Assembly (NCBI GenBank): GCA_036365455.1
Contig: JAWQUS010000026.1
Location: forward strand, 13,782,001 to 13,846,000
Direction: 5' to 3'
From: Macrosoma leucophasiata
Taxonomy: Eukaryota; Arthropoda; Insecta; Lepidoptera; Hedylidae
Length of the DNA stretch: 64,000 bases
Positions 1-64,000 of this stretch are shown here, in pieces. How positions within the stretch are numbered: position 1 is the first letter of the stretch; every line of letters begins with the position of its first letter. The notes below the pieces were generated by a model that saw only the letters and a list, made by a program, of their open reading frames with translations, did no database searches and had not been told where the DNA came from. A program made the translations under genes and the position numbers.

Positions 1-249
1 ATTTTAGTGATAAACAAGCATGCAGTTCACATTGATGTGAAGTGATGACTGCAGCCTATAGACACCCACACAAAGACCAAGGTCAAAATGCAGATGCGTT
101 ACCACTCCTGAGGCCTAAGGTGTTATGCCTCTGTGCCGGAAATTACAGGGCCGTACATTACACCACACACACCATTTAGCGGCAAGTATATTACGTAATG
201 CGGTGGTGCCTACGCCCGCGAGCTCCGTCACTGGAGCTCTACCACCAGT
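1..249 (-). mobile_element. SINE-A copy, deleted subtype
   Basis: SINE-A forward sense runs from CTGGTGGTAGAGCTCCAGTG to an A-rich tail after CCATTACATAAAA, about 290 bp. This reverse copy lacks about 40 bases in the middle (ACATTACACCACACACACC), a deletion shared with the copy at 4917-5187. Confidence 0.85.
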
Positions 250-350
250 AAAACTATTATTATATATTTATACGGGAATCGAACCTGTGAGCCTCGCTTC
301 AAACGATCGTCACACACCGCTGGACCAACAGGCTGATTTTCAACTGGAAG
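245..350 (-). mobile_element. SINE-E fragment (tRNA-derived head)
   Basis: Antisense tRNA-like B box (GGGAATCGAACCTGTGA) and TCAAACGATCGTC followed by GCTGGACCAAC, as in the fuller copies at 42743 and 62140. Confidence 0.6.
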
Positions 351-639
351 CCATTCGGTGACACGAAATTCAACGAAACAAGATTATAAATTTTCGTTTT
401 CTGCCGGTTTTTAGCTCGTACGCTAAAAAAGAAATATTCATTATAATATTAACTATTATTATCACTACAATAACTTAAACGAAATACGCAATAAAACGAA
501 ACGTTGGCGTTTATTGTTTTTTCCTTTACGTCTGAGGTGATAAACTAAGTTCTATGTACTAGTTTATTGAGAGTAAGGGTAGCTATGATTTTGGGAGTTG
601 TTCGACATTGTTTTTATTTTATTTAACAAGCAAATATAT

Positions 640-724
640 ACAAATAAATAAAATTGGAGTGTCTGTTTATAATATTAAAATCACACCTTTTACCTAAATG
701 CAAATGTATACCAAAACAAATTTT

Positions 725-755
<31 letters not shown>

Positions 756-975
756 CTGTCTATCTGTCTGTCTGTCTATCTGTCTGTCTGTCTGTTTTTT
801 GGGACTAATCTCGGGAACGGTTGGACCGATTTTGACGGGACTTTCACTGGCAGATAGCTGATGCAGTAAGGAGTAACTTAGGCTACTTTTATACTAGCTG
901 CGCCTACGACTTCGTCCGGGTAGATACTGAACAATCATAAATTCTCACGCAGACAAAGTCGCGGGTACAGCTAGT
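640..975 (-). mobile_element. LINE 3'-tail (family L) with TGTC microsatellite
   Basis: Contains (TGTC)n at 725-795, GGACCGATTTTGACGGGAC and GACTTCGTCCGGGTAG, a common lepidopteran retroposon tail. The repeat near 950-975 (AAAGTCGCGGGTACAGCTAG) marks its other end. Confidence 0.7.
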
Positions 976-1132
976 TTTTTATATATTTTTTGCATGTTTT
1001 CAGTGCCATCCTTGTACTTTGATAATCCATTGGTATGAATCTCTGTTCTAAACATTATTTATCAACACGTGCTGATATAAAGTTGATTGACTCTTGCGGC
1101 ATCGATGACATTAAAATTATTAACTTTTTGTT

Positions 1133-1275
1133 ATATTTTTCATGTTAGAAAGGTGGCAAACAAACATGCAGCTCACATTGATGTTATGTGATGACTGCAG
1201 CCTATAGACATCTGCACTAAAACTAGAGATCAAAATGCAGATACATTAGCACCTCTGAGACCTAAGTTAAGTAAG
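1133..1275 (-). mobile_element. SINE-A fragment, old
   Basis: Diverged A-tail side of SINE-A (GGTGGCAAACAAACATGCAG onward) ending at CTGAGACCTAAG. Confidence 0.7.
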
Positions 1276-1642
1276 TGTCTCTTATACGATAAACTTTTAC
1301 ATAATACAACATAAACTTTACGTTCGACCGAATAACAAAGATGCAAAGAAAAAATGGAAAGATACAAAAGTCTTCGAAATGCACAATTTAAGAAACACAC
1401 AACTTGCCTTTGTTCCAGTTTTTACAATCCTTGTCCTACGAAGACTAATGAATTGGTTGCCCTATTACGAAGCAACCTCCAGTTTTATCGACAGTAAAGT
1501 TACGCGGACGTCTCCAATCTGTCACTGCCCGTTGTTTACGCTGTCTATCTGGGCTACGGGAGAAAATGCTGACTGAAACTTCACGCATGTACTTCTCGAA
1601 GGGATAGCTAGAGCAAGAGGCGATAAATGCATACATTGTTTA

Positions 1643-1775
1643 CTTTTTTATGTAACGAAGGTGGAAACAAGCATGCATCTCACATGGATTTTAACTAATG
1701 ACTATAGCCTATAGACATCTATATAAAAAAGGGATTTCAATGTAAATACTTTGCCACTTCTGAGGCTTCGGTTGT
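1643..1775 (-). mobile_element. SINE-A fragment, old
   Basis: Diverged 3' part of SINE-A in reverse, TTTTTATGTAACGAAGGTGG through CACTTCTGAGGC, running into an RTE-like tail. Confidence 0.65.
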
Positions 1776-2045
1776 ACGCTCGCTGCCAGAAATTGCAGAT
1801 CCGAATAGTAGCATTTACTGTACGAATCTATATTTGGCGATCGCAGGACGCTGCTGCCCATCTTGCGTTATTGCACTTACTACCCTATTGGAATGGTTTA
1901 AGCACCGACCACCATTGTTCGGTTGACTGTACATTCGGTGACTCTGTACTAGTGAAAGAGTTCTCTTCCAGTTGAAGAAAATTCTTCCATTAATAGGCAG
2001 TGGGGTCGTCACGTCCCGACGCCAGCCTAGTACTATACTACTACT
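1775..2045 (+). mobile_element. RTE-like tail (family C)
   Basis: Shares GACGCTGCTGCCCATCTTGC, CCATTGTTCGGTTGACTG and GTCGTCACGTCCCGACGCC with the copies at 14720, 43990 and 62400. Confidence 0.6.
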
Positions 2046-2064
2046 ACTTTACGGTAATACTTAA

Positions 2065-2232
2065 AAAAAAACCTCGGAGTTTGGTAATGTGCCCGGAGAT
2101 GGCAACAGGCTCGCCACCTGTTACATGGGCCAAAAGCGTAACCGGCGAGTCGTGGGTTTACATGTATACTTGAATGCATGCATTTACCTACCCCTTCGGG
2201 GATTATAGGCGTGAAAACATTTTTTTTTTCAC
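2065..2232 (+). mobile_element. SINE-D fragment
   Basis: Body words CTCGGAGTTTGGTAATGTGC, CAACAGGCTCGCCACCTG and CCCCTTCGGGGATTATAGGC. Fuller copies with a tRNA-like head are at 36825, 45560 and 52375. Confidence 0.7.
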
Positions 2233-2269
2233 TTAAAAAAAACTCTGTCTCATGTCATGCTTATTATCT

Positions 2270-2582
2270 GTTTTATATCCGTATGTATGTACCTTGTATA
2301 AGTATTAGTACAATTATCCTTTATTATAAATTTGACATCCGTGGTTCACTCTCTTAGGGTCCTGTTGAAAACCAGCGTCAGGTACCTTTTATATGAAGGT
2401 ACCTGACATTTGCTGAACAGGACACCTTTTTGGCAGCCGTGAGACACATATTACGTGTATAGGTATGTATTCATTTTTAGAAAATGTGTTGTCTTTTCTC
2501 TGTTACCTGTTACGTTTTATGTCTGTTTTATGTGTCTCGCTGTGTGTCAAATAAATGTTTCTTATCTTATCTTATCTTATCA
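2270..2582 (+). mobile_element. Retroposon 3' end with hairpin and (CTTAT)n tail
   Basis: A perfect 12 bp stem (2377-2388 with 2396-2407, loop 7) is nested in an outer 8 bp stem (2359-2366 with 2416-2423). About 140 bp further on, AAATAAATG leads to four CTTAT repeats. A second CTTAT tail occurs at 9685-9710. Confidence 0.6.
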
Positions 2583-2723
2583 TGTGGGACACCTGATTGG
2601 AACGAAGCTCCTCTTCAACTTCTAATGAATAAATTTCACAATCCATTGTTTCTTTTTAAAAATATTAAAAATAACTAATATTACATACACACGAACACTA
2701 CAAAACAATGTACGCATACATAT

Positions 2724-3025
2724 TTACTGGTGGTAGAGCTCCAGTGACGGAGCTCGCGGGCGTAGGCACCACCGCATTACCTGATTTACTTGCCGCTAAA
2801 TGGTAGTGTTCAGCACTATCGTGTTCCGGTCAGGTGGTAATGTACGGCCCTGTAATTTCCGGCACAGAGGCATAACACCTTAGGCCTCAGGAGTGGTAAC
2901 GCATTTGCATTTTGACCTTGGTCTTTGTGTGGTCTTTGTGTGGCTGCAGTCATCACTTAACATCAATGTGAACTGCATGCTTGTTTGCCATTTCAATTAC
3001 ATAAAAAGAAAAAAAAAAAAAAAAA
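2724..3025 (+). mobile_element. SINE-A, full length
   Basis: Complete copy from TACTGGTGGTAGAGC to an A20 tail at 3003-3025. Confidence 0.9.
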
Positions 3026-3630
3026 ACATACACAGCAGACGCGCGCGTCCCGTTGCTTGTCACTGTCGAGAGAGAGAACGAATAAGTCGAATCCTATACT
3101 CGGCCTGCCCCCTCTTCTGCCGCTACGCACTATAGCAAAAGTGTCGTGAGGATTCTTCGTGACGCTCGCCTAGCCCCCTTAGCCAGCTTACCGCGCGATA
3201 AGGAACATTATATTCAGAAACCGATTGCCCGTATGAAAGAAGTGTCACAGATTTCTATCTCTCTATCGCGTGAAACCATCGATTACCTTGAAAGTGTATT
3301 TGTTCGTCTGCCATATATAAATAATCAATTTCCACATAAAGTTGACGAAATAGTTTGGAAAATCCAAACGTATCAGTCGCGAATGAGAATCGAAGTAAAA
3401 ACCAATTTCAGATGAAACACACTTGAGAGCTGTTTGCGCCCAATCTGCGGAGATATTACCGCTCACTAATATTTGTTTATCATTGCTCTTGCCTAGAACG
3501 ATTTACTCGACGACTTTATATAGCAATTTAGTCATGATAAGCAGCAAATAAAAAAAACGATTTAAAACTCAACCCGAGGTTTCTATCGTTAACAATTAAA
3601 CTCTCAGACCACTTGTTCATATGGTCCTTG
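3026..3630. other. Unassigned stretch between two SINE-A copies
   Basis: No gene recognised. It starts with GC-richer sequence (3040-3200) and an 89-codon open frame at 3146-3415 with no family I recognise. ACTCACTAATATTTGTTTATC recurs at 3889, where the local flank is partly duplicated. Confidence 0.4.
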
Positions 3631-3631
3631 T

Positions 3632-3832
3632 TACTGGTGGTAGAGCTCCAGTGATGGAGCTCGCGGGCGTAGGCACCACCGTATTACCTTATTTACTTGC
3701 CGCTAATAGTAGTGTTCAGCACTATCCTGTTCCGGTCTGGTGGTAATGTACGGCCCTGTAATTTCCGGCACAGAGGCATGACACCTTAGGCCTCAGGAGT
3801 GGTAACGCATCTGCATTTTGACCTTGGTCTTC
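3632..3832 (+). mobile_element. SINE-A, 3'-truncated
   Basis: Good match from the 5' end to ACCTTGGTCTT, then unrelated sequence. Confidence 0.88.
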
Positions 3833-3983
3833 CCGTCTGATGGTACCTATAGGTTCCATCTGAACAATAATAAGCGTTGATAACCACTCGCTAATATTTG
3901 TTTATCATTGCTCTTGCCTGGAACGTGTTACATACGGCGACTTTATATAACAGTTTAGTCTGTTTTAGTTATTCTGGATTGTA

Positions 3984-4276
3984 CTTTTTTTACTTTTTTT
4001 TTTTTATGTAATGGAAGTGGTAAACAAGCATGCAGTTCACATTGATGTTAAGTGATGACTGCAGCCTATAGACACCCACACAAAGACCAAGGTCAAAATG
4101 CAGATGCGTTACCACTCCTGAGGCCTAAGGTCTTATGCCTCTGTGCCGGAAATTACAGGGCCGTACATTACCACCTGACCGGAACACGATAGTGCTGAAC
4201 ACTACCATTTAGCGGCAAGTATATTAGGTAATGCGGTGGTGCCTACGCCCGCGAGCTCCGTCACTGGAGCTGTACC
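3984..4276 (-). mobile_element. SINE-A, full length
   Basis: Reverse copy from a T-run (tail) at 3984 to CACTGGAGCTGTACC. Confidence 0.9.
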
Positions 4277-4387
4277 AATTACTTTTCCATTTTTAGTTTG
4301 TTATTTGTACCGCAAGTTAAAATGTTTTTAATTTGTTACTTGCGGTACAGGTAATAAATTTAAAATGGAAAAGTGCTAAAAGTAATT
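4277..4387. mobile_element. ~110 bp near-palindromic MITE-like element
   Basis: AATTACTTTTCCATTTT at the left mirrors AAAATGGAAAAGTGCT..AAGTAATT at the right; inner arms are TTTGTACCGCAAGT and ACTTGCGGTACAG. It could fold end to end. No target duplication was identified. Confidence 0.7.
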
Positions 4388-4389
4388 AA

Positions 4390-4545
4390 AAAGTACAGGC
4401 CTGTAAGTTAATCTGAGGCAAAAAATCTTATGCCTCGGGGGTGGCAACGCATATGCAATTTGAAAACAGATTTTGTGTAGACGTCTACAGCCTACAGTAT
4501 TCACTTACTATTGTGAACTGCATGTAAGTAAGTAAGTAAGTAAAT
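4390..4545 (+). mobile_element. SINE-A fragment, old
   Basis: Diverged middle and 3' part (CTTATGCCTCGGGGGTGGC, GTCTACAGCC) ending in (AAGT)n at 4526-4541. Confidence 0.65.
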
Positions 4546-4916
4546 ATTCTTTATGTACACCAGTAATGTTCAATAAAAACAAAAATAGAAAAAACAAAGT
4601 GAAAGTACAATCAGGCGGTCTTATCGCTAAAAGCGATCTCTTCCAGACAACCTGTCGGTGGAAAGAGAAATGTTAAATTACAGAGGCAGGGTGTACATCA
4701 AAGTAAGGACAAACATTGTGTAATAAATAAATAAATAAATAAATAGATAGGTACACACATTTCATAAATATATAAACCTAATTAAAACACAAAACTTAAT
4801 AATATTGCAATTGGAATGATGATGTTAAGTTAAAGAAGAAAAGTAGTAGTCAAAGAGTCGTTTTTTAAACGACTCAAGAGTCTGTGCTTGCCTTATGTTT
4901 AAGGGCAAGGATAGTC

Positions 4917-5187
4917 GTTTTTTTTTTTTTATGTTATAAAAGTGGCAAACAAGCTTGCAGTTCACATTGATGTTAAGTGATGACTGCAGCCTATAGACAC
5001 CCACACAATGACCAGAGGTCAAAATGCAAATGCGCTGCCACTCCTGAGGCATTAGGTGTTATGCCTCTGTGCCGGAAATTACAGGGCCGTACATTACACC
5101 ACACACACCATTTAACGGCAAGTATATTAGGTAATGCGGTGGAGCCTACGCCCGCGAGCTCCGTCACTGGAGCTCTACCACCAGTAT
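4917..5187 (-). mobile_element. SINE-A, deleted subtype
   Basis: Reverse copy with the same internal deletion (ACATTACACCACACACACC) as the copy at 1-249, so these two share a source. Confidence 0.9.
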
Positions 5188-5426
5188 AATCGTACAGCAG
5201 TTACTGTAAAAGAATTTGCAACGAAGGAAGACATGTAGTGATGAGAGTAAAATGACATGACTGACATGAAGGTGATCTGGGAACCTATCTGTGAGACGTA
5301 CTCGTATTGACTACCTCTTTTGTTCTTAACTGTTGTATGATATTTTTTTTTGTTTATGTCTCTATGTGCTGTTTGAACATAAGGGTAAAAAATCATCTAA
5401 AAATACATTACTTATAATGTTTTAAA

Positions 5427-5670
5427 CTGGTGGTAGAGCTCCAGTGACGGAGCTCGCGGGCGTAGGCACTACCGCATTACCTAATATACTTGCCGCTAAA
5501 TGGTAGTGTTCACCCTATAATTTCCGGCACAGAGGCATACCCTAGGGCTCAGGAGTGATAACGCATCTGCTTTTTGACCTTGGTCTTTGTATGGATGTCT
5601 ATAGGCTGCAGTCATCACTTAACATCAATGTGGACTGCCTTCTTGCTTGCCACTTCGGTTACATAAAAAA
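5427..5670 (+). mobile_element. SINE-A with internal deletions
   Basis: Starts CTGGTGGTAGAGC; the segment around GTGTTCACCCTATAATTTCC is shortened; ends in an A-run at 5664. Confidence 0.87.
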
Positions 5671-5871
5671 AAATATTCTACGATATTCATAAGGGCTTTT
5701 TTCTGTCGTAAAAAATCCTTTTACAAGTCCCGGCTGTTCGTATATACCCTACGAGAGATGCTACGTATTCACAAAGTCGTAGACCATCTACGAAAGTGAC
5801 GATGCAATTCGTAGACATATTTGAGTCTACGAACACATAGATATGTATAAATATTTTGTGTTAAAGTTACG

Positions 5872-5975
5872 TATGATTTGACCTTTGATCTTTGTGTAGG
5901 TGTCTATAGATTGCAGTCATCACATAACATCTATGTGAACTGCATGCTTGTTTGCCACCTTCATTACAAAAACTT
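5872..5975 (+). mobile_element. SINE-A 3' fragment
   Basis: TTTGACCTTTGATCTTTGTG through TTCATTACAAAAA. Confidence 0.75.
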
Positions 5976-6851
5976 AATTGCAATGTAAATTGTATTGTAT
6001 TGTACCATCACACCGTTCGTTACTTTTCCTAAGGTTCCCAACATACCTCCTTTTAGGATTAATGAACAAAGGAAAACAAACAACTTGACCTCATCTTCCC
6101 AAGAACCAATTAGTTACCAGACATTAGTTATTCTACGTTGAAAGCGTTTAAAGAAGTGCGAGAATTTATGTGTCTGCGAAATTTCTCCGCTCTGCAAACC
6201 GGAGAGATCGGTAATGCAATAAAATGCAGACAGACCGACATAGGACGTAACGTGTTGCGTTTGGGGATATTTCATGTTTCAAGTTTGGGAAACCCTGACT
6301 GATGTATTAGATTTAAAAAGAGCTCCTATTAAGTTTGTTTAGTACAGGAGTTCTTCTCAGTAGTCACTTTAAGCTCTAATTTCAAATTAGGTAGAGTTTG
6401 TTTGGTAGAGGCGTGCTTCTCAGTAGTGCCTGCACTTGGAACTTTGATTTTAAGGCATAAGTTTCTCCTTTTCTTCATATCTAATGTTTAAGTAATAATG
6501 ACCTTTTCAACAATTATTCTGTATTTTAAAGATAAATAAAACATAACACCTAGTCACAAGCTCACGGACTTCAATTATATTAAAGCGAATAATCCATTTT
6601 AACAACTAAAATAAAAAATGACGCCATTAAATATAATATAATGTATAATATTATATAGTTAAAGTCGTTTTTTAATACTTCTAAAATTATGCTAAGAAAT
6701 ATTTACAATTGGAATAATTATAACCCATAGCTCACGTAAGTCTAGCCCGAATAATAACAATGAAATCGGGTTGTAATAAAGATCGTCTTTCTATAGCTCA
6801 TCCTCTGTTACAAGCCGCAAAAAACGTAACTGATATATTATTAAATATTAT
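5976..6851. other. No gene seen; AT-rich with one retroposon-like stretch
   Basis: 6310-6545 shares GTTTGTTTGGTAG, TTCTCAGTAGT, CACTTGGAACT and CTTTTTCTTCAT-like words with the repeat at 51870-52216. The rest is unassigned. Confidence 0.4.
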
Positions 6852-7055
6852 TTAATAAATATCAGTTAACACTAATTTTTAATTTACAGTGAATGTCGAA
6901 ACGTTCGCAGTAACGTGGCAAGCTCACGGAAGTCTAGCCACAAAGGCCGCCACAGGTGTCGATCGATGCGGCGCGACGCCGATGTCCTGCCGCCGTCACT
7001 GCTATCAAAAACACTGCACCGAATAATGGCGATGGAATCGATTTGTATAATGATC
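6852..7055 (+). repeat. 204 bp direct repeat, copy 1
   Basis: Identical to 7398-7601 except for about one base; GC-rich core with GATCGATGCGGCGCGACGCC. Confidence 0.92.
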
Positions 7056-7397
7056 ACCTATTAACAGATCGACCTCGATTATGTAAGCATTCAAACGTCC
7101 ATAATTAATATGTGAGTATTTTTTTCATCTGTTTAACCATTCAAATAAAAAATGAGTGTTTTAAATATTATTGGAGTAATTTTTAATCCAATGATATAAG
7201 TAAGATCACAAAAGTCTTACACTAAAAGCCACCATAAGTGTCGATCGATGCGGCGCGACGATCAGTCCTGCCATCACTGTTATCAAAAAGATAGCCGAAT
7301 AATAACAATGCAACCGGGTAGTAATAATAACCATTTATCTTAAGCTCATTTTCTATTAAAGGCTGCGAAAATCTGAACTGATATTTATAAAACATGA

Positions 7398-7601
7398 TTA
7401 ATAAATATCAGTTAACACTAATTTTTAATTTACAGTGAATGTCGAAACGTTCGCAGTAACGTGGCAAGCTCACGGAAGTCTAGCCACAAAGGCCGCCACA
7501 GGTGTCGATCGATGCGGCGCGACGCCGATGTCCTGCCGCCGTCACTGCTATCAAAAACACTGCACCGAATAATGGCGATGGAATCGGTTTGTATAATGAT
7601 C
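7398..7601 (+). repeat. 204 bp direct repeat, copy 2
   Basis: Offset 546 bp from copy 1. A more diverged third version lies between them (about 7200-7330, GTGTCGATCGATGCGGCGCG). Confidence 0.92.
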
Positions 7602-7867
7602 GTACAAAGGATCGATTGATTACATTCGATTTATCTAGGCATGAACATCGACTACTGTATGAAAAAGTTTCTCCAAATATTTCTTAACTCTTAATTTAAA
7701 GTAATATTAAGTATAAAAATTACTTCATTGTATACAAAGAAAGACAGATAAAGAAAATATAAATAAGATAGAAAAATACACATACATTTAAACTTCTTTT
7801 CATACATTGTATTGAAAAAAAGTTTAATAAGTATAAATTTAAAAATATCATTCAAGTTCTAGTTAAA

Positions 7868-7950
7868 AAAAGACCTCAGGCGGGATTTGAACCCGCGCTC
7901 ACTGGGATCTCCTGTTCAACCGCTCTCCCAACTGAGCTACCGAAGTCTAC
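7868..7950 (-). mobile_element. tRNA-like sequence (SINE-T head)
   Basis: Reverse strand reads ACTTCGGTAGCTCAGTTGGG with a good D arm, T arm (GCGGGTTCAAATCCCGC) and acceptor stem, but the anticodon stem does not pair. Taken as a SINE head or tRNA relic, not a working tRNA. Confidence 0.6.
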
Positions 7951-8176
7951 ACTACCGCATTACCTAATCTATCTGCCATCAAATGGTAGTGTTCCGCGCT
8001 ATCGTGTTCCGGTAATATGTTAATTTATAGCCCCGTAATATAATTATTACAAAGACATAACAACTAACTTAGGTCTCAGGGGTGGCAACGTATCTGCATG
8101 TTGTCTTATGGTTTTTATGTAGTCATCACAACATTAATGTGAACTGCATGTTTGCCACCTTCGTCACATAAAAAAC
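7950..8176 (+). mobile_element. SINE-A, old variant
   Basis: CTACCGCATTACCTAATCTA through CGTCACATAAAA; diverged and lacking the 5' end. Confidence 0.75.
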
Positions 8177-8185
8177 CACCAGTAG

Positions 8186-9300
8186 AAGAGTTTAGGCGGG
8201 AACATTGAAAGAGGCGTGTTGTGTCTTATTATATTTTAGTACCTGGTTGACCGCTCCGTAGCGATTTTTTAAAAGAAATATGAATAAAAACAATTGATTT
8301 TTTTGGTCTAACCTCAAATCAAACACTTCTTCTTTGCTAAAAACGCCATCTATTGATGATAGACGTTAGTCGTCGGTTATGAAGAAAATTTATTATTAAC
8401 TTGGAACCGAGCTTTTCTTGGACCTGGAACCTAAATAAATCGATTTCTTGACCCGAAAAACCCCTAATCTGTAAGTTTTAAGAAAATCGTTGGAGCCGTT
8501 TCCGAGATCTTGATTCTATATATACAAAAATTGCTCGTTTAAAGGTATTAAATTTTCTTGATGTATTTTTGAGTTATATTAAAATTAAATAAAGGCATTT
8601 TGTTTGATATAGGTTTATAACTGTGCCCATGTATTATAGTGAAATAGAATAACGGTGCGATAACACGTCTATTCGGGTTGCCTCCAAAAATTTAATTTTA
8701 ATTCCGGTAAAGTAGCCATCACTTTACTAGAATTACTAACTGTGACTCTGACTGACGGATTGATAAATTGACTGACTGACTCTGACTTTTACGTTGCCTA
8801 TTATCTACGAATACGAAATATCGTTTTAACTGACACTGGCAATTTATGCGTTATAGAGATGTCATAACATTAACATCGGAGTTTTGGCGGGAACCTTGGA
8901 AGAGGCGTATGGTGCTCTTATTTTATTTCATTTTCTTGGTGTATTTTTAAGTAATATTGAATAAAGTTGGTGGCATTTTGTTTGATATAGGTTTATTACA
9001 GTGCCCGTGTATAGTGAAATAGAATAACAGTGCGAAAACACGACTTTTCAGGTTGCCTCCAAAACTTCATTGTAAATGTTCTGGTAAAGTAGCCATCGCT
9101 TTACTCGAATAACTTGACTGTAACTCACTTGACTGACATATTATACTTCATAACTTATTTATTTGATACTGACATATTATACTTGATGACTATAATAAAC
9201 TAACTTTTACACTGCTTAAATAAATACGAAATATCGTTTTACTTGACACTGGCAATATGCGTAATAGCGATGCCATAATACCAAAAAAAAAAAAACATTA
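8186..9300 (+). repeat. Two diverged direct copies of an unassigned repeat
   Basis: GGCGGGAAC..TGAAAGAGGCGT at 8193 and GGCGGGAACCTTGGAAGAGG at 8887. Then GCATTTTGTTTGATATAGG, AAATAGAATAAC and GGTTGCCTCCAAAA recur at 8597-8690 and 8970-9065. The first copy also carries a LINE tail-like segment at 8410-8540. Confidence 0.65.
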
Positions 9301-10200
9301 ACATCAAAAATCACCAGTAAAATGTTCAGTACATCACAAAGTTCAATTTGAAATTGATGACAGAGAGCTGTCAACGTAGAGTAAAAACCAATTTGTTATC
9401 TGTCCACTTTCATCTAACTATAAACATTTTAAATTGTTCTAAAGTACAAAAAATGTACATACAAGTATTTAAAACTGTACAAATAAATAAATCTAATCCT
9501 CAACTTTTAAATTGAATGTAAATATTATTATTTAATTAGGTTTTTTATCTGTTAAATAGAAGAGAATGTTATTGACCTTATCGGTAAGGTATTTTTATAA
9601 ATCAGTATAATTTAAAAAATAAAATAAGCTTCATATTATGTATTTACCATAAGAAAACATTGTGGAGAAATTAAATAAAATGTTTATCTTATCTTATCTT
9701 ATCTTATAGGTATTGATGGTGGCAAACATCCATGTAGTGTAGTTCATAGATGGTAATATTATACGTACCTATTTAGTTATGCGGTGGTACCTACGCCCTC
9801 GAGACTCAATCGATTATTTAGTAAATAATTTGGTTATCTATTTTCAAAATTAAAAATCCAATGCATCCCTATCATGCATCGATCGTACACACAGCGTTAG
9901 TAGCAAATAAAAGAAACCCACCCCCACCCTAGTATAGTGACTAGACAACAAAGAGTGGTCTCGCAAGCTTGTCTATTCGATTCCAACAGCGAATGTAAGC
10001 TTTATACAGTCGCATTAAGGTCTAGATAGAACGCAAATGTTGTTGGTGGCGCCCAGGAAGCGATGTGTTAAGTGAAGTTTAGACTTAATTGCGTTTACAG
10101 ATTTCACGGTAGAGATGTTGAGAGCTGCTTTATAACGCTTTAGTATTTTGATTAAAAATCCCATATAAACACATAATATTTTATATTCATATATTATTCT
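9301..10200. other. No gene seen
   Basis: AT-rich. It contains a (CTTAT)n retroposon tail at 9685-9710 and a few SINE-A-like words at 9711-9800. Confidence 0.4.
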
Positions 10201-10206
10201 ATTTAT

Positions 10207-10480
10207 ACTGGTGGTAGAGCTCCAGTGACGGAGCTCGCGAGCGAAGGCACCACCGCATTACCTAATATACTTGCCGCGAAATGTTAGTGTTCAGCACTAT
10301 CGTGTTCCGGTCAGGTGATAATGTACGGACCTGTAATTTCCGTAATTTTTCCTTAGGTCTCAGGAGTGGCAACGCATCTGCATTTTGACATTGGTCTTGT
10401 GTAAGTGTCTATACGCTGCAGTCATCACTTTACATCAATGTGCACTGCATTCTTGTTTGCCACTTCCATGACATATAAAA
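10207..10480 (+). mobile_element. SINE-A
   Basis: Near-complete copy, TACTGGTGGTAGAGC to CCATGACATATAAAAAA, with a small deletion near 10340. Confidence 0.88.
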
Positions 10481-10506
10481 AATATACAGGCCTTCCTTTT
10501 AACTTT

Positions 10507-10700
10507 AATAATAATAATGGCAACCTATTATACGTCCCACTGCTGGGCACGAGTCTCTCCCCTTTTTGGGGGGAGGCCTGGAGCTTACTCCACCACGCTG
10601 CTCCAATGCGGATTGGTGGAGGTGGGTTTAACTTTATTTTGTCCCAATTATCGTTGTTATCAACCGAATAATGACGGTCAAACCATTCCAATGGAGTGGT
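10507..10700 (+). mobile_element. Repeat B fragment
   Basis: AATAATAATAATGGCAACC then CCACTGCTGGGCACGAGTC and CTCCACCACGCTGCTCCAAT. Full copies at 15119, 35203, 40034 and 43410. In the opposite sense the element ends in (ATT)n, as LINE-derived SINE tails do. Confidence 0.8.
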
Positions 10701-10726
10701 AAGAAGTCAAAATTATAATGATTTTT

Positions 10727-10935
10727 ACTGGTGGTAGAGTTCCAGTGTAAGAGTTCAAGGTCGTAGGCACCACCGCATTACCTGCCTGCATTATCTGCCG
10801 CTAAATGGTAGTCTATAAACTATCACAGAGACATAATAACTAAGGTCTCAGGGGTGGCAACGGCATTTTGACATATGGTCTTTGTGTAGGTGTCTATAAG
10901 CTGCAGTAATCACTTAACATCAATGTGAACCAACA
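10727..10935 (+). mobile_element. SINE-A variant lacking the middle
   Basis: CTGGTGGTAGAGTTCCAGTG, then ACTATCACAGAGACATAATA, to CACTTAACATCAATGTGAAC. It belongs with the older subtype at 13285. Confidence 0.8.
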
Positions 10936-11510
10936 TGGAACTTGTCTTTTAACAATTGTTTTATATTATTTCGCATTAACACATGCTTGTGAAAGATATT
11001 TTACTTTTAAATAAAAATGGAAAGAAAAATTTGACTTCAGGCGAGACTCGAACTCGCGACCTACTGGGAATCTAGTCCAGCCGCTCTTCCAATTGAGCTA
11101 CTGAAGCCCTGCCCGATTTGTCAAATCTTTCCTTCACATCTATTGCATTGCTTTATGGTAGCAGCAGCGCCATCTATTACCAACTATGCTAGTTAGGCAA
11201 CCGATATAATAGACTTTTCAGTTTATTGAATATCGTAAGGAAGTCGCTTTTACCCTTAATAATTGTTTTATATTATTTCGCATTAACACATGCTTGTGAA
11301 ATATATTTTATTTTTAAAGAAAAATGGAAAAAAAAAATGACTTCAGGCGAGACTCGAACTCGCGACCTAACGCAACTCGCGATAAATCGGGCAGGGCTTC
11401 AGTAGCTCAATTGGAAGAGAGGCTGGACTAGATTCCCAGTAGGTCGCGTGTTCGAGTCTCGCCTGAAGTCAAATTTTTCTTTCCATTTTTCTTTAAAAAT
11501 AAAATTTAAG
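10935..11510 (-). mobile_element. Composite tRNA-headed repeat (SINE-T), inverted pair
   Basis: Reverse copy at 10950-11107 has the A and B boxes of a tRNA-like head (GAGCTACTGAAG, GGCGAGACTCGAACTCGCG). A unique ~150 bp spacer follows (11108-11255), then a second half-head at 11340-11370. A forward head lies at 11396-11473 (CAGTAGCTCAATTGGAAGAG), so the region can fold back. The unit at 28575-28995 has the same order in the other direction. Confidence 0.75.
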
Positions 11511-12232
11511 GTTTATACCTACTGTGGGGCTGTGAGTGTAAGCGTATTTTATTTATTATCTTATTTATAAATGCTTACATGTGACTCATGGCACAAGGAA
11601 GCTGTATCTTATACAACGTGTAACAGGATTGAATGTACAACCCGAAACTAGGTTACCCAGAATCGATAACCGAATCGATTTTAAGCATTTACAATATAGG
11701 TAATATTTTGTCCCAAAATTAATTACAATGAAGGAAATTATGGTTACCCATTTGGTGAACAGTCAATACAAACGAAAATGAGAGTAACTTGTATTCATAA
11801 TAAAATGCTTGTCTCCACAAGTTTATTAGAACTCGTTGAGACGTACGTGAGAAAGGGGTACGCAGGTTACGCTTCATCACATTGCGATAGTGTGCGTGTG
11901 TGAGTTGGTTTGTGTTTTATGTGCGGTCGTAGGTGGAGGTAGGGAAAGTATGCATAGGGTGCCGTAACTTATTTCTTAAATAAAAATATTAAATACATAA
12001 ACATATCATTTCAGTTCATGTATTATGATTATAACTCAATTTTCTAATCGAGGTGTTTAAGAGTGTTCATTATTTCCGTTACATGTAAAGGATTAAATCC
12101 CTATCTCAAAAATAAAAGCGTGTTCTTCGTGATTTCAACAATTGTATATTGACCAAACTTCCTTATAGTTTCGTGTCGGTTGTAAGAATGCCCATTTGAC
12201 AACTCAGCTGTCTTTTTTTTATAATTTGTGTC
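11511..12232. other. No gene seen; SINE-E tail fragment at 11508-11560
   Basis: GTGGGGCTGTGAGTGTAAGC at 11523 is the SINE-E tail; the rest is unassigned. Confidence 0.45.
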
Positions 12233-12560
12233 ATGAATGAACGAACTATTGAAATGTGAATGTGAATTGTTCGTTCATTCACTGATTGCACAGATTAAAA
12301 ATAATGTAAATATTTATCGATTACATAGATTTAAAAAATAAACGAAATACGATAAAGCCAACATGAATGAACGAACAATTTAAATACGAATTGTTCGTTC
12401 ATTTATAGATTACACGGATTAAAAATAAATATAAATTTAATAAAGCTAACAATGAACGAACAATTTAAACATGCATTGTTCGTTCATTTAATGTTGTCAT
12501 TGCAATACATTTGATGACACAGATTAAAAATAAACGTAAATTATAACAATAAAGCTAACA
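12233..12560. repeat. Three tandem units, each with a ~40 bp hairpin
   Basis: GAATGAACGAAC..GTTCGTTCATT hairpins at 12235-12280, 12364-12403 and 12451-12489. Each is followed by CAGATTAAAAATAA (or close) and AATAAAGCTAACA. Unit lengths differ (about 130, 87 and 100 bp). Confidence 0.88.
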
Positions 12561-13009
12561 CATGTTGTATAATCCTAACATTCAATACTGCCATAAAAAG
12601 TTCAACGCTCGACCAAGCGTAGAAATCTCAAGCGCAATTAATCCAGAGAAAAACTTTTACATACCTCTCCATTGGAAAAAATCGATAAGCACTTAGCACG
12701 AAGACAATACGTCCATAACCAAACTTTGATTTTCCAATGACTATTTCAATCTTAAGCAAGCTGAACTTTAATTGACTTTTTAATTACAAAGTTACAAAGA
12801 TACACCCGGAGTTATGAAATGAGATATTTTAAAGTTGATATTCAAGATTCGCATTGAAGTTTTCCGTCCGCGTTTAGTTCTGGTTTAATTGGTTACTTGT
12901 TTCTACCCGGTAGTGTGGACTGATTGCATTAAAGGGACTTTTGTTTATTTAATCGTGTGGCGTCTTACATGAGGCAAAAATTTAAAAAAATGATTCATTT
13001 TTGTAACAA

Positions 13010-13275
13010 ATTAGCGGCCCGCCCCGGCTTCGCACGGGTGCTATGTTACCTACATTACTACAATCATAATAAAATATAGAGTATAGCACTACTGAAGAGT
13101 GTACATTTCTGATTGTGAAAATTGTGTCCGAAAAACTCAAATATCTTACGGAACCCTATTTTTTCTAAAATAAAATATAGCCTATGTTACTCGTGGATAA
13201 TGTAGCTTTCGAATTGTGAAAGAATTAAAAATCGGTCCAGTAGTTTTTGATAAAGGCGACCCAGGGTTTAAGGTA
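13010..13275 (+). mobile_element. LINE tail (family L)
   Basis: GGCCCGCCCCGGCTTCGCAC, ending near AAATCGGTCCAGTAGTTTTTG, a typical lepidopteran non-LTR 3' segment. Confidence 0.65.
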
Positions 13276-13284
13276 TATACATTT

Positions 13285-13525
13285 TACTGGTGGTAGAGCT
13301 CCAGTAATGGAGTTCGAGGGCTTAGGCACCACCGCATTACTGCCGCCAAATGGTAGGACCCCGTAATAACTATCACAGAGGCAAAAAAGATCTTAGACCT
13401 CAAGGGTGGCAATGCATCTGCACTTTGACCTCTGGTTATTGTGAAGGTTTCTATAGGCTGCAGTCGTCACTTAACATCAATGACAGCGGCATATCTGCTT
13501 GCCACCTTCCTTACATAAAAAAACA
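13285..13525 (+). mobile_element. SINE-A variant
   Basis: CTGGTGGTAGAGCTCCAGTA to CCTTCCTTACATAAAAAAA, same older subtype as 10727. Confidence 0.82.
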
Positions 13526-13567
13526 TGGAATAACTTTATGGCAAGGAGATCCTTTCCTTCATTCAGA

Positions 13568-14128
13568 TTTTTTTTATGTAATGGAAGTGGCAAACATGCA
13601 TGCAAATCACATTGATGTTAAGTGATGACAGCAGCCTATAGACACACTAAGATCAAGGTCAAAATGCAGATGCGTTACCACTCCTAAGCCCTAAGGTGTT
13701 ATGCCTCTGTGCCGGAAATTACAGGGCCGTACATTACCACCTGACCAGAACACGATAGTGCTGAACACTACCATTTAGCGGCAAGTATATAAGGTAAGTA
13801 GGTATATTAGGTAAGAAGCGCGCATGGCCCCGCGGCTGGTTTAGATCGTAAGCGATCTACTCGGTTAAGCTCTACGGACGCGGTGGCGTAGTGTGATGGG
13901 TGACCGCTAATTAAATGCGCGTTTCAAACCTAACCTAACCAAACCCACCCACCTCCACCAATCCGCATGGGAGCAGCGTGGTGGAGTAAGCTCCAGGCCT
14001 CCCCCCAAAAAGGGGAGAGACTCGAGCCCAGCAGTGGGACGTATAATGGGTTGCCATTATTATTATGTAAGGTAATGCGGTGGTGCCTACGCCTGCGAGC
14101 TTTGTCACTGGAGCTCTACCACCAGTGA
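13568..14128 (-). mobile_element. SINE-A split by a Repeat B insertion
   Basis: Reverse SINE-A halves 13568-13810 and 14068-14128 surround Repeat B at 13811-14066. GGTAA is present on both sides as the duplicated target. Confidence 0.88.
13811..14066 (-). mobile_element. Repeat B copy inside SINE-A
   Basis: Reads GAAGCGCGCATGGCCCCGCG, AAGCGATCTACTCGGTTAAG, then GGGTTGCCATTATTATTAT. This orientation shows the (ATT)n tail, so it is the sense of retroposition. Confidence 0.85.
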
Positions 14129-14430
14129 AGTTATAAACTTCATTTGACCTCTTAGTAGGTATCAGTTTTGCTCTGAATATATCTCGGTTACATACTTGTT
14201 TTGGCGAACAAAAGCGAGATTATAAAAAGGGCTATCGAATGAGGCATTTTATTTTGGCAACCTACCAGTCTAGTTAGCCAAGTTCCTTGTGACCTTCATA
14301 AAAATTTATGTTATGCAGCACTGTTTAAGCTAGTACAATATTGTGGACATCCGTTTAATGAAATTGGGGCAGATGTGAGCAAAAATACAATTAGATTAGC
14401 AACTAATGAACGATCATCACTCCACCCCAT

Positions 14431-14710
14431 AGAGCAACACGTGCCACCGGCCGCGGCGGACTGGAGGGGAGTAGCCATAGCGTTTATTACCGATGCAAAA
14501 CAGTCTGTCATTTTTTGCGGGGGGAAATGCGTGGGACACACACGCACACTACAAAAATCATCTATTATTACGAAACTTGGCTTTAACAAAATACAGAAAC
14601 AATTTCACGCACACATTTAAACATCTAGGCGACAGGCGTAAGATCATTTGGTCTTGTACTTTGACAGAGGTGAAAGCCTGCATATGGCTACTCCCCTCCG
14701 GGGTTGCTCT
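14431..14710. mobile_element. MITE-G copy 1
   Basis: Left end AGAGCAACACGTGCCACCGG..GGAGGGGAGTAGCCAT; right end ATGGCTACTCCCCTCC..GGGTTGCTCT, an inverted repeat with an internal loss at the right. Related to 21987-22223. Confidence 0.8.
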
Positions 14711-14719
14711 ATGCTCCAG

Positions 14720-14870
14720 CCGAAACACGACCATAGCTAGACAAAGTCTTCCCGAAAGACGCCCACAACGGAGATGTCCGTCATTAGGGGAGAGTTTGCC
14801 ATAATCTCCAAGCTTGGCAGGTGGATTGGCGAATTGGCGCAGTGTCGGTAGTTTTACTGCGGGAGGCTGC
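14720..14870 (+). mobile_element. RTE-like tail (family C)
   Basis: GACAAAGTCTTCCCGAAAGA, CCATAATCTCCAAGCTTGGC and GGCTGCTGCCC; the family continues at 15030-15116. Confidence 0.65.
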
Positions 14871-15029
14871 TGCCCATGTATGTCGCCGAAGGGGTCAGAG
14901 GGAGAGCTGCCCTTCTCTAAAGACAAAAAAAAACAGTACAATATACAGCAAAGGCTGATATCTGCCATAAGTATAGGTACCAACTTGGCCCCCCTATAAC
15001 CAAGCTGCCCCCCTCTATATTATTGGCTG

Positions 15030-15116
15030 GCGACGACCTTGAGTACTACCCTGCTACCGCCCTTTTGTAATGGTTTGACCGCCATTGTTCGGTTGATGGA
15101 CATAAGTAGACTAGTC
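15030..15116 (+). mobile_element. RTE-like tail fragment (family C)
   Basis: GCGACGACCTTGAGTAC, CCCTTTTGTAATGGTTTGAC and CCATTGTTCGGTTGATG words of family C. Confidence 0.55.
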
Positions 15117-15118
15117 TA

Positions 15119-15450
15119 TAATAATAATGGCAAACCCTTGATACGTCCCGCTGCTGGTCACGTCTCTACCCTTCTTGGGGAAAGGCCTGGAGCTTACTCC
15201 ACCACGCTGCTCCAATGCGGGTTGGTGGAAATACGGGTTAGTGGCCATTCAAACCGCCCATAAGGCCTCCGACAACGACTTGTATCTATCGATAGCAACC
15301 GGGACCGACGGCTTAACGTGCCCTCCGAAGCACTGTAACGCGCATTTTAATTTGCCACCAGCGGTAACCTATCAGACACCCGTATCGCTTAACCGAGGAG
15401 ATCGCTTGCCATCTACACTAGCCGCGGGACTATGCGCCGCACTTCCTAAG
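15119..15450 (+). mobile_element. Repeat B
   Basis: ATAATAATGGCAAACC..., CTCCACCACGCTGCTCCAAT, AAGGCCTCCGACAACG, ATCGATAGCAACCGGGAC, GCTTAACCGAGGAGATCGC. Confidence 0.85.
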
Positions 15451-15569
15451 CACTTATCAATGTCACCGGGTAATCGGCGAGCGTCAGGAGGTTCTTGTTA
15501 CAGAAAAGTAAACAAAAAGCTTTCAGCAGTAACTAGGAGTCTTTTTTATGCACAGACCAATCAGCCTTC

Positions 15570-16112
15570 CTTTTTTTATGAAACAAATTTGGCAAACAAG
15601 CATGGAGTTCACATGGTTGTTAAGTGATGACTGCAGCCTTTAGACACCCACACAAAGATCAGAGGTCATTTTTTTTTTTTAATTAGTCATGACCATAGAT
15701 ACAGTGTCTTTCAGTCGTACACATATTGAATTTCACATTTCTTTAAATTAATGAATATCCATATGGAAGATGACGATGATTAAATGCTTCCATGAGGAAT
15801 ATGCTGAGATGATGGGGTGGCTCCAGTAAAGCGATGGGGACTTTACTGAAGTTTTTACGAAGTTTTGGAGGCAATACGAAAAATTACTTTTCACTTCATA
15901 ATATCACTTTCTTACACTCGTGAACATTATCGAATGCTTTATGATAAAAATCCCACCATTTTTACACATAAAAACGCGACTATACACAAATTTCGAAAAT
16001 AATATCACGCAGCGACACAGCTCTTTTCCGCGTTCTCGCCAAATATTCATCAGAGGTCAAAATGCAGATGTGTTGCCACCCCTGAGATCCAAACTGGAAC
16101 TCTACCACCAGT
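15570..16112 (-). mobile_element. SINE-A split by a 380 bp retro-insertion
   Basis: SINE-A halves 15570-15668 and 16049-16112 are separated by 15669-16048. ATCAGAGGTCA stands at 15658-15668 and again at 16049-16059, an 11 bp target duplication. Confidence 0.9.
15669..16048 (-). mobile_element. 380 bp retroposed insert with A tail, source unknown
   Basis: Starts with T12 (an A tail in the reverse sense) inside an 11 bp target duplication. Its body shares AAAGCGATGGGGACTTTAC and AGTTTTGGAGGCAA words (reverse sense) with the repeats at 8690 and 9060. No SINE head recognised. Confidence 0.8.
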
Positions 16113-16119
16113 ATATTTT

Positions 16120-16910
16120 ATATTTTTTATAGCAAATCCTGGTTACGAAAAAGCCAACAAAAAGCCTTCTGTACTTCCTGCAGGAACTAGTAGTCCTTAA
16201 AATGTAGTAAGGGGTTTCACTTGGTACGACTCACCTGAGCGTTGGGGACACTGTGAGGAAAACATTGTGATGCAACTTTAATTTCATTGCATTGTGGTTT
16301 ACTCATAAAGACTTACTTACTTACCAATTAGGTACTTTTTCATGCTACTTAGTATATTTTGTTGAACAAAAAACGACCGATTTCAATTATGAACTTTTGT
16401 ATCCAATGTAGAGGAAGAAAATTCCTAGGCTTTGTGTAGCATTAGGGGTCCATAAAAGGGGTCTTAAGAATCAGAAAAATTATACATCACAAAAACGCAG
16501 ACCCCTACCCTTGAATACATTTTTTTTAATCAGTAATGGTCTAAGGAAATGTAGGTAAATAAGTACACATTACATTTTCACCAATAAAACATCCTGTTGA
16601 TGAAGATAATACATACATAATTTATTAAATTTTAGACCCTGAACAAATCTATATTTGCCTATTTATAAAAATCGTATCGCCGTCTTCTCAATTGAACATG
16701 TGAATTCAAGGCATTATTAAATCTTCTGTTACGAAAATAAATCGGATATTCGGAATCAAAGCAAATAAATTAGCCAGCCTATTGGAGAATATTCGAATCG
16801 AACAACAAATTACATTTCATAAATTGCCCTTTGAATCTTGAATAAACATACGTTTAACTAAATAAAAGAACATACAATGTGGAACGAAATTATAATTTAT
16901 ATCTAAATAA
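16120..16910. other. No gene seen
   Basis: AT-rich, no recognised repeat except short words; 16915-16970 is a reverse SINE-E fragment (CACAGCCCCACACTAAGC). Confidence 0.4.
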
Positions 16911-17249
16911 ATACGCTACATTCACAGCCCCACACTAAGCATAAACCTGTGTCGTGGGTCCGGTTAAAACACTACACTACTAATAATCATCATCCCTCCC
17001 TCCGCACGTGAAGCGTAACAGAGGAAGGGGATGGGTCGGGGGTCGAGGTGCAACTCTCCTTCCCCGGGCCTATCTGCTCCCGAAGCGTCGGGGGCGTGGT
17101 CGAATTGGGGGGGATGGTGGCACGCAGGGAAACTCGCTGAAGGGGGGCCAATTTTTATTTTGTTATTTAAACGTTTTTTTTTTTTTTTTAATTTTTTTTC
17201 CTTTTATTTTTTTCCCCTTTTTTTATGGGCATATTCTTTTCATCCTCTC

Positions 17250-18282
17250 AGCTATTCCCCCGTATACCGCTTACAATTGAATAAATAAGTTTAAATTCCC
17301 TATTGTCAGGTCCCGGTGATGCAGGAGGGAGGATCTCGCGCGGCAACGGACGACCCTCGGGTGGACGGCTGTGGAGAGGGGCGAATCCGCGGAGATGTTC
17401 GTGGGGTCCATTGTCCGCGCGGTCGAACATTCGACGCGCTAGACGGACCACAAATTCCTCCACGGACTCAACCCCTAGGTCGTGGGCGATGACGTCGTTG
17501 CGCACGTACCTCCCCGCGCCCGCGATCAGCCGGAGAGACACGTTCTGCTGAGCCTGAAGCCGACGTCGCTGCGCAGCGGAGCATAAAGCATACCATGCAG
17601 GCGCAGCGTACGTCAGCCTCGAGCGGACATAGGTTTTGTATAGCCGGATTTTGGTCCGGAGCGGCAGTCGTGATTGCAATAGCCCGGTATTGCGCGCGCA
17701 GCAGCCGCCTGCTGCACCACGTGATTCACTGTGGGCACCATGCGGAGCGCGTGGTCAATGCTACACCCCAAGTATTTAACCGAAGACTGCCAGGCTATGT
17801 CCTGGCCTCGCAGCCGGAGTGGCTGTGGCATACGGCGGACTCGTGTTACGATTGCGGCCGTCTTGTCTACGTTGACGGCCATCCGCCGCTTATCCAGCCA
17901 CTCCGGCAGCAGGTCCAGCAGGTGTTACATTTTAGCGATTGCCAAGTGCAACCGAGACGATGTCGCTATATAGACGCTGTCGTCGGCAAACAAGGACAGC
18001 GTGACGTCCCTCTCTCCTTCACGCAGTTGGTCGCGCAAGGTGGTGGGGTGGTGGTGGTGGGGTGGTGGTGGTGGTGGGTGGAACGTCGTCTGTGTACGCC
18101 GCATAGAGACACGGCGACAGACAGCTGCCTTGTGGTACTCCGGCACGGATTGGATGCTGGGCCGAGTCGCAGCCCTCCGCCGTGACGTAGAACCGCCGGT
18201 CTTTGAGAAAGTCAGCTACCACCCTATAAATGCCGGGTGGTAATTTGGCGGCTACTTTGTCGAGGAGACCAACATGCCACAC
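17250..18282 (-). pseudogene. LINE ORF2, RT catalytic and C-terminal part
   Basis: Begins MWHVGLLDKVAAKLPPG with AGVPQGSCLSP (RT block), then a (CCACCA)n expansion at 18040-18085, then SLFADDSVYIA (the catalytic F-A-D-D box). It continues shifted to VKYLGCSIDHALRMVPTVN and the C-terminal RSRLTYAAPAWYALCSAAQ. Several frame changes and stops make it non-functional. Confidence 0.82.
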
Positions 18283-18419
18283 GCGGTCGAAAGCTTATTC
18301 TATGTCTAGAAAAGCTGCCTGTCGGTGAAAAGTGATCTCAACCGCCTGACTGAGCGTCTGAGCGCTGCCGTGAGCGTGCACCGTGGGTTTTTCTAGACAT
18401 AGAATAAGCTTTCGACCGC
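18283..18419. repeat. 31 bp inverted arms around a 75 bp inverted copy of LINE sequence
   Basis: The arms 18283-18313 and 18389-18419 are exact reverse complements. The 75 bases between them (18314-18388) are the reverse complement of 19113-19187 in the same LINE. This looks like a template-switch product rather than an independent element. Confidence 0.92.
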
Positions 18420-19563
18420 ATAGTGGTCCCTGTTGGTCTCGACGGCAAGGTGATGCAGCACTCGGGTCAACTGGAGCGTGGTTGAGTATCCCGTGCGGAA
18501 GCCGAATTGCTCCTCCCTACATGGGAGGAGCGGTCTCAGCCTCCGCAGCAGGAGACGCTCAAATAGCTTACCCAGATGCGACAGTAGCTTTATAGGGCGA
18601 TAGCTTGACGGGAGTTGGCGGTCCGTGCCCGGTTTCGGGAGGGCAATGACCTTTCCAATCAGCGGGAAAATGGCCAGTCCGGAGTACTCCGTTAAAGAGT
18701 TTGGCTAAAGAAACCAAACTCCTCCACGGCAGATGCCGGAGCGCCTCGATGGGGATACCGTCTGGCCCGGCGGCCTTCCGACTGGGCAGCCGGAGGACCG
18801 CCTTGCGTAGCTCAGACGGGGAGATAAAGTCCTCTCCCCGGAGCGGCGCGGCGGGGGCCGACAGGGCTTCCCTAACTCGGCGCTCACAGTCATCCAGATG
18901 CTCAACGACAGCGCCGTTGGCGGGGTTGGGGGTGAACACTCCCTCTAGGTGGTTGGCCATAATTTCGGCGCGGTCCTGTGGCCTGTAGCACCGTCTACCG
19001 CTGCTATCAAGCAGCGGATAGATAGGTGCGGCTTCGCGCGTGAGCGCTCTCGTGAGCGCGTAGAGATTCGTGTCTTTCTCTCCCGCGCGGTCGATCGTGG
19101 TTTCCCACGTCGACCCACGGTGCACGCTCACGGCAGCGCTCAGACGCTCAGTCAGGCGGTTGAGATCACTTTTCACCGACAGGCAGCGGGTGCGCGACCA
19201 CAGCTGGCGCAGCGCACGCTTCCGCTGGCGCATGGACTCGAGTGAGGCGGGCAGGGCGCCCCTGCGGTATGTTCTTGGAGGGAGGGTCGTAGTGGCCTCC
19301 TCCTTGGCGGCCTTGATGATTGAGGCGAGGTGGCTGGTAGCCACCTCCACCTCCTCTGGAGTTTGCAAGGCGCCCAGCGGTTCGGCCCCACTCAAAGTGC
19401 GCGCGAAAGCGTGCCAGTCGGTGCGCCGTCGCGGTGGGCGCGCGATGGTGAATCTGCTCGTCAGTGACAAGGTGACCAGAAGTAGCAGGTGCTGCGTGTC
19501 GAGGTCGTACAGCACCTCCACATGGACCGACCATGGCAGATGTTTGTGTATGACGATGTCCAA
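18420..19563 (-). pseudogene. LINE ORF2, N-terminal RT part
   Basis: After a trace of the endonuclease end, the frame runs to RKAAGPDGIPIEALRHLPW, the first fingers block of LINE reverse transcriptases, then LAKLFNGVLRTGHFPADWKG. It breaks at the inverted patch. Most of the endonuclease domain is absent. Confidence 0.8.
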
Positions 19564-19571
19564 AACGTCGT

Positions 19572-19735
19572 AACTTAGTGATATTCTTGACTTTACATAT
19601 ATTTTTTATCTTGTTTGACATGTATATCAATTGTTATTCACTTTAGTTTATTTTGTTTGTTTTTGACGTGTCATAAGAGGTGCCTGTCACCCTAAATGAA
19701 TAAATGAGTTTCTGATTCTGATTCTGAAGTGCGCC
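19572..19735 (+). mobile_element. LINE 3' tail inserted in the Jockey element
   Basis: Plus-strand 5'-truncated non-LTR tail ending in GAATAAATGAG and TTCTGA repeats. The same sequence flanks the mariner at 37814-39222. Family not identified. Confidence 0.7.
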
Positions 19736-20649
19736 TGGGGATGTTGACTGGGCCTCGACACTATTTGTGCCCGGGGTTGTGTGGGTTCAGGCACTATTGG
19801 CGCCTGAGGTTGACTGTGCCCTGGCACTGTTTGCGCCTGGGGCAAGGATGGCCACTCTGGCCCCGACACTCGTTGCGCCTGGGATGTTACGGGCCCCGGC
19901 ACGACATGTGCCTAGAGCAAACTAAGCCCCGGCACGACACGCGCCTGGGGCAGTACGGGCCCCGGCGCATCCTGCGCCGAGGGTGGAATAGGCGCCGGTA
20001 CGCCCGGGACTGGTGGGGGTACGCGGTCGCCACGCCTCCTCACCACCTTCACAAACACCGGGCATCGCCGGTCACTCGCTGCATGGGGGCCCTCACAGTT
20101 GGCGCAGTGCGGTTGATCCCTGGGGACGACGCACTCCGCCACGGGGTGGCCGCCGGCGCATCGGACGCACCTCATGGGCCGATGACAGTTGGCAGAGGCG
20201 TGTCCGAGCGCCTGGCAGCGGTGGCACTGTGAGGGCCCGATACGGCCTCTCCAGGCACGGATAGTGACGCCTCGCATATACAGCAAGGTGTATGTCCTGT
20301 ACAGTCTGGCCAGCTCTTTATTGCTCAGGTGGCCAAGCTGCACGAAGAAAGAGATGCATGGTCTGTCTTTTCTGCCTTCCAAGGGGCGTGCCGACTGGGC
20401 GTCAAAGCCCTTAGCTTGAAGGGCAGCAAGTATGTCCTCAGTAGGTGTGTCAATAGGCAAGCCACGTAGGCACAATTTGGTGGGTATGTCATTCTCCGGT
20501 GAGTAGCAGAACCATTCTATTGTTCTGTCTGCTGCTGATTCGGTGGTCAAGTACGCCTGTATGATCCCATACTCCTGCGCCGTTGTAGGTATAAAACGGA
20601 CCTCCCTGCCGAAGGTCCGCGCGTTAGGCGTGTGTCCGAGCCTGCCCAC
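19729..20649 (-). pseudogene. LINE ORF1 (gag-like, CCHC zinc knuckles), 5'-truncated
   Basis: Nucleic-acid-binding protein that coats the LINE RNA. No ATG at the beginning of the open frame, so the 5' end is lost. The central part has CHRCQALGHASANC, CVRCAGGHPVAEC and CANCEGPHAASDRRC, three knuckles typical of Jockey/R1 ORF1. The C-terminal part is Pro/Gln-rich with short repeated words (PQAQ, VPGH, QPQAP). Confidence 0.8.
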
Positions 20650-20687
20650 AATCGCCGCTATGTGTCAGTTTATTTGAAAAAAAAAAA

Positions 20688-20905
20688 ACACTACATTCAC
20701 AGCCTACACTAGGCATAAACCTGTGGTGCCTGTGTCGTGGGTGCGGCTGTATACACACAACACATACACAAACACCTAGACCCGAAACAAATATCTGTAG
20801 GCCATACAAATATTTGTCCCAGTGCGTGGATCAAACCCGCGACCATTCGAATCGAACGTTCGTGTCACACTGCTGGATTAACCGAGGCTCGAATAGGCTG
20901 GGTCT
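20688..20905 (-). mobile_element. SINE-E (tRNA-derived), near complete
   Basis: Reverse sense: tRNA-like head with B box (CGCGGGTTTGATCCACGC), then GGCCTACAGATATTTGTTTC, GTGTTTGTGTATGTGT, ending AGTGTAGGCTGTGAATG. Confidence 0.78.
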
Positions 20906-20940
20906 CGACAAACACCATCTCAGGTGCTAATAAATAGATA

Positions 20941-21447
20941 CAGTATTCAAAAATTAATATTGCATATCGAGCCTGCGAAAGAGACGACCGGCTCGTTTCG
21001 ACTTTGTAGAGCGTTATCTCTGTTGCACACTGCCTGCACTGCTACGTAAGCACTGACAGTCCGGTATTGGTCAAAACTTGATCAAAATGGTCGACAAACG
21101 TCAAATGTGTCCGGTGCGAAAGAGATCTGAAATAAACCGAAGCCTAGGCTCGATGTGCAATATTTATCAAAAAGAAAATAATATTGTATATCGACCTTAG
21201 GAAGGAGACGTCGGTTTATTTCGGATCTGTAGAGCCTATCTCTTTCGCACCTTACCTATGTGACAATGTGTCTGTCGACAACTTGTATCAAATTTTGACT
21301 ACTTTTGACCAACCGGATGATCAGTGCTTACGTGGACAATTTGCAGCATATATAACGCTGTACGAAGTCAAAACATCTATGGTCAAAACTAGCCGATTGC
21401 CTCTATTAATTGTGGGCTCGATGTGCATTAGTACTTGCTGGGTATTG
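20941..21447. mobile_element. MITE-F, composite copy
   Basis: Inverted ends CAGTATTCAAAAATTAATAT and its mirror GTACTTGCTGGGTATTG flanked by TA. The inside has a second pair of ends at 21149-21196, so two units are fused. Related to 40828-41390. Confidence 0.75.
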
Positions 21448-21986
21448 TAGCGGACTAGTTAGGTGTGTGTAAAAAATTAAAGTGAAAGGAAAATATTTTC
21501 AACAGTTATTTAATACTGGACACAAAATTCAAAAACTAACATTATTAGAAACATGAGCAGGACCAGTAAATCCAGATGTCACACAAATATTTCCGGTCAT
21601 TAGTCTCGAATGTTGTTTATGTCTCATAACAACTGGTGGAGGCTGTGGTCTAATCTTTGCAGGGGCGGGGTATACTATTGGCAGACAAGTTGAATTCACA
21701 GCTATTGGAGTAGTCTTGAAAAATACCCTGCACGAGTTATATAAAGAACCACCACAGGCCAAATGGTTCATTGTTAATGAAATTATAGAAAATTCTAAAT
21801 TGTATAGTTAAATGGTTTTTCAAATGTTTTTAGCTATACGTTATCACACCTATTTAAATAATTAATTGTTTTCAAGACAATTCCTAGCGCGAACAATCAA
21901 TAAACCATAGATTTATTATACTACTTTGCAAAAAACAATACAAATGTCATCAACAAATTAGTTCGTTGGCAGTCTGTGGTGAACCT

Positions 21987-22223
21987 AAAGCAACTCGGGT
22001 CACCGGCCGCCGCGGCGCACGGAGGGGAGTAGCCATAAATAGTGTTTATTAAATAATTTGTAAAACAGCCTGAAATGCACACACTACAAATATCGTCTAT
22101 TACGACATAACACACACCACGCGACAGGCATAGGCCCATTTGGGCTTGTACTTTGACAGAGGGGAAAGCCTGCATATGGCTACTCCCCTCCGGTCCGCCT
22201 CGGCCGGTGGCCCGTGTTGCTCT
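21987..22223. mobile_element. MITE-G copy 2
   Basis: AAGCAACTCGGGTCACCGGC..GGAGGGGAGTAGCCATA with inverted ATGGCTACTCCCCTCCGG..GGCCCGTGTTGCTCT. Confidence 0.82.
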
Positions 22224-22229
22224 ATAGTG

Positions 22230-23960
22230 GTGAATATGTATGGATGGCAGATTCAACCCAGCCAGAATAACACCCAGTATGTGGTGTGGCCTGTTTTTTT
22301 TCGCTACGGACTAAATTGACACATGAAAATGTCAATTTCCAAAATAATGATACCAGATTTCTAGTATTAGTGTTGTACGATACCGGTTTTATGAATCGTT
22401 ACTTTTTACCTTACCACATAATTTTATTATTATTTGACAATAGACAAATCTTTTAAAAATTAGGGTTACTATGGAGTATCACAGATTTAATTTAAATTAC
22501 TTATTGCACTAAGTAAACACGACAATTATTTATTATTGTTGAAGAATACGCAATAACAAGTTTTTGACAGGAACGACACAAGAAATAGGTCGATGTACTG
22601 TAGCTATCAATGCCATAAAAACGAAAATACGGCGCCATTTTGAATACCCGGCATTCGTCCTTCAACTTCCGAAATGCGATTTCACGGGCAAAAAACATGG
22701 TAATGAACGCGTTCATTATGTACACTCCGAAAAGTAAACAGAATCTCCAGCCGAAACGCCGAAGAAAAACGAATGTGTGACTTCATCTAGTGACTCCCCA
22801 GCGCTGGAAAAATTATATTAAACATGTACCTAATAATTGAAGTTGAGAAAAAAAATGTGTACTCCAGGCCATATTGTCGACGACATTACCGACTGATTAA
22901 TTATTGAAGTAGGTGACAACTCTGACGATTCGGCATATCGAGGTACGGAGTCATTACCTGATTCTGATTATTAATTTGCATGTCATTATTAAGATTTATA
23001 GACACTTAAAAAATAAGTGTGTTGCATTTATATTTTATCATATCTATACATTATCCATACAGGTACATTATAAAGGCATGCCTATTGGTACATTACGGGT
23101 GTCGCCACATTCTAAAATTTTAAAGACACTTTTTTGTAATTACCTAATTTTTATTTAAACCTCAAAATGTTAGAGGGTTCTCTTTAGGCGCTGGTTTAAC
23201 ATGCAATTAGGCGTCTTTACCATTTCTTCTTTACTAGCGCAGTGTAAAATATTAATAAGATATAATATTAATTAAAAGGCTAGGAGCAGTAAACGTACTA
23301 AGTTGCACTAAATTTCCTTATATTATTGATTTGTTGTTGTTGATATTGTTTTTTTGTTTTCTGTTTTGTTACTGTTGTATGAAACAATATGCAATTCCTT
23401 AGATGTCCGAATACGGAAACTTATAAATGGTCTGATGAATTTTTATTAAGATTGTTTGTAAGCAAATAAGACTGTTTGTTCTCTTGAATAATAAAATAAA
23501 ATAAAAATTATTACTGAAAAACGATACTAGATTGTAAATTACGTAAAGTTACGGTAGTGGCACATCACTATTAATGATTCCCAAAAACCTAGCCACACAG
23601 CTTATGTCAATTTATTCCGTACCGAAAAAAAACAGACTAGAGTAGGAGTAGCGATTCATCAAAAAATCTAGTTTTAATCGATTCGAATCGAAGTGTGATA
23701 AATCGATCAACACAATCTACGCAATAAAAATCGGTTCCCGATTAATCGATTAATTTTGAACTTTTTAAATTTATTTTAATAAGTTAAATAAATTATTCAT
23801 TATTACGTATTCTTTGCTTATACTACAAAATCAATGATAGACAGAAAACAGGACAAAAAGATTTTTTTATTTCTCCGACTGTGTTTGGGTGAAACCTGAA
23901 TTTTACTATTTCTAAGGTTGAGTACAAAAAACGATTTTTCTTTAGCAGAATTATTCGCCA
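22230..23960. other. No gene seen upstream of Nup58
   Basis: AT-rich. A 74-codon reverse open frame at 22501-22725 has no family I recognise. 23640-23780 holds ATCGATT-rich palindromic words. Confidence 0.4.
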
Positions 23961-24224
23961 TTCCCTATGGTTGTCAATTGTCAAATGTCACGTCAACGGT
24001 CAACGGTCAACGTCATTGTCAAATTTGTCAGTCAGCTTGTCAGTCAGTTAGAATTTGGATTTGGAAGTAGTATTTGTATACTCTTTGTTGGAATTTATTA
24101 TACCTATCTATTTCGTCCTAAAATGAAATTAAAATAGGATGAATACGTGATTGAGATTCTATCCGTTCTTATTGTTAATTAAAATACCACATATTTACTC
24201 GTGTTTGTGAATTAATACCACAAA
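23960..24224 (+). promoter_or_regulatory. Probable Nup58 promoter and 5' UTR
   Basis: This is the stretch just upstream of the Nup58 ATG. It holds a cluster of GTCAA/TGTCA words (about 23970-24030) and two arthropod initiator-like sites, TCAGTC at 24028-24033 and TCAGTT at 24044-24049. No TATA box is placed at a convincing distance. The role is inferred from position and the initiator match only. Confidence 0.45.
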
Positions 24225-24301
24225 ATGTCGTTTGCATTCGGCACGCCATCGAGTGCCCCGGCATCAACGGGTCTCAGTGGGTTCAGTTTTGGCGCTAACA
24301 A
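24225..24301 (+). CDS. Nup58: Nup58 exon 1
   Basis: Starts at ATG ([10 protein letters not shown]...) and ends at AACAA before donor GTAAGT. It has two leftover bases that join the first G of exon 2 to make Lys. Confidence 0.9.
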
Positions 24302-27300
24302 GTAAGTTTTTCTAATTCATTGTCAAAAAAACATTAAAACCTCCTTACCAAACCATAAGTCATTACGTAAAAAAGAAAAAGTGGAGAAGTGTTAAAAATT
24401 GTAACCTTTCTTACAAACTTGTCAATATTTCAACTTTATCACAGTGGTTATATTTGATTCAAAGGCAAGCGACGCCAGGTTTCGGACAGCCAGCAACGTC
24501 GCAGCCGTCAGGGTTGTTTGGAACGCCGGCATCATCGTCAACTTTTGGCACACCCTCATTCGGTGCTACGCCAGGCTTCGGGGCAACTTCTACTTCGACA
24601 TTTGGCGCACCGTTTGGGACTACCTCAACGGCTCCCACGTTCGGTTCGACACCTGCATTCGGAGCAACATCCACGGCTCCTGCATTTGGGGCCGCTGCTC
24701 CTGCGTTTGGTGCAACATCTGCAGCCCCCACATTTGGTACAACCTCCACTGCACCTGCATTTGGAACTACAGCGTTTGGTGCCACTAGCACTGCACCGTT
24801 TGGTAAGACTGATGAAATAACAATACAGTAGAATCCCCATTCATCCGTTTGTCTCATTTTGAATTGCCAAGTTTAAAAATGTTTTGTCACAACAAGACAT
24901 GTAGTCCCATCTCTTGACCCAATAATATTATAATACCATATTAAACTTTAATAACAAGTTATTTCCAATTAAATTTTTAAATAATAATGTCATTCATTTT
25001 TGTTAAAGCTGATAATTAATTATATCTTGTTATCTAAATGATGCATACCTACAAACAGGGCAGTCTTTAACTATGCTGGGGCCCTTGGGCACACAAGAAT
25101 TCGGGGCCCTTTTGGCTATGTAAAGAAAGCAACCTATTAATTTTTTTTTTCACTGTGATCTGCTTTCTTATGCACACAATACACACAATCACTCATGCAA
25201 ACATACACTCACATTCACATACCTACACACACACACACACACACACACGGATGGGGATGAGGATGGGGACCCTGGGCACTGGCCCCAAGTGCCCTTATGG
25301 TAGAGACGGCATTGCCTACAAAACCTATTTCATAATTAAAGTTGGTTATTATTAAAATGTTGTTTGATTTAGCTTTGAAATCAGTTATCCAGATAGGTTT
25401 ACTGGTGGTAGAGCTCCAGTGACGGAGCTCGCGGGCGTAGGCACCACCGCATTACCTAATATACTTGCCGCTAAATGGTAGTGTTCAGCACTACTGTTCT
25501 GGTCAGGTGGTAATGTACGGCTCTGTAATTTCCGGCACAGAAACATAACACCTTCAGTCTCAGGAGTGGTAACTCATCTGTATTTTGACCTTGGTCATTG
25601 TTTTTTTGTGTAATGGACGTGGTTAACAAGCATATAGTTCACATTGATGTTAAGTGATGACTGCAGCCTATAGACTAAGGTGTTATGCCTCTGTGCCGGA
25701 AATTACAGCGCCGTACATAGTTGTTAAAGCTATTGTCTGGTTAAGTCCATTAACAACAGGCCTGTTAAAAGAACACATTGCTTACTTCACATTTTAAGGG
25801 TTTCATTAGGAGCAAATTTATGCATCACTAAAGTACAAAACTAACTTTTACAAAAAGGAATAAGGAAAAACAATTAACAAATGTGTATTATCGGCAGGTG
25901 CAACAACAACACCGGCTTTTGGAGCTACCACTGCACCATCGTTTGGGGCTTTAGGCACTGGTGGTGGCCTTAGTTTTGGTACAGGCACCACTACATCCAC
26001 AGGTAAATAAGCTTAAAATATACCTTTTATTCTTTTTTTTTTTTTTTTCTGTAATGAAAGAGGCAAACAAGCGTGCAGTTCACATTGATGTTAAGTGATG
26101 ACTGCAGCCTATAGACACCCACACAATGACCAGAGGTCAAAATGCAAATGCGCTGCCACTCCTGAGGCATTAGGTGTTATGCCTCTGTGCCGGAAATTAC
26201 AGAGCCGTACATTACCACCTGACCGAAACACGATAGTGCTGAACACTACCATTTAACGGCAAGTATATTAGGTAATGCGGTGGTGCCTACGCCCGCGAGC
26301 TCCGTCAGTGGAGCTCTACCACCAGTATTCTATTCTATTTTCTCTTTATCATTATGGGCATTCTGAACCTGTAAATGTGAAAATAGACGTGTCCCCAACC
26401 CCTTGAGAACCATTTTGGAAGCCATGTATACTGAGGTTGCAGAGTGGGCAACTGTGTGTGTGTAAAAGCATGTCCTGATGGATGTCTGTGTAGTAGGTAA
26501 CCAGCATAAGCGTCTGTATCAATAACATTGATCTTGTTTTCTTCATTTATTATCATTGAAGGAATTGAAAAATTTTATGATTATTATGTTTTAACCAAAT
26601 AGATTAAATTTTAATTTTTAATTTACTATTAATATATGATTTTGCTTTTACTATATGTAATGGTTATTCGCTCTAGGTAGTTTATGATTTATTGACGTTT
26701 TGAAAGTATCTGTAAAGATCTATTCGAAATAAAAATATTTTCTATTTCTATGGAATTTAAGAAGAGGGTCCGCAGTGTGGTTACTTTTAAAATTGTTTAT
26801 GTTCCAGGTTTGTCTTTTGGTACAACTAGCACAACGAGTGCTGGGTTGGGCGGTCTTGGTGGTTTCGGTTTCGGTACCACTACGACAACAACAACCACTA
26901 CTGGTTTCGGTTTATTTGGTTCCACAAGCACTACTGCGTCGAGCGGGTTATTTGGTGAGTAATAGATTTTTATATTAATGATGCTCTAATAATTCTGACC
27001 TGCTTTAGTAGTCTTGTGGTGGTAGGTTACTATTGCTATGCTGGGGTCTTGGGTCCCGGTTTGGGGATATCAGGGATTAAGATATATTATCCTTTATTTC
27101 TTGTGCTATTTGGCTCTTCCCATGTTTCTGGAAGTTATCTAGTTTAATTAATGTGCCGGAAATGTCAATAGACTCTCCAGGTGTGCCAAATGGGCGAATG
27201 GGAAAATCACGAGTATTTGCATTTATGCTTGAATGCATTAATTCATCTCTTTTTTTTATTTCATGAAGGTGGCAAACAGGCATGCAGTTCACATTGATGT

Positions 27301-30300
27301 TAAGTGATGACTGCAGTCTATAGACCCACACAAAGACCATAGGTCAACATGCAGATGCGTTACCACTCCTGAGCCCTAAGGTGTTATGTCTCTGTGCCGG
27401 AAATTACAGGGCCGTACATTACCACCTGACCGGAACACGATAGTGCTGAACACTACCATTAGCACCATTTAGCGACAAGTATATTAGGTAATGCGGAGCC
27501 TACGCCCGCGAGGTCCGTCACTGGAGCTCTGCTACCAGTAAACCTAAACCTAACCTTATCCCATTTCCCTTCCAGTATCATGTTCCCCTACCCATTCCCA
27601 ACAACTCCCACGCAGATGTTTGAAATGTCTCCGAACATTAACACAAAAGGCTGTGGCACACATCCCAAGGAGGGGGCAGGATATGTCATTAAATGTGCTA
27701 CACGTGATGCCTATCCCACTATTACACCTAATATCGGTGAGACAATCACATTATTTTAGTAGAGTCATCTATGGGTTTTGATGTGTTCGGTGAATTCAAA
27801 AAATTATGCTAACACTCAAAGCCTAACTAGGTGTAAAACTGTGTCGTGGTTGCCGTTGTTCGCATACAAATATCTGTAGACTAACAAGCCCAGCCGCTTT
27901 ACCACTAAGCTGCCAAAGTCCCACACCGATGCGTCAAATTTTGCTTTCCCTTTTTTATTAAACCGATTTAGGGTCGGTGAATGACATCCATTGATAACTT
28001 ATTAATAGCTATACAATCCAATTTTACTGGTGGTAGAGCTCCAGTGACGGAGCTCGCGGGCGTAGGCACCACCGCATTACCTGATTTACTTGCCGCTAAA
28101 TGGTAGTGTTCAGCACTATCGTGTTCCGGTCAGGTGGTAATGTACGGCCCTGTAATTTCCGGCACAGAGGCATAACACCTTAGGCCTCAGAAGTGGTAAC
28201 GCATTTGCATTTTGACCTTGGTCTTTGTGTGGGTGTCTATAGGCTGCAGTCATCACTTAACATCAATGTGAACTGCATGCTTGTTTGCCACTTCAATTAC
28301 ATAAAATAAAAAAAAAATAAAAAAAAATCGCATATCGGTTGTATAGCTAATAATTAGATACTGATAGACTTTGCATCGTTAAGATGTCGCCGTGCCCTTA
28401 ATAATTGTAATATTTTATAATAATTGTAATATTTATTGAAAAGAAAAGGAAGGCAAAATTTTACGCATCGGTGTGGGACTTCGGTAGCTGAGTGGTAAAG
28501 GGGCTGGACTGGTTATCCTGAGGTCGCAGGTTGGATTCCTGCCCAAAGTCAAATCTTTCTTTCCATATCGATGGTCTAGAAGAGAGTTCGAGTCTCGCCT
28601 GAAGTCAAATTTTTCTTTCCATTTTTCTTTAAAAATAAAATATATTTCACAAGCATGTGTTAATGCGAAAATAATATAAAAAACAATTATTAAGGGTAAA
28701 AGCGACTTCTTTACGATATTCAATAAACTGAAAAGTCTATTATATCGGTTGCCTAACTAGCATAGTTGGTAATAGATGGCGCTACTGCTACCATAAAGCA
28801 ATGCAATAGATGTGAAGGAAAGATTTGACAAATCGGGCAGGGCTTCAGTAGCTCAATTGGAAGAGCGGCTGGACTAGATTCCCAGTAGGTCGCGAGTTCG
28901 AGTCTCGCCTGAAGTCAAATTTTTCTTTCCATTTTTCTTTAAAAATAAAATATATTTCACAAGCATGTGTTAATGCGAAAATAATATAAAAAACAAAAAC
29001 ATGCTAAGTACCTACAGACCTAATTTTTTTGGAGACAACAGTTTTTATTAATTCCAAACATTTAAAATTCATTTAAACTAGAAAATTCCAAACTTCTAAA
29101 TACTATAACTTAAACTGTACCTAGAAATTGTATATATACACAAGTAAAGTAAAGAAGTACTGTCCTCCCGAAAAGAATGTTGGTCTGTACTTAGCGTGTT
29201 TGTCTTCTAGACCATCGATATATTCTTTAATTTCTAAAGTTCACTCGCATGTGTTACTGCGAAAAATAAATAGTACAACTTATGAATGCTTACAAAAAGT
29301 CGGTGCATAATATTTATTTTGTATTACCAGGTACAACAACTCCGAGTCTCGGACTGGGGGGCGCGGCACCCGCCGGTGCGAACACTACTACTACCGACAG
29401 TAAAAGTAGTAAGTTACTTCAAAATTCTACTCTCACTTTAAAACACAAACTAATCCGTTCATCGAAAAATATTGTTTTTTTTTTATGTAATATAATGTAC
29501 AGTGGTAAACAAGCATGCAGTTCACATTGATGTTAAGTGATGACTGCAGCCTATAGACATCCAAACAAAGACCAAGGTCAAAATGCAGATGCGTTACCAC
29601 TCCTGAGGCCTAAGGTGTTATGCCTCTGTGCCGGAAATTACAGGGCCGTACAGTTCAGAAAATCACAATACTTTTTAAAACCTTTTCAACGATCCCACAT
29701 GATGGGATGCGCGAGAATAAAAAAACCTTTAATTTTTATCAAAATTTAATTATGCTACTTTTAAACCGAATTGTTGCTTTCTAGTATTAAAAGTCTAAGC
29801 AAAGCTGCAGACAGATGCCATATCTGACCATCGACAGATGTGGCAACCAACTAATTTAGTATAATATCCAATCCTCAATCTTTCACATCCATAATTTCAG
29901 GCATGAATAAGAATATTCTCTCATTACAGGTGAACCACCGAAGCAGACGAAGTTGCCAAATGAGATATCAACTACGATGGACTCGTTCAAGGAATTCGTC
30001 AAAAAGCAGAAATCTTTAAGTTCGGACGTGATGCGTGTGTCCATCGTGAAACCTCTACACAAGGTACGTTTTCGCCAATTGCTAACTTGAAAGTTTTATG
30101 AAATACTAGCTGTTGCTTGCGGATTCGCCCGCGCGGATGTCGTTTAAAAAGTAAACCTATGTACTTTCTCAAAGTCAACTCTATCTCTGTACCAAATTTC
30201 ATTAAAATCGGTTTAGTCGTTTAGACGTGAAAAGGTAACAGACAGACAGACAGACATATTAGTAGGGATGTTTTAAAACTTGTGAAATATATTATTACTA

Positions 30301-33300
30301 GCGCCCCGCACCAGCTTCGCACGGGTTCAATTTAAGGAGTTAGCTCCTTGAGGCTGCCTGTCCATTGACGCGGAGCGAGGCGGCGGAGATGGGCGAGCGA
30401 GTATTGCGGGGCGGACTTGCGGACTCTGTCTGTCCATTGACGCGGAGCGAGGCGGCGGAGATGGGCGAGCGAGTATTGCGGGGCGGACTTGCGGACTCTG
30501 TCTGTCCATTGACGCGGAGCGCGACAGCGTTGCGGAGCCAGCGAGTATGCCGAGTGAACTCGCGGCACACCGCGGACATTCCGCCAAAATTCCACACAAA
30601 CGCTTAATTTGGTCTCTATTATACAGACATCAATCAGTGACGTGTATTTACACGTGCACCTGTGTGTGTAGCACGTAGTGAATATCAAACGTCGCCCATA
30701 AGAGGGGAGGAGGTTGGGTGAAGCGGGGAAAGCGGGCGGGATGTCGAAGTGTCCATAGTAGCACCGTAAATAGATACAAACAGTATCTAACCGCCGTTTG
30801 ATTCGAAGGGTCGCGGGTTCGATCCCCGCACCGGAACAAATATTTGTATGGCCTACAGATATTTGTTTCGGGTCTGGGTGTTTGTGTCTGTGTTGTATGT
30901 GTACAACGGCACCCACGACACAGGTTTAATATTTTTTACATACATAAGTAGTTATAAAAAAAACAAACGTATACTATAAGAAATTAAAAAAAGGTGCGCC
31001 GCCGGCAGCGGGAACAGGGTCCAAGCTATCGGTGGTTAGGGTCACGGAGACAGGAACCTCCTCACTATACGTGCCGTGCCGAGGAGTACCGCCTTCTGTA
31101 TTTGACCCATGATCCCACCTTGATCTTATTATTATTATAGTTTTAAGTACGACACAGTTTAATTTTGATATAACTTGTAGATCTTTTTTTTGTTGTTTTG
31201 TCTTAAAAATAACAAAACAGTGCTAATTACTTGGGTGTTTTTATAGTTCTGACGACAGTACAATCTGTGGAATACTCCAACGAGTTGTCGAGACCGGGCG
31301 AGTTTCTCTTCCCCTCACCCACTCGGGTAGGCAGGATAATAAATAGCTACCCCGACAAACTTCGTATCGCCTTAGAGGTATAAACAAATTAACTGTCCAA
31401 AATCGAAAAAAAAAATGGTGAGAATCACCCTTACCATTTAGGGATATATAAAAAGACTACAACCGTTTCTCATACACACAAAATTTCATAATGACCGGTC
31501 TAGCCGCTGCGGAGGAGTATTATTACAAACACTGTCACACGCGATTTTTTTAAATATGTTAGATATTATAACAATACATCATTCTTGCCCTTCAAAATCA
31601 CCAGGAATTTTAAAAAACGATAGCTCCGGTTTTGATGATGCAGAGATCAAACAGTCGTATACCACGCAATACGCTCGTGGCATCTTTAAAACACTCTTGG
31701 ATATAAAAACAAATCGCAACGTGACCGCTCGTCTCGACGCGACACTCGCTACTATAGCACTGCGAGAACCGCTTAGAGGCCTCGTAGATGCGCATGTTTG
31801 TGTGAGTGTGCCGTTTTGAACGCTTTGTATGTAGTTACTTTACTGTTTACAATCTATTTACTGTGATAGTAGTATTATTACAATAATATTCTCTATATAT
31901 AATATCTCTAATATTATGTAGAGGGCAAACGACCTCGGGGCCGATCTTCTACCAGATGGACTGACCAAGTCACCAAACTCACTGGCCATGAAGAGGACCG
32001 TAGCCACCAAGACACTTCAGGACAGGCATGACTTTTAGTAATGAAGAGTGCGGCATTGATGATGATGATTTAAATTGCAGGTGGGACGCGAAGCCGACAG
32101 CACGCTGCGCGCGGCGCTGGCCCTGAGCGCGGACACGGGCAGGGCTCGGGCCCAGTCGCGCCGCCTGCGGGCCGCCGCCGCCGCCGCGCTCGCCGCCGCC
32201 GAGACCGCCGCCAGGGACCCGCCCGGTGGGTACTGCTGTAGGAGGCCGGTCACCGGTCGCAGGTGGGCGCCGGCCCTGGGCGCGGACACGGGCAGGGCTC
32301 GGGCCCAGTCGCGCCGCCTGCGGGCCGCCGCCGCCGCCGCGCTCGCCGCCGCCGAGACCGCCGCCAGGGACCCGCCCGGTGGGTACTGCTGTAGGAGGCC
32401 GGTCACCGGTCGCAGGTGGGCGCCGGCCCTGGGCGCGGACACGGGCAGGGCTCGGGCCCAGTCGCGCCGCCTGCGGGCCGCCGCCGCCGCCGCGCTCGCC
32501 GCCGCCGAGACCGCCGCCAGGGACCCGCCCGGTGGGTACTGCTGTAGGAGGCCGGTCACCGGTCGCAGGTGGGCGCCGGCCCTGGGCGCGGACACGGGCA
32601 GGGCTCGGGCCCAGTCGCGCCGCCTGCGGGCCGCCGCCGCCGCCGCGCTCGCCGCCGCCGAGACCGCCGCCAGGGACCCGCCCGGTGGGTACTGCTGTAG
32701 GAGGCCGGTCGCCGGCCCTGGGCGCGGACACGGGCAGGGCTCGGGCCCAGTCGCGCCGCCTGCGGGCCGCCGCCGCCGCCGCGCTCGCCGCCGCCGAGAC
32801 CGCCGCCAGGGACCCGCCCGGTGGGTACTGCTGTAGGAGGCCGGTCGCCGGTCGCAGGTGGGCGCCGGCCCTGGGCGCGGACACGGGCAGGGCTCGGGCC
32901 CAGTCGCGCCGCCTGCGGGCCGCCGCCGCCGCCGCGCTCGCCGCCGCCGAGACCGCCGCCAGGGACCCGCCCGGTGGGTACTGCTGTAGGAGGCCGGTCA
33001 CCGGTCGCAGGTGGGCGCCGGCCCTGGGCGCGGACACGGGCAGGGCTCGGGCCCAGTCGCGCCGCCTGCGGGCCGCCGCCGCCGCCGCGCTCGCCGCCGC
33101 CGAGACCGCCGCCAGGGACCCGCCCGGTGGGTACTGCTGTAGGAGGCCGGTCGCCGGCCCTGGGCGCGGACACGGGCAGGGCTCGGGCCCAGTCGCGCCG
33201 CCTGCGGGCCGCCGCCGCCGCCGCCGAGACCGCCGCCAGGGACCCGCCCGGTGGGTACTGCTGTAGGAGGCCGGTCGCCGGTCGCAGGTGGGCGCCGGCC

Positions 33301-36300
33301 CTGGGCGCGGACACGGGCAGGGCTCGGGCCCAGTCGCGCCGCCTGCGGGCCGCCGCCGAGACCGCCGCCAGGGACCCGCCCGGTGGGTACTGCTGTAGGA
33401 GGCCGGTCACCGGTCGCAGGTGGGCGCCGGCCCTGGGCGCGGACACGGGCAGGGCTCGGGCCCAGTCGCGCCGCCTGCGGGCCGCCGCCGCGCTCGCCGC
33501 CGCTGAGACCGCCGCCAGGGACCCGCCCGGTGGGTACTGCTGTAGGAGGCCGGTCACCGGTCGCAGGTGGGCGCCGGCCCTGGGCGCGGACATGGGCAGG
33601 GCTCGGGCCCAGTCGCGCCGCCTGCGGGCCGCCGCCGCCGCCGCGCTCGCCGCCGCTGAGACCGCCGCCAGGGACCCGCCCGGTGGGTACTGCTGTAGGA
33701 GGCCGGTCACCGGTCGCAGGTGGGCGCCGGCCCTGGGCGCGGACCCGGGCAGGGCTCGGGCCCAGTCGCGCCGCCTGCGGGCCGCCGCCGCCGCCGCGCT
33801 CGCCGCCGCCGAGACCGCCGCCAGGGACCCGCCCGGTGGGTACTGCTGTAGGAGGCCGGTCACCGGTCGCAGGTGGGCGCCGGCCCTGGGCGCGGACACG
33901 GGCAGGGCTCGGGCCCAGTCGCGCCGCCTGCGGGCCGCCGCCGCCGCCGCGCTCGCCGCCGCCGAGACCGCCGCCAGGGACCCGCCCGGTGGGTACTGCT
34001 GTAGGAGGCCGGTCACCGGTCGCAGGTGGGCGCCGGCCCTGGGCGCGGACACGGGCAGGGCTCGGGCCCAGTCGCGCCGCCTGCGGGCCGCCGCCGCCGC
34101 CGCGCTCGCCGCCGCTGAGACCGCCGCCAGGGACCCGCCCGGTGGGTACTGCTGTAGGAGGCCGGTCGCCGGCCCTGGGCGCGGACACAGGCAGGGCTCG
34201 GGCCCAGTCGCGCCGCCTGAGGGCCGCCGCCGCCGCCGCCGAGACCGCCGCCAGGGACCCGCCCGGTGGGTACTGCTGTAGGAGGCCGGTCGCCGGCCCT
34301 GGGCGCGGACACGGGCAGGGCTCGGGCCCAGTCGCGCCGCCTGCGGGCCGCCGCCGCCGCCGCGCTCGCCGCCGCCGAGACCGCCGCCAGGGACCCGCCC
34401 GGTGGGTACTGCTGTAGGAGGCCGGTCGCCGGCCCTGGGCGCGGACACGGGCAGGGCTCGGGCCCAGTCGCGCTGCCTGCGGGCCGCCGCCGCCGCCGCG
34501 CTCGCCGCCGCTGAGACCGCCGCCAGGGACCCGCCCGGTGGGTACTGCTGTAGGAGGCCGGTCACCGGTCGCAGGTGGGCGCCGGCCCTGGGCGCGGACA
34601 CGGGCAGGGCTCGGGCCCAGTCGCGCCGCCTGCGGGCCGCCGCCGCCGCCGCGCTCGCCGCCGCTGAGACCGCCGCCAGGGACCCGCCCGGTGGGTACTG
34701 CTGTAGGAGGCCGGTCACCGGTCGCAGGTGGGCGCCGGCCCTGGGCGCGGACACGGGCAGGGCTCGGGCCCAGTCGCGCCGCCTGCGGGCCGCCGCCGCC
34801 GCCGCGCTCGCCGCCGCCGAGACCGCCGCCAGGGACCCGCCCGGTGGGTACTGCTGTAGGAGGCCGGTCACCGGTCGCAGGTGGGCGCCGGCCCTGGGCG
34901 CGGACACGGGCAGGGCTCGGGCCCAGTCGCGCCGCCTGCGGGCCGCCGCCGCCGCCGCGCTCGCCGCCGCCGCGCTCGCCGCCGCCGAGACCGCCGCCAG
35001 GGACCCGCCCGGTGGGTACTGCTGTAGGAGGCCGGTCACCGGTCGCAGGTGGGCGCCGGCCCTGGGCGCGGACACGGGCAGGGCTCGGGCCCAGTCGCGC
35101 CGCCTGCGGGCCGCCGCCGCCGCCGCGCTCGCCGCCGCCGAGACCGCCGCCAGGGACCCGCCCGATGGGTACATCCTACCTCATTAGTTCTATAGTTCTA
35201 GTAATAATAATGGAGACCGTCGACACGTCCCACTGCTGGGTGAGAGTCTCCCCTTCTCGGAGGGAGGCCTGGAGCTTACTCCACTATGCTGCTCCGATGC
35301 GGGTCGGTGGAGATAAGGGTTAGTGGCCAACCCGCTGTCGGATGTTTTCAAACCGGCCCATAAGGCCTCCGACAAGGTTTAACGTTTGCAATTTATCGAT
35401 AGCGACCGGGACCGAAGGCTTTACGTGCCCTCGGAAGCACGGAAACACGCGCATTTTAATTTGCCACACACCCGATCACGCCCGTATCGCTTAACCGAGT
35501 AGATCGTTTCCGATCTACGCCAGCCCGCGGAGCTATGCGCGCTATCGCGAAATTTGTTCAATAGGGTACAAATTTGAAAAAAAAATGTTTATTTTTTTAA
35601 ATTACGAAGTCGAAAGTAATACCAAAATGAAAAGTATAGATTAAAAACTTTAATTTAGATATTTATTTGTTATCATACAAGAATAGATTACGTTATCTCA
35701 GAGTTAAATTTAATTTAATTAATAAAAATATAAATCATTCAATTTATATTTAATTCATTCAATTGTAATATAAAATAGAGTGCTCTCTCCCGCAACCTAA
35801 CTGTTGAAGTTTACTCGACTGCCTCTCGAGGGGGGGTGATGGGTGAGGCGGGGAAATCGCACAAGACGTCGAAGTGTCAATTCTATACGTAGTATAATTA
35901 GATATTCTCTGTTACAGGTTCGGAGTTAGAAGGCTCCATCCCACCGGCGTACGTGAAGGAGCTGATCGCGGAGCTGGAGCAGCAGCTCGTCACGTTCCGG
36001 AGGCAGATGGACGTGGCCGACAAGCAGATGCAGTCTTCCCCGAAACTTCTCACTGAGCAGGGTATGTCTGTATTGAAATTATACAAGTATTTTATCTAGT
36101 GAGTCATCATCATTTCAACCCTAAACTTATGTTGTTAGACAAAGCCTTCCCGAAAGACGCCCATACCAGTATTTTGCATCATTAGGAGAATATGCCATAA
36201 TCCCCACGCTTCGCAAAGTGATCTAAAATCACGAAACATTACATGGGGGAGGGGTGAATGTATGGAGGCATCACGAGTATTTATTTCTTTTTTTTTATGT

Positions 36301-39300
36301 AATGGAAGTGGTAAACAAGCATGCAGTTCACGTTGATGTTAAGTGATGACTGCAGCCTATAGACACCCACACAAAGACCAAGGTCAAAATGCAGATGCGT
36401 TACCACTCCTGAGGCCTAAGGTGTTATGCCTCTGTGCCGGAAATTACATTACCACCTGACCGGAACACGATAGTTCTGAACACTACCATTTAGCGGCAAG
36501 TATATTAGTTAATGCGGTGGTGCCTACGACCGCGAGCTCAGTCACTGGAGTTCTACCACTGGTAAAAAATCACGTGTATTTATTTCTTCTTTGAGCGCCC
36601 TACCAGAGAATATGTAATTATACTATGTATAGAATGGACACTTCGACGTCCTGCCCAATTTCCCCGCCTCACCCAACCTCCTCCCCTCTTATGGGCGACG
36701 TTTGGTATTCTCTACGTGCTACGCACACAGGTGCACGTGTAAATACACGTCACTGATTGATGTCTATGTAATGGACCAAATTAAGCGTTTGTATGGAATT
36801 TTGGCGAAGTGTCCGCGTTGTGGCCCTACTACGCTGTGATCCTGGGTTCGATTCCCGGTTCGGGTACTACCAGAAATAACAGTCTAAAATCCTTTATCTC
36901 TAGTTCTATTGGGATTTTTCCATTTTCATAGTTTGTTGATGTGTCCGCAGATGTGAACAGGCTCGCCACCTATTATAGTCGTTACAGGGGCCAAAACGTA
37001 ACAGAGGAATCGAAGGTGTTTGCATGTATACTTAAATGCATGTCATTTATCTGTGCCCACCCCTTCGGAGAGTACAAACGTGGAGTTAGAGAGTTCTTAT
37101 AACGTAAACGTACCTTCACGCCTGTAATCCTCGAAGGGGTAGGCAGAGGTAAATGCATTCATAAAATTATACGTGCAATCAATCTTCCTGGTGGTAGAAT
37201 TCCAGTGACGGAACTCGCGGGCGTAGGCACCACCGCATTACCTAAAATACTTGCCGCTAAATGGTAGTGTTCAGCACTATCGTGTTCCCCTCAGGTGGTA
37301 ATGTACGGCCCTGTAATTTCCGGCACAGAGGCATAACACCTTAAGCCTCAGGAGTGGTAACGCATCTGCATTTTGACCTTGGTCCTTGTGTGGGTGTCTA
37401 TAGGCTGAAGTCATCACTTAACATCAATGTGAACTGCATGCTTGCTTACAACTTCTGTACGGGCTAATGCACCGCACATTAGTTAGATCAGCATTTTACA
37501 CCTTACGCCTCATTTCAACACACTTATTTTATTATTATATTCTGTTCGCATTAGGTAATCAAGTTCGCCGCGCGTTCTCACATTTTATTCATATCAGTAT
37601 CAGTTAGTTATTTTTGGACAGTTTTTAATATACAAGTTTTTATCAGTTTATCAGATTTTTATTTATCAGTAACTCTTTGGGGTCTAACCCAAACAACTTC
37701 CATTATAAAAAAAAAACACCCTCGATTTGCGTATAACGTTCTCTTATAAAGGGGAAATGAGACATTCTACTGATATACTTTTTACATTAGTATATTATAT
37801 TTAGTTTTATTTTAGAGATATTCTTGACTATACATATATTTTTTTTATATTGTTTGACATGTATATCAATTGTTATTCACTTTAATTTATTATTAGGTTG
37901 GGGAAAAAGTTTCTTCGTATTTTTTAAGATATTTCAAAACATTTTTTAATATAGTTTATTTAAATTTAACTAAAGTATGTATGTACCATTTTGTTCGATA
38001 ACCTTTTGCCATCTTGTAGGTAGGGACATTATCCCATTGCTATAAAAATTTTGGGACTTCTCATCAAAATACCGCGACAAGTGGATTTGGCAGTCCTCTC
38101 GTGATGTTAACCTAACATTGCATAAAGAATTCTGAAGAGACCGAAACAGGTGGAAATCTGAAGGTGCAAGGTCAGGACTATACGGCGAATGCATTAACAC
38201 CTCCCAGCCAAACTCTCTTAATTTTTGCTGAGTGGCTATAGATGTGTGAGGTCTAGCGTTATCATGATGAAACACCACACCCCTTCTGTTGATCAATTCC
38301 GGCCGCTTTCTCTCAACTTCTTGCTTTAATCTCATCAGTTGTTCGCAGTACAGTTCAGAATCGATAGTCCTGCCTGGTGGTAATAGCTCATAATGAATAA
38401 TACCCTTCCAATCCCACCACACACACAACATCACCTTATTGCGAGTTAACCCGGGTTTCGCCACAGTCTGTGAAGCCTGACCGGCCTTTGACCACGATCT
38501 TTTTCGCACGTTCTTGTCATACGTGATCCACTTTTCATCACCAGTTATCAGCTTCTTTCATTCGGTTTCATTACGTCGTAATGAGTACACGGTTCATTAG
38601 GTTTCTTTCAGTGAGCTCGTGAGGTACCCAAATATCGAGCTTTTTTTTGTACCCAGCTTTTTTCAAATGCGCCAAAACTGTTTTGTGATCAATTCTCAGT
38701 TCTTCAGCTACGTCGTAACTACTGATATGTCGATCTTGCTCCACTTTTTCAAAAATGGCATCCATTTTAACCGTAATAGGGCGACCAGAGCGAGGTGCAT
38801 CTTTGACATCAAAATTTCCGGATTGAAAACGCTTAAACCAAATTTGTGCTACTCTCACAGACACTAGGTCCATAAACATCGCAAATTTTTTTCGCTGCTT
38901 GCGTTGCATTTTTACCTTTTTTGTAGTAAAATTTTAAAATGCATCGAATTTCTTCATTAGATTCACATCTTGACAGTACGAAAAACAAATGAAAATCACA
39001 CATTTGCCTAATTTGAATTTGGAATTATGTTCTTTAAAATTTTAACTTTCAATGATACCAAAACCAGCCAGATACAAATACTACAGCCAAAGAGATTTTA
39101 TTACAAGTTCATACATACTATAATGCGAAAAGACTTTTTCCCCAACCTATTATGTTTGTTTTTGACGTGTCATAAGAGGTGCCTGTCACCCTAAATGAAT
39201 AAATGAGTTTCTGATTCTGATTATAATTGTTTCAGAACTGACCCTGGGCATCCGTCGCATGCACGAGTCCCTCGTGGCGTTGGCCGGACGTCTGCAAGCG

Positions 39301-42300
39301 GTGCACACGCAGGTCGAGGCGCAGAAGGAACAGTACCTCAATCTGCGCAAATACATACTCAAGGACCCCACCAACGTGTTCGATAGTATATCGCGTGAGT
39401 ATCTTAATATTTGTATATATTTTTATGTCTCTCGTCACCACGGGGTCCAATTTGAACTTTGAACTTATGATTACTGGCACCGACTTAAAACCTATGAGTA
39501 GGTAGGTACGTAGCCCAAGTAAGTGTTTAATGTTTGTAAGATTATAATAAATAGGTTATGTGTTATTTCCTTGAAATGAAAGTATCAAGTTGATTTAAAA
39601 AAAAAATGCAAAGAAAAATTTGACTTCAGGCGAGACTCGAACTCGCGGCCTACTGGGAATCTAGTCCAGCCGCTCTTCCAATTGAGCTACTGAAGTCCTG
39701 CCCGATTTGTCAAATCTTTCCTTCACATTTATTGCATTGCTTTATGGTAGCAGTTTTTTTTAATATTATTTCGCATTAACACATGCTTGTGAAATATTTT
39801 TTAAAGAAATACCTGCTACCATAAAGCAATGCAATAACTTGGACTTGTCGCAGTATTTCTAATCGCCCCAAAAGAAGTATAATTTTGAAAAATCGTGACG
39901 GATATTACGGGCTGTCCTTAAAATGCGCCACGCTAAAACAAGCCTTTTCTGACCTATTGTCACGCAGCGTCACATAATATGACAGTTTTTTAAATGTTCT
40001 AACGAAATATTAAATTACATTTTTTTTATGAACTCTTCATGAAGCGCGCATGTCCTTGCGACTGGTGTAGATTGGAAGCGATCTACTCGGTTAAGCGATA
40101 GGGGCGCGGTCGGGTGTGTGATGGGTGACTGCTAGTGGCAAATTAAAATGCGCGTTTCCGTGCTTCGAAAAGCACGTTAAACCGTGGATCCCGGTTGCTA
40201 CCGATAGATAGCAGTCGTTAAACCTTATTGGAGGCCTTATGGGTGGTTTGAAAACATCCGACAGCGGGTTGGTCACTAACCCTTATCTCCACTAACCCAC
40301 ATTGGAGCAGCGTGATGGAGTAAGCTCCAGACCTCCCAAGAAGGGGAAAGACTCGTGCCGCGCAGTGGTACGTATCAAGGATTGCCATTATAATTATTAT
40401 TTTATTGAACTGCGAACGTCACGATGCCGTGGACCCCCGTTCCTTCCTATCACATTTTATCACTCTGTGCGAAACTCCTTCCCGCCTTGTATGCGAACGA
40501 ATTTACGGACGGCCCCCTACGGGTGTGTATAGCTTGAACGTATACTTATGTGATGTTTTGTTTTCGCCTACAGCCAGCACCAGTTTAGACCAAATCCTGC
40601 GCGACGCCGAGGGTTCGAGGAAGAAGTCTAAAACCGGCAACATCTCTGATTTCGGCCTTAGTAGCGCAGTGCTCTCTGATCCCAGAGCCGCTTTAGGTAT
40701 ACATTTTTTATTTTATGCTATGAAATAGGCTTAGGCTTTAAGCGATTACCACTTAAAGCCTATTTATTTCTGTTCAACATTTTATGTGCTTATTATTAAC
40801 TGATATTTCATTTTAGATAGTAATGTACAGTGCTCAACAATAAATATTGCACATCGAACCTAGGCAGGAGACTTCGGCTTATTGCGGGTCTGTAGAGCGT
40901 TATCTCTTTCGCATCGTATCTATTTGTCGTTTGTCGACCATTTTGATCAAGTTATGACCAATACCGGACTGTCCGTGCTTACATTGGCAATGTGCCTAAT
41001 TTTACTGGTGGTAGAGCTCCAGTGACGGAGCTCGCGGGCGTAGGCACCACCGCATTACCTAATATACTTGCCGCTAAATGGTAGTGTTCAGCACTATCGT
41101 GTTCCGGTCAGGTGTTAATGTACGGCCCTGTAATTTCCGGCACAGAGGCATAACACCCTTAGGCCTCAGGAGTGGTAACGCATCTGCATTTTGACCTTGG
41201 TCTTTGTGTGGGTGTCTTTAGGCTGCAGTCATCACTTAACATCAATGTGAACTGCATGCTTGTTTGCCACTTCCATTACATAAAAAAAAAAAAAAAAAAA
41301 ATGTGCAGCAGAGATAACGCTCTACGAAGTCGAAACGAGCCGATCGTCTCTTTCGCGGGCTCGATGTGCAATATTAATTGTTGAGTACTGTACCATGTAT
41401 TTGTTATTTATTTTAAAAGTGATAATTTCACTGTAATACATATTCCTAAAATATAACTAAGTTTCAATTCTATAACGAACTATGGTAAAATCGTTTTACC
41501 ACAGGCTGGTACACAGCACATGTAATTATGTTTGACATTTTGACATTTAACAATGTGAACGTAATTTACTGTGTTGTCAAATGCATGGTAGTGTGTGTAA
41601 TGGTTTTATAGATACATGGTATTGTGTGTAGTGTTTTATTTATTGATCTAATGTACTTTATTAGCACTATTATTGAAAATATTAGCGTTCTGCATTTTGT
41701 CTTTATATAAACTATAAATTTGCCAAATTTCATACTCCTCCGTAAGCTGTCTGGTTTTGACTGGTGTTAGAGCTCCAGTGACGGAGATCGCGGACGTAGG
41801 CACTACCGCATTACCTAATATACTTGCCGCTAAATGGTAGTGTTCAGCACTATCGTGTTCCGGTCAGGTGGTAATGTACGGCCCTGTAATTTCCGGCACA
41901 GAGACATAACACCTTAGCCCTCAGGAGTGGTAACGCATCTACATTTTGCCTTTGGTCTTTGTGTTGTCTATAGGCTGCAGTCATAACTCACCATCAATGT
42001 GAACTGCAAGCTTGTTTATCACTTCCATTACATAAAAAAAACTCAATTTTCGTAAATTGGGTCTAAGTATATGCTTTAATATTATGATATATTGTTGTTT
42101 ATAGGTAATATTCAACAGTTGGCGGGACCAACACCATTTACGTACCTCGGCGGACTGTCACCATATGGTGTTCCTGATGCTTCTGGTAGGTATCCTTTTA
42201 ATCTGTGTTATTGTAATTTTGTATGTATTTTTTTATTTTTATATTGAAGATTAGCTGTGCCCGCGACTTCGCCCGCGTGAGAATTTTTAATTGCTCAGTT

Positions 42301-43336
42301 TCTACTCGGACGAAGTCGTGGGCGCAGCTAGTATTAAAGTAGCCTTAGATACTCCTTATTACATCAGCTATTTGCCAGTGAAAGTCGGTCCAGCCGTTCC
42401 CAAGATAAGTCCCGCCAAACAGACAGACAGACAGACAAAAATTGTAAAAAATGTTGTTTTGGTATATGCATCGTGTATACATATGCATTTAGTAAAAGGC
42501 GGTTATTTTTATGTTACAAACAGACACTCCAATTTTATTTATTTGTATAGATGTAAGAAAGAGGCTTTTTGTGAATAGAGAGTATTGGTGTAAGAATGAA
42601 AAAAGGTATAAGAGAATGATGATTGAAGAAAAGAAGTACAGGGGATGTCAGGACCGGGATATCTGGTAAACCTACCCCGTAAGAGACTTGACATACATAC
42701 ATATTATTTAAGAATATTTTGTTTTCAATATATTGAATTTGACGACCCGGTTAGTCCAGCGGTGTGAGACGACCGTTTGATTCAAAGGGTCGCGGGTTCG
42801 ATCCTCGCACCGGGACATATATTTGTATGGCCTACAGATATTTGTTTCGGGTCTGGGTGTTTGTGTATGTGTGTACAACGGCACCCACGACACAGGTTTA
42901 TACATAGTGTGGGACTGTGAGTGTAAGCGTATTTTATTTATGTTTTTATTTCACTTATTATCGGAGGGTAATCATTACTCAGACAGTTTTTTTCACGTTG
43001 AAATAAAACTATTATATTATATATACGAAATATAAATATTATATTATTATTTATATAAATATAAATATTATATTTCGTATATTAAACTAAATTATTATTT
43101 GAAATCGAACCTGACGTTTCGGTCGCTTTTCAGCTTCCGTGGTCTAAAAATCGTAAATCCGAAAACTAGTTTTTTTTTCACGTTCCTAAATTCACCCTAT
43201 AACGGTTTCAGGTTCGAACTGGCACCCGCAGCCACAACCGGTCAACCCGTCACTGAACTTAAGCGGGTTCGCACCGACCAGCGAGACGTCAACCTTCCAG
43301 CTGCAGAAACCGCCTGGAAAACGGGGCAAACAATGA
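24225..43336 (+). CDS. Nup58: Nucleoporin Nup58 (Nup58/p45), complete gene in 12 exons
   Basis: FG-nucleoporin of the Nup62-Nup58-Nup54 complex, lining the central channel of the nuclear pore and carrying transport receptors. Exons: 24225-24301, 24465-24802, 25898-26002, 26808-26954, 29331-29408, 29930-30063, 32081-32225, 35918-36061, 39236-39394, 40574-40696, 42105-42185, 43212-43336. All junctions are GT/AG, phases agree throughout, and the sum is 1,656 bp (551 codons plus TGA). Residues 1 to about 245 are Thr/Ala/Gly-rich with many FG dipeptides. The middle carries the coiled-coil signatures of the family, for example [23 protein letters not shown] and LRKYILKD, which line up with human Nup58. 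The C-terminus [13 protein letters not shown] resembles the human end. Human Nup58 is about 600 residues, so the length fits. The start is the first ATG of exon 1, followed at once by FAFGTP. Odd point: exon 7 is followed by a 21-copy array of itself, so its true splice pattern is uncertain. Recognition is from family knowledge; no search was run. Confidence 0.93.
24465..24802 (+). CDS. Nup58: Nup58 exon 2, main FG-repeat exon
   Basis: Acceptor TTCAAAG and donor GTAAGA. It encodes about 112 residues built of short Ala/Thr/Pro-Ser spacers between FG dipeptides (FGQP, LFGTP, FGATS and similar), the binding sites for importin-type receptors. An antisense open frame across the same bases is a by-product of composition. 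Confidence 0.93.
24861..25395. other. Nup58 intron 2 sequence with (CA)n
   Basis: (ACAC)n at 25225-25248 within CAT/CAC-rich DNA; GGGGCCCTTGGGCAC at 25079 is unassigned. Confidence 0.5.
25399..25606 (+). mobile_element. SINE-A, 3'-truncated, head-to-head with a reverse copy
   Basis: TACTGGTGGTAGAGC to ACCTTGGTCATTG, immediately followed by a reverse SINE-A. Confidence 0.87.
25600..25722 (-). mobile_element. SINE-A reverse, truncated
   Basis: TTTTTTTGTGTAATGGACGT to CCGGAAATTACAGCGCCGTA. Confidence 0.85.
25898..26002 (+). CDS. Nup58: Nup58 exon 3, FG repeats
   Basis: Acceptor TCGGCAG, donor GTAAAT. Phase 1 on both sides. It continues the FG region (AFGATT, SFGALG, SFGTGT). Confidence 0.9.
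26030..26325 (-). mobile_element. SINE-A, full length, Nup58 intron 3
   Basis: T20 tail to GAGCTCTACCACCAGTA. Confidence 0.9.
26519..26755 (+). mobile_element. Retroposon 3' end (family I), copy in Nup58 intron 3
   Basis: Nearly the same as 51965-52216; ends GAAATAAAAATATTTTC and (TTTCTA)n just 50 bases before exon 4. Confidence 0.75.
26808..26954 (+). CDS. Nup58: Nup58 exon 4, FG repeats
   Basis: Acceptor GTTCCAG, donor GTGAGT. Gly/Thr-rich with SFG, GFGFG, GLFG and a run of Thr. Phase 1 both sides, so exons 3 and 4 could each be skipped without shifting the frame. Confidence 0.9.
27000..27245 (+). mobile_element. SINE-D, old
   Basis: TAGTAGTCTTGTGGTGGTAGG (tRNA-like head), ATGCTGGGGTCTTGGGTCCC, and GCATTTATGCTTGAATGC at the far end. 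Confidence 0.6.
27246..27540 (-). mobile_element. SINE-A, full length, Nup58 intron 4
   Basis: TTTTTTTATTTCATGAAGGT to GAGCTCTGCTACCAGTA; contains a small local duplication (CCATTAGCACCATTTAGC). Confidence 0.9.
27820..27950 (-). mobile_element. SINE-E and SINE-T fragments
   Basis: CCTAACTAGGTGTAAAAC..TGTCGTGG (SINE-E body) then CCAGCCGCTTTACCACTAAG (tRNA-like head of SINE-T, reverse). Confidence 0.55.
28024..28330 (+). mobile_element. SINE-A, full length, Nup58 intron 4
   Basis: TTTTACTGGTGGTAGAGC to an A-rich tail at 28302-28328. Confidence 0.92.
28490..29000 (+). mobile_element. SINE-T composite: three tRNA-like heads in a row
   Basis: Heads at 28490-28553 (CTTCGGTAGCTGAGTGGTAA), 28585-28605 (partial) and 28842-28917 (CAGTAGCTCAATTGGAAGAG..GCGAGTTCGAGTCTCGC). 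The last two are each followed by the same AAATTTTTCTTTCCATTTTT tail. Acceptor and T stems pair; the anticodon arm is irregular. Confidence 0.78.
29331..29408 (+). CDS. Nup58: Nup58 exon 5, linker after the FG region
   Basis: Acceptor GTATTACCAG, donor GTAAGT. It encodes a short Gly/Ala/Thr-rich linker ending in DSKSS that leads into the coiled coil. Confidence 0.88.
29478..29652 (-). mobile_element. SINE-A, truncated, Nup58 intron 5
   Basis: TTTTTTTTATGTAATATAAT to GAAATTACAGGGCCGTAC. Confidence 0.88.
29930..30063 (+). CDS. Nup58: Nup58 exon 6, start of the coiled-coil domain
   Basis: Acceptor TCATTACAG, donor GTACGT. It includes [19 protein letters not shown], matching the first helix of the family coiled coil. 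It ends in phase 0 after Lys. Confidence 0.92.
30100..30275 (+). mobile_element. LINE tail (family L), Nup58 intron 6
   Basis: CTAGCTGTTGCTTGCGGATT, GCCCGCGCGG, AAATCGGTTTAGTCGTTTAG and (CAGA)n at 30238-30256. Confidence 0.75.
30359..30530 (+). repeat. 72 bp GC-rich tandem repeat, about 2.3 units
   Basis: Units start at 30359, 30431 and 30503 (TGTCCATTGACGCGGAGCG). The third diverges after 30521. Confidence 0.93.
30785..30935 (+). mobile_element. SINE-E, head partly lost
   Basis: GATTCGAAGGGTCGCGGGTT, GGCCTACAGATATTTGTTTC, ACGGCACCCACGACACAGG. Confidence 0.75.
30940..31915. other. Nup58 intron 6 remainder, no gene assigned
   Basis: An open stretch at 31604-31819 could encode about 70 residues ([20 protein letters not shown] and on). 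I do not recognise it and Nup58 phases do not need it. It could be a relic exon from another gene. Confidence 0.35.
31916..32070 (+). mobile_element. 3' fragment of an RTE-like LINE
   Basis: Encodes a remnant [18 protein letters not shown], the basic R-P-R-G-R...R-W-x-D motif found near the end of RTE-type reverse transcriptases. It then runs into a (GAT)n tail at 32056-32069. It lies directly upstream of the Nup58 exon 7 acceptor. Confidence 0.65.
32081..32225 (+). CDS. Nup58: Nup58 exon 7, first copy of the amplified exon
   Basis: Acceptor AAATTGCAG follows the tail of an RTE-like insertion. The 48-codon exon ([13 protein letters not shown]...) is an Arg/Ala-rich helix at the place where human Nup58 has its corresponding helix segment. 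The donor here is GTGGGT. The 3' part of this exon and its donor are repeated about 20 more times downstream, so the donor actually used could lie in any copy. The sum of phases works with this first copy alone. Confidence 0.75.
32103..35170 (+). repeat. 21-copy tandem array of Nup58 exon 7 with its splice borders
   Basis: GC-rich minisatellite counted by the marker GCGCGGACAC (21 occurrences, first near 32128, last near 35067; one copy reads CATGGG and one CCCGGG after it). Full units are 153 bp (51 codons); others are shortened, for example by 17 bp where the spacer jumps from GGTC to GCCGGCCC, or by changes in a GCC run. Each unit has an acceptor-like CAG|GTGGGCG, a ~100 bp exon piece and a donor-like G|GTGGGT, with a spacer of only 37 bases. 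Copies 1-4 stay in one open frame. The final copy has GATGGGT in place of GGTGGGT, so its donor is lost. Very long open frames on both strands here are products of the stop-poor GC composition. Confidence 0.95.
35203..35545 (+). mobile_element. Repeat B directly after the exon array
   Basis: AATAATAATGGAGACCGTCG, CTCCACTATGCTGCTCCGAT, AAGGCCTCCGACAAGG, CGAGTAGATCGTTTCCGATC. Confidence 0.85.
35918..36061 (+). CDS. Nup58: Nup58 exon 8, coiled coil
   Basis: Acceptor CTGTTACAG, donor GTATGT. It encodes [20 protein letters not shown] and on to SSPKLLTEQ, a clear match to the segment of human Nup58 around YFRILVQQFEVQLQQY. Phase 1 on both sides. Confidence 0.93.
36125..36225 (+). mobile_element. 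RTE-like tail fragment (family C)
   Basis: GTTAGACAAAGCCTTCCCGA, GACGCCCATACC, GCCATAATCCCCACGCTTCG. Confidence 0.6.
36290..36562 (-). mobile_element. SINE-A, Nup58 intron 8
   Basis: TTTTTTTTATGTAATGGAAG to GAGTTCTACCACTGGTAA; lacks a few bases after GAAATTACA. Confidence 0.9.
36820..37165 (+). mobile_element. SINE-D, near complete with tRNA-like head
   Basis: Head CCTACTACGCTGTGATCCTG and GGTTCGATTCCCGGTTCGGG, body TCTAGTTCTATTGGGATTTT, GATGTGAACAGGCTCGCC, end CACCCCTTCGGAGAG. Confidence 0.72.
37187..37456 (+). mobile_element. SINE-A, Nup58 intron 8
   Basis: CCTGGTGGTAGAATTCCAGT to GCATGCTTGCTTACAACTTC; no A tail. Confidence 0.88.
37893..39150 (-). mobile_element. mariner-family DNA transposon, 1,258 bp
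   Basis: Terminal inverted repeats TAGGTTGGGGAAAAAGT (left) and ACTTTTTCCCCAACCTA (right) with TA duplications at 37891-37892 and 39151-39152. It encodes a mariner transposase on the minus strand. The length is typical of the family. Confidence 0.92.
37970..38909 (-). pseudogene. mariner transposase, broken
   Basis: Cut-and-paste transposase. The N-terminal part has helix-turn-helix-like [20 protein letters not shown] and SGRPI. The catalytic part has [14 protein letters not shown] and [12 protein letters not shown], carrying the three Asp of a D,D34D enzyme. A frame shift and a TGA between about 38550 and 38585 separate the two halves, so it is not active. Confidence 0.88.
39236..39394 (+). 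CDS. Nup58: Nup58 exon 9, coiled coil
   Basis: Acceptor TTGTTTCAG lies only about 13 bases after the end of a LINE tail. It encodes [20 protein letters not shown] and [15 protein letters not shown], the best-conserved block of the protein. Donor GTGAGT. Confidence 0.94.
39610..39835 (-). mobile_element. SINE-T copy, Nup58 intron 9
   Basis: Reverse tRNA-like head (GGCGAGACTCGAACTCGCGG, TGAGCTACTGAAG) whose acceptor stem pairs fully, flanked by the family tail and CATTGCTTTATGGTAGCAG. Confidence 0.72.
40034..40395 (-). mobile_element. Repeat B, Nup58 intron 9
   Basis: TGAAGCGCGCATGTCC, AAGCGATCTACTCGGTTAAG to GATTGCCATTATAATTATTA, full length with the (ATT)-like tail. Confidence 0.87.
40574..40696 (+). 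CDS. Nup58: Nup58 exon 10, end of structured region
   Basis: Acceptor CGCCTACAG, donor GTATAC. It encodes a charged linker with [17 protein letters not shown] followed by a Ser/Leu-rich stretch. Phase fits both neighbours. Confidence 0.9.
40828..41390. mobile_element. MITE-F with a SINE-A inserted
   Basis: Ends CAGTGCTCAACAAT and ATTGTTGAGTACTG extend to 33 bp inverted repeats flanked by TA (40826-40827 and 41391-41392), as for Tc1/mariner-type MITEs. The SINE-A at 41003-41300 interrupts it. Confidence 0.88.
41003..41300 (+). mobile_element. SINE-A inside MITE-F
   Basis: Complete copy with an A20 tail. AATGTGC occurs just before (40989-40995) and just after (41301-41307) as the target duplication. 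Confidence 0.9.
41757..42045 (+). mobile_element. SINE-A, Nup58 intron 10
   Basis: GACTGGTGTTAGAGCTCCAG to CCATTACATAAAAAAAA, about 60 bp before exon 11. Confidence 0.9.
42105..42185 (+). CDS. Nup58: Nup58 exon 11, C-terminal linker
   Basis: Acceptor TTTATAG, donor GTAGGT. It encodes [19 protein letters not shown], similar in character to the GPTPFS block in human Nup58. Confidence 0.88.
42250..42445 (+). mobile_element. LINE tail (family L), Nup58 intron 11
   Basis: TAGCTGTGCCCGCGACTTCG, GAAAGTCGGTCCAGCCGTTC and (CAGA)n at 42419-42438. The left edge is doubled in inverted form (CGGACGAAGTCGTGGGCGCA). Confidence 0.75.
42743..42950 (+). mobile_element. SINE-E, complete
   Basis: tRNA-like head with A box (GGTTAGTCCAGCGG) and B box (GGGTTCGATCCTCGC), body GGCCTACAGATATTTG, end GTGGGACTGTGAGTGTAAGC. 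Confidence 0.82.
43076..43145 (+). repeat. Solo Penelope-type arm in last Nup58 intron
   Basis: Matches the arms at 60257-60324 and 61391-61458, including GACGTTTCGGTCGC and the neighbouring CTTCCGTGGTCT. It follows an AT-rich inverted repeat at 43020-43080. Confidence 0.75.
43212..43336 (+). CDS. Nup58: Nup58 exon 12, C-terminus and stop
   Basis: Acceptor GGTTTCAG. It encodes [10 protein letters not shown]... and ends [13 protein letters not shown] then TGA, resembling the basic end of human Nup58. No AATAAA is seen in the ~70 bases before the next repeat; the first AATAAA noticed is near 44370. Confidence 0.92.
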
Positions 43337-43409
43337 TATTGGCGTTAGGGTATTATATACCCTAAAATATTTTAAAAACACATTAGGTTGAAACGTCACT
43401 GTCTTCTTA

Positions 43410-43760
43410 ATAATAATAATAATGGCAACCCTTGCACGTGTCTCTCCCCATTTTGGGGAGAAGACTGGAGCTTACTCCACCACGCTGCTCCAATGCGGGT
43501 TGGTGGAGATAAGGGTTAGTGGCCAACCCCCTGTTGGACGTTTTTTAAAATCGCCCAAAAGGCCTCCGACAAGGTTTAACGACTTCTATCTATCGATAGC
43601 AACCGAGACCGACGGCTTAACGTGCCCTCCGTAGCACGGACATTTTTAATTTGTCACTAGCGGTCACCCATCACACACGACCGCGCCCGTATCGTACAAC
43701 CGAGTATTTCGCTTGCATCATCATCTACACCAGCCCCCCATCTACGTGGCCCCGCGCCAT
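43410..43760 (+). mobile_element. Repeat B just after Nup58
   Basis: TAATAATAATAATAATGGCA, TGGAGCTTACTCCACCACGC, AAGGCCTCCGACAAGG, ATCGATAGCAACCGAGAC. Confidence 0.87.
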
Positions 43761-43984
43761 GCTCGCTTCTGTTCTGTTTTCATAGGTCTTTATTTCACGG
43801 GACACCACGGTGGCGCAACCAGTCGCACAACCGTGGTGTCCGTAAGCTACCAAACTAGACACCATACAGACGCCAGAGTCGCCACACCGCAGCGACAGTA
43901 ACAAAATGTACCGTGAAGATACTATAAGGACGTAGGAAAAGAAAGATCTAAAAAAAAGAAACAGTTTAGCAGTTAGTTCATTAC

Positions 43985-44445
43985 TCCAGCCGAATGTCGT
44001 CCGTCTGCTGGACAAAGCCTTCCCCAAAGACGCTTACAACAGTATTGTGCGTCATTAGAGCAGAATATACCGTAATCGCCACGCTTGGCAGGCGGATTGG
44101 CGATCGCAGTGACGGTAGTTTTATCGCTGGACGCTGCTGCCGCTACTACCGCCCTATTTTAATCGTTTGACCGCCATTGTTCGGTTAACTGACTGCACTA
44201 GCGGAAGAATTCTTTTCCAGTAGAAGAAAATTGGTCGTTATTTTCGTTAAAGTTCTCCGCGCCTATTTCGTTGTTTTCGACTATACCCAAAGGTTGACTG
44301 GTAGATAATGCCTTTTAGTTGCATTAAGTCCGCCTTTTGTACAAAATTATTTTTGTGCAATGAAGTTAAATAAATAAAATTCTTCTGCTAGTGGGGTCGA
44401 CACGTCCCGACAACAGTAGTTTGTAAGTTTTAGTTTAATGAAATT
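43985..44445 (+). mobile_element. RTE-like tail (family C)
   Basis: GGACAAAGCCTTCCCCAAAG, CCGTAATCGCCACGCTTGGC, GGACGCTGCTGCC, CCATTGTTCGGTTAACTG, GTCGACACGTCCCGACAACAG. It holds another insertion between 44250 and 44380. Confidence 0.65.
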
Positions 44446-44589
44446 TTGTATCGGGGTCCGAGCTAGTCGCGCCGCCAAATTGGTTGCGCCACCAAACGGA
44501 CACCAGGTAAGTAACTCTATAGAGCTATATCCCTATAGTAGCGGCGACTGGTTGCACCGCCATGATGTCCCGGTGAAACATATCCCTTA

Positions 44590-44885
44590 AGGTGCGGACT
44601 CATGCAGCGACAAATCCACTCACGTGACCCCATTTTGAATTGCCCGCGTCTCAAGAAGTTACTGCCTCATGCAGTCGCTCGTCGCTCGATTTTCAGAGAT
44701 AAATCTAGCTACTTATCCCTATTCTCAATTTGTCGCAACTGAAAAACAGTAGTATCCAACTGCTGATTTCCTAACTTCCTTCGTAATAGCGACAAAACTC
44801 AACATTTTCAGCTTTGTCGCTACATACCACGTGACCAGATTGGTCGCTGCAATCAAGCGTTGAGCGGCTGCATGAGGTCACACCT
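44590..44885. mobile_element. Harbinger-type MITE, 296 bp
   Basis: Inverted ends AGGTGCGGACTCATGCAGC and GCTGCATGAGGTCACACCT, with TTA on both sides (44587-44589, 44886-44888), the 3 bp target of PIF/Harbinger elements. Confidence 0.82.
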
Positions 44886-45050
44886 TTAGGCGTCCATTAC
44901 ACACTCATGCCAGCGTGGCATTTCATTAAAAATACTAGCTAGCGGCCTATTTTGATAGGCCCTATACCTTATTTTGATAACCTAGTGAATGTATTATTAT
45001 TATTCTCTAGACATCATAAAAAATATGCGTAAGAATTAGGTTTGTAACAT

Positions 45051-45474
45051 GGGTCTGACGCAGACTGAACACTTCGCAAAATGTATATTTCGCAGAATGT
45101 GCATTTCTCACAAAGAGCACTTCTCAAAATGTGCATTTTGCGAAGTGCACATTACGCGTAGTGCTCATTTTGAGAAGTGCTCCTTGTGAGTAATACGCAA
45201 TCCGCGAATTATATATTTTGGGCATAATGCTCATTTTTTATTTATTTTTTTATTTCCGTTTAAAGAGTTTGGTCAAAGGCCATGACATACGTTCACATGA
45301 ATTACAATCTTAATTTAAAAAAATAATTAAACAACATTAGCTCATTGACAATTGATATAGTTGCAACAGTATTCTGGTGTCATCCGTAGTAGGATCTGCC
45401 AGGACACTGTTGCAATGTCCTATTTCTAATGAAGCCCTGCGATAATGCTCATTTTGCGAAGTGCAGTCAGACCC
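45051..45474. mobile_element. hAT-like foldback MITE, 424 bp
   Basis: Starts GGGTCTGAC and ends GTCAGACCC; flanked by TGTAACAT (45043-45050) and TGTAGCAT (45475-45482), an 8 bp duplication with one change. The inside carries repeated forward and reverse CATTTTGCGAAGTGC words. Confidence 0.8.
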
Positions 45475-45559
45475 TGTAGCATATCTCGATGAACGAAATA
45501 ATTCTACCGCGGGGTCCTATCCTAATACTGCTATTGTATCGAGGCAGTTAATGGGCATG

Positions 45560-45865
45560 TGTATTTTGTAGGTAGCAGGCCATTACTACCATGCCGGGGT
45601 CCCGGGTTCAATTCCCAGTTTACTACTCCCGCCACTGGGGGCTTTCAGAGATAACGGCCTAAAATCCTTCATCTCTGATTCTATTTGGATTTTTTAATTT
45701 ATCAGTAAATCCAACATACTGGCGAATTTCCGTAAATTCCCCAGTTTGTTGGAGTTTGGCAATGTGCCCAGCGATGTTAACAGGCTCGCCACCTGTTACA
45801 TGGGCCAAAACGTAACCGGCGAATCGAGGGTGTTTGCTTGAATGCATTCAGTTATCTCTGCCTAT
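45560..45865 (+). mobile_element. SINE-D, near complete
   Basis: Head GTAGCAGGCCATTACTACCA, GGGTCCCGGGTTCAATTCCC, body AACAGGCTCGCCACCTGTTA, end CTTGAATGCATTCAG. Confidence 0.75.
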
Positions 45866-46224
45866 AGGCGGCCACACAAAACTGCGATGCGATGCCGTAT
45901 CGCAGGCGATGTGTTCGTGCGAGCTCACAGATATTTGCGATGCGATGCGAATTCGCAGTTATGTGTTGTATTCGCGGATTACAGGCGGAAGTTACGTTTT
46001 ATTTCCATTTAATGTGAATTATGTAAACCCTAGTTTCTGATGTAAATTGTAATGAAACTCATAATAAATTCATTTTGATAGGTATTGTAGTTATGTATTC
46101 AAAATTGTTATTTTTGTAATAAATTTAATGTTACATACAATGTTTTGTTTTATTTTTGTGTTATGGCCAGGTAGATCATCAGAACGTCTGATATATGTGA
46201 GTGCACGCATTACCTAATGTATCT

Positions 46225-46381
46225 TTTTTATGTAATGGAAGTGGCAAACAAGCATGCAGTTGACATTGGTGTTAAGTGATGACTATAGACACTCACACAA
46301 AGACCAAGGTCAAATGCAGATGCGTTACCACTCCTGAGGCCTAAGATGTTATGTCTCTCTGCCAGAAATTACAGGGCCGTA
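46225..46381 (-). mobile_element. SINE-A, truncated reverse copy
   Basis: TTTTTTATGTAATGGAAGTG to AGAAATTACAGGGCCGTA, inserted in an older forward SINE-A whose remains lie at 46195-46222 and 46382-46500. Confidence 0.85.
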
Positions 46382-46500
46382 TCTGCCACTAAATGGTAGT
46401 ATTCAGCACTATCGTGTTCGGATCGAGATGGTAATGGATGGCCCCGTAATAACTATCACAGAGACAACAGCTAAAGTCGCAGGGGTGGCAGCGCGTCTGC
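46382..46500 (+). mobile_element. SINE-A, old forward copy
   Basis: CTGCCACTAAATGGTAGTAT, ACTATCACAGAGACAAC, GGGGTGGCAGCGCGTCTGC. Confidence 0.7.
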
Positions 46501-46514
46501 AGAAATTAAAGAAA

Positions 46515-46600
46515 AATTTTACTTCGGGCAGGAATCGAACCTGCGACCGTAGGACAACCAGTCCAGCCGCTTTACCACTAAGCTATCGAAGCTCATAAGG
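46515..46600 (-). mobile_element. SINE-T head (tRNA-like)
   Basis: Reverse: AGCTTCGATAGCTTAGTGGT, GGTCGCAGGTTCGATTCC. It is related to the head at 28490. Confidence 0.6.
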
Positions 46601-47126
46601 TCGATGTGCTTTATTGGTAGATATTGTATGCTGCTTAGACTAAGTACCTATAGAAAGAAATTCAACTCCATAGAAAAAAAAATGCTACCATAACCAATAC
46701 ACTTGCGTACACTAGCGCCATAGCGGATTAGCAACTAACACAAAATATGCGCGGGAACTTTCAAAAGGAGGTTTCAAAAAAGTTTCAATTTCATTACAGT
46801 AGACAGGTACTACAAGAACATGAAGCAGAATAAAATTTATTCACATTAATATGGTGACTTTAAAATAATATACCATTTTGATATGTTAAACCATATTATT
46901 ATTACGAATAATTTTATTCTACTTTATGTCCTTGTAGTACCTGCTTACTTGTAACAAAATCTATCACCAGTTGTACCTGCATTAATCTTTCATGCATCTT
47001 ATTTAAAATAAAACAACAAAAACTGTATAAACGTATATTTCCCAATCATATACATAAAACTTGATACAAAATAAAATAAAAAAATACTTCAAACAAATTA
47101 TTAGAAACAATGAACTCATTTATTTT
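46600..47126. other. No gene seen downstream of P-like copy 1
   Basis: AT-rich. AGAATAAAATT..AGTAC words at 46820 and GTACCTGC..TTGTAACAAAATC at 46935 form a loose inverted pair (46790-46975), possibly a small MITE. Confidence 0.4.
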
Positions 47127-48175
47127 TTAAATTCTTATCTTACGTTCTAATGCTTTCTTTTTTTCCTCTTCGTCCATATTTCTATTTATTAAAACACAAT
47201 ATCTTTTAATTATAATAAAAAATGTACTTACTTTAATATGAGTTTCATTTATTTCATAATGTAGAGTACATTTTCTCAAAAAATCAAAATCTACACATTC
47301 TAACAAATTAAATATGTTGATTTTCAACTCCTTTTTATGTGCATTTTTGTTTAATGAAGTATTTATGAGGCTGGCCATCATTTCTACACACGTCACCATA
47401 TCTTTAGATACATAATAAATTCTGAGCAGGGTCATAGTCCTTAAAACTTGTGAACATGTGTATGGTTTCTTGTGTATTTGATAGGAATGCCTTTCAACAA
47501 TCAAGGCAGTTACTGTTCCTCAATTTTTTATATATAAAACCACACACATATGCACAAGCTTGACTCTCAGACGTCCCCTGGTCCACTGCTTCAACTGCAT
47601 CCGATAATATGCTCTCCATTGCTCCCAACTCGCATTGAAAAGTTGGTTCATTAATGTTTGTAGGAGAAATGTTTGCTGTCAAAAACTTTGTTAAATTATT
47701 TGAAATCATAGCTTGGTCATCTTCACAATTTTTTTTTGCCCTGCATGTTTTAGGTTGGAAATTATGGCAGTTTTGATGCCAGCTATAAATTGATTAACGG
47801 TTGGATTGTTATTGGATCCACAGCTATATCGGATGCAGCCAAAACAATTTTCTAGTGGATCTTGGTTGAGGCCACGTGTGGAAAGACTCTTAATGCCTAT
47901 AGCCTGTAAATTTTTCCACAATCTTTCTATAGCGTTCATGGTGTGAATCCATCCTTCTTGAGACGGAGGATTAGATTTACTCCCTACATATTTCATATTT
48001 TGTATAAATTTCCTCATTTCCTTGAATAAAGTTAAATGGGGAGTCTTTTTAGTTATATTGGTGGAATATCTCTTTCCTCTTCGCAAATCTTTACTATCGG
48101 CATTAACGGCATCAAATAGTTCGTCGAATTTCTGCACGAACGTTGCCATTGCATGAGCTTCTGCTGGTAGTTCAT
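47127..48175 (-). pseudogene. Copy 1 exon 8, C-terminal transposase region, broken
   Basis: Runs ELPAEAHAMATFVQKFDELF through NQDPLENCFGCIRYSCG in one frame, shifts in an A-run near 47735, continues as MISNNLTKFLTANIS to SNCLD, meets TGA near 47494, and resumes shifted to the final TAA at 47127. The C-terminal cysteine cluster of copy 2 is largely missing. Confidence 0.75.
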
Positions 48176-48756
48176 CTGAAAAATAAAATATTTAATATTG
48201 TTATCGGCGTGCATATATGAAGAGAATGATGCAGGTAGAAGAAGCACGAGAGGTATGTCAGGATCGGAATATCTGGCGCTCCACACTCTCTGCCTTCCCC
48301 GTAAGGGACCTGGCGTGAAGATATATACATATTTACATTACATAGTAATATTTAAAAAAATCTTTTTAATTCTTAATTCAGATTGCAATACTGAAATGTA
48401 AATGTTTGTCTTTCCCAAAGGTTAGGATAACTTAGTTGAGCAAATAGTGTCAGTCAAAAAACAGAATTATACACTTTTTTGACTAGCTATTGCATGAGAT
48501 ATAGTAGATACGTTGACACCCCTGAGTTCTTAGTTATTAGGTTTCTGTGATAGTTATTACAGGGCCATACATTACATACCAATCTTCAAATTACAAATAA
48601 TACTGTTACAATTTATATTACATGTTACTACAACATTTTCACTCGTAACAACGTCAAGATATGGATATAGACCCTCTATATCCATATCTTGACGTTATAT
48701 CTTATATATATATATCTTTGTTTTTCAAATTATCTAAATTCGATATTTATATAATA

Positions 48757-49443
48757 TAGCTGACCCGGCCACGCGTTGCTGTGGCTAAAGTTTTTGTTAT
48801 ATTACATTATAGTAAACAATCTAAGAGGAACAATAAGAGAACATCAGTCACGGAGTCCACTATGCTTTTTCACACAGATGGTATTTGTAAAAAAATTTGG
48901 TGATCTCCTTATTTGACTTTCTACTACTATAACCCTTTAGTACAATGAAATTATTTACGAACATAGACGAAAATGTTGGTATACAAATTCACTGGATTGA
49001 GATTTGAAGGGGAAGTACGTTGAACACAATTAATGAAAATGTTCTTAAACTTGATATTAAGCAGAAATCAATAGGTACAAAATAAAAATTTATAGCGTCA
49101 ACAACACGTGGTAATTAAGCTGTTTAAATGTATCATAAATGACATGTTTGTAGATTTACCATAGCAGCGCCATCTATTGATTACTTACTCAACCCAGTCG
49201 AAAGGTATCGACATCTGTTAGAATCATTTGGAGTTAACAGATAATTGTGACTGTCAAATAATAACAGACAAATAGTTAGCAATAAATTAAAATTGCGACT
49301 ATAATTTGAGATTTAAACTATCCTATCTCTCAAGTTGGAACGAACTGCACATGGTGTGCGAATTTTATTATAATCGGTTAAGTGGTTTAGGAGTCCATTG
49401 AGGACAAACATTGTGACACGAGATTTATATATATTATAAGATA
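48757..49443 (+). mobile_element. LINE tail (family L, long form) in copy 1 intron 7
   Basis: AGCTGACCCGGCCACGCGTT at the left, TTTATTATAATCGGTTAAGT and ATATATTATAAGATA at the right. Confidence 0.7.
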
Positions 49444-49461
49444 AGATATACATTTACTTAC

Positions 49462-49650
49462 TTTGAGCAATTTTCATTAACATGCCAGTTAAAACAGAGT
49501 GACTAAATACTTGAGCAGCAAGCTTCACTCTCATTTGCTGCTGGCAATTTGGACGCAAATGACTGTCAGTCAGCTGAGGAGCATTAACCAAATTAGGATT
49601 GGTTTTGTCGAGCTCATAAAATGCTTGTATGTGGCTCCATTTCACTGTAC
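49462..49650 (-). CDS. Copy 1 exon 7
   Basis: Contains VKWSHIQAFYELDK, LTDSHL and QQQMRVKLAAQVFSHSV, matching the AKWEHLELLHAEN to KYASQIFSRKIS stretch of copy 2. Donor GTAAGT; phase joins exon 8 correctly. Confidence 0.78.
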
Positions 49651-50056
49651 CTAAAAAGTATTTTTTATTAGAAATTGTGTAGTTAACATGTGTTTTTTTA
49701 TATGATTTTTTTTAAAGTTTAAGTACAACTTTAACTTTACTTTAGTTTGGTTGCTCCAAAATATTTGTTTAGGTTAAAGTTTTTATAAAATTTACCATTC
49801 TTTTCTAACTTAAACAATTTTTTGTTAGAGTGTAGTGCACTCTTTGGTGCAATCGAACCTAAGATATTTATTCACTGATAAATGAATATATGAGATTGTA
49901 CAGAATATTTAAATTTAATCTTCATGTTAGTTATCCCTCAAAGGGATAGGATAAAGATAGAATAAATATATTTCCAATTAAAGAATTATATAGGTTTACA
50001 AATACTGTACAAACTTATTTTATAAAAACTACTGGTACAATTATAATATTACTTAC

Positions 50057-50301
50057 CTTTCAGTCTTTTCATTGCACTGAAAATCTGAGGTGATTTCAAT
50101 GTCATGTTTTAATAACAAATTTCTTGTACACTTTAAGAGGTGTGGAGGATCAAACATAGTCACAATTTCCTTTCCATGGAAATCAAAATATGGTGAAGTT
50201 GATGATGCACCTAATGTTTTCAATATTTTAACATTAACAGATGCTAAGTCACAAACAGTACCAACAACATTAATATTTGCTGCAATGGACTCGCTCAGTA
50301 T
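50057..50301 (-). CDS. Copy 1 exon 6, second acidic motif
   Basis: Acceptor TTGTTTCAG, donor GTAAGT. It contains VVGTVCDLASVN and MFDPPHLLKCTRN. It ends with two leftover bases, whereas exon 7 needs one, so the junction is out of frame. Confidence 0.78.
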
Positions 50302-50388
50302 CTGAAACAATTTATATTATTATGTATACATACAAATTACTCATAACATTGAATATAAAATTAACAATAAAAGTACATTTAATATTAC

Positions 50389-51116
50389 CTCTTTTAAAAT
50401 AACTGTCATTCTGTCAGCATTTAATAATTTTTTTTTTTTTTTTAATTTTAGAAATAAAATGCAACGGGCTGTTTCCAGTTTTTTCTTAAACCAGTCAACA
50501 TAAATACTAGTGCCTTAGAGGCAATATCTGTTGTCCTGCCATGATTGCCATGGTCTTGAAATCCTTGTAATTCGTCCAGTTTTTGGTTATAAAATAAATG
50601 TTTCCTTATGGACATTTCATCACAGGTTAAAATACATAATGTATCTTCTTCTTCTAGATTTTGCGTCATCTTTTCTAATGACGTAAATATATGTTTATGA
50701 ATGCCAGGTTTAAGAGGTACTCTATTCAGTAATAGTTTTAAACTTGTTTGACTTGGCAATGCAAACATTCTTCTTAATAACTTATAACAAGCTGGAGACT
50801 TCTTGTATATCACTAAAGCCTGAATTTTTTGGTTAAGAGTGTATCTTCTCCCTTTGGGCTTCTTAGGGCAATTGCGCAATTGGCTTTGCAGCAGAGTTAC
50901 AAACGAATTGCTGATCTTCATATCATAAAATTCCTTAATATGTTCGCTTTCTAAAACTCTCTTTATACTTCCTTTCTCATATTTATACAGTTTTCTTTCT
51001 CTAGGCGTCATTTCATTGAGTTTTGTAATACCAAGATTAGTTAAGATTGTATGTTTCTTAGTTGAAATTGCCTTGCTATAGGTTGTGACCACATATTCTT
51101 CAGTAATCGATGGATT
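50389..51116 (-). pseudogene. Copy 1 exon 5, transposase core with stop and A16 run
   Basis: Opens in phase 0 with NPSITEEYVVTTYSKA and runs to KQPVAFYF, then TAA at 50450-50448 and sixteen A. The expected frame resumes as NADRMTVILKE before donor GTAATA. The stop lies before the A-run, so a homopolymer miscount alone would not remove it. Confidence 0.75.
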
Positions 51117-51379
51117 CTGAAATTACAAATACAATTGTATAAAATGACTACCTGTGCTTTTTTGGATATAACTTTCGGTTAATTTTGGATCTTAAACACT
51201 TTTAATTACTTAAATAAAATCTGGTTTACATTAATGCTTCTCTGTACACGAAATATTGTATGGATGGCCATCGGGATGAAAGCATACAGGCTGCTAGTAT
51301 TGCCAACACGTGACAGAGTCACATGTAACTGACCGTGCGAAAAACAGTTTATTATATGATGTATAAACTTTAATATTAT

Positions 51380-51478
51380 AGGCTTTAGGAGTGTTAACGC
51401 ATATGCATTTTGAACTCTGGTCTTTGTGCGAGTGTCTATAGGCTGTAGTCATTACTTAACATCAAATCAATATAAAGT
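51380..51478 (+). mobile_element. SINE-A fragment, old
   Basis: TAGGAGTGTTAACGCATATG, TTTGAACTCTGGTCTTTGTG, GTCATTACTTAACATC. Confidence 0.7.
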
Positions 51479-51479
51479 G

Positions 51480-52370
51480 CAATGGAATAGGAAAAAAAAA
51501 TCCCCGATTTTGAAACATTCTTCACTGGTGCTCCGCTCCTATTGGTCTTAGCGTGATGATATACAGCCTAATGTGAATACCCTGGCTGAAAATGAATTCC
51601 ATCTTTTATTTTGCCGTATGCATATCCGGAACAGTCATGCACGCTTAAATGTCTTTGCCTTTGGCGGCGTCGTGTGGCGGGTTGCTCACTTCCCTCTAAA
51701 ATGGTCGAGGAGGGCAATGGCTGTCACATGCGTCATACTCGTGAACGGGTGCTGTTGGTGGGGACTGGTCTGTTCTGGTTTGCAGGGGCTACATCACATT
51801 TAGTAGATAGCAGTTTATTTGCATCTATGCTATGGACGTTGACATTATTTGATTTTTCACGATAATCTGTACTAGATTTAAGCTCTCATTTAAAAGAGCT
51901 CTTACTGAGTTTGTTGGGTAGCGGAGTTCTTCTCAGTAGTGACTGCACTTGGAACTCTGCTAAGTGAATAACATTGATCTTGACGAATAAGTTTTTCTTT
52001 TTCTTCATTTATTATCACTGAAGGAATTGAAAAATTTTATGATTATTATGTTTTAACCAAATAGTTTAAATTTTAATTTTTAATTTACTATTAATATATG
52101 ATTTTGCTTTTACTATATGTAATGGTTATTCGCTCTAGGTAGTTTATGATTTATTGACGTTTTGAAAGTATCTGTAAAGCTCTATTCGAAATAAAAATAT
52201 TTTCTATTTCTATTTCAAAGCCTTCCTCAATAAATTGACTGTCTAACATTAAAATAATTTTTGAAATCGGACCAGTAGTTCCTGAGATTAGCGCGTTCAA
52301 ACAAATAAACAAACAAACTCTTCAGCTTTATAATTATAGAAGAAGATATCATAATCTTATTTAGCCTATT
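51480..52370 (+). mobile_element. Retroposon 3' end (family I) and flank in copy 1 intron 4
   Basis: 51965-52216 matches 26519-26755 almost base for base and ends (TTTCTA)n. 51480-51865 has small open frames with no recognised family. 52217-52345 looks like a LINE tail (ATCGGACCAGTAGTTCCTGA). Confidence 0.65.
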
Positions 52371-52645
52371 TAGCCTAGTGGTAGTGGGCCACTACTACTA
52401 CGCTGGATTCGATATCCGGGTCGGGGGCTATCAGAGACAACGGTGTAAAATCCTTTTGGATTGTACCATTTTATGGTAGTTTCTCATTACCTCGGAGTTT
52501 GGTAATATCGCCGGAGATGACAACAGGCTTGTTCCCTGTTACATGGGACAAAATGTAACTGTAACTAATCGTGGGTGTTTACATGTATGCTTGAATTCAA
52601 GCATTTACCTTTACCTACTCCTTTGGGGATTAAAGGCGTGAAATT
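52370..52645 (+). mobile_element. SINE-D, complete with Gly-tRNA-like head
   Basis: TTTAGCCTAGTGGTAGTGGG (A box), ATTCGATATCCGGGTCGGG (B box region), CTCGGAGTTTGGTAATATCG, CTTTGGGGATTAAAGGCG. Confidence 0.78.
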
Positions 52646-52750
52646 ATATTATATCATTATTTAAAATATAAATAGTATATCTTAACTAAATTTTAAGTTT
52701 TGTAATCAAAAGTTGAAAACAAAAAAATATATGCTATATAATTTACACAC

Positions 52751-52897
52751 CTGTATACTTTTGATGAATTCCACTGATTGCGGGACTTTCGCTAAAGCAT
52801 ATCTAGCCACTGCACTAGTGCCAGGTTCCACTGAGATATTTTCAATTTGAGACAGAGGTCCTTTCAACTTAGCAGCAACACTGGATTGCTGTACATT
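52751..52897 (-). CDS. Copy 1 exon 4 (duplicated linker exon, second copy)
   Basis: Forty-nine codons, phase 0 on both sides: NVQQSSVAAKLKGPLSQIEN and on to KSIQ. It shares LSQIEN, SVEP, GTSA and VPxSVE words with exon 3. Acceptor ACTTCCAG, donor GTGTGT. Confidence 0.8.
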
Positions 52898-52974
52898 CTG
52901 GAAGTAATTGTTACAAATACCTATATACCTAGATATTGCATGACAAAAATTATAATAGTCCAAAAAATTGGAAC

Positions 52975-53170
52975 TGCCTTAGTAGTCTAGTGGTAGCAGG
53001 TCACTACTGGACACTCTCAGTTCAATAGCCAGATTGAAAATAGATACTATTGGGATTTTTCTATTTTCTGGCAACCTTGTGACATCTTCTAATAAACAGC
53101 CCCGGCTTGCAGACGCGCGTCAAAAGTCACGGGTTGCCGGCCGGTGGTCTAATTCATAATGGAGTTATAA
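52975..53170 (+). mobile_element. SINE-D, truncated
   Basis: TAGTAGTCTAGTGGTAGCAG head, then TACTATTGGGATTTTTCTAT and an unrelated end. Confidence 0.6.
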
Positions 53171-53368
53171 AATTATATGTCTATATCTTTACCCTCAGTT
53201 TTTTAGAGGTTAATTGAAGAGCATGGAGCTTATAACATCTCTATCTCTACAATTGTATATTATTTTACATTCATCACTCTATTCATACATGCAAGCCAAT
53301 TTTATCAAAATCCATTACAAAAAAAAATACAATCTAAAAGCAGAGTTTTTAGATTTTAAAAGATTGAT

Positions 53369-53790
53369 TAGCAACTACAATCTTGTCTCCTACAAAAAAA
53401 TTGGTTAGGTAAGGTTGTATATGTAATAATATATTATAGTTATTCCGGTAATTACTTATTAATAGAAAGGCTGGGTTTATTCTGTCAGTAACCAGATGAA
53501 TTAAATATTTTAATGGCTGAGTCTATTCTGCCAGTAACTGGTTTAATTAATTTTTTACATGACAAATAATTAGTAGTAGCTAGTATTTATTAAACAAAAG
53601 TTCGGCGCTGGCGCTTCGCCGTCCGCTGCCGCGGCACGCTCGCTTGCCTCGCTCTTTTATATATACAACCTAACCTAAGCAATTTTCTGTAGGAGACGCC
53701 ATGGTAGTTACTTGTAAGTCTTTTGTTAGTACGTGAAAACAATCTGAGGTGACATCTTGTAGTTGAGATCGTTTTCACGTACTAACAGAA
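53369..53790. repeat. Inverted-repeat element with inner palindrome
   Basis: Arms 53369-53423 and 53660-53712 are diverged reverse complements (GTCTCCTACA..TTAGGT..GGTTGTATAT). A perfect 17 bp palindrome pair follows at 53724-53740 and 53771-53787. Confidence 0.7.
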
Positions 53791-53959
53791 GATTTTAGCT
53801 GGACAAATAATAAGATATTATTTATCCAGTCACTGTTCATAGCCTCATATAATCTTAATAATGGTTGGATCAATTTTGATGAAATAAAATAGTTACGTTA
53901 GTATACATATATAAAAAATACATATGAGTAACAAAAGACATAAAATTAAAATGTACTAC

Positions 53960-54109
53960 CTGCACACTTTCAGTAATTTCAACTGATTTTGGGACTTCCA
54001 CTAAAGTATGTTCAGCCATTACACTGGTGCAAGGTTCCACTGTTATATTCTCAATTTGTGACAAAGGTACTCTGAACTTAGCAACTGCAACATTGGACTG
54101 TTGTAAATT
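53960..54109 (-). CDS. Copy 1 exon 3 (duplicated linker exon, first copy)
   Basis: Fifty codons, phase 0 on both sides: NLQQSNVAVAKFRVPLSQIE and on to ESVQ. It is closely similar to exon 4. It has no recognised domain and lies between the THAP finger and the transposase core. Confidence 0.8.
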
Positions 54110-54224
54110 CTGAAATAAATTTTTAAAATTTGATTAATGTTTGCAGTGAAGGCCATGATGTAACTGGCAAATTGTGTACATTTGCATGTATGCTTGAATG
54201 CATGCATCAACCTCTGCCTATATG

Positions 54225-54420
54225 TAACACAACTTATATCAGAGAAAAAATAAATCTTAGACCACAGGAGTGGCATGCATCTTTGTGAAAACTATACGTA
54301 TACAATATAATATACAGTCTCAATAGAGCTCTATGTTTTGTGGAGGCATAGATGTCTATAGATTGCAATATTCACTTACATTCAATGTGAACCGTTTTCC
54401 ACTTTAATTACATTTAAAAA
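54225..54420 (+). mobile_element. SINE-A, old, broken copy
   Basis: AAATCTTAGACCACAGGAGT, AGATGTCTATAGATTGCAAT, TTCCACTTTAATTACATTTA. Confidence 0.6.
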
Positions 54421-54839
54421 AACCTGCCTCAGTAGTGGTGAAAGCAGGTTACAATGTCTTGTGTTCAATTTGTGTCAGAGAGTAATTTATATAGAGATTA
54501 TTCCATTACAAAAGATACAAGACTCAGTGACACCATATAAAATTCTAGCTATAATTCATGACTTCACATCTGTACAATTAATTTTAAAAGAAGCCTGTCG
54601 TTTATTTTTAGCTATTAAACTGATTGTGAAAATATAACAGAGAGACGGACAAAGTTACTTTTGCATGTATAATAATATGTAATAATGGATATGGATCTAA
54701 TACAATCTGTGAAAATATAATATTTATTAATGCTTCCAGACACAAGAAAAATATGACAATTGAAATTCAATTGTGACTCGCCGACGGTGGCCGTACGGTC
54801 CTTGAAGGATTAATATCACAACTTTTCAGTCTTACATAC

Positions 54840-55050
54840 CTGATGAATTTCTCCTTCACATGGTGGTTCATTCACTAGGGCTGATTCAGGAACAGCAAAT
54901 TTACTGAACTTTTGCCTTTTGCTGTCATAAAACTGGCTTGAATGAAAGTGTCTTCCACATAACACTTTATTCTTAGTATGAAGTGAACGTAATAATTCTG
55001 TTGAAGTCCAATCTTCATTTGGCCAACAATATTTTGCCCAGATGTGAGCC
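54840..55050 (-). CDS. THAP exon 2 of copy 1
   Basis: Acceptor AAATTTCAG, donor GTATGT. It supplies AHIWAKYCWP, LCGRHFHSSQFYD and FAVPESAL, completing the C2CH signature of the finger. Confidence 0.88.
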
Positions 55051-55059
55051 CTGAAATTT

Positions 55060-56010
55060 CAATGTGATTCATATAATTTCACTAACAAAATTATGTTTGG
55101 TTTAATGTATTATATTCCCCGTGATGCACATGGGAAGAGCTTTTTTATTTAGTAAGTATGTATCTTCACAGGGTTAGGCAGATAGTGTGGAGTGCCAGAT
55201 ATTCCTGTAGTTACACACCTCCCGTGCTTCTACAACATTATTGTGGAAGAAAGAGGGCTTTCAGTTTGAGTGTCTCCATACTTTGTCAGATACATTAAGA
55301 TGTTGGTTATAGCTGTAAGTGTTCTTGTTATTAGTTGTACAATAAGCTGGATACCTCATGGGTTCAGTTTCATATAAAATCAAAATCCTCCAGCAAATAT
55401 GGTCTGGTCCAATCCATGTGTAAGATAGATAGTTAAGAGATGTTTATAAGTATTTGTAAAATGCTTGGAAGGTTAACAATATAAACACGTTCCACTGTGG
55501 TAGCGGCATGGACCGTACATTTGAAATTTGAATAATAATAGTACGGATATCGCCAATTGCACCAAAAGCCATTTAAAAATCACTGTGGCTACAGCGGGTT
55601 AATTTGCTGTAGGGTTTCATAGAGAGCAGTCATCCTGTATAGAAGACTCGAGTTCCTACTGTCTAAAACACATGTCTTGTAAAGGCGTTTTGGGTATCAC
55701 ACACAGATACACAGGGGCTACATACATTGACAGTATGGTGGTGACCGTTGGGTATGTATGCAAGTTACTTGGACGCATGAGTCAGTGCCATTAGTAGTTT
55801 GCTCGGCAAACCACTGATGGCTATATAGTATGGTACGGTGGGTATACGGTCACAGCAGTCACTGACATAAACTTGTTGTTAAATAATATTGTGTACGGAT
55901 ATAGACGTACGCCAAATTTCTATGAATAGTGTCATAGCAGAGTGGAGTATCGCGCTGGAACGTGTTATGTACCTACCTATACAAAAAAAAATTAAACGAT
56001 AAGTGGAAAC
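55060..56010. other. Copy 1 intron 1, no recognised element
   Basis: No gene, tRNA or known repeat found. Confidence 0.4.
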
Positions 56011-56014
56011 TTAC

Positions 56015-56124
56015 CGTTTAAAATTAGTTGTGCCTGGATTCGGGAACCTGTGATAGGTCATCGTCATGTCTTCAGCACGTGTTCTTCCGCACTTAGCACA
56101 TTTTCTATGGTCATTTACGGACAT
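56015..56124 (-). CDS. THAP exon 1 of copy 1
   Basis: Starts ATG at 56124 (MSVNDHRKCAKCGRTRAED) and ends before donor GTAAGT. It supplies the first CxxC pair and the RFP of the THAP finger. Confidence 0.85.
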
Positions 56125-56129
56125 AATTA

Positions 56130-57030
56130 AAAATGTTCCCAAATAACCTATAACAATAATACTAAACTAACCGAACTAAGCAAACCTAAACTAATAGAAA
56201 AAACGTCCTTCCGTAAATTAGCAAACAACAAAACGTGATGCTGTTTGTTTAACACAAAACACAAATGTACCCAAAGGTCACAATCACAATTAAAACTAAG
56301 AAAACACTGAGTTCTTATCCTAACAGAAAACCTAAATTTAAAAACGTCCTTTCGTAAATGAACACAAGATGTGGATGTACGATGTACACAAAATGCACCC
56401 AAAATTACTGTAAAATGTGGAGAGCAGGAGTTACTCGATCGACACAGGTGACAGAAATGTATATTTGGGCTATAAATATCCAGAGATCCACTCATTTTAA
56501 ACGGCAGCCATTTTCTCGTAAACAAAACAAAATTAAACAAATTCGACACGTAGTGTGATCAGAGTAAAGAAATATGTAATTTGTTAAATATTTTCTCCTA
56601 TGGTATATATACGCAACGCACACATTCTGATAATCCTTATGTGTGCAGTCAAAAAATCTTGTAAAGAACTTGACAGCCCCGCTCGTGATCGACTCAGGTC
56701 TAGTTCCACAGAGTACATTTTATCTATATGAAATAGAGACCTATGTATAGGTGTATATTGGGCAACATGCGTAAAGTGACATCTACATAATAAAATTGGC
56801 AACTTTCTATCATACCTACCTATAACAACTGTGCATATATAATGTCCATACTTTTTAAAAATGTAATTAATGTACTATATAGCCAATCCACAGATTTATG
56901 AATTTAAGAATCTTGTTCATAAATCTGTATTCGATTAGCTAATAATACACATTGACCTATAAATTTGGGTAGGTATCTGCTTTTACTAATGTATGAGATA
57001 CTAATTAAAACAATGGTTTAATAAAGCAAT
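56130..57030. other. Gap between the two P-like genes
   Basis: Holds the presumed promoter of copy 1 and the 3' flank of copy 2. A hairpin at 56891-56902/56916-56927 (CAGATTTATGAA) is the only structure noted; no terminal inverted repeat of a P element recognised. Confidence 0.4.
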
Positions 57031-57035
57031 AACAT

Positions 57036-58132
57036 TTATTTTTTGTTTTTACATAATTTTTTAAAATAAGTTTGAGCCATCATTTGCACACTATCATTTA
57101 AATCGTCCACGCTCCGCTTACCATACGCAATTTTATTAATAATTTTACAGTATGCGTAAATAAAAAAGCGAACAATGTGATTAATCATATATTCTCTTAA
57201 TTTGTTGTTGTGTACAGGACAGTCCATATAATTTAAATTAATGATACTAGCCACAATGACCTTCATGTATTCTTTTAAATTTTTTTTTTCTATATATTTT
57301 TTTATTACATAATTGGCTATGTCCTGAATTTCTGACAGAGAATTTATTAATAAATCACTTGGACTGTAAAGCCAATTTCGACCTGCGTATTCTCTGAATC
57401 TTATATAGTCAGATTGCTCCCCACATAGTGTATTCTTACATGTTTCACATGTTTTCCAAACTTTACATTTAGATTTTTTTATAAAATACCCACTCACATA
57501 TTCCAGTGGCGCCAAAATTCTTGGATCACTTTTTGATGCCACTGGTGTGAGTTGTATTTCAAATAAATCATTTAAATCAACTTCACAGGTCGTTTTATTG
57601 GCTTCACAATCCTCATTTAACAAAAGAGAATACAATGATTGCGCATTATCATTTTCGCAGTTTGAACCTGGAGCATGGGCACTAGTCAGATTATTTATTA
57701 GTAAAGTGGCAAATGCAGACTCAAACTGTTCTGACGTCGGGTTGATGTTGCGACAACCTTGGCTGCGTATAGCACCAAATAAATTTTCCAAGCAATCCTG
57801 GTTAAAATGACGCATCCAAAGAGAAGTAATTTCGTAATCTCTTTTCAATTTGTTTACTATATCTTCCAAGCCATTAATAGTTTCCTTCCAACCCTGCACT
57901 GTTGGTATGGATTCCTTTTTATTATTTTGTTTGTTAATGTATTGCAGTGAACACAAAGCTTTTTTCGCCTCCTTCCATACTTTATGACGCGGTGAATTAT
58001 TGGTCACTGGACCTAAAAGTGGCTTTGCATGCCTATTCTTGGTGAAGCTGCCATTGACAGAGTCAAATAAATTATCCATAAATATCAGAAAATCTGCAGT
58101 TTCTTTGCATTCTTGTGGAAGAATTCCTTTTT
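57036..58132 (-). CDS. P-like gene copy 2, last exon
   Basis: Acceptor TTTTTGCAG. It holds VQGWKETINGLEDIV, the NQDCLENLFGAIRSQGCRN block (candidate third catalytic acid, Glu), a CxxC-rich stretch (CKVWKTCETCKNTLC) and the stop codon at 57036-57038. Confidence 0.9.
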
Positions 58133-61100
58133 CTGCAAAATATAAAAAAATATATATGTATAGACAAGACACATGACGACATATATTGCAACAGTGTATA
58201 TTAAAAAATATTGGTGCAGTGAAGCATTTGCTAACTATATTCAATTTCTTTTTACATACTACAACCTATAAATCTATACTAATACTATAAACAGGAAACA
58301 TGTGTGTCATCTACTGCACCGATTACAAAAATGATTTCATCATTAGATTCTATATTACATTCGTTGGACCCGCGCGAAGCCGGGGCGAGCCGCTAGTATT
58401 TACATAAAAGTGCAATGTAGATATATTGTGTCTTGAGGCATAGCATTCTTTATCTCTGCATTAGAAGATTTTACTGGCAGACTGAGTAGGTACAGATGCA
58501 AAAATAAAAAGATATTGAGTAGATATGAAATTACTCCTTTCTATCATACCACATATAAATTTGATGTAAAGGTACAAAATTAATGGAAATTGGAGTATTT
58601 TTATACGAGAACGAAGAAATTTAAAATGGCGAAATGTGAAAAAAGCAAAAGTTAACTTCAAATGAGCTGTTTTAAGTCATTTCTCAACTTGCAACATTTT
58701 GAGACATTATAATATATTTTAAAAACTTTAATTTCTAAGACAATATGTATTTATTTTTCCATTTTTTTTTTGTAATTATAATAAAAATTGTCGACATCCC
58801 TAATATTCCAAATATATCTAGAAAGTTTAATAAATGGAAATAAGAATAATAGACACTTTTATGATTAATATGTGATAATATTATTTATTACCTGCAAGAT
58901 ATCCCATATTTGAAGAAATCTTCCTACTAAATATTTGACTCGCATATTTTACTTTCATTCTGGGTATTTTAGAAGGAACAACATGTCTTTCTGTTAATGT
59001 TGGCATTAAACACATGCCTTTGTATCCTGGGTTTTCTGCATGTAGCAATTCCAAATGTTCCCATTTAGCTGTCCCAGATTTCTCATTTATAATATATTTA
59101 AGATTTTTTGTTATAAGATTATTCCTTATTCCCTTTAGAAGATGTGGTGGATCGAAAATTGGAATTATTTCATAAGAATTGATTAAGAACATGTTCTCTT
59201 TAGGAGGTTCAGCTCCTTCTCTTAGATATTTACTCCTTGTCTCCTCTTTCAATATTTTCAATGCCTGTCGATTGTTAGTGCCCTGGTCACATATTGTTGT
59301 TATTACAACAAACCCAGCCTGTTGCAGTTGACCAATTACATTTTTAATTTGCTTGGCTAATTCAAAGCCTTTTGTCGCCCCTGACGAAAAAGTATAAGCT
59401 ACCGGCTGTTTAAAATTTTTGATAAGGCCACGGATTAAAAATACCTGCGCATGATCAGCAAGAACTCTTTTGGTTTCTTGTCCATCTGTCACAAAACCAC
59501 TTATTGCATCTTTTCGTTCATTATATGAAATGCCGACTCTTAACTGCATTTCATCAAATATTAATGCACACAGTTTATGTTCATCTTTCATTTTCTTAGC
59601 TCTTTCCTTTAGCTGTTTGAATATACAGTCATTTATTCCAGGGCTTAATGTGCATCTGTGTAATAAATTGAGCAGTGTTTGACGTGATGGTAAGATGAAT
59701 ATTTTCCTTAAAAATCTATATGCTTTAGGGCTTTGTTTTAGCATGGTCAGTGCAACAATTTTTTCTTCTGTCGAAAATCTACGACCTTTACCTTTCTTTT
59801 GTTGCTCTCTAAACTGCATTATAGTGAACAGTTTGGCAGATGTAGTCCAGTTGTCCATTGTTTTTATAAATTCAGGATTTGTATAAATTTTTTTCGCCAT
59901 CTTTAATGTTATGTTTTGCTTCCTGATTTTATTCTGACATTTGCTTATTTTGATTTGTGCAGCTCTCAATTTTTTATGAAGTTCCCTTTCAGATTTTGTA
60001 ACTACTTTACAAGGTCTTACCATCTTCCGGGATTTAAATACAGGCACTGCAAAAAAAAGGTAAATAATTATAGAGTTAAAGACACAGACACACAATGGAT
60101 AATAAATTTCTTTATTGTATAATTTGCAGCTCAGTCTTCACATTCAACATATTCCTTATTGTTTAGCACCATACAGTATGTTTTGGTTTTTCATTCATAG
60201 TATGTTCTTAGGTTTTCGCGAGGTGCACTCATTGAAATAAAACTAGTTATCGGATTTATCTCGCGTATATTAAACTAAAATGATTATTTAAAATCGAACC
60301 CGACGTTTCGGTCGCTGTTCAGCTACAAACTCGATTGTGATTGTGGACTTTCTTATATAGGCCAAACAAAGAGAGCGGTTTCCACCAGAATTAAAGAACA
60401 TATTGCTGATGCCAAACACCGTAGAGCAGGAAGGTCTGCTGTCTGTGATCACAAAGCGGACAAACCAACTCATTATATTCGGTTTGACAAAACTCGGGCA
60501 CTTGCTACAGAACACAGACCAATTCCAAGAATGGTTCGCGAGGCTATTGAGATTAAAAACCGGACAAGTGCGAGTTCGACTCGCGTGGTGAGGGTTCCGT
60601 ACATAATCTAATAATGAATGTATAGTGCCGGATCGTATAGGAAAGTTGCTATATTTTGATTTAATTTGAATACTCAAACTTCTCATAGGTTTTCCAGTAA
60701 TCTATAGGCAAAGAACTATTTTCCACATTTTTTTCAAAATTTTAAGTTCAGTAGTTTCGGAGATAGGGGGAGGGGAATGGTCAATTTTCGTCGTTTTTCT
60801 TAAATAACTTCAAATTTATTTATGCAAAAATTATAAAAAAAAAGTATCTGAGATGCTGACAACAACTTCTTTCATTTCATATGTCACACGACACAGTTTA
60901 CTTATTATTTTTTTTAATTTTCTTATTTACCCACCGAATGTGGCCCCCCTGTTTAAAATTTATTATTTTACTTGACGTGTTCATCTTTGGGTCACCAATT
61001 TACATATATTCATCAAATTTCAACTCAATCGGTCGAGTAGTTTCGGAGCAAATTGGCTGTGACAGACGGACAGACAGACAGACAGACGCACGAGTGATCC

Positions 61101-63301
61101 TATAAGGGTTCCTTTTTTCCTTTTAAGGTACGGAACCCTTAAAACATCCAAATTTCAATAGAGAAGATGGATGGAAATTGTCACCAACATGGAATCCAAT
61201 ACTCAGTAGAATAAAAGCCCAACCGCAACAGTCTATAAGACTTCAAGATACATGATGTACAATTAATAACTTTTGTGTTAATCCTGAACGCTACGCCAGA
61301 CGTTTGCAAAATAGATGGAGGTAGCTGTTCATAATAATTTTTCAAACTGCTGTCAGACAAATACCACCTCAGTCTGCCAGAGACCACGGAAGCTGAAAAG
61401 CGACCGAAACGTCAAGTTCGATTTAAAATAATCATTTTAGTTTAATATACGCGAGATAATTCCGAAAATTAGTTTTTTTTCATTTATCATCATTATATTA
61501 TCACAACAATCTATTGTGATATTTTTATTAGATAATCAGTTTTCATCAATGCTATGGTATATTTTGTCGGAAATTGCTTTTCCTTAATTAGAATGTAATT
61601 GATAGAAATACAAACAAAAACTTATATAAAGGGCTTTTATAAAATATGTATAAATTAGCTGTCCCAGCAAATTTAGGTAGTATAGCTTTAGTAATATAAA
61701 AATAGTTTACGACCTATCGAATATACACAAATAAAATAATAAAAATAGTTCAAGCCGTTTTGGAGGACTTTGATTACAAACATCGTGACAAAAATTATAT
61801 ATTAAATAATACGTTTTTACCTTCATTTATTGTGGTTTTGCTATGATCATGTTTTTCTACCTGCACTCCTTCCTGTGATACAGTTTGTTCAATTGTTTTA
61901 TCTACTATATCCACCAATTGGTCTGAAATAAATAAAACATCATTAGTATAGCAACTTTTATTGCTTATTTATGTACTGTGGCTATTTTTATGTAGTTGAA
62001 GTTTAAAACATGTATCATATTTCGTATTTATAGATTTTTATAAAGAAAATATGAAGTTTTTGGTAGTATGTATCAATCAGATACTTGCTTAATTCTACAA
62101 TTACAATACAAATGCTATTTTAACTTTATGTTAAATACGCTCACAATCACAGCCCCATACTAGGTATAAATAAACCTATATCGTGAGTACCGTTGTATAT
62201 ACACACCCAAACCCGAAACAAATATCAGTAGATACAAATATTTTGTCCCGGTGAGGGGATCGAACCCGCGACTCTTCGAATCAAACGGTCATCTCACACA
62301 GCTGGACTAACTGGGTCGTCAAGTATTAATAATTCTATAATGGACTGCTGACCAAAGACAAACAGATCACCTATTTTTTTATTGTCATAGATACACATAC
62401 TGGCGGACGAGACGATCCCACCGCCCACTAACGAAAGAATTTCCTTCTACTGGAATAGAATTCTTCCACTAGCGCAGATGGGCGACAGCGTCTTGCGATA
62501 AATCTACCGTCACCGATCCTCAATCCGCCTGCCAAGCGTGGCGATAATGGCATATACCTAATGACGCACAACACTGTAGTGGGCGTCATTAGAGGAAGGC
62601 TTGGTCCAGCAGTGGACACCATTCGGTTGGAGTGATGATGATGAGATACACATAACTATAATGGCATCCCAATATGGAGATATAATTGAAAATGATTTTA
62701 ATTGCCAAAATGAGTAAAACAATATTCATTGTATTGTATATTGTACACATTGCTGTTCAGCAGCATATATTTTTTTTTAATGTAATGGAAGTGGCAAACA
62801 GGCATGCAGTTCACATTGATGTTATGTGATAACTGCAGCCTATAGACACCCACATAAAGATCAAGGTCAAAATGCGTCACCATTCCTGAGGCCTAAGGTG
62901 TTATGCCTCTATGCCGGAAATTACAGGGCCGTACATTACCACCAGGCTTGAACACGATAGTGCTGCAAGTATATTAGGTAATGCGGTGGTGCCTACGCCC
63001 GCGAGTCACTCAGTCACTGGAGCTCTCCCACCAGTATATTCCAGGATAGATGATAGCTTTCTGTCCCTAGTTTCTGACACACAGCCAAAACATGTTGGGC
63101 CTCAGAGGTAAGTAATACAGTAGGTCTTTATGCGGCAATTATCACTTATCATTAATGTGATCAGCATGGTAGTTCCATGATAATACATAAAAATAACAAT
63201 TAAATAAGTTACTGTAAGTTAAGTAAACTAACCTGTAAATAGACACACATTTTCTTTTTCTTCAATCAGTATTGTAGGCACATCTTCAAAAATTACTGGA
63301 G
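57036..63301 (-). CDS. P-element/THAP9-like transposase gene (copy 2), frame intact, 5' end not found
   Basis: Visible coding exons on the minus strand: 63301-63233, 61922-61821, 60046-58892, 58132-57036. Junctions are GT/AG, phases agree and there is no internal stop, giving about 807 codons. The family is P-element transposase. A Lys-rich coiled coil begins around KSERELHKKLRAAQIK. The RNase H-like DDE fold shows candidate acids in FDEMQLR and CDQGTNN and the conserved LENLFGAIR. FDPPHLLKGIRNN marks the region next to the GTP-binding insertion. The protein ends KKLCKNKK then TAA; ATTAAA lies about 20 bases further on. The first visible exon starts in phase 1 with no in-frame ATG, so either a THAP exon lies outside the window or translation starts at the Met of SRKMVRP in the third exon. 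It could be an autonomous element or a host-domesticated gene; no terminal repeats were recognised. Confidence 0.85.
58285..58405 (-). mobile_element. LINE tail fragment (family L) in copy 2 intron
   Basis: Ends GGACCCGCGCGAAGCCGGGG, the reverse of the usual CCCCGGCTTCGC start. Confidence 0.65.
58892..60046 (-). CDS. P-like gene copy 2, main catalytic exon
   Basis: A 384-codon exon with the coiled coil, the KGRRFSTEEKIVALTML block, both first acidic motifs (FDEMQLR, CDQGTNN) and FDPPHLLKG. The donor follows MGYLAG. This is the strongest evidence for the P-element family. Confidence 0.9.
60330..61255 (+). pseudogene. Penelope-like ORF end, GIY-YIG endonuclease, split by insertion
   Basis: Reads CDCGLSYIGQTKRAVSTRIK then EHIADAKHRR and VREAIEIK up to 60559, the GIY-YIG nuclease fold that Penelope-like retroelements carry after the reverse transcriptase. 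The frame resumes at 61141 as HPNFNREDGWKLSPTWNPI and ends in TGA at 61255. The reverse transcriptase is absent. Confidence 0.8.
60561..61138 (+). mobile_element. ~578 bp repeat inserted in the Penelope ORF
   Basis: Starts CCGGACAAGTGCGAGTTCG-like and ends GGTACGGAACCC, with GGGTTCCGTAC near its start as an inverted counterpart. It includes a (GACA)n run at 61065-61088. Flanking TTAAAAAC and TTAAAAC look like its target duplication. Confidence 0.65.
61640..61810 (+). mobile_element. LINE tail fragment (family L)
   Basis: TTAGCTGTCCCAGCAAATTT at the left and AAGCCGTTTTGGAGGACTTT near the right, beside exon 61821-61922. Confidence 0.5.
61821..61922 (-). CDS. P-like gene copy 2, second visible exon
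   Basis: Acceptor TATTTCAG, donor GTAAAA. It encodes DQLVDIVDKTIEQTVSQEG and on to TTINEG, a linker of low complexity. Phases join both neighbours. Confidence 0.75.
62140..62325 (-). mobile_element. SINE-E
   Basis: Reverse: head with GGTTCGATCCCCTCACCGGG, GTATCTACTGATATTTGTTT and the body ending GGGGCTGTGATTGTGAGC. Confidence 0.78.
62398..62648 (+). mobile_element. RTE-like tail (family C), ends in (GATGAT)n
   Basis: GGACGAGACGATCCCACC, GCCAAGCGTGGCGATAATGG, GGTCCAGCAGTGGACACC and GTGATGATGATGAG, the tail usual for RTE-type LINEs in Lepidoptera. Confidence 0.7.
62768..63035 (-). mobile_element. SINE-A
   Basis: TTTTTTTTAATGTAATGGAA to GAGCTCTCCCACCAGTA, with a deletion at the GCGGCAAGTA part. 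Confidence 0.88.
63117..63200 (+). mobile_element. SINE-A 3' fragment, old
   Basis: TAGGTCTTTATGCGGCAATT, CACTTATCATTAATGTG, CCATGATAATACATAAAAAT. Confidence 0.55.
63233..63301 (-). CDS. P-like gene copy 2, first visible coding exon
   Basis: Bounded by acceptor TTTTTTCAG and donor GTTAGT (minus strand). It encodes an acidic segment, PVIFEDVPTILIEEKENV. It begins with two bases of a split codon, so an upstream coding exon is expected. Confidence 0.7.
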
Positions 63302-63362
63302 CTGAAAAAATATGACAATATTAACACATACAGACATTATTGAAAATTTTTTACAAAAAAAA

Positions 63363-63610
63363 AACGTAACTTCCCTCCTGTAATCCCTGAAGTAGGCATG
63401 GTAGGTAAATAATGCATGCATTCAAGCCTACATGCAAACACCCACGACTCACCGTTTACGTTTCGGCCCATGTAACAGGTGGAGAACCTGTTGCCATCTC
63501 CGGGCACATAACCAAACTCCGATGTACTGGGAAACTTCCAGAAAATGGAAAAATCCCAATAGTACGAGATGTAAAGGATTTTAAACCGTTATCTTTCAAA
63601 GACATGGACA
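63363..63610 (-). mobile_element. SINE-D, reverse
   Basis: CGTAACTTCCCTCCTGTAAT, GCATGCATTCAAGCC, TGTAACAGGTGGAGAACC, GAGATGTAAAGGATTTTAAA. Confidence 0.72.
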
Positions 63611-63699
63611 TATATCTGCCTGAAATATGGTACATAATAAGTTCTTAGTTTTAAATAAATAAGTATAATAACTCACCAATACAATAAAAAATAATTACC

Positions 63700-63870
63700 G
63701 TCAATACCTCAGCGTATAAGAGAAACGTACATATAGACAAAAGTTCTGTACGCCTAACTAATCGTATTTAAAAAAATAGTTCAATTCAGTTATTAAACAA
63801 AAGAGTGTAAACGGGCGGGATTTTGATATAAAAATAGTGTGCAGCGGCGCGTTTGTCGGTAAGTATTTTA
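63700..63870. promoter_or_regulatory. Possible divergent promoter
   Basis: A minus-strand non-coding exon may end at 63700 (TATTGACG then GTAATT) and a plus-strand exon at 63861 (GCGCGTTTGTCG then GTAAGT). Between them lies GGGCGGGATTTTG at 63814, similar to GC-box/E2F-type sites. Purely inferred from splice-like borders and base composition. Confidence 0.3.
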
Positions 63871-64000
63871 TAGTTTTAAGTGAATTTTAGGATATAGAAT
63901 AAGAGAATACAAATAAAAATTATTATTATCATGTACATTGATACATTCATGTCAATTTTAATAAAAATAGTGCGCTTAAAACAGTGTTGACAATTTTTTG

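Follow-up and report, generated by a model that had tools for sequence, protein, structure and literature searches.

The locus of Nup58 studied here raises two questions: how an essential gene tolerates the end of one of its exons being made into a minisatellite, and how the spliceosome chooses among 20 identical donors, for which the array is a natural test. The DNA analyzed, referred to as the window, is a stretch of 64,000 nucleotides comprising bases 13,782,001-13,846,000 of contig 26 in an assembly of 616 Mb in 61 contigs.

The Nup58 gene and the array in intron 7

The gene had been named as Nup58 in an earlier, sequence-only reading, and all lines of comparison agree with that name. Residues 4-441 of the model match Pfam PF15967 (Nucleoporin_FG2) with 112.7 bits, and both the FG-repeat region and the coiled-coil region of this family are present. 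Solved Nup58 chains match the model with an E of 1.2e-20, and lepidopteran Nup58 proteins show up to 90% identity to the window protein over the 193 aa searched. The C-terminus of the model, KRGKQ, is the same as in relatives. Judged from this protein the assembly is lepidopteran, and in a protein tree of 42 rows the window protein lies among butterfly rows with no well-supported set. When exon 7, ending at donor 1, is joined to exon 8, the resulting protein is collinear with vertebrate Nup58, as seen in the alignment to the solved chains.

The same reading had given the repeated exon the number 7, had described the unit as the 3' part of this exon with its donor and a spacer, and had counted 21 copies; each of these points was borne out. 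There are 21 tandem donor-bearing copies, consisting of the last ~113 bp of exon 7, the donor and a short spacer, and their first intron bases run from 32226 to 35165 (the extent given by TRF is 32113-35172). The positions of all features are listed in Table 1.

Table 1. Positions in the window of the Nup58 exons, the array, its donors and a neighboring repeat
Feature	Position	Strand	Remarks
Nup58 gene model	24225..43336	+	12 coding exons, 551 aa; built with relatives' proteins by tblastn and splice-site inspection
Nup58 exons 1-4	24225-24301, 24465-24802, 25898-26002, 26808-26954	+	
Nup58 exons 5-6	29331-29408, 29930-30063	+	
Nup58 exon 7	32081..32225	+	145 nt; phase 0 in, phase 1 out
Donor 1	32226..32231	+	CCG/GTGGGT; expected working donor (putative use)
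Array within intron 7	32226..35164	+	copies 2-21 (20 further copies), spacer plus exon 7 3' end, 2,939 bp
Donors 2, 3, 4	32379, 32532, 32685 (span 32379..32690)	+	only array donors keeping exon 8 in frame
Donors 5-20	32821..35017	+	premature stop in every case once spliced to exon 8 on paper
Copy 21 donor position	35165..35170	+	ATGGGT in place of GTGGGT: dead
Dispersed repeat	35199..35543	+	starts 34 bp past the array; 40 places scored among 7,601 genome candidates
Nup58 exon 8	35918..36061	+	next true exon; carries the acceptor to which every donor would be joined
Nup58 exons 9-12	39236-39394, 40574-40696, 42105-42185, 43212-43336	+	

The units are arranged head-to-tail, are nearly identical and overlap both coding exon and intron, as expected for a minisatellite at an exon-intron border. 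Copies 2-21 differ from their own consensus by 12 substitutions in 2,939 bases. Exon 7 and copy 2 agree at every position over the final 99 nt of the exon (32127-32225), and extending the comparison to 113 nt brings in two mismatches. The interval is 153 bp in 12 of 20 cases, and thus the claim of a period of exactly 51 codons is true for most units; the remaining intervals are 136 (three), 124 (two), 132, 147 and 168 bp, and in the five units of 136 or 124 bp the frame is shifted by +1 and the acceptor-like CAG is absent. Likewise, the reported 37-base spacer between donor and next acceptor is found in 15 of the 20 units, and not in the other five (copies 5, 8, 15, 16 and 17), where a 17-bp deletion in the spacer removes this CAG. 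Copies 6 and 9, each of which comes next after a copy with the deleted spacer, have one base in common, which would fit an exchange between the deleted and the full forms.

The array is found at the Nup58 locus only, with two weak 55-bit matches elsewhere in the genome when the array was used as the query. In a search for a source of the spacer, restricted to exact matches, the 29-bp spacer had 13 genome matches, all within the array. The GC content of the array is 83%. As control DNA we used 200 kb of the same genome, taken as 20 stretches at fixed positions in contigs 1-10; the mean GC content of its 380 windows of 1 kb is 38% and the highest is 56%, and none of its 59 tandem repeat rows combines a period of at least 30 bp with a GC content of at least 65%. 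A GC-rich, long-period array therefore exceeds chance as judged against this control DNA. Exon 7 itself is 84% GC (94% at third positions), compared with 45-60% for the other 11 Nup58 exons, and third-position GC is also high in exons 8 (83%) and 9 (77%). One further GC-rich tandem repeat is present in the window, in intron 6 (30354-30521; 72 bp x 2.3, 67% GC).

Splice sites and products on paper

Each array donor was joined in silico to exon 8. Donor 1 yields the protein of 551 aa, and donors 2, 3 and 4 yield proteins of 602, 653 and 704 aa (51, 102 and 153 additional residues) with the normal C-terminus. The exon would be 145, 298, 451, 604 and 740 nt long with donors 1 to 5, respectively. 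The frame entering from exon 7 is open only as far as 32836, and all later intact donors lead to premature stops, so that at most three extra copies can be encoded and the array does not lie in one open frame as a coding VNTR would. The earlier suggestion that read-through adds many copies of the segment is thus mostly excluded on paper.

On a splice matrix built from only ten introns (the other ten of the gene, whose sites score themselves), the donor shared by exon 7 and the array has a score of 5.7 bits, against 5.3-10.7 bits for the ten remaining real donors; counting those of the array, 86 of the gene's 1,153 GT sites reach at least 5.7 bits. Donors 2-4 are identical to donor 1 over the nine scored bases. 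With the same small matrix, the acceptor-like sites of the array score 4.6-5.4 bits, compared with 7.4 bits for the exon 7 acceptor and 10.0-18.1 bits for the other ten real acceptors; 47 of the 963 AG sites in the gene reach 5.4 bits. In the 17 bases before the CAG, the array sites have two Ts and the exon 7 acceptor has seven, and pyrimidine counts are about equal (eight and seven, respectively).

Cassette or mutually exclusive exons would be expected to carry good acceptors and to preserve the frame. Among the 20 copies, 15 have a CAG that scores below all 11 real acceptors and five have none, and the array copies are therefore probably not taken up as exons. The 15 array pseudo-exons are 116 nt long in 12 cases and 95, 110 and 131 nt in the others; none is a multiple of three. 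The 37 nt between a donor and the next acceptor-like site would probably not be removed as an intron by themselves. In Drosophila, more than half of the introns are 40-80 nt long, according to the cited part of PMC5762160. RNA structure that would mask the decoy donors was also considered and rejected, as the one unit and the one donor region that were folded (z 1.70 and 1.05, respectively) were both less stable than the average shuffle.

Relatives and the Choristoneura gene model

The homologue search returned 79 proteins among 7,995 scored candidates (those sharing most words). A single exon-7 segment is present in 77 of the 79 rows, a count that rests on proteins, in which arrays lying wholly inside introns are invisible; P0050 has three segments and P0079 does not cover the region. 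P0050 and P0052 are two Nup58 gene models of Choristoneura fumiferana, located on contigs of equal length. Outside this region they differ in only one stretch, which precedes exon 5, but P0052 is single-copy, which calls for caution with regard to P0050. Copies 1 and 3 of P0050 share the stretch GVCRGRC...ARDALG without a difference. In copy 2 the frame changes: DNA coding for ALAHAETCARDALG can yield exactly the observed RSRTRRPAPGTRS when translated in the +1 frame, whereas none of 20,000 shuffles of that peptide can be obtained in this way. By back-translation, the next 12 residues would fit read-through of a GTGAGT donor and an (AC)n spacer. This gene-model protein suggests, at the level of protein and not of DNA, that the exon part and donor were repeated in a tortricid as well, and, because the spacer differs from that in the window, that this was an independent event. 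With three copies in P0050, the 3' part of exon 7 may be a recurrent hot spot.

Further Nup58 proteins with extra copies were sought with a 704-aa query (60 hits, candidates of about 387-1,232 aa) and with an array-only protein query (three hits), each scoring about 8,000 candidates sharing most words; no extra copies were found in either set beyond P0050. Two other candidates were rejected: in P0080 (Pararge) the segment occurs once, and P0081 is an open reading frame surrounding a single exon 7.

In the repeated part of exon 7, Gly, Ala, Arg and Pro together make up on average 0.58 of the residues (range 0.38-0.70) across the 60 rows treated as lepidopteran (P0001-P0062 minus P0050 and P0055, including isoforms and five rows without a species label) versus 0.27 (range 0.17-0.35) across the 16 treated as other insects (P0063-P0078, of which two lack a species label). 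In the neighboring parts the corresponding values are 0.17 versus 0.21 and 0.22 versus 0.16. Butterflies have been the subject of work on GC-biased gene conversion (cited part of PMC8175052). Biased conversion may have enriched the exon 7 segment in GC and seeded the repeats. A broader version of this idea is that of a lepidopteran hot spot, in which a GC-rich segment made by conversion repeatedly gives rise to donor-bearing minisatellites (in the window species and in Choristoneura) that exchange sequence with the coding exon, so that the coil would evolve in concert with intronic DNA; we regard this as conceivable and hold it only tentatively. If the Choristoneura hint is true at the DNA level, it would provide a repeatable case for local GC enrichment seeding minisatellites in coding DNA.

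Choice among the donors and known systems

We consider it probable that the array is an intronic minisatellite derived from the 3' end of exon 7 and its 5' splice site, and that the spliceosome uses the first donor. Most likely, the array is tolerated, not used. A tandem duplication over the exon-intron border would have placed copies of the exon end and donor in the new intron, and unequal exchange could have raised their number to 21 and maintained their similarity; the order, near-identity and mosaic nature of the units can be read directly from the array, and from them we infer this process. If the array did grow by tandem duplication, the donor of copy 21 would be the former working donor, because this copy adjoins the unique intron flank; as it now lacks a GT, Nup58 would depend on another copy.

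The decoy donors would be bypassed because exon definition favors the donor nearest to the exon 7 acceptor. Exon 7 is flanked by introns of 2,017 bp (upstream) and 3,692 bp (downstream), so that pairing across the exon should link its acceptor to the closest donor, at a distance of 145 nt. In the cited part of PMC9225289, human data show that the upstream one of two near-equal donors is favored between long introns; in five minigenes carrying identical donors, splicing took place at the upstream donor exclusively. However, most unfiltered human events preferred the downstream donor (PMC9225289, cited part), and when donors were weakened, larger constructs skipped the exon (same part of PMC9225289). 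Given the upstream preference in the human data, and as donor 1 defines the shortest exon, we expect that donor 1 is the one mainly used and that some splicing may leak to donor 2, provided that the human rule can be carried over to an insect. Leakage to donors 2-4 would add 51-residue units, and products of donors 5-20 would presumably be cleared by nonsense-mediated decay. The earlier proposal that one donor is chosen and the rest ignored is therefore the outcome that fits best, given the exon 7-exon 8 collinearity and the single segment in nearly all relatives, with use of that donor being putative. Points against the first-donor reading are the weakness of the exon 7 donor and of its acceptor and the fact that RNA folding shows no sign of hidden decoys; points for it are the short distance (37 nt in 15 of 20 units) to the next acceptor-like site and the single-copy model P0052.

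Alternatively, donors 2-4 might be used at a real rate, adding one to three 51-residue Arg/Ala segments after exon 7, at a putative PPG hinge before the next helix. Their match to donor 1, the full frame of their products, the helix-breaking PPG in the sequence before the insertion point and the extra copies annotated in P0050 are consistent with such a coding expansion. However, it appears unlikely: the segment is single in 77 of the 79 homologues, the insert contains 15 spacer-coded residues that are not conserved coil, the exon would grow stepwise to 298-604 nt, and P0050 is a gene model only, with its second copy out of frame.

The decoy donors might instead act as a regulatory brake by diverting a putative share of transcripts to premature stops, lowering Nup58 through nonsense-mediated decay to an extent that perhaps depends on copy number. 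Sixteen of the 21 donors (5-20) are intact and all of their premature stops lie upstream of the last junction, which speaks for such a role; however, there is no sign of selection, as the copies are homogenised and the frame-shifting units resemble repeat-mediated deletions, and we rate this role slightly below coding expansion. That the true copy number in the animal is lower and the array an assembly artefact, as a repetitive region of 83% GC might suggest, is very improbable because the assembly has few contigs, the flanks are unique and the intervals are of six lengths, with private substitutions besides and a comparable, smaller expansion in the gene model of another species.

How, then, does an intronic minisatellite behind a first working donor compare with known systems? 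Mutually exclusive exons of the Dscam type are tandem arrays of duplicated alternative exons. The Nup58 array resembles them in having tandem copies of one coding exon; however, its copies are near-identical, have poor acceptors and mostly shift the frame. MUC1 is an example of a coding VNTR, and the Nup58 array shares with this type the coding-derived tandem units and a main length that is a multiple of three, whereas its frame closes at copy 5 and it sits after what is presumably a working donor.

The closest known kind is the minisatellites at exon-intron borders reported as variable internal tandem repeats in human segmental-duplication genes (De Grassi and Ciccarelli 2009, PMC2812944). 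As described in the cited part of that report, these also overlap the border, and the repeat is either kept in the exon or spliced out; their units average 30 bp x 4, or 160 bp in total, compared with 153 bp, 21 copies and 3 kb for the Nup58 array, which differs from those described there also in having 20 copies with an intact donor. Introns have also arisen where a coding segment containing AGGT was duplicated in tandem, as in the potato RdRp gene (cited part of PMC4974935). There too, coding sequence and splice signals are duplicated, and the Nup58 unit has a CAG/GT border in 15 of 20 cases; unlike those introns, the Nup58 array has created no new intron position and has enlarged an existing intron. 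What is new in the Nup58 array is its size, the 20 intact donors including that of exon 7 itself, and the hint of recurrence in this exon; our literature search, largely outside subscription journals, found no prior account of it.

A practical warning is that Nup58 models made by gene predictors may contain spurious Arg/Ala copies. The long antisense ORFs, of 874 and 725 aa, presumably reflect stop-poor frames of the GC-rich repeat.

Repeats and open frames around the array

The intron 7 minisatellite of Nup58 (the array), which is built from the 3' end of exon 7, its donor and a spacer, is accompanied by the repeats and open frames listed below. Going by the family name of its domain, the ORF at 47706-48191 would be a transposon remnant.

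Repeats and open reading frames in and near Nup58 (window positions)
Feature	Position	Strand	Location	Details
GC-rich tandem repeat, second	30354-30521		intron 6 of Nup58	72 bp x 2.3 copies, 67% GC
Antisense open frame	32556-35180	-	spans array	874 aa
Antisense open frame	32998-35175	-	spans array	725 aa
Dispersed repeat	35199-35543		directly 3' of array	~345 bp; at least 40 genome places, 40 having been scored of 7,601 candidates
Mariner-like transposase, two ORFs	37970-38933	-	intron 8 of Nup58	Transposase_1, 93.6 bits; HTH_Tnp_Tc3_2 match under cutoff
ORF with TNP-like RNase H C-terminal domain	47706-48191	-		domain match, 43.1 bits

Additional residues in Nup58 proteins

The product of Nup58 exon 6 (29930-30063) carries an additional Val within an 11-residue stretch, and this column is without Val in all 79 other aligned rows. 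Among these homologues, P0050, a Choristoneura fumiferana gene model (MSG28_009365), has, on top of its exon-7 copies, a run of about 60 additional residues ahead of exon 5 that is absent from P0052, the other model of that species. A stretch in the Spodoptera frugiperda protein (P0055) looks comparable to this addition.
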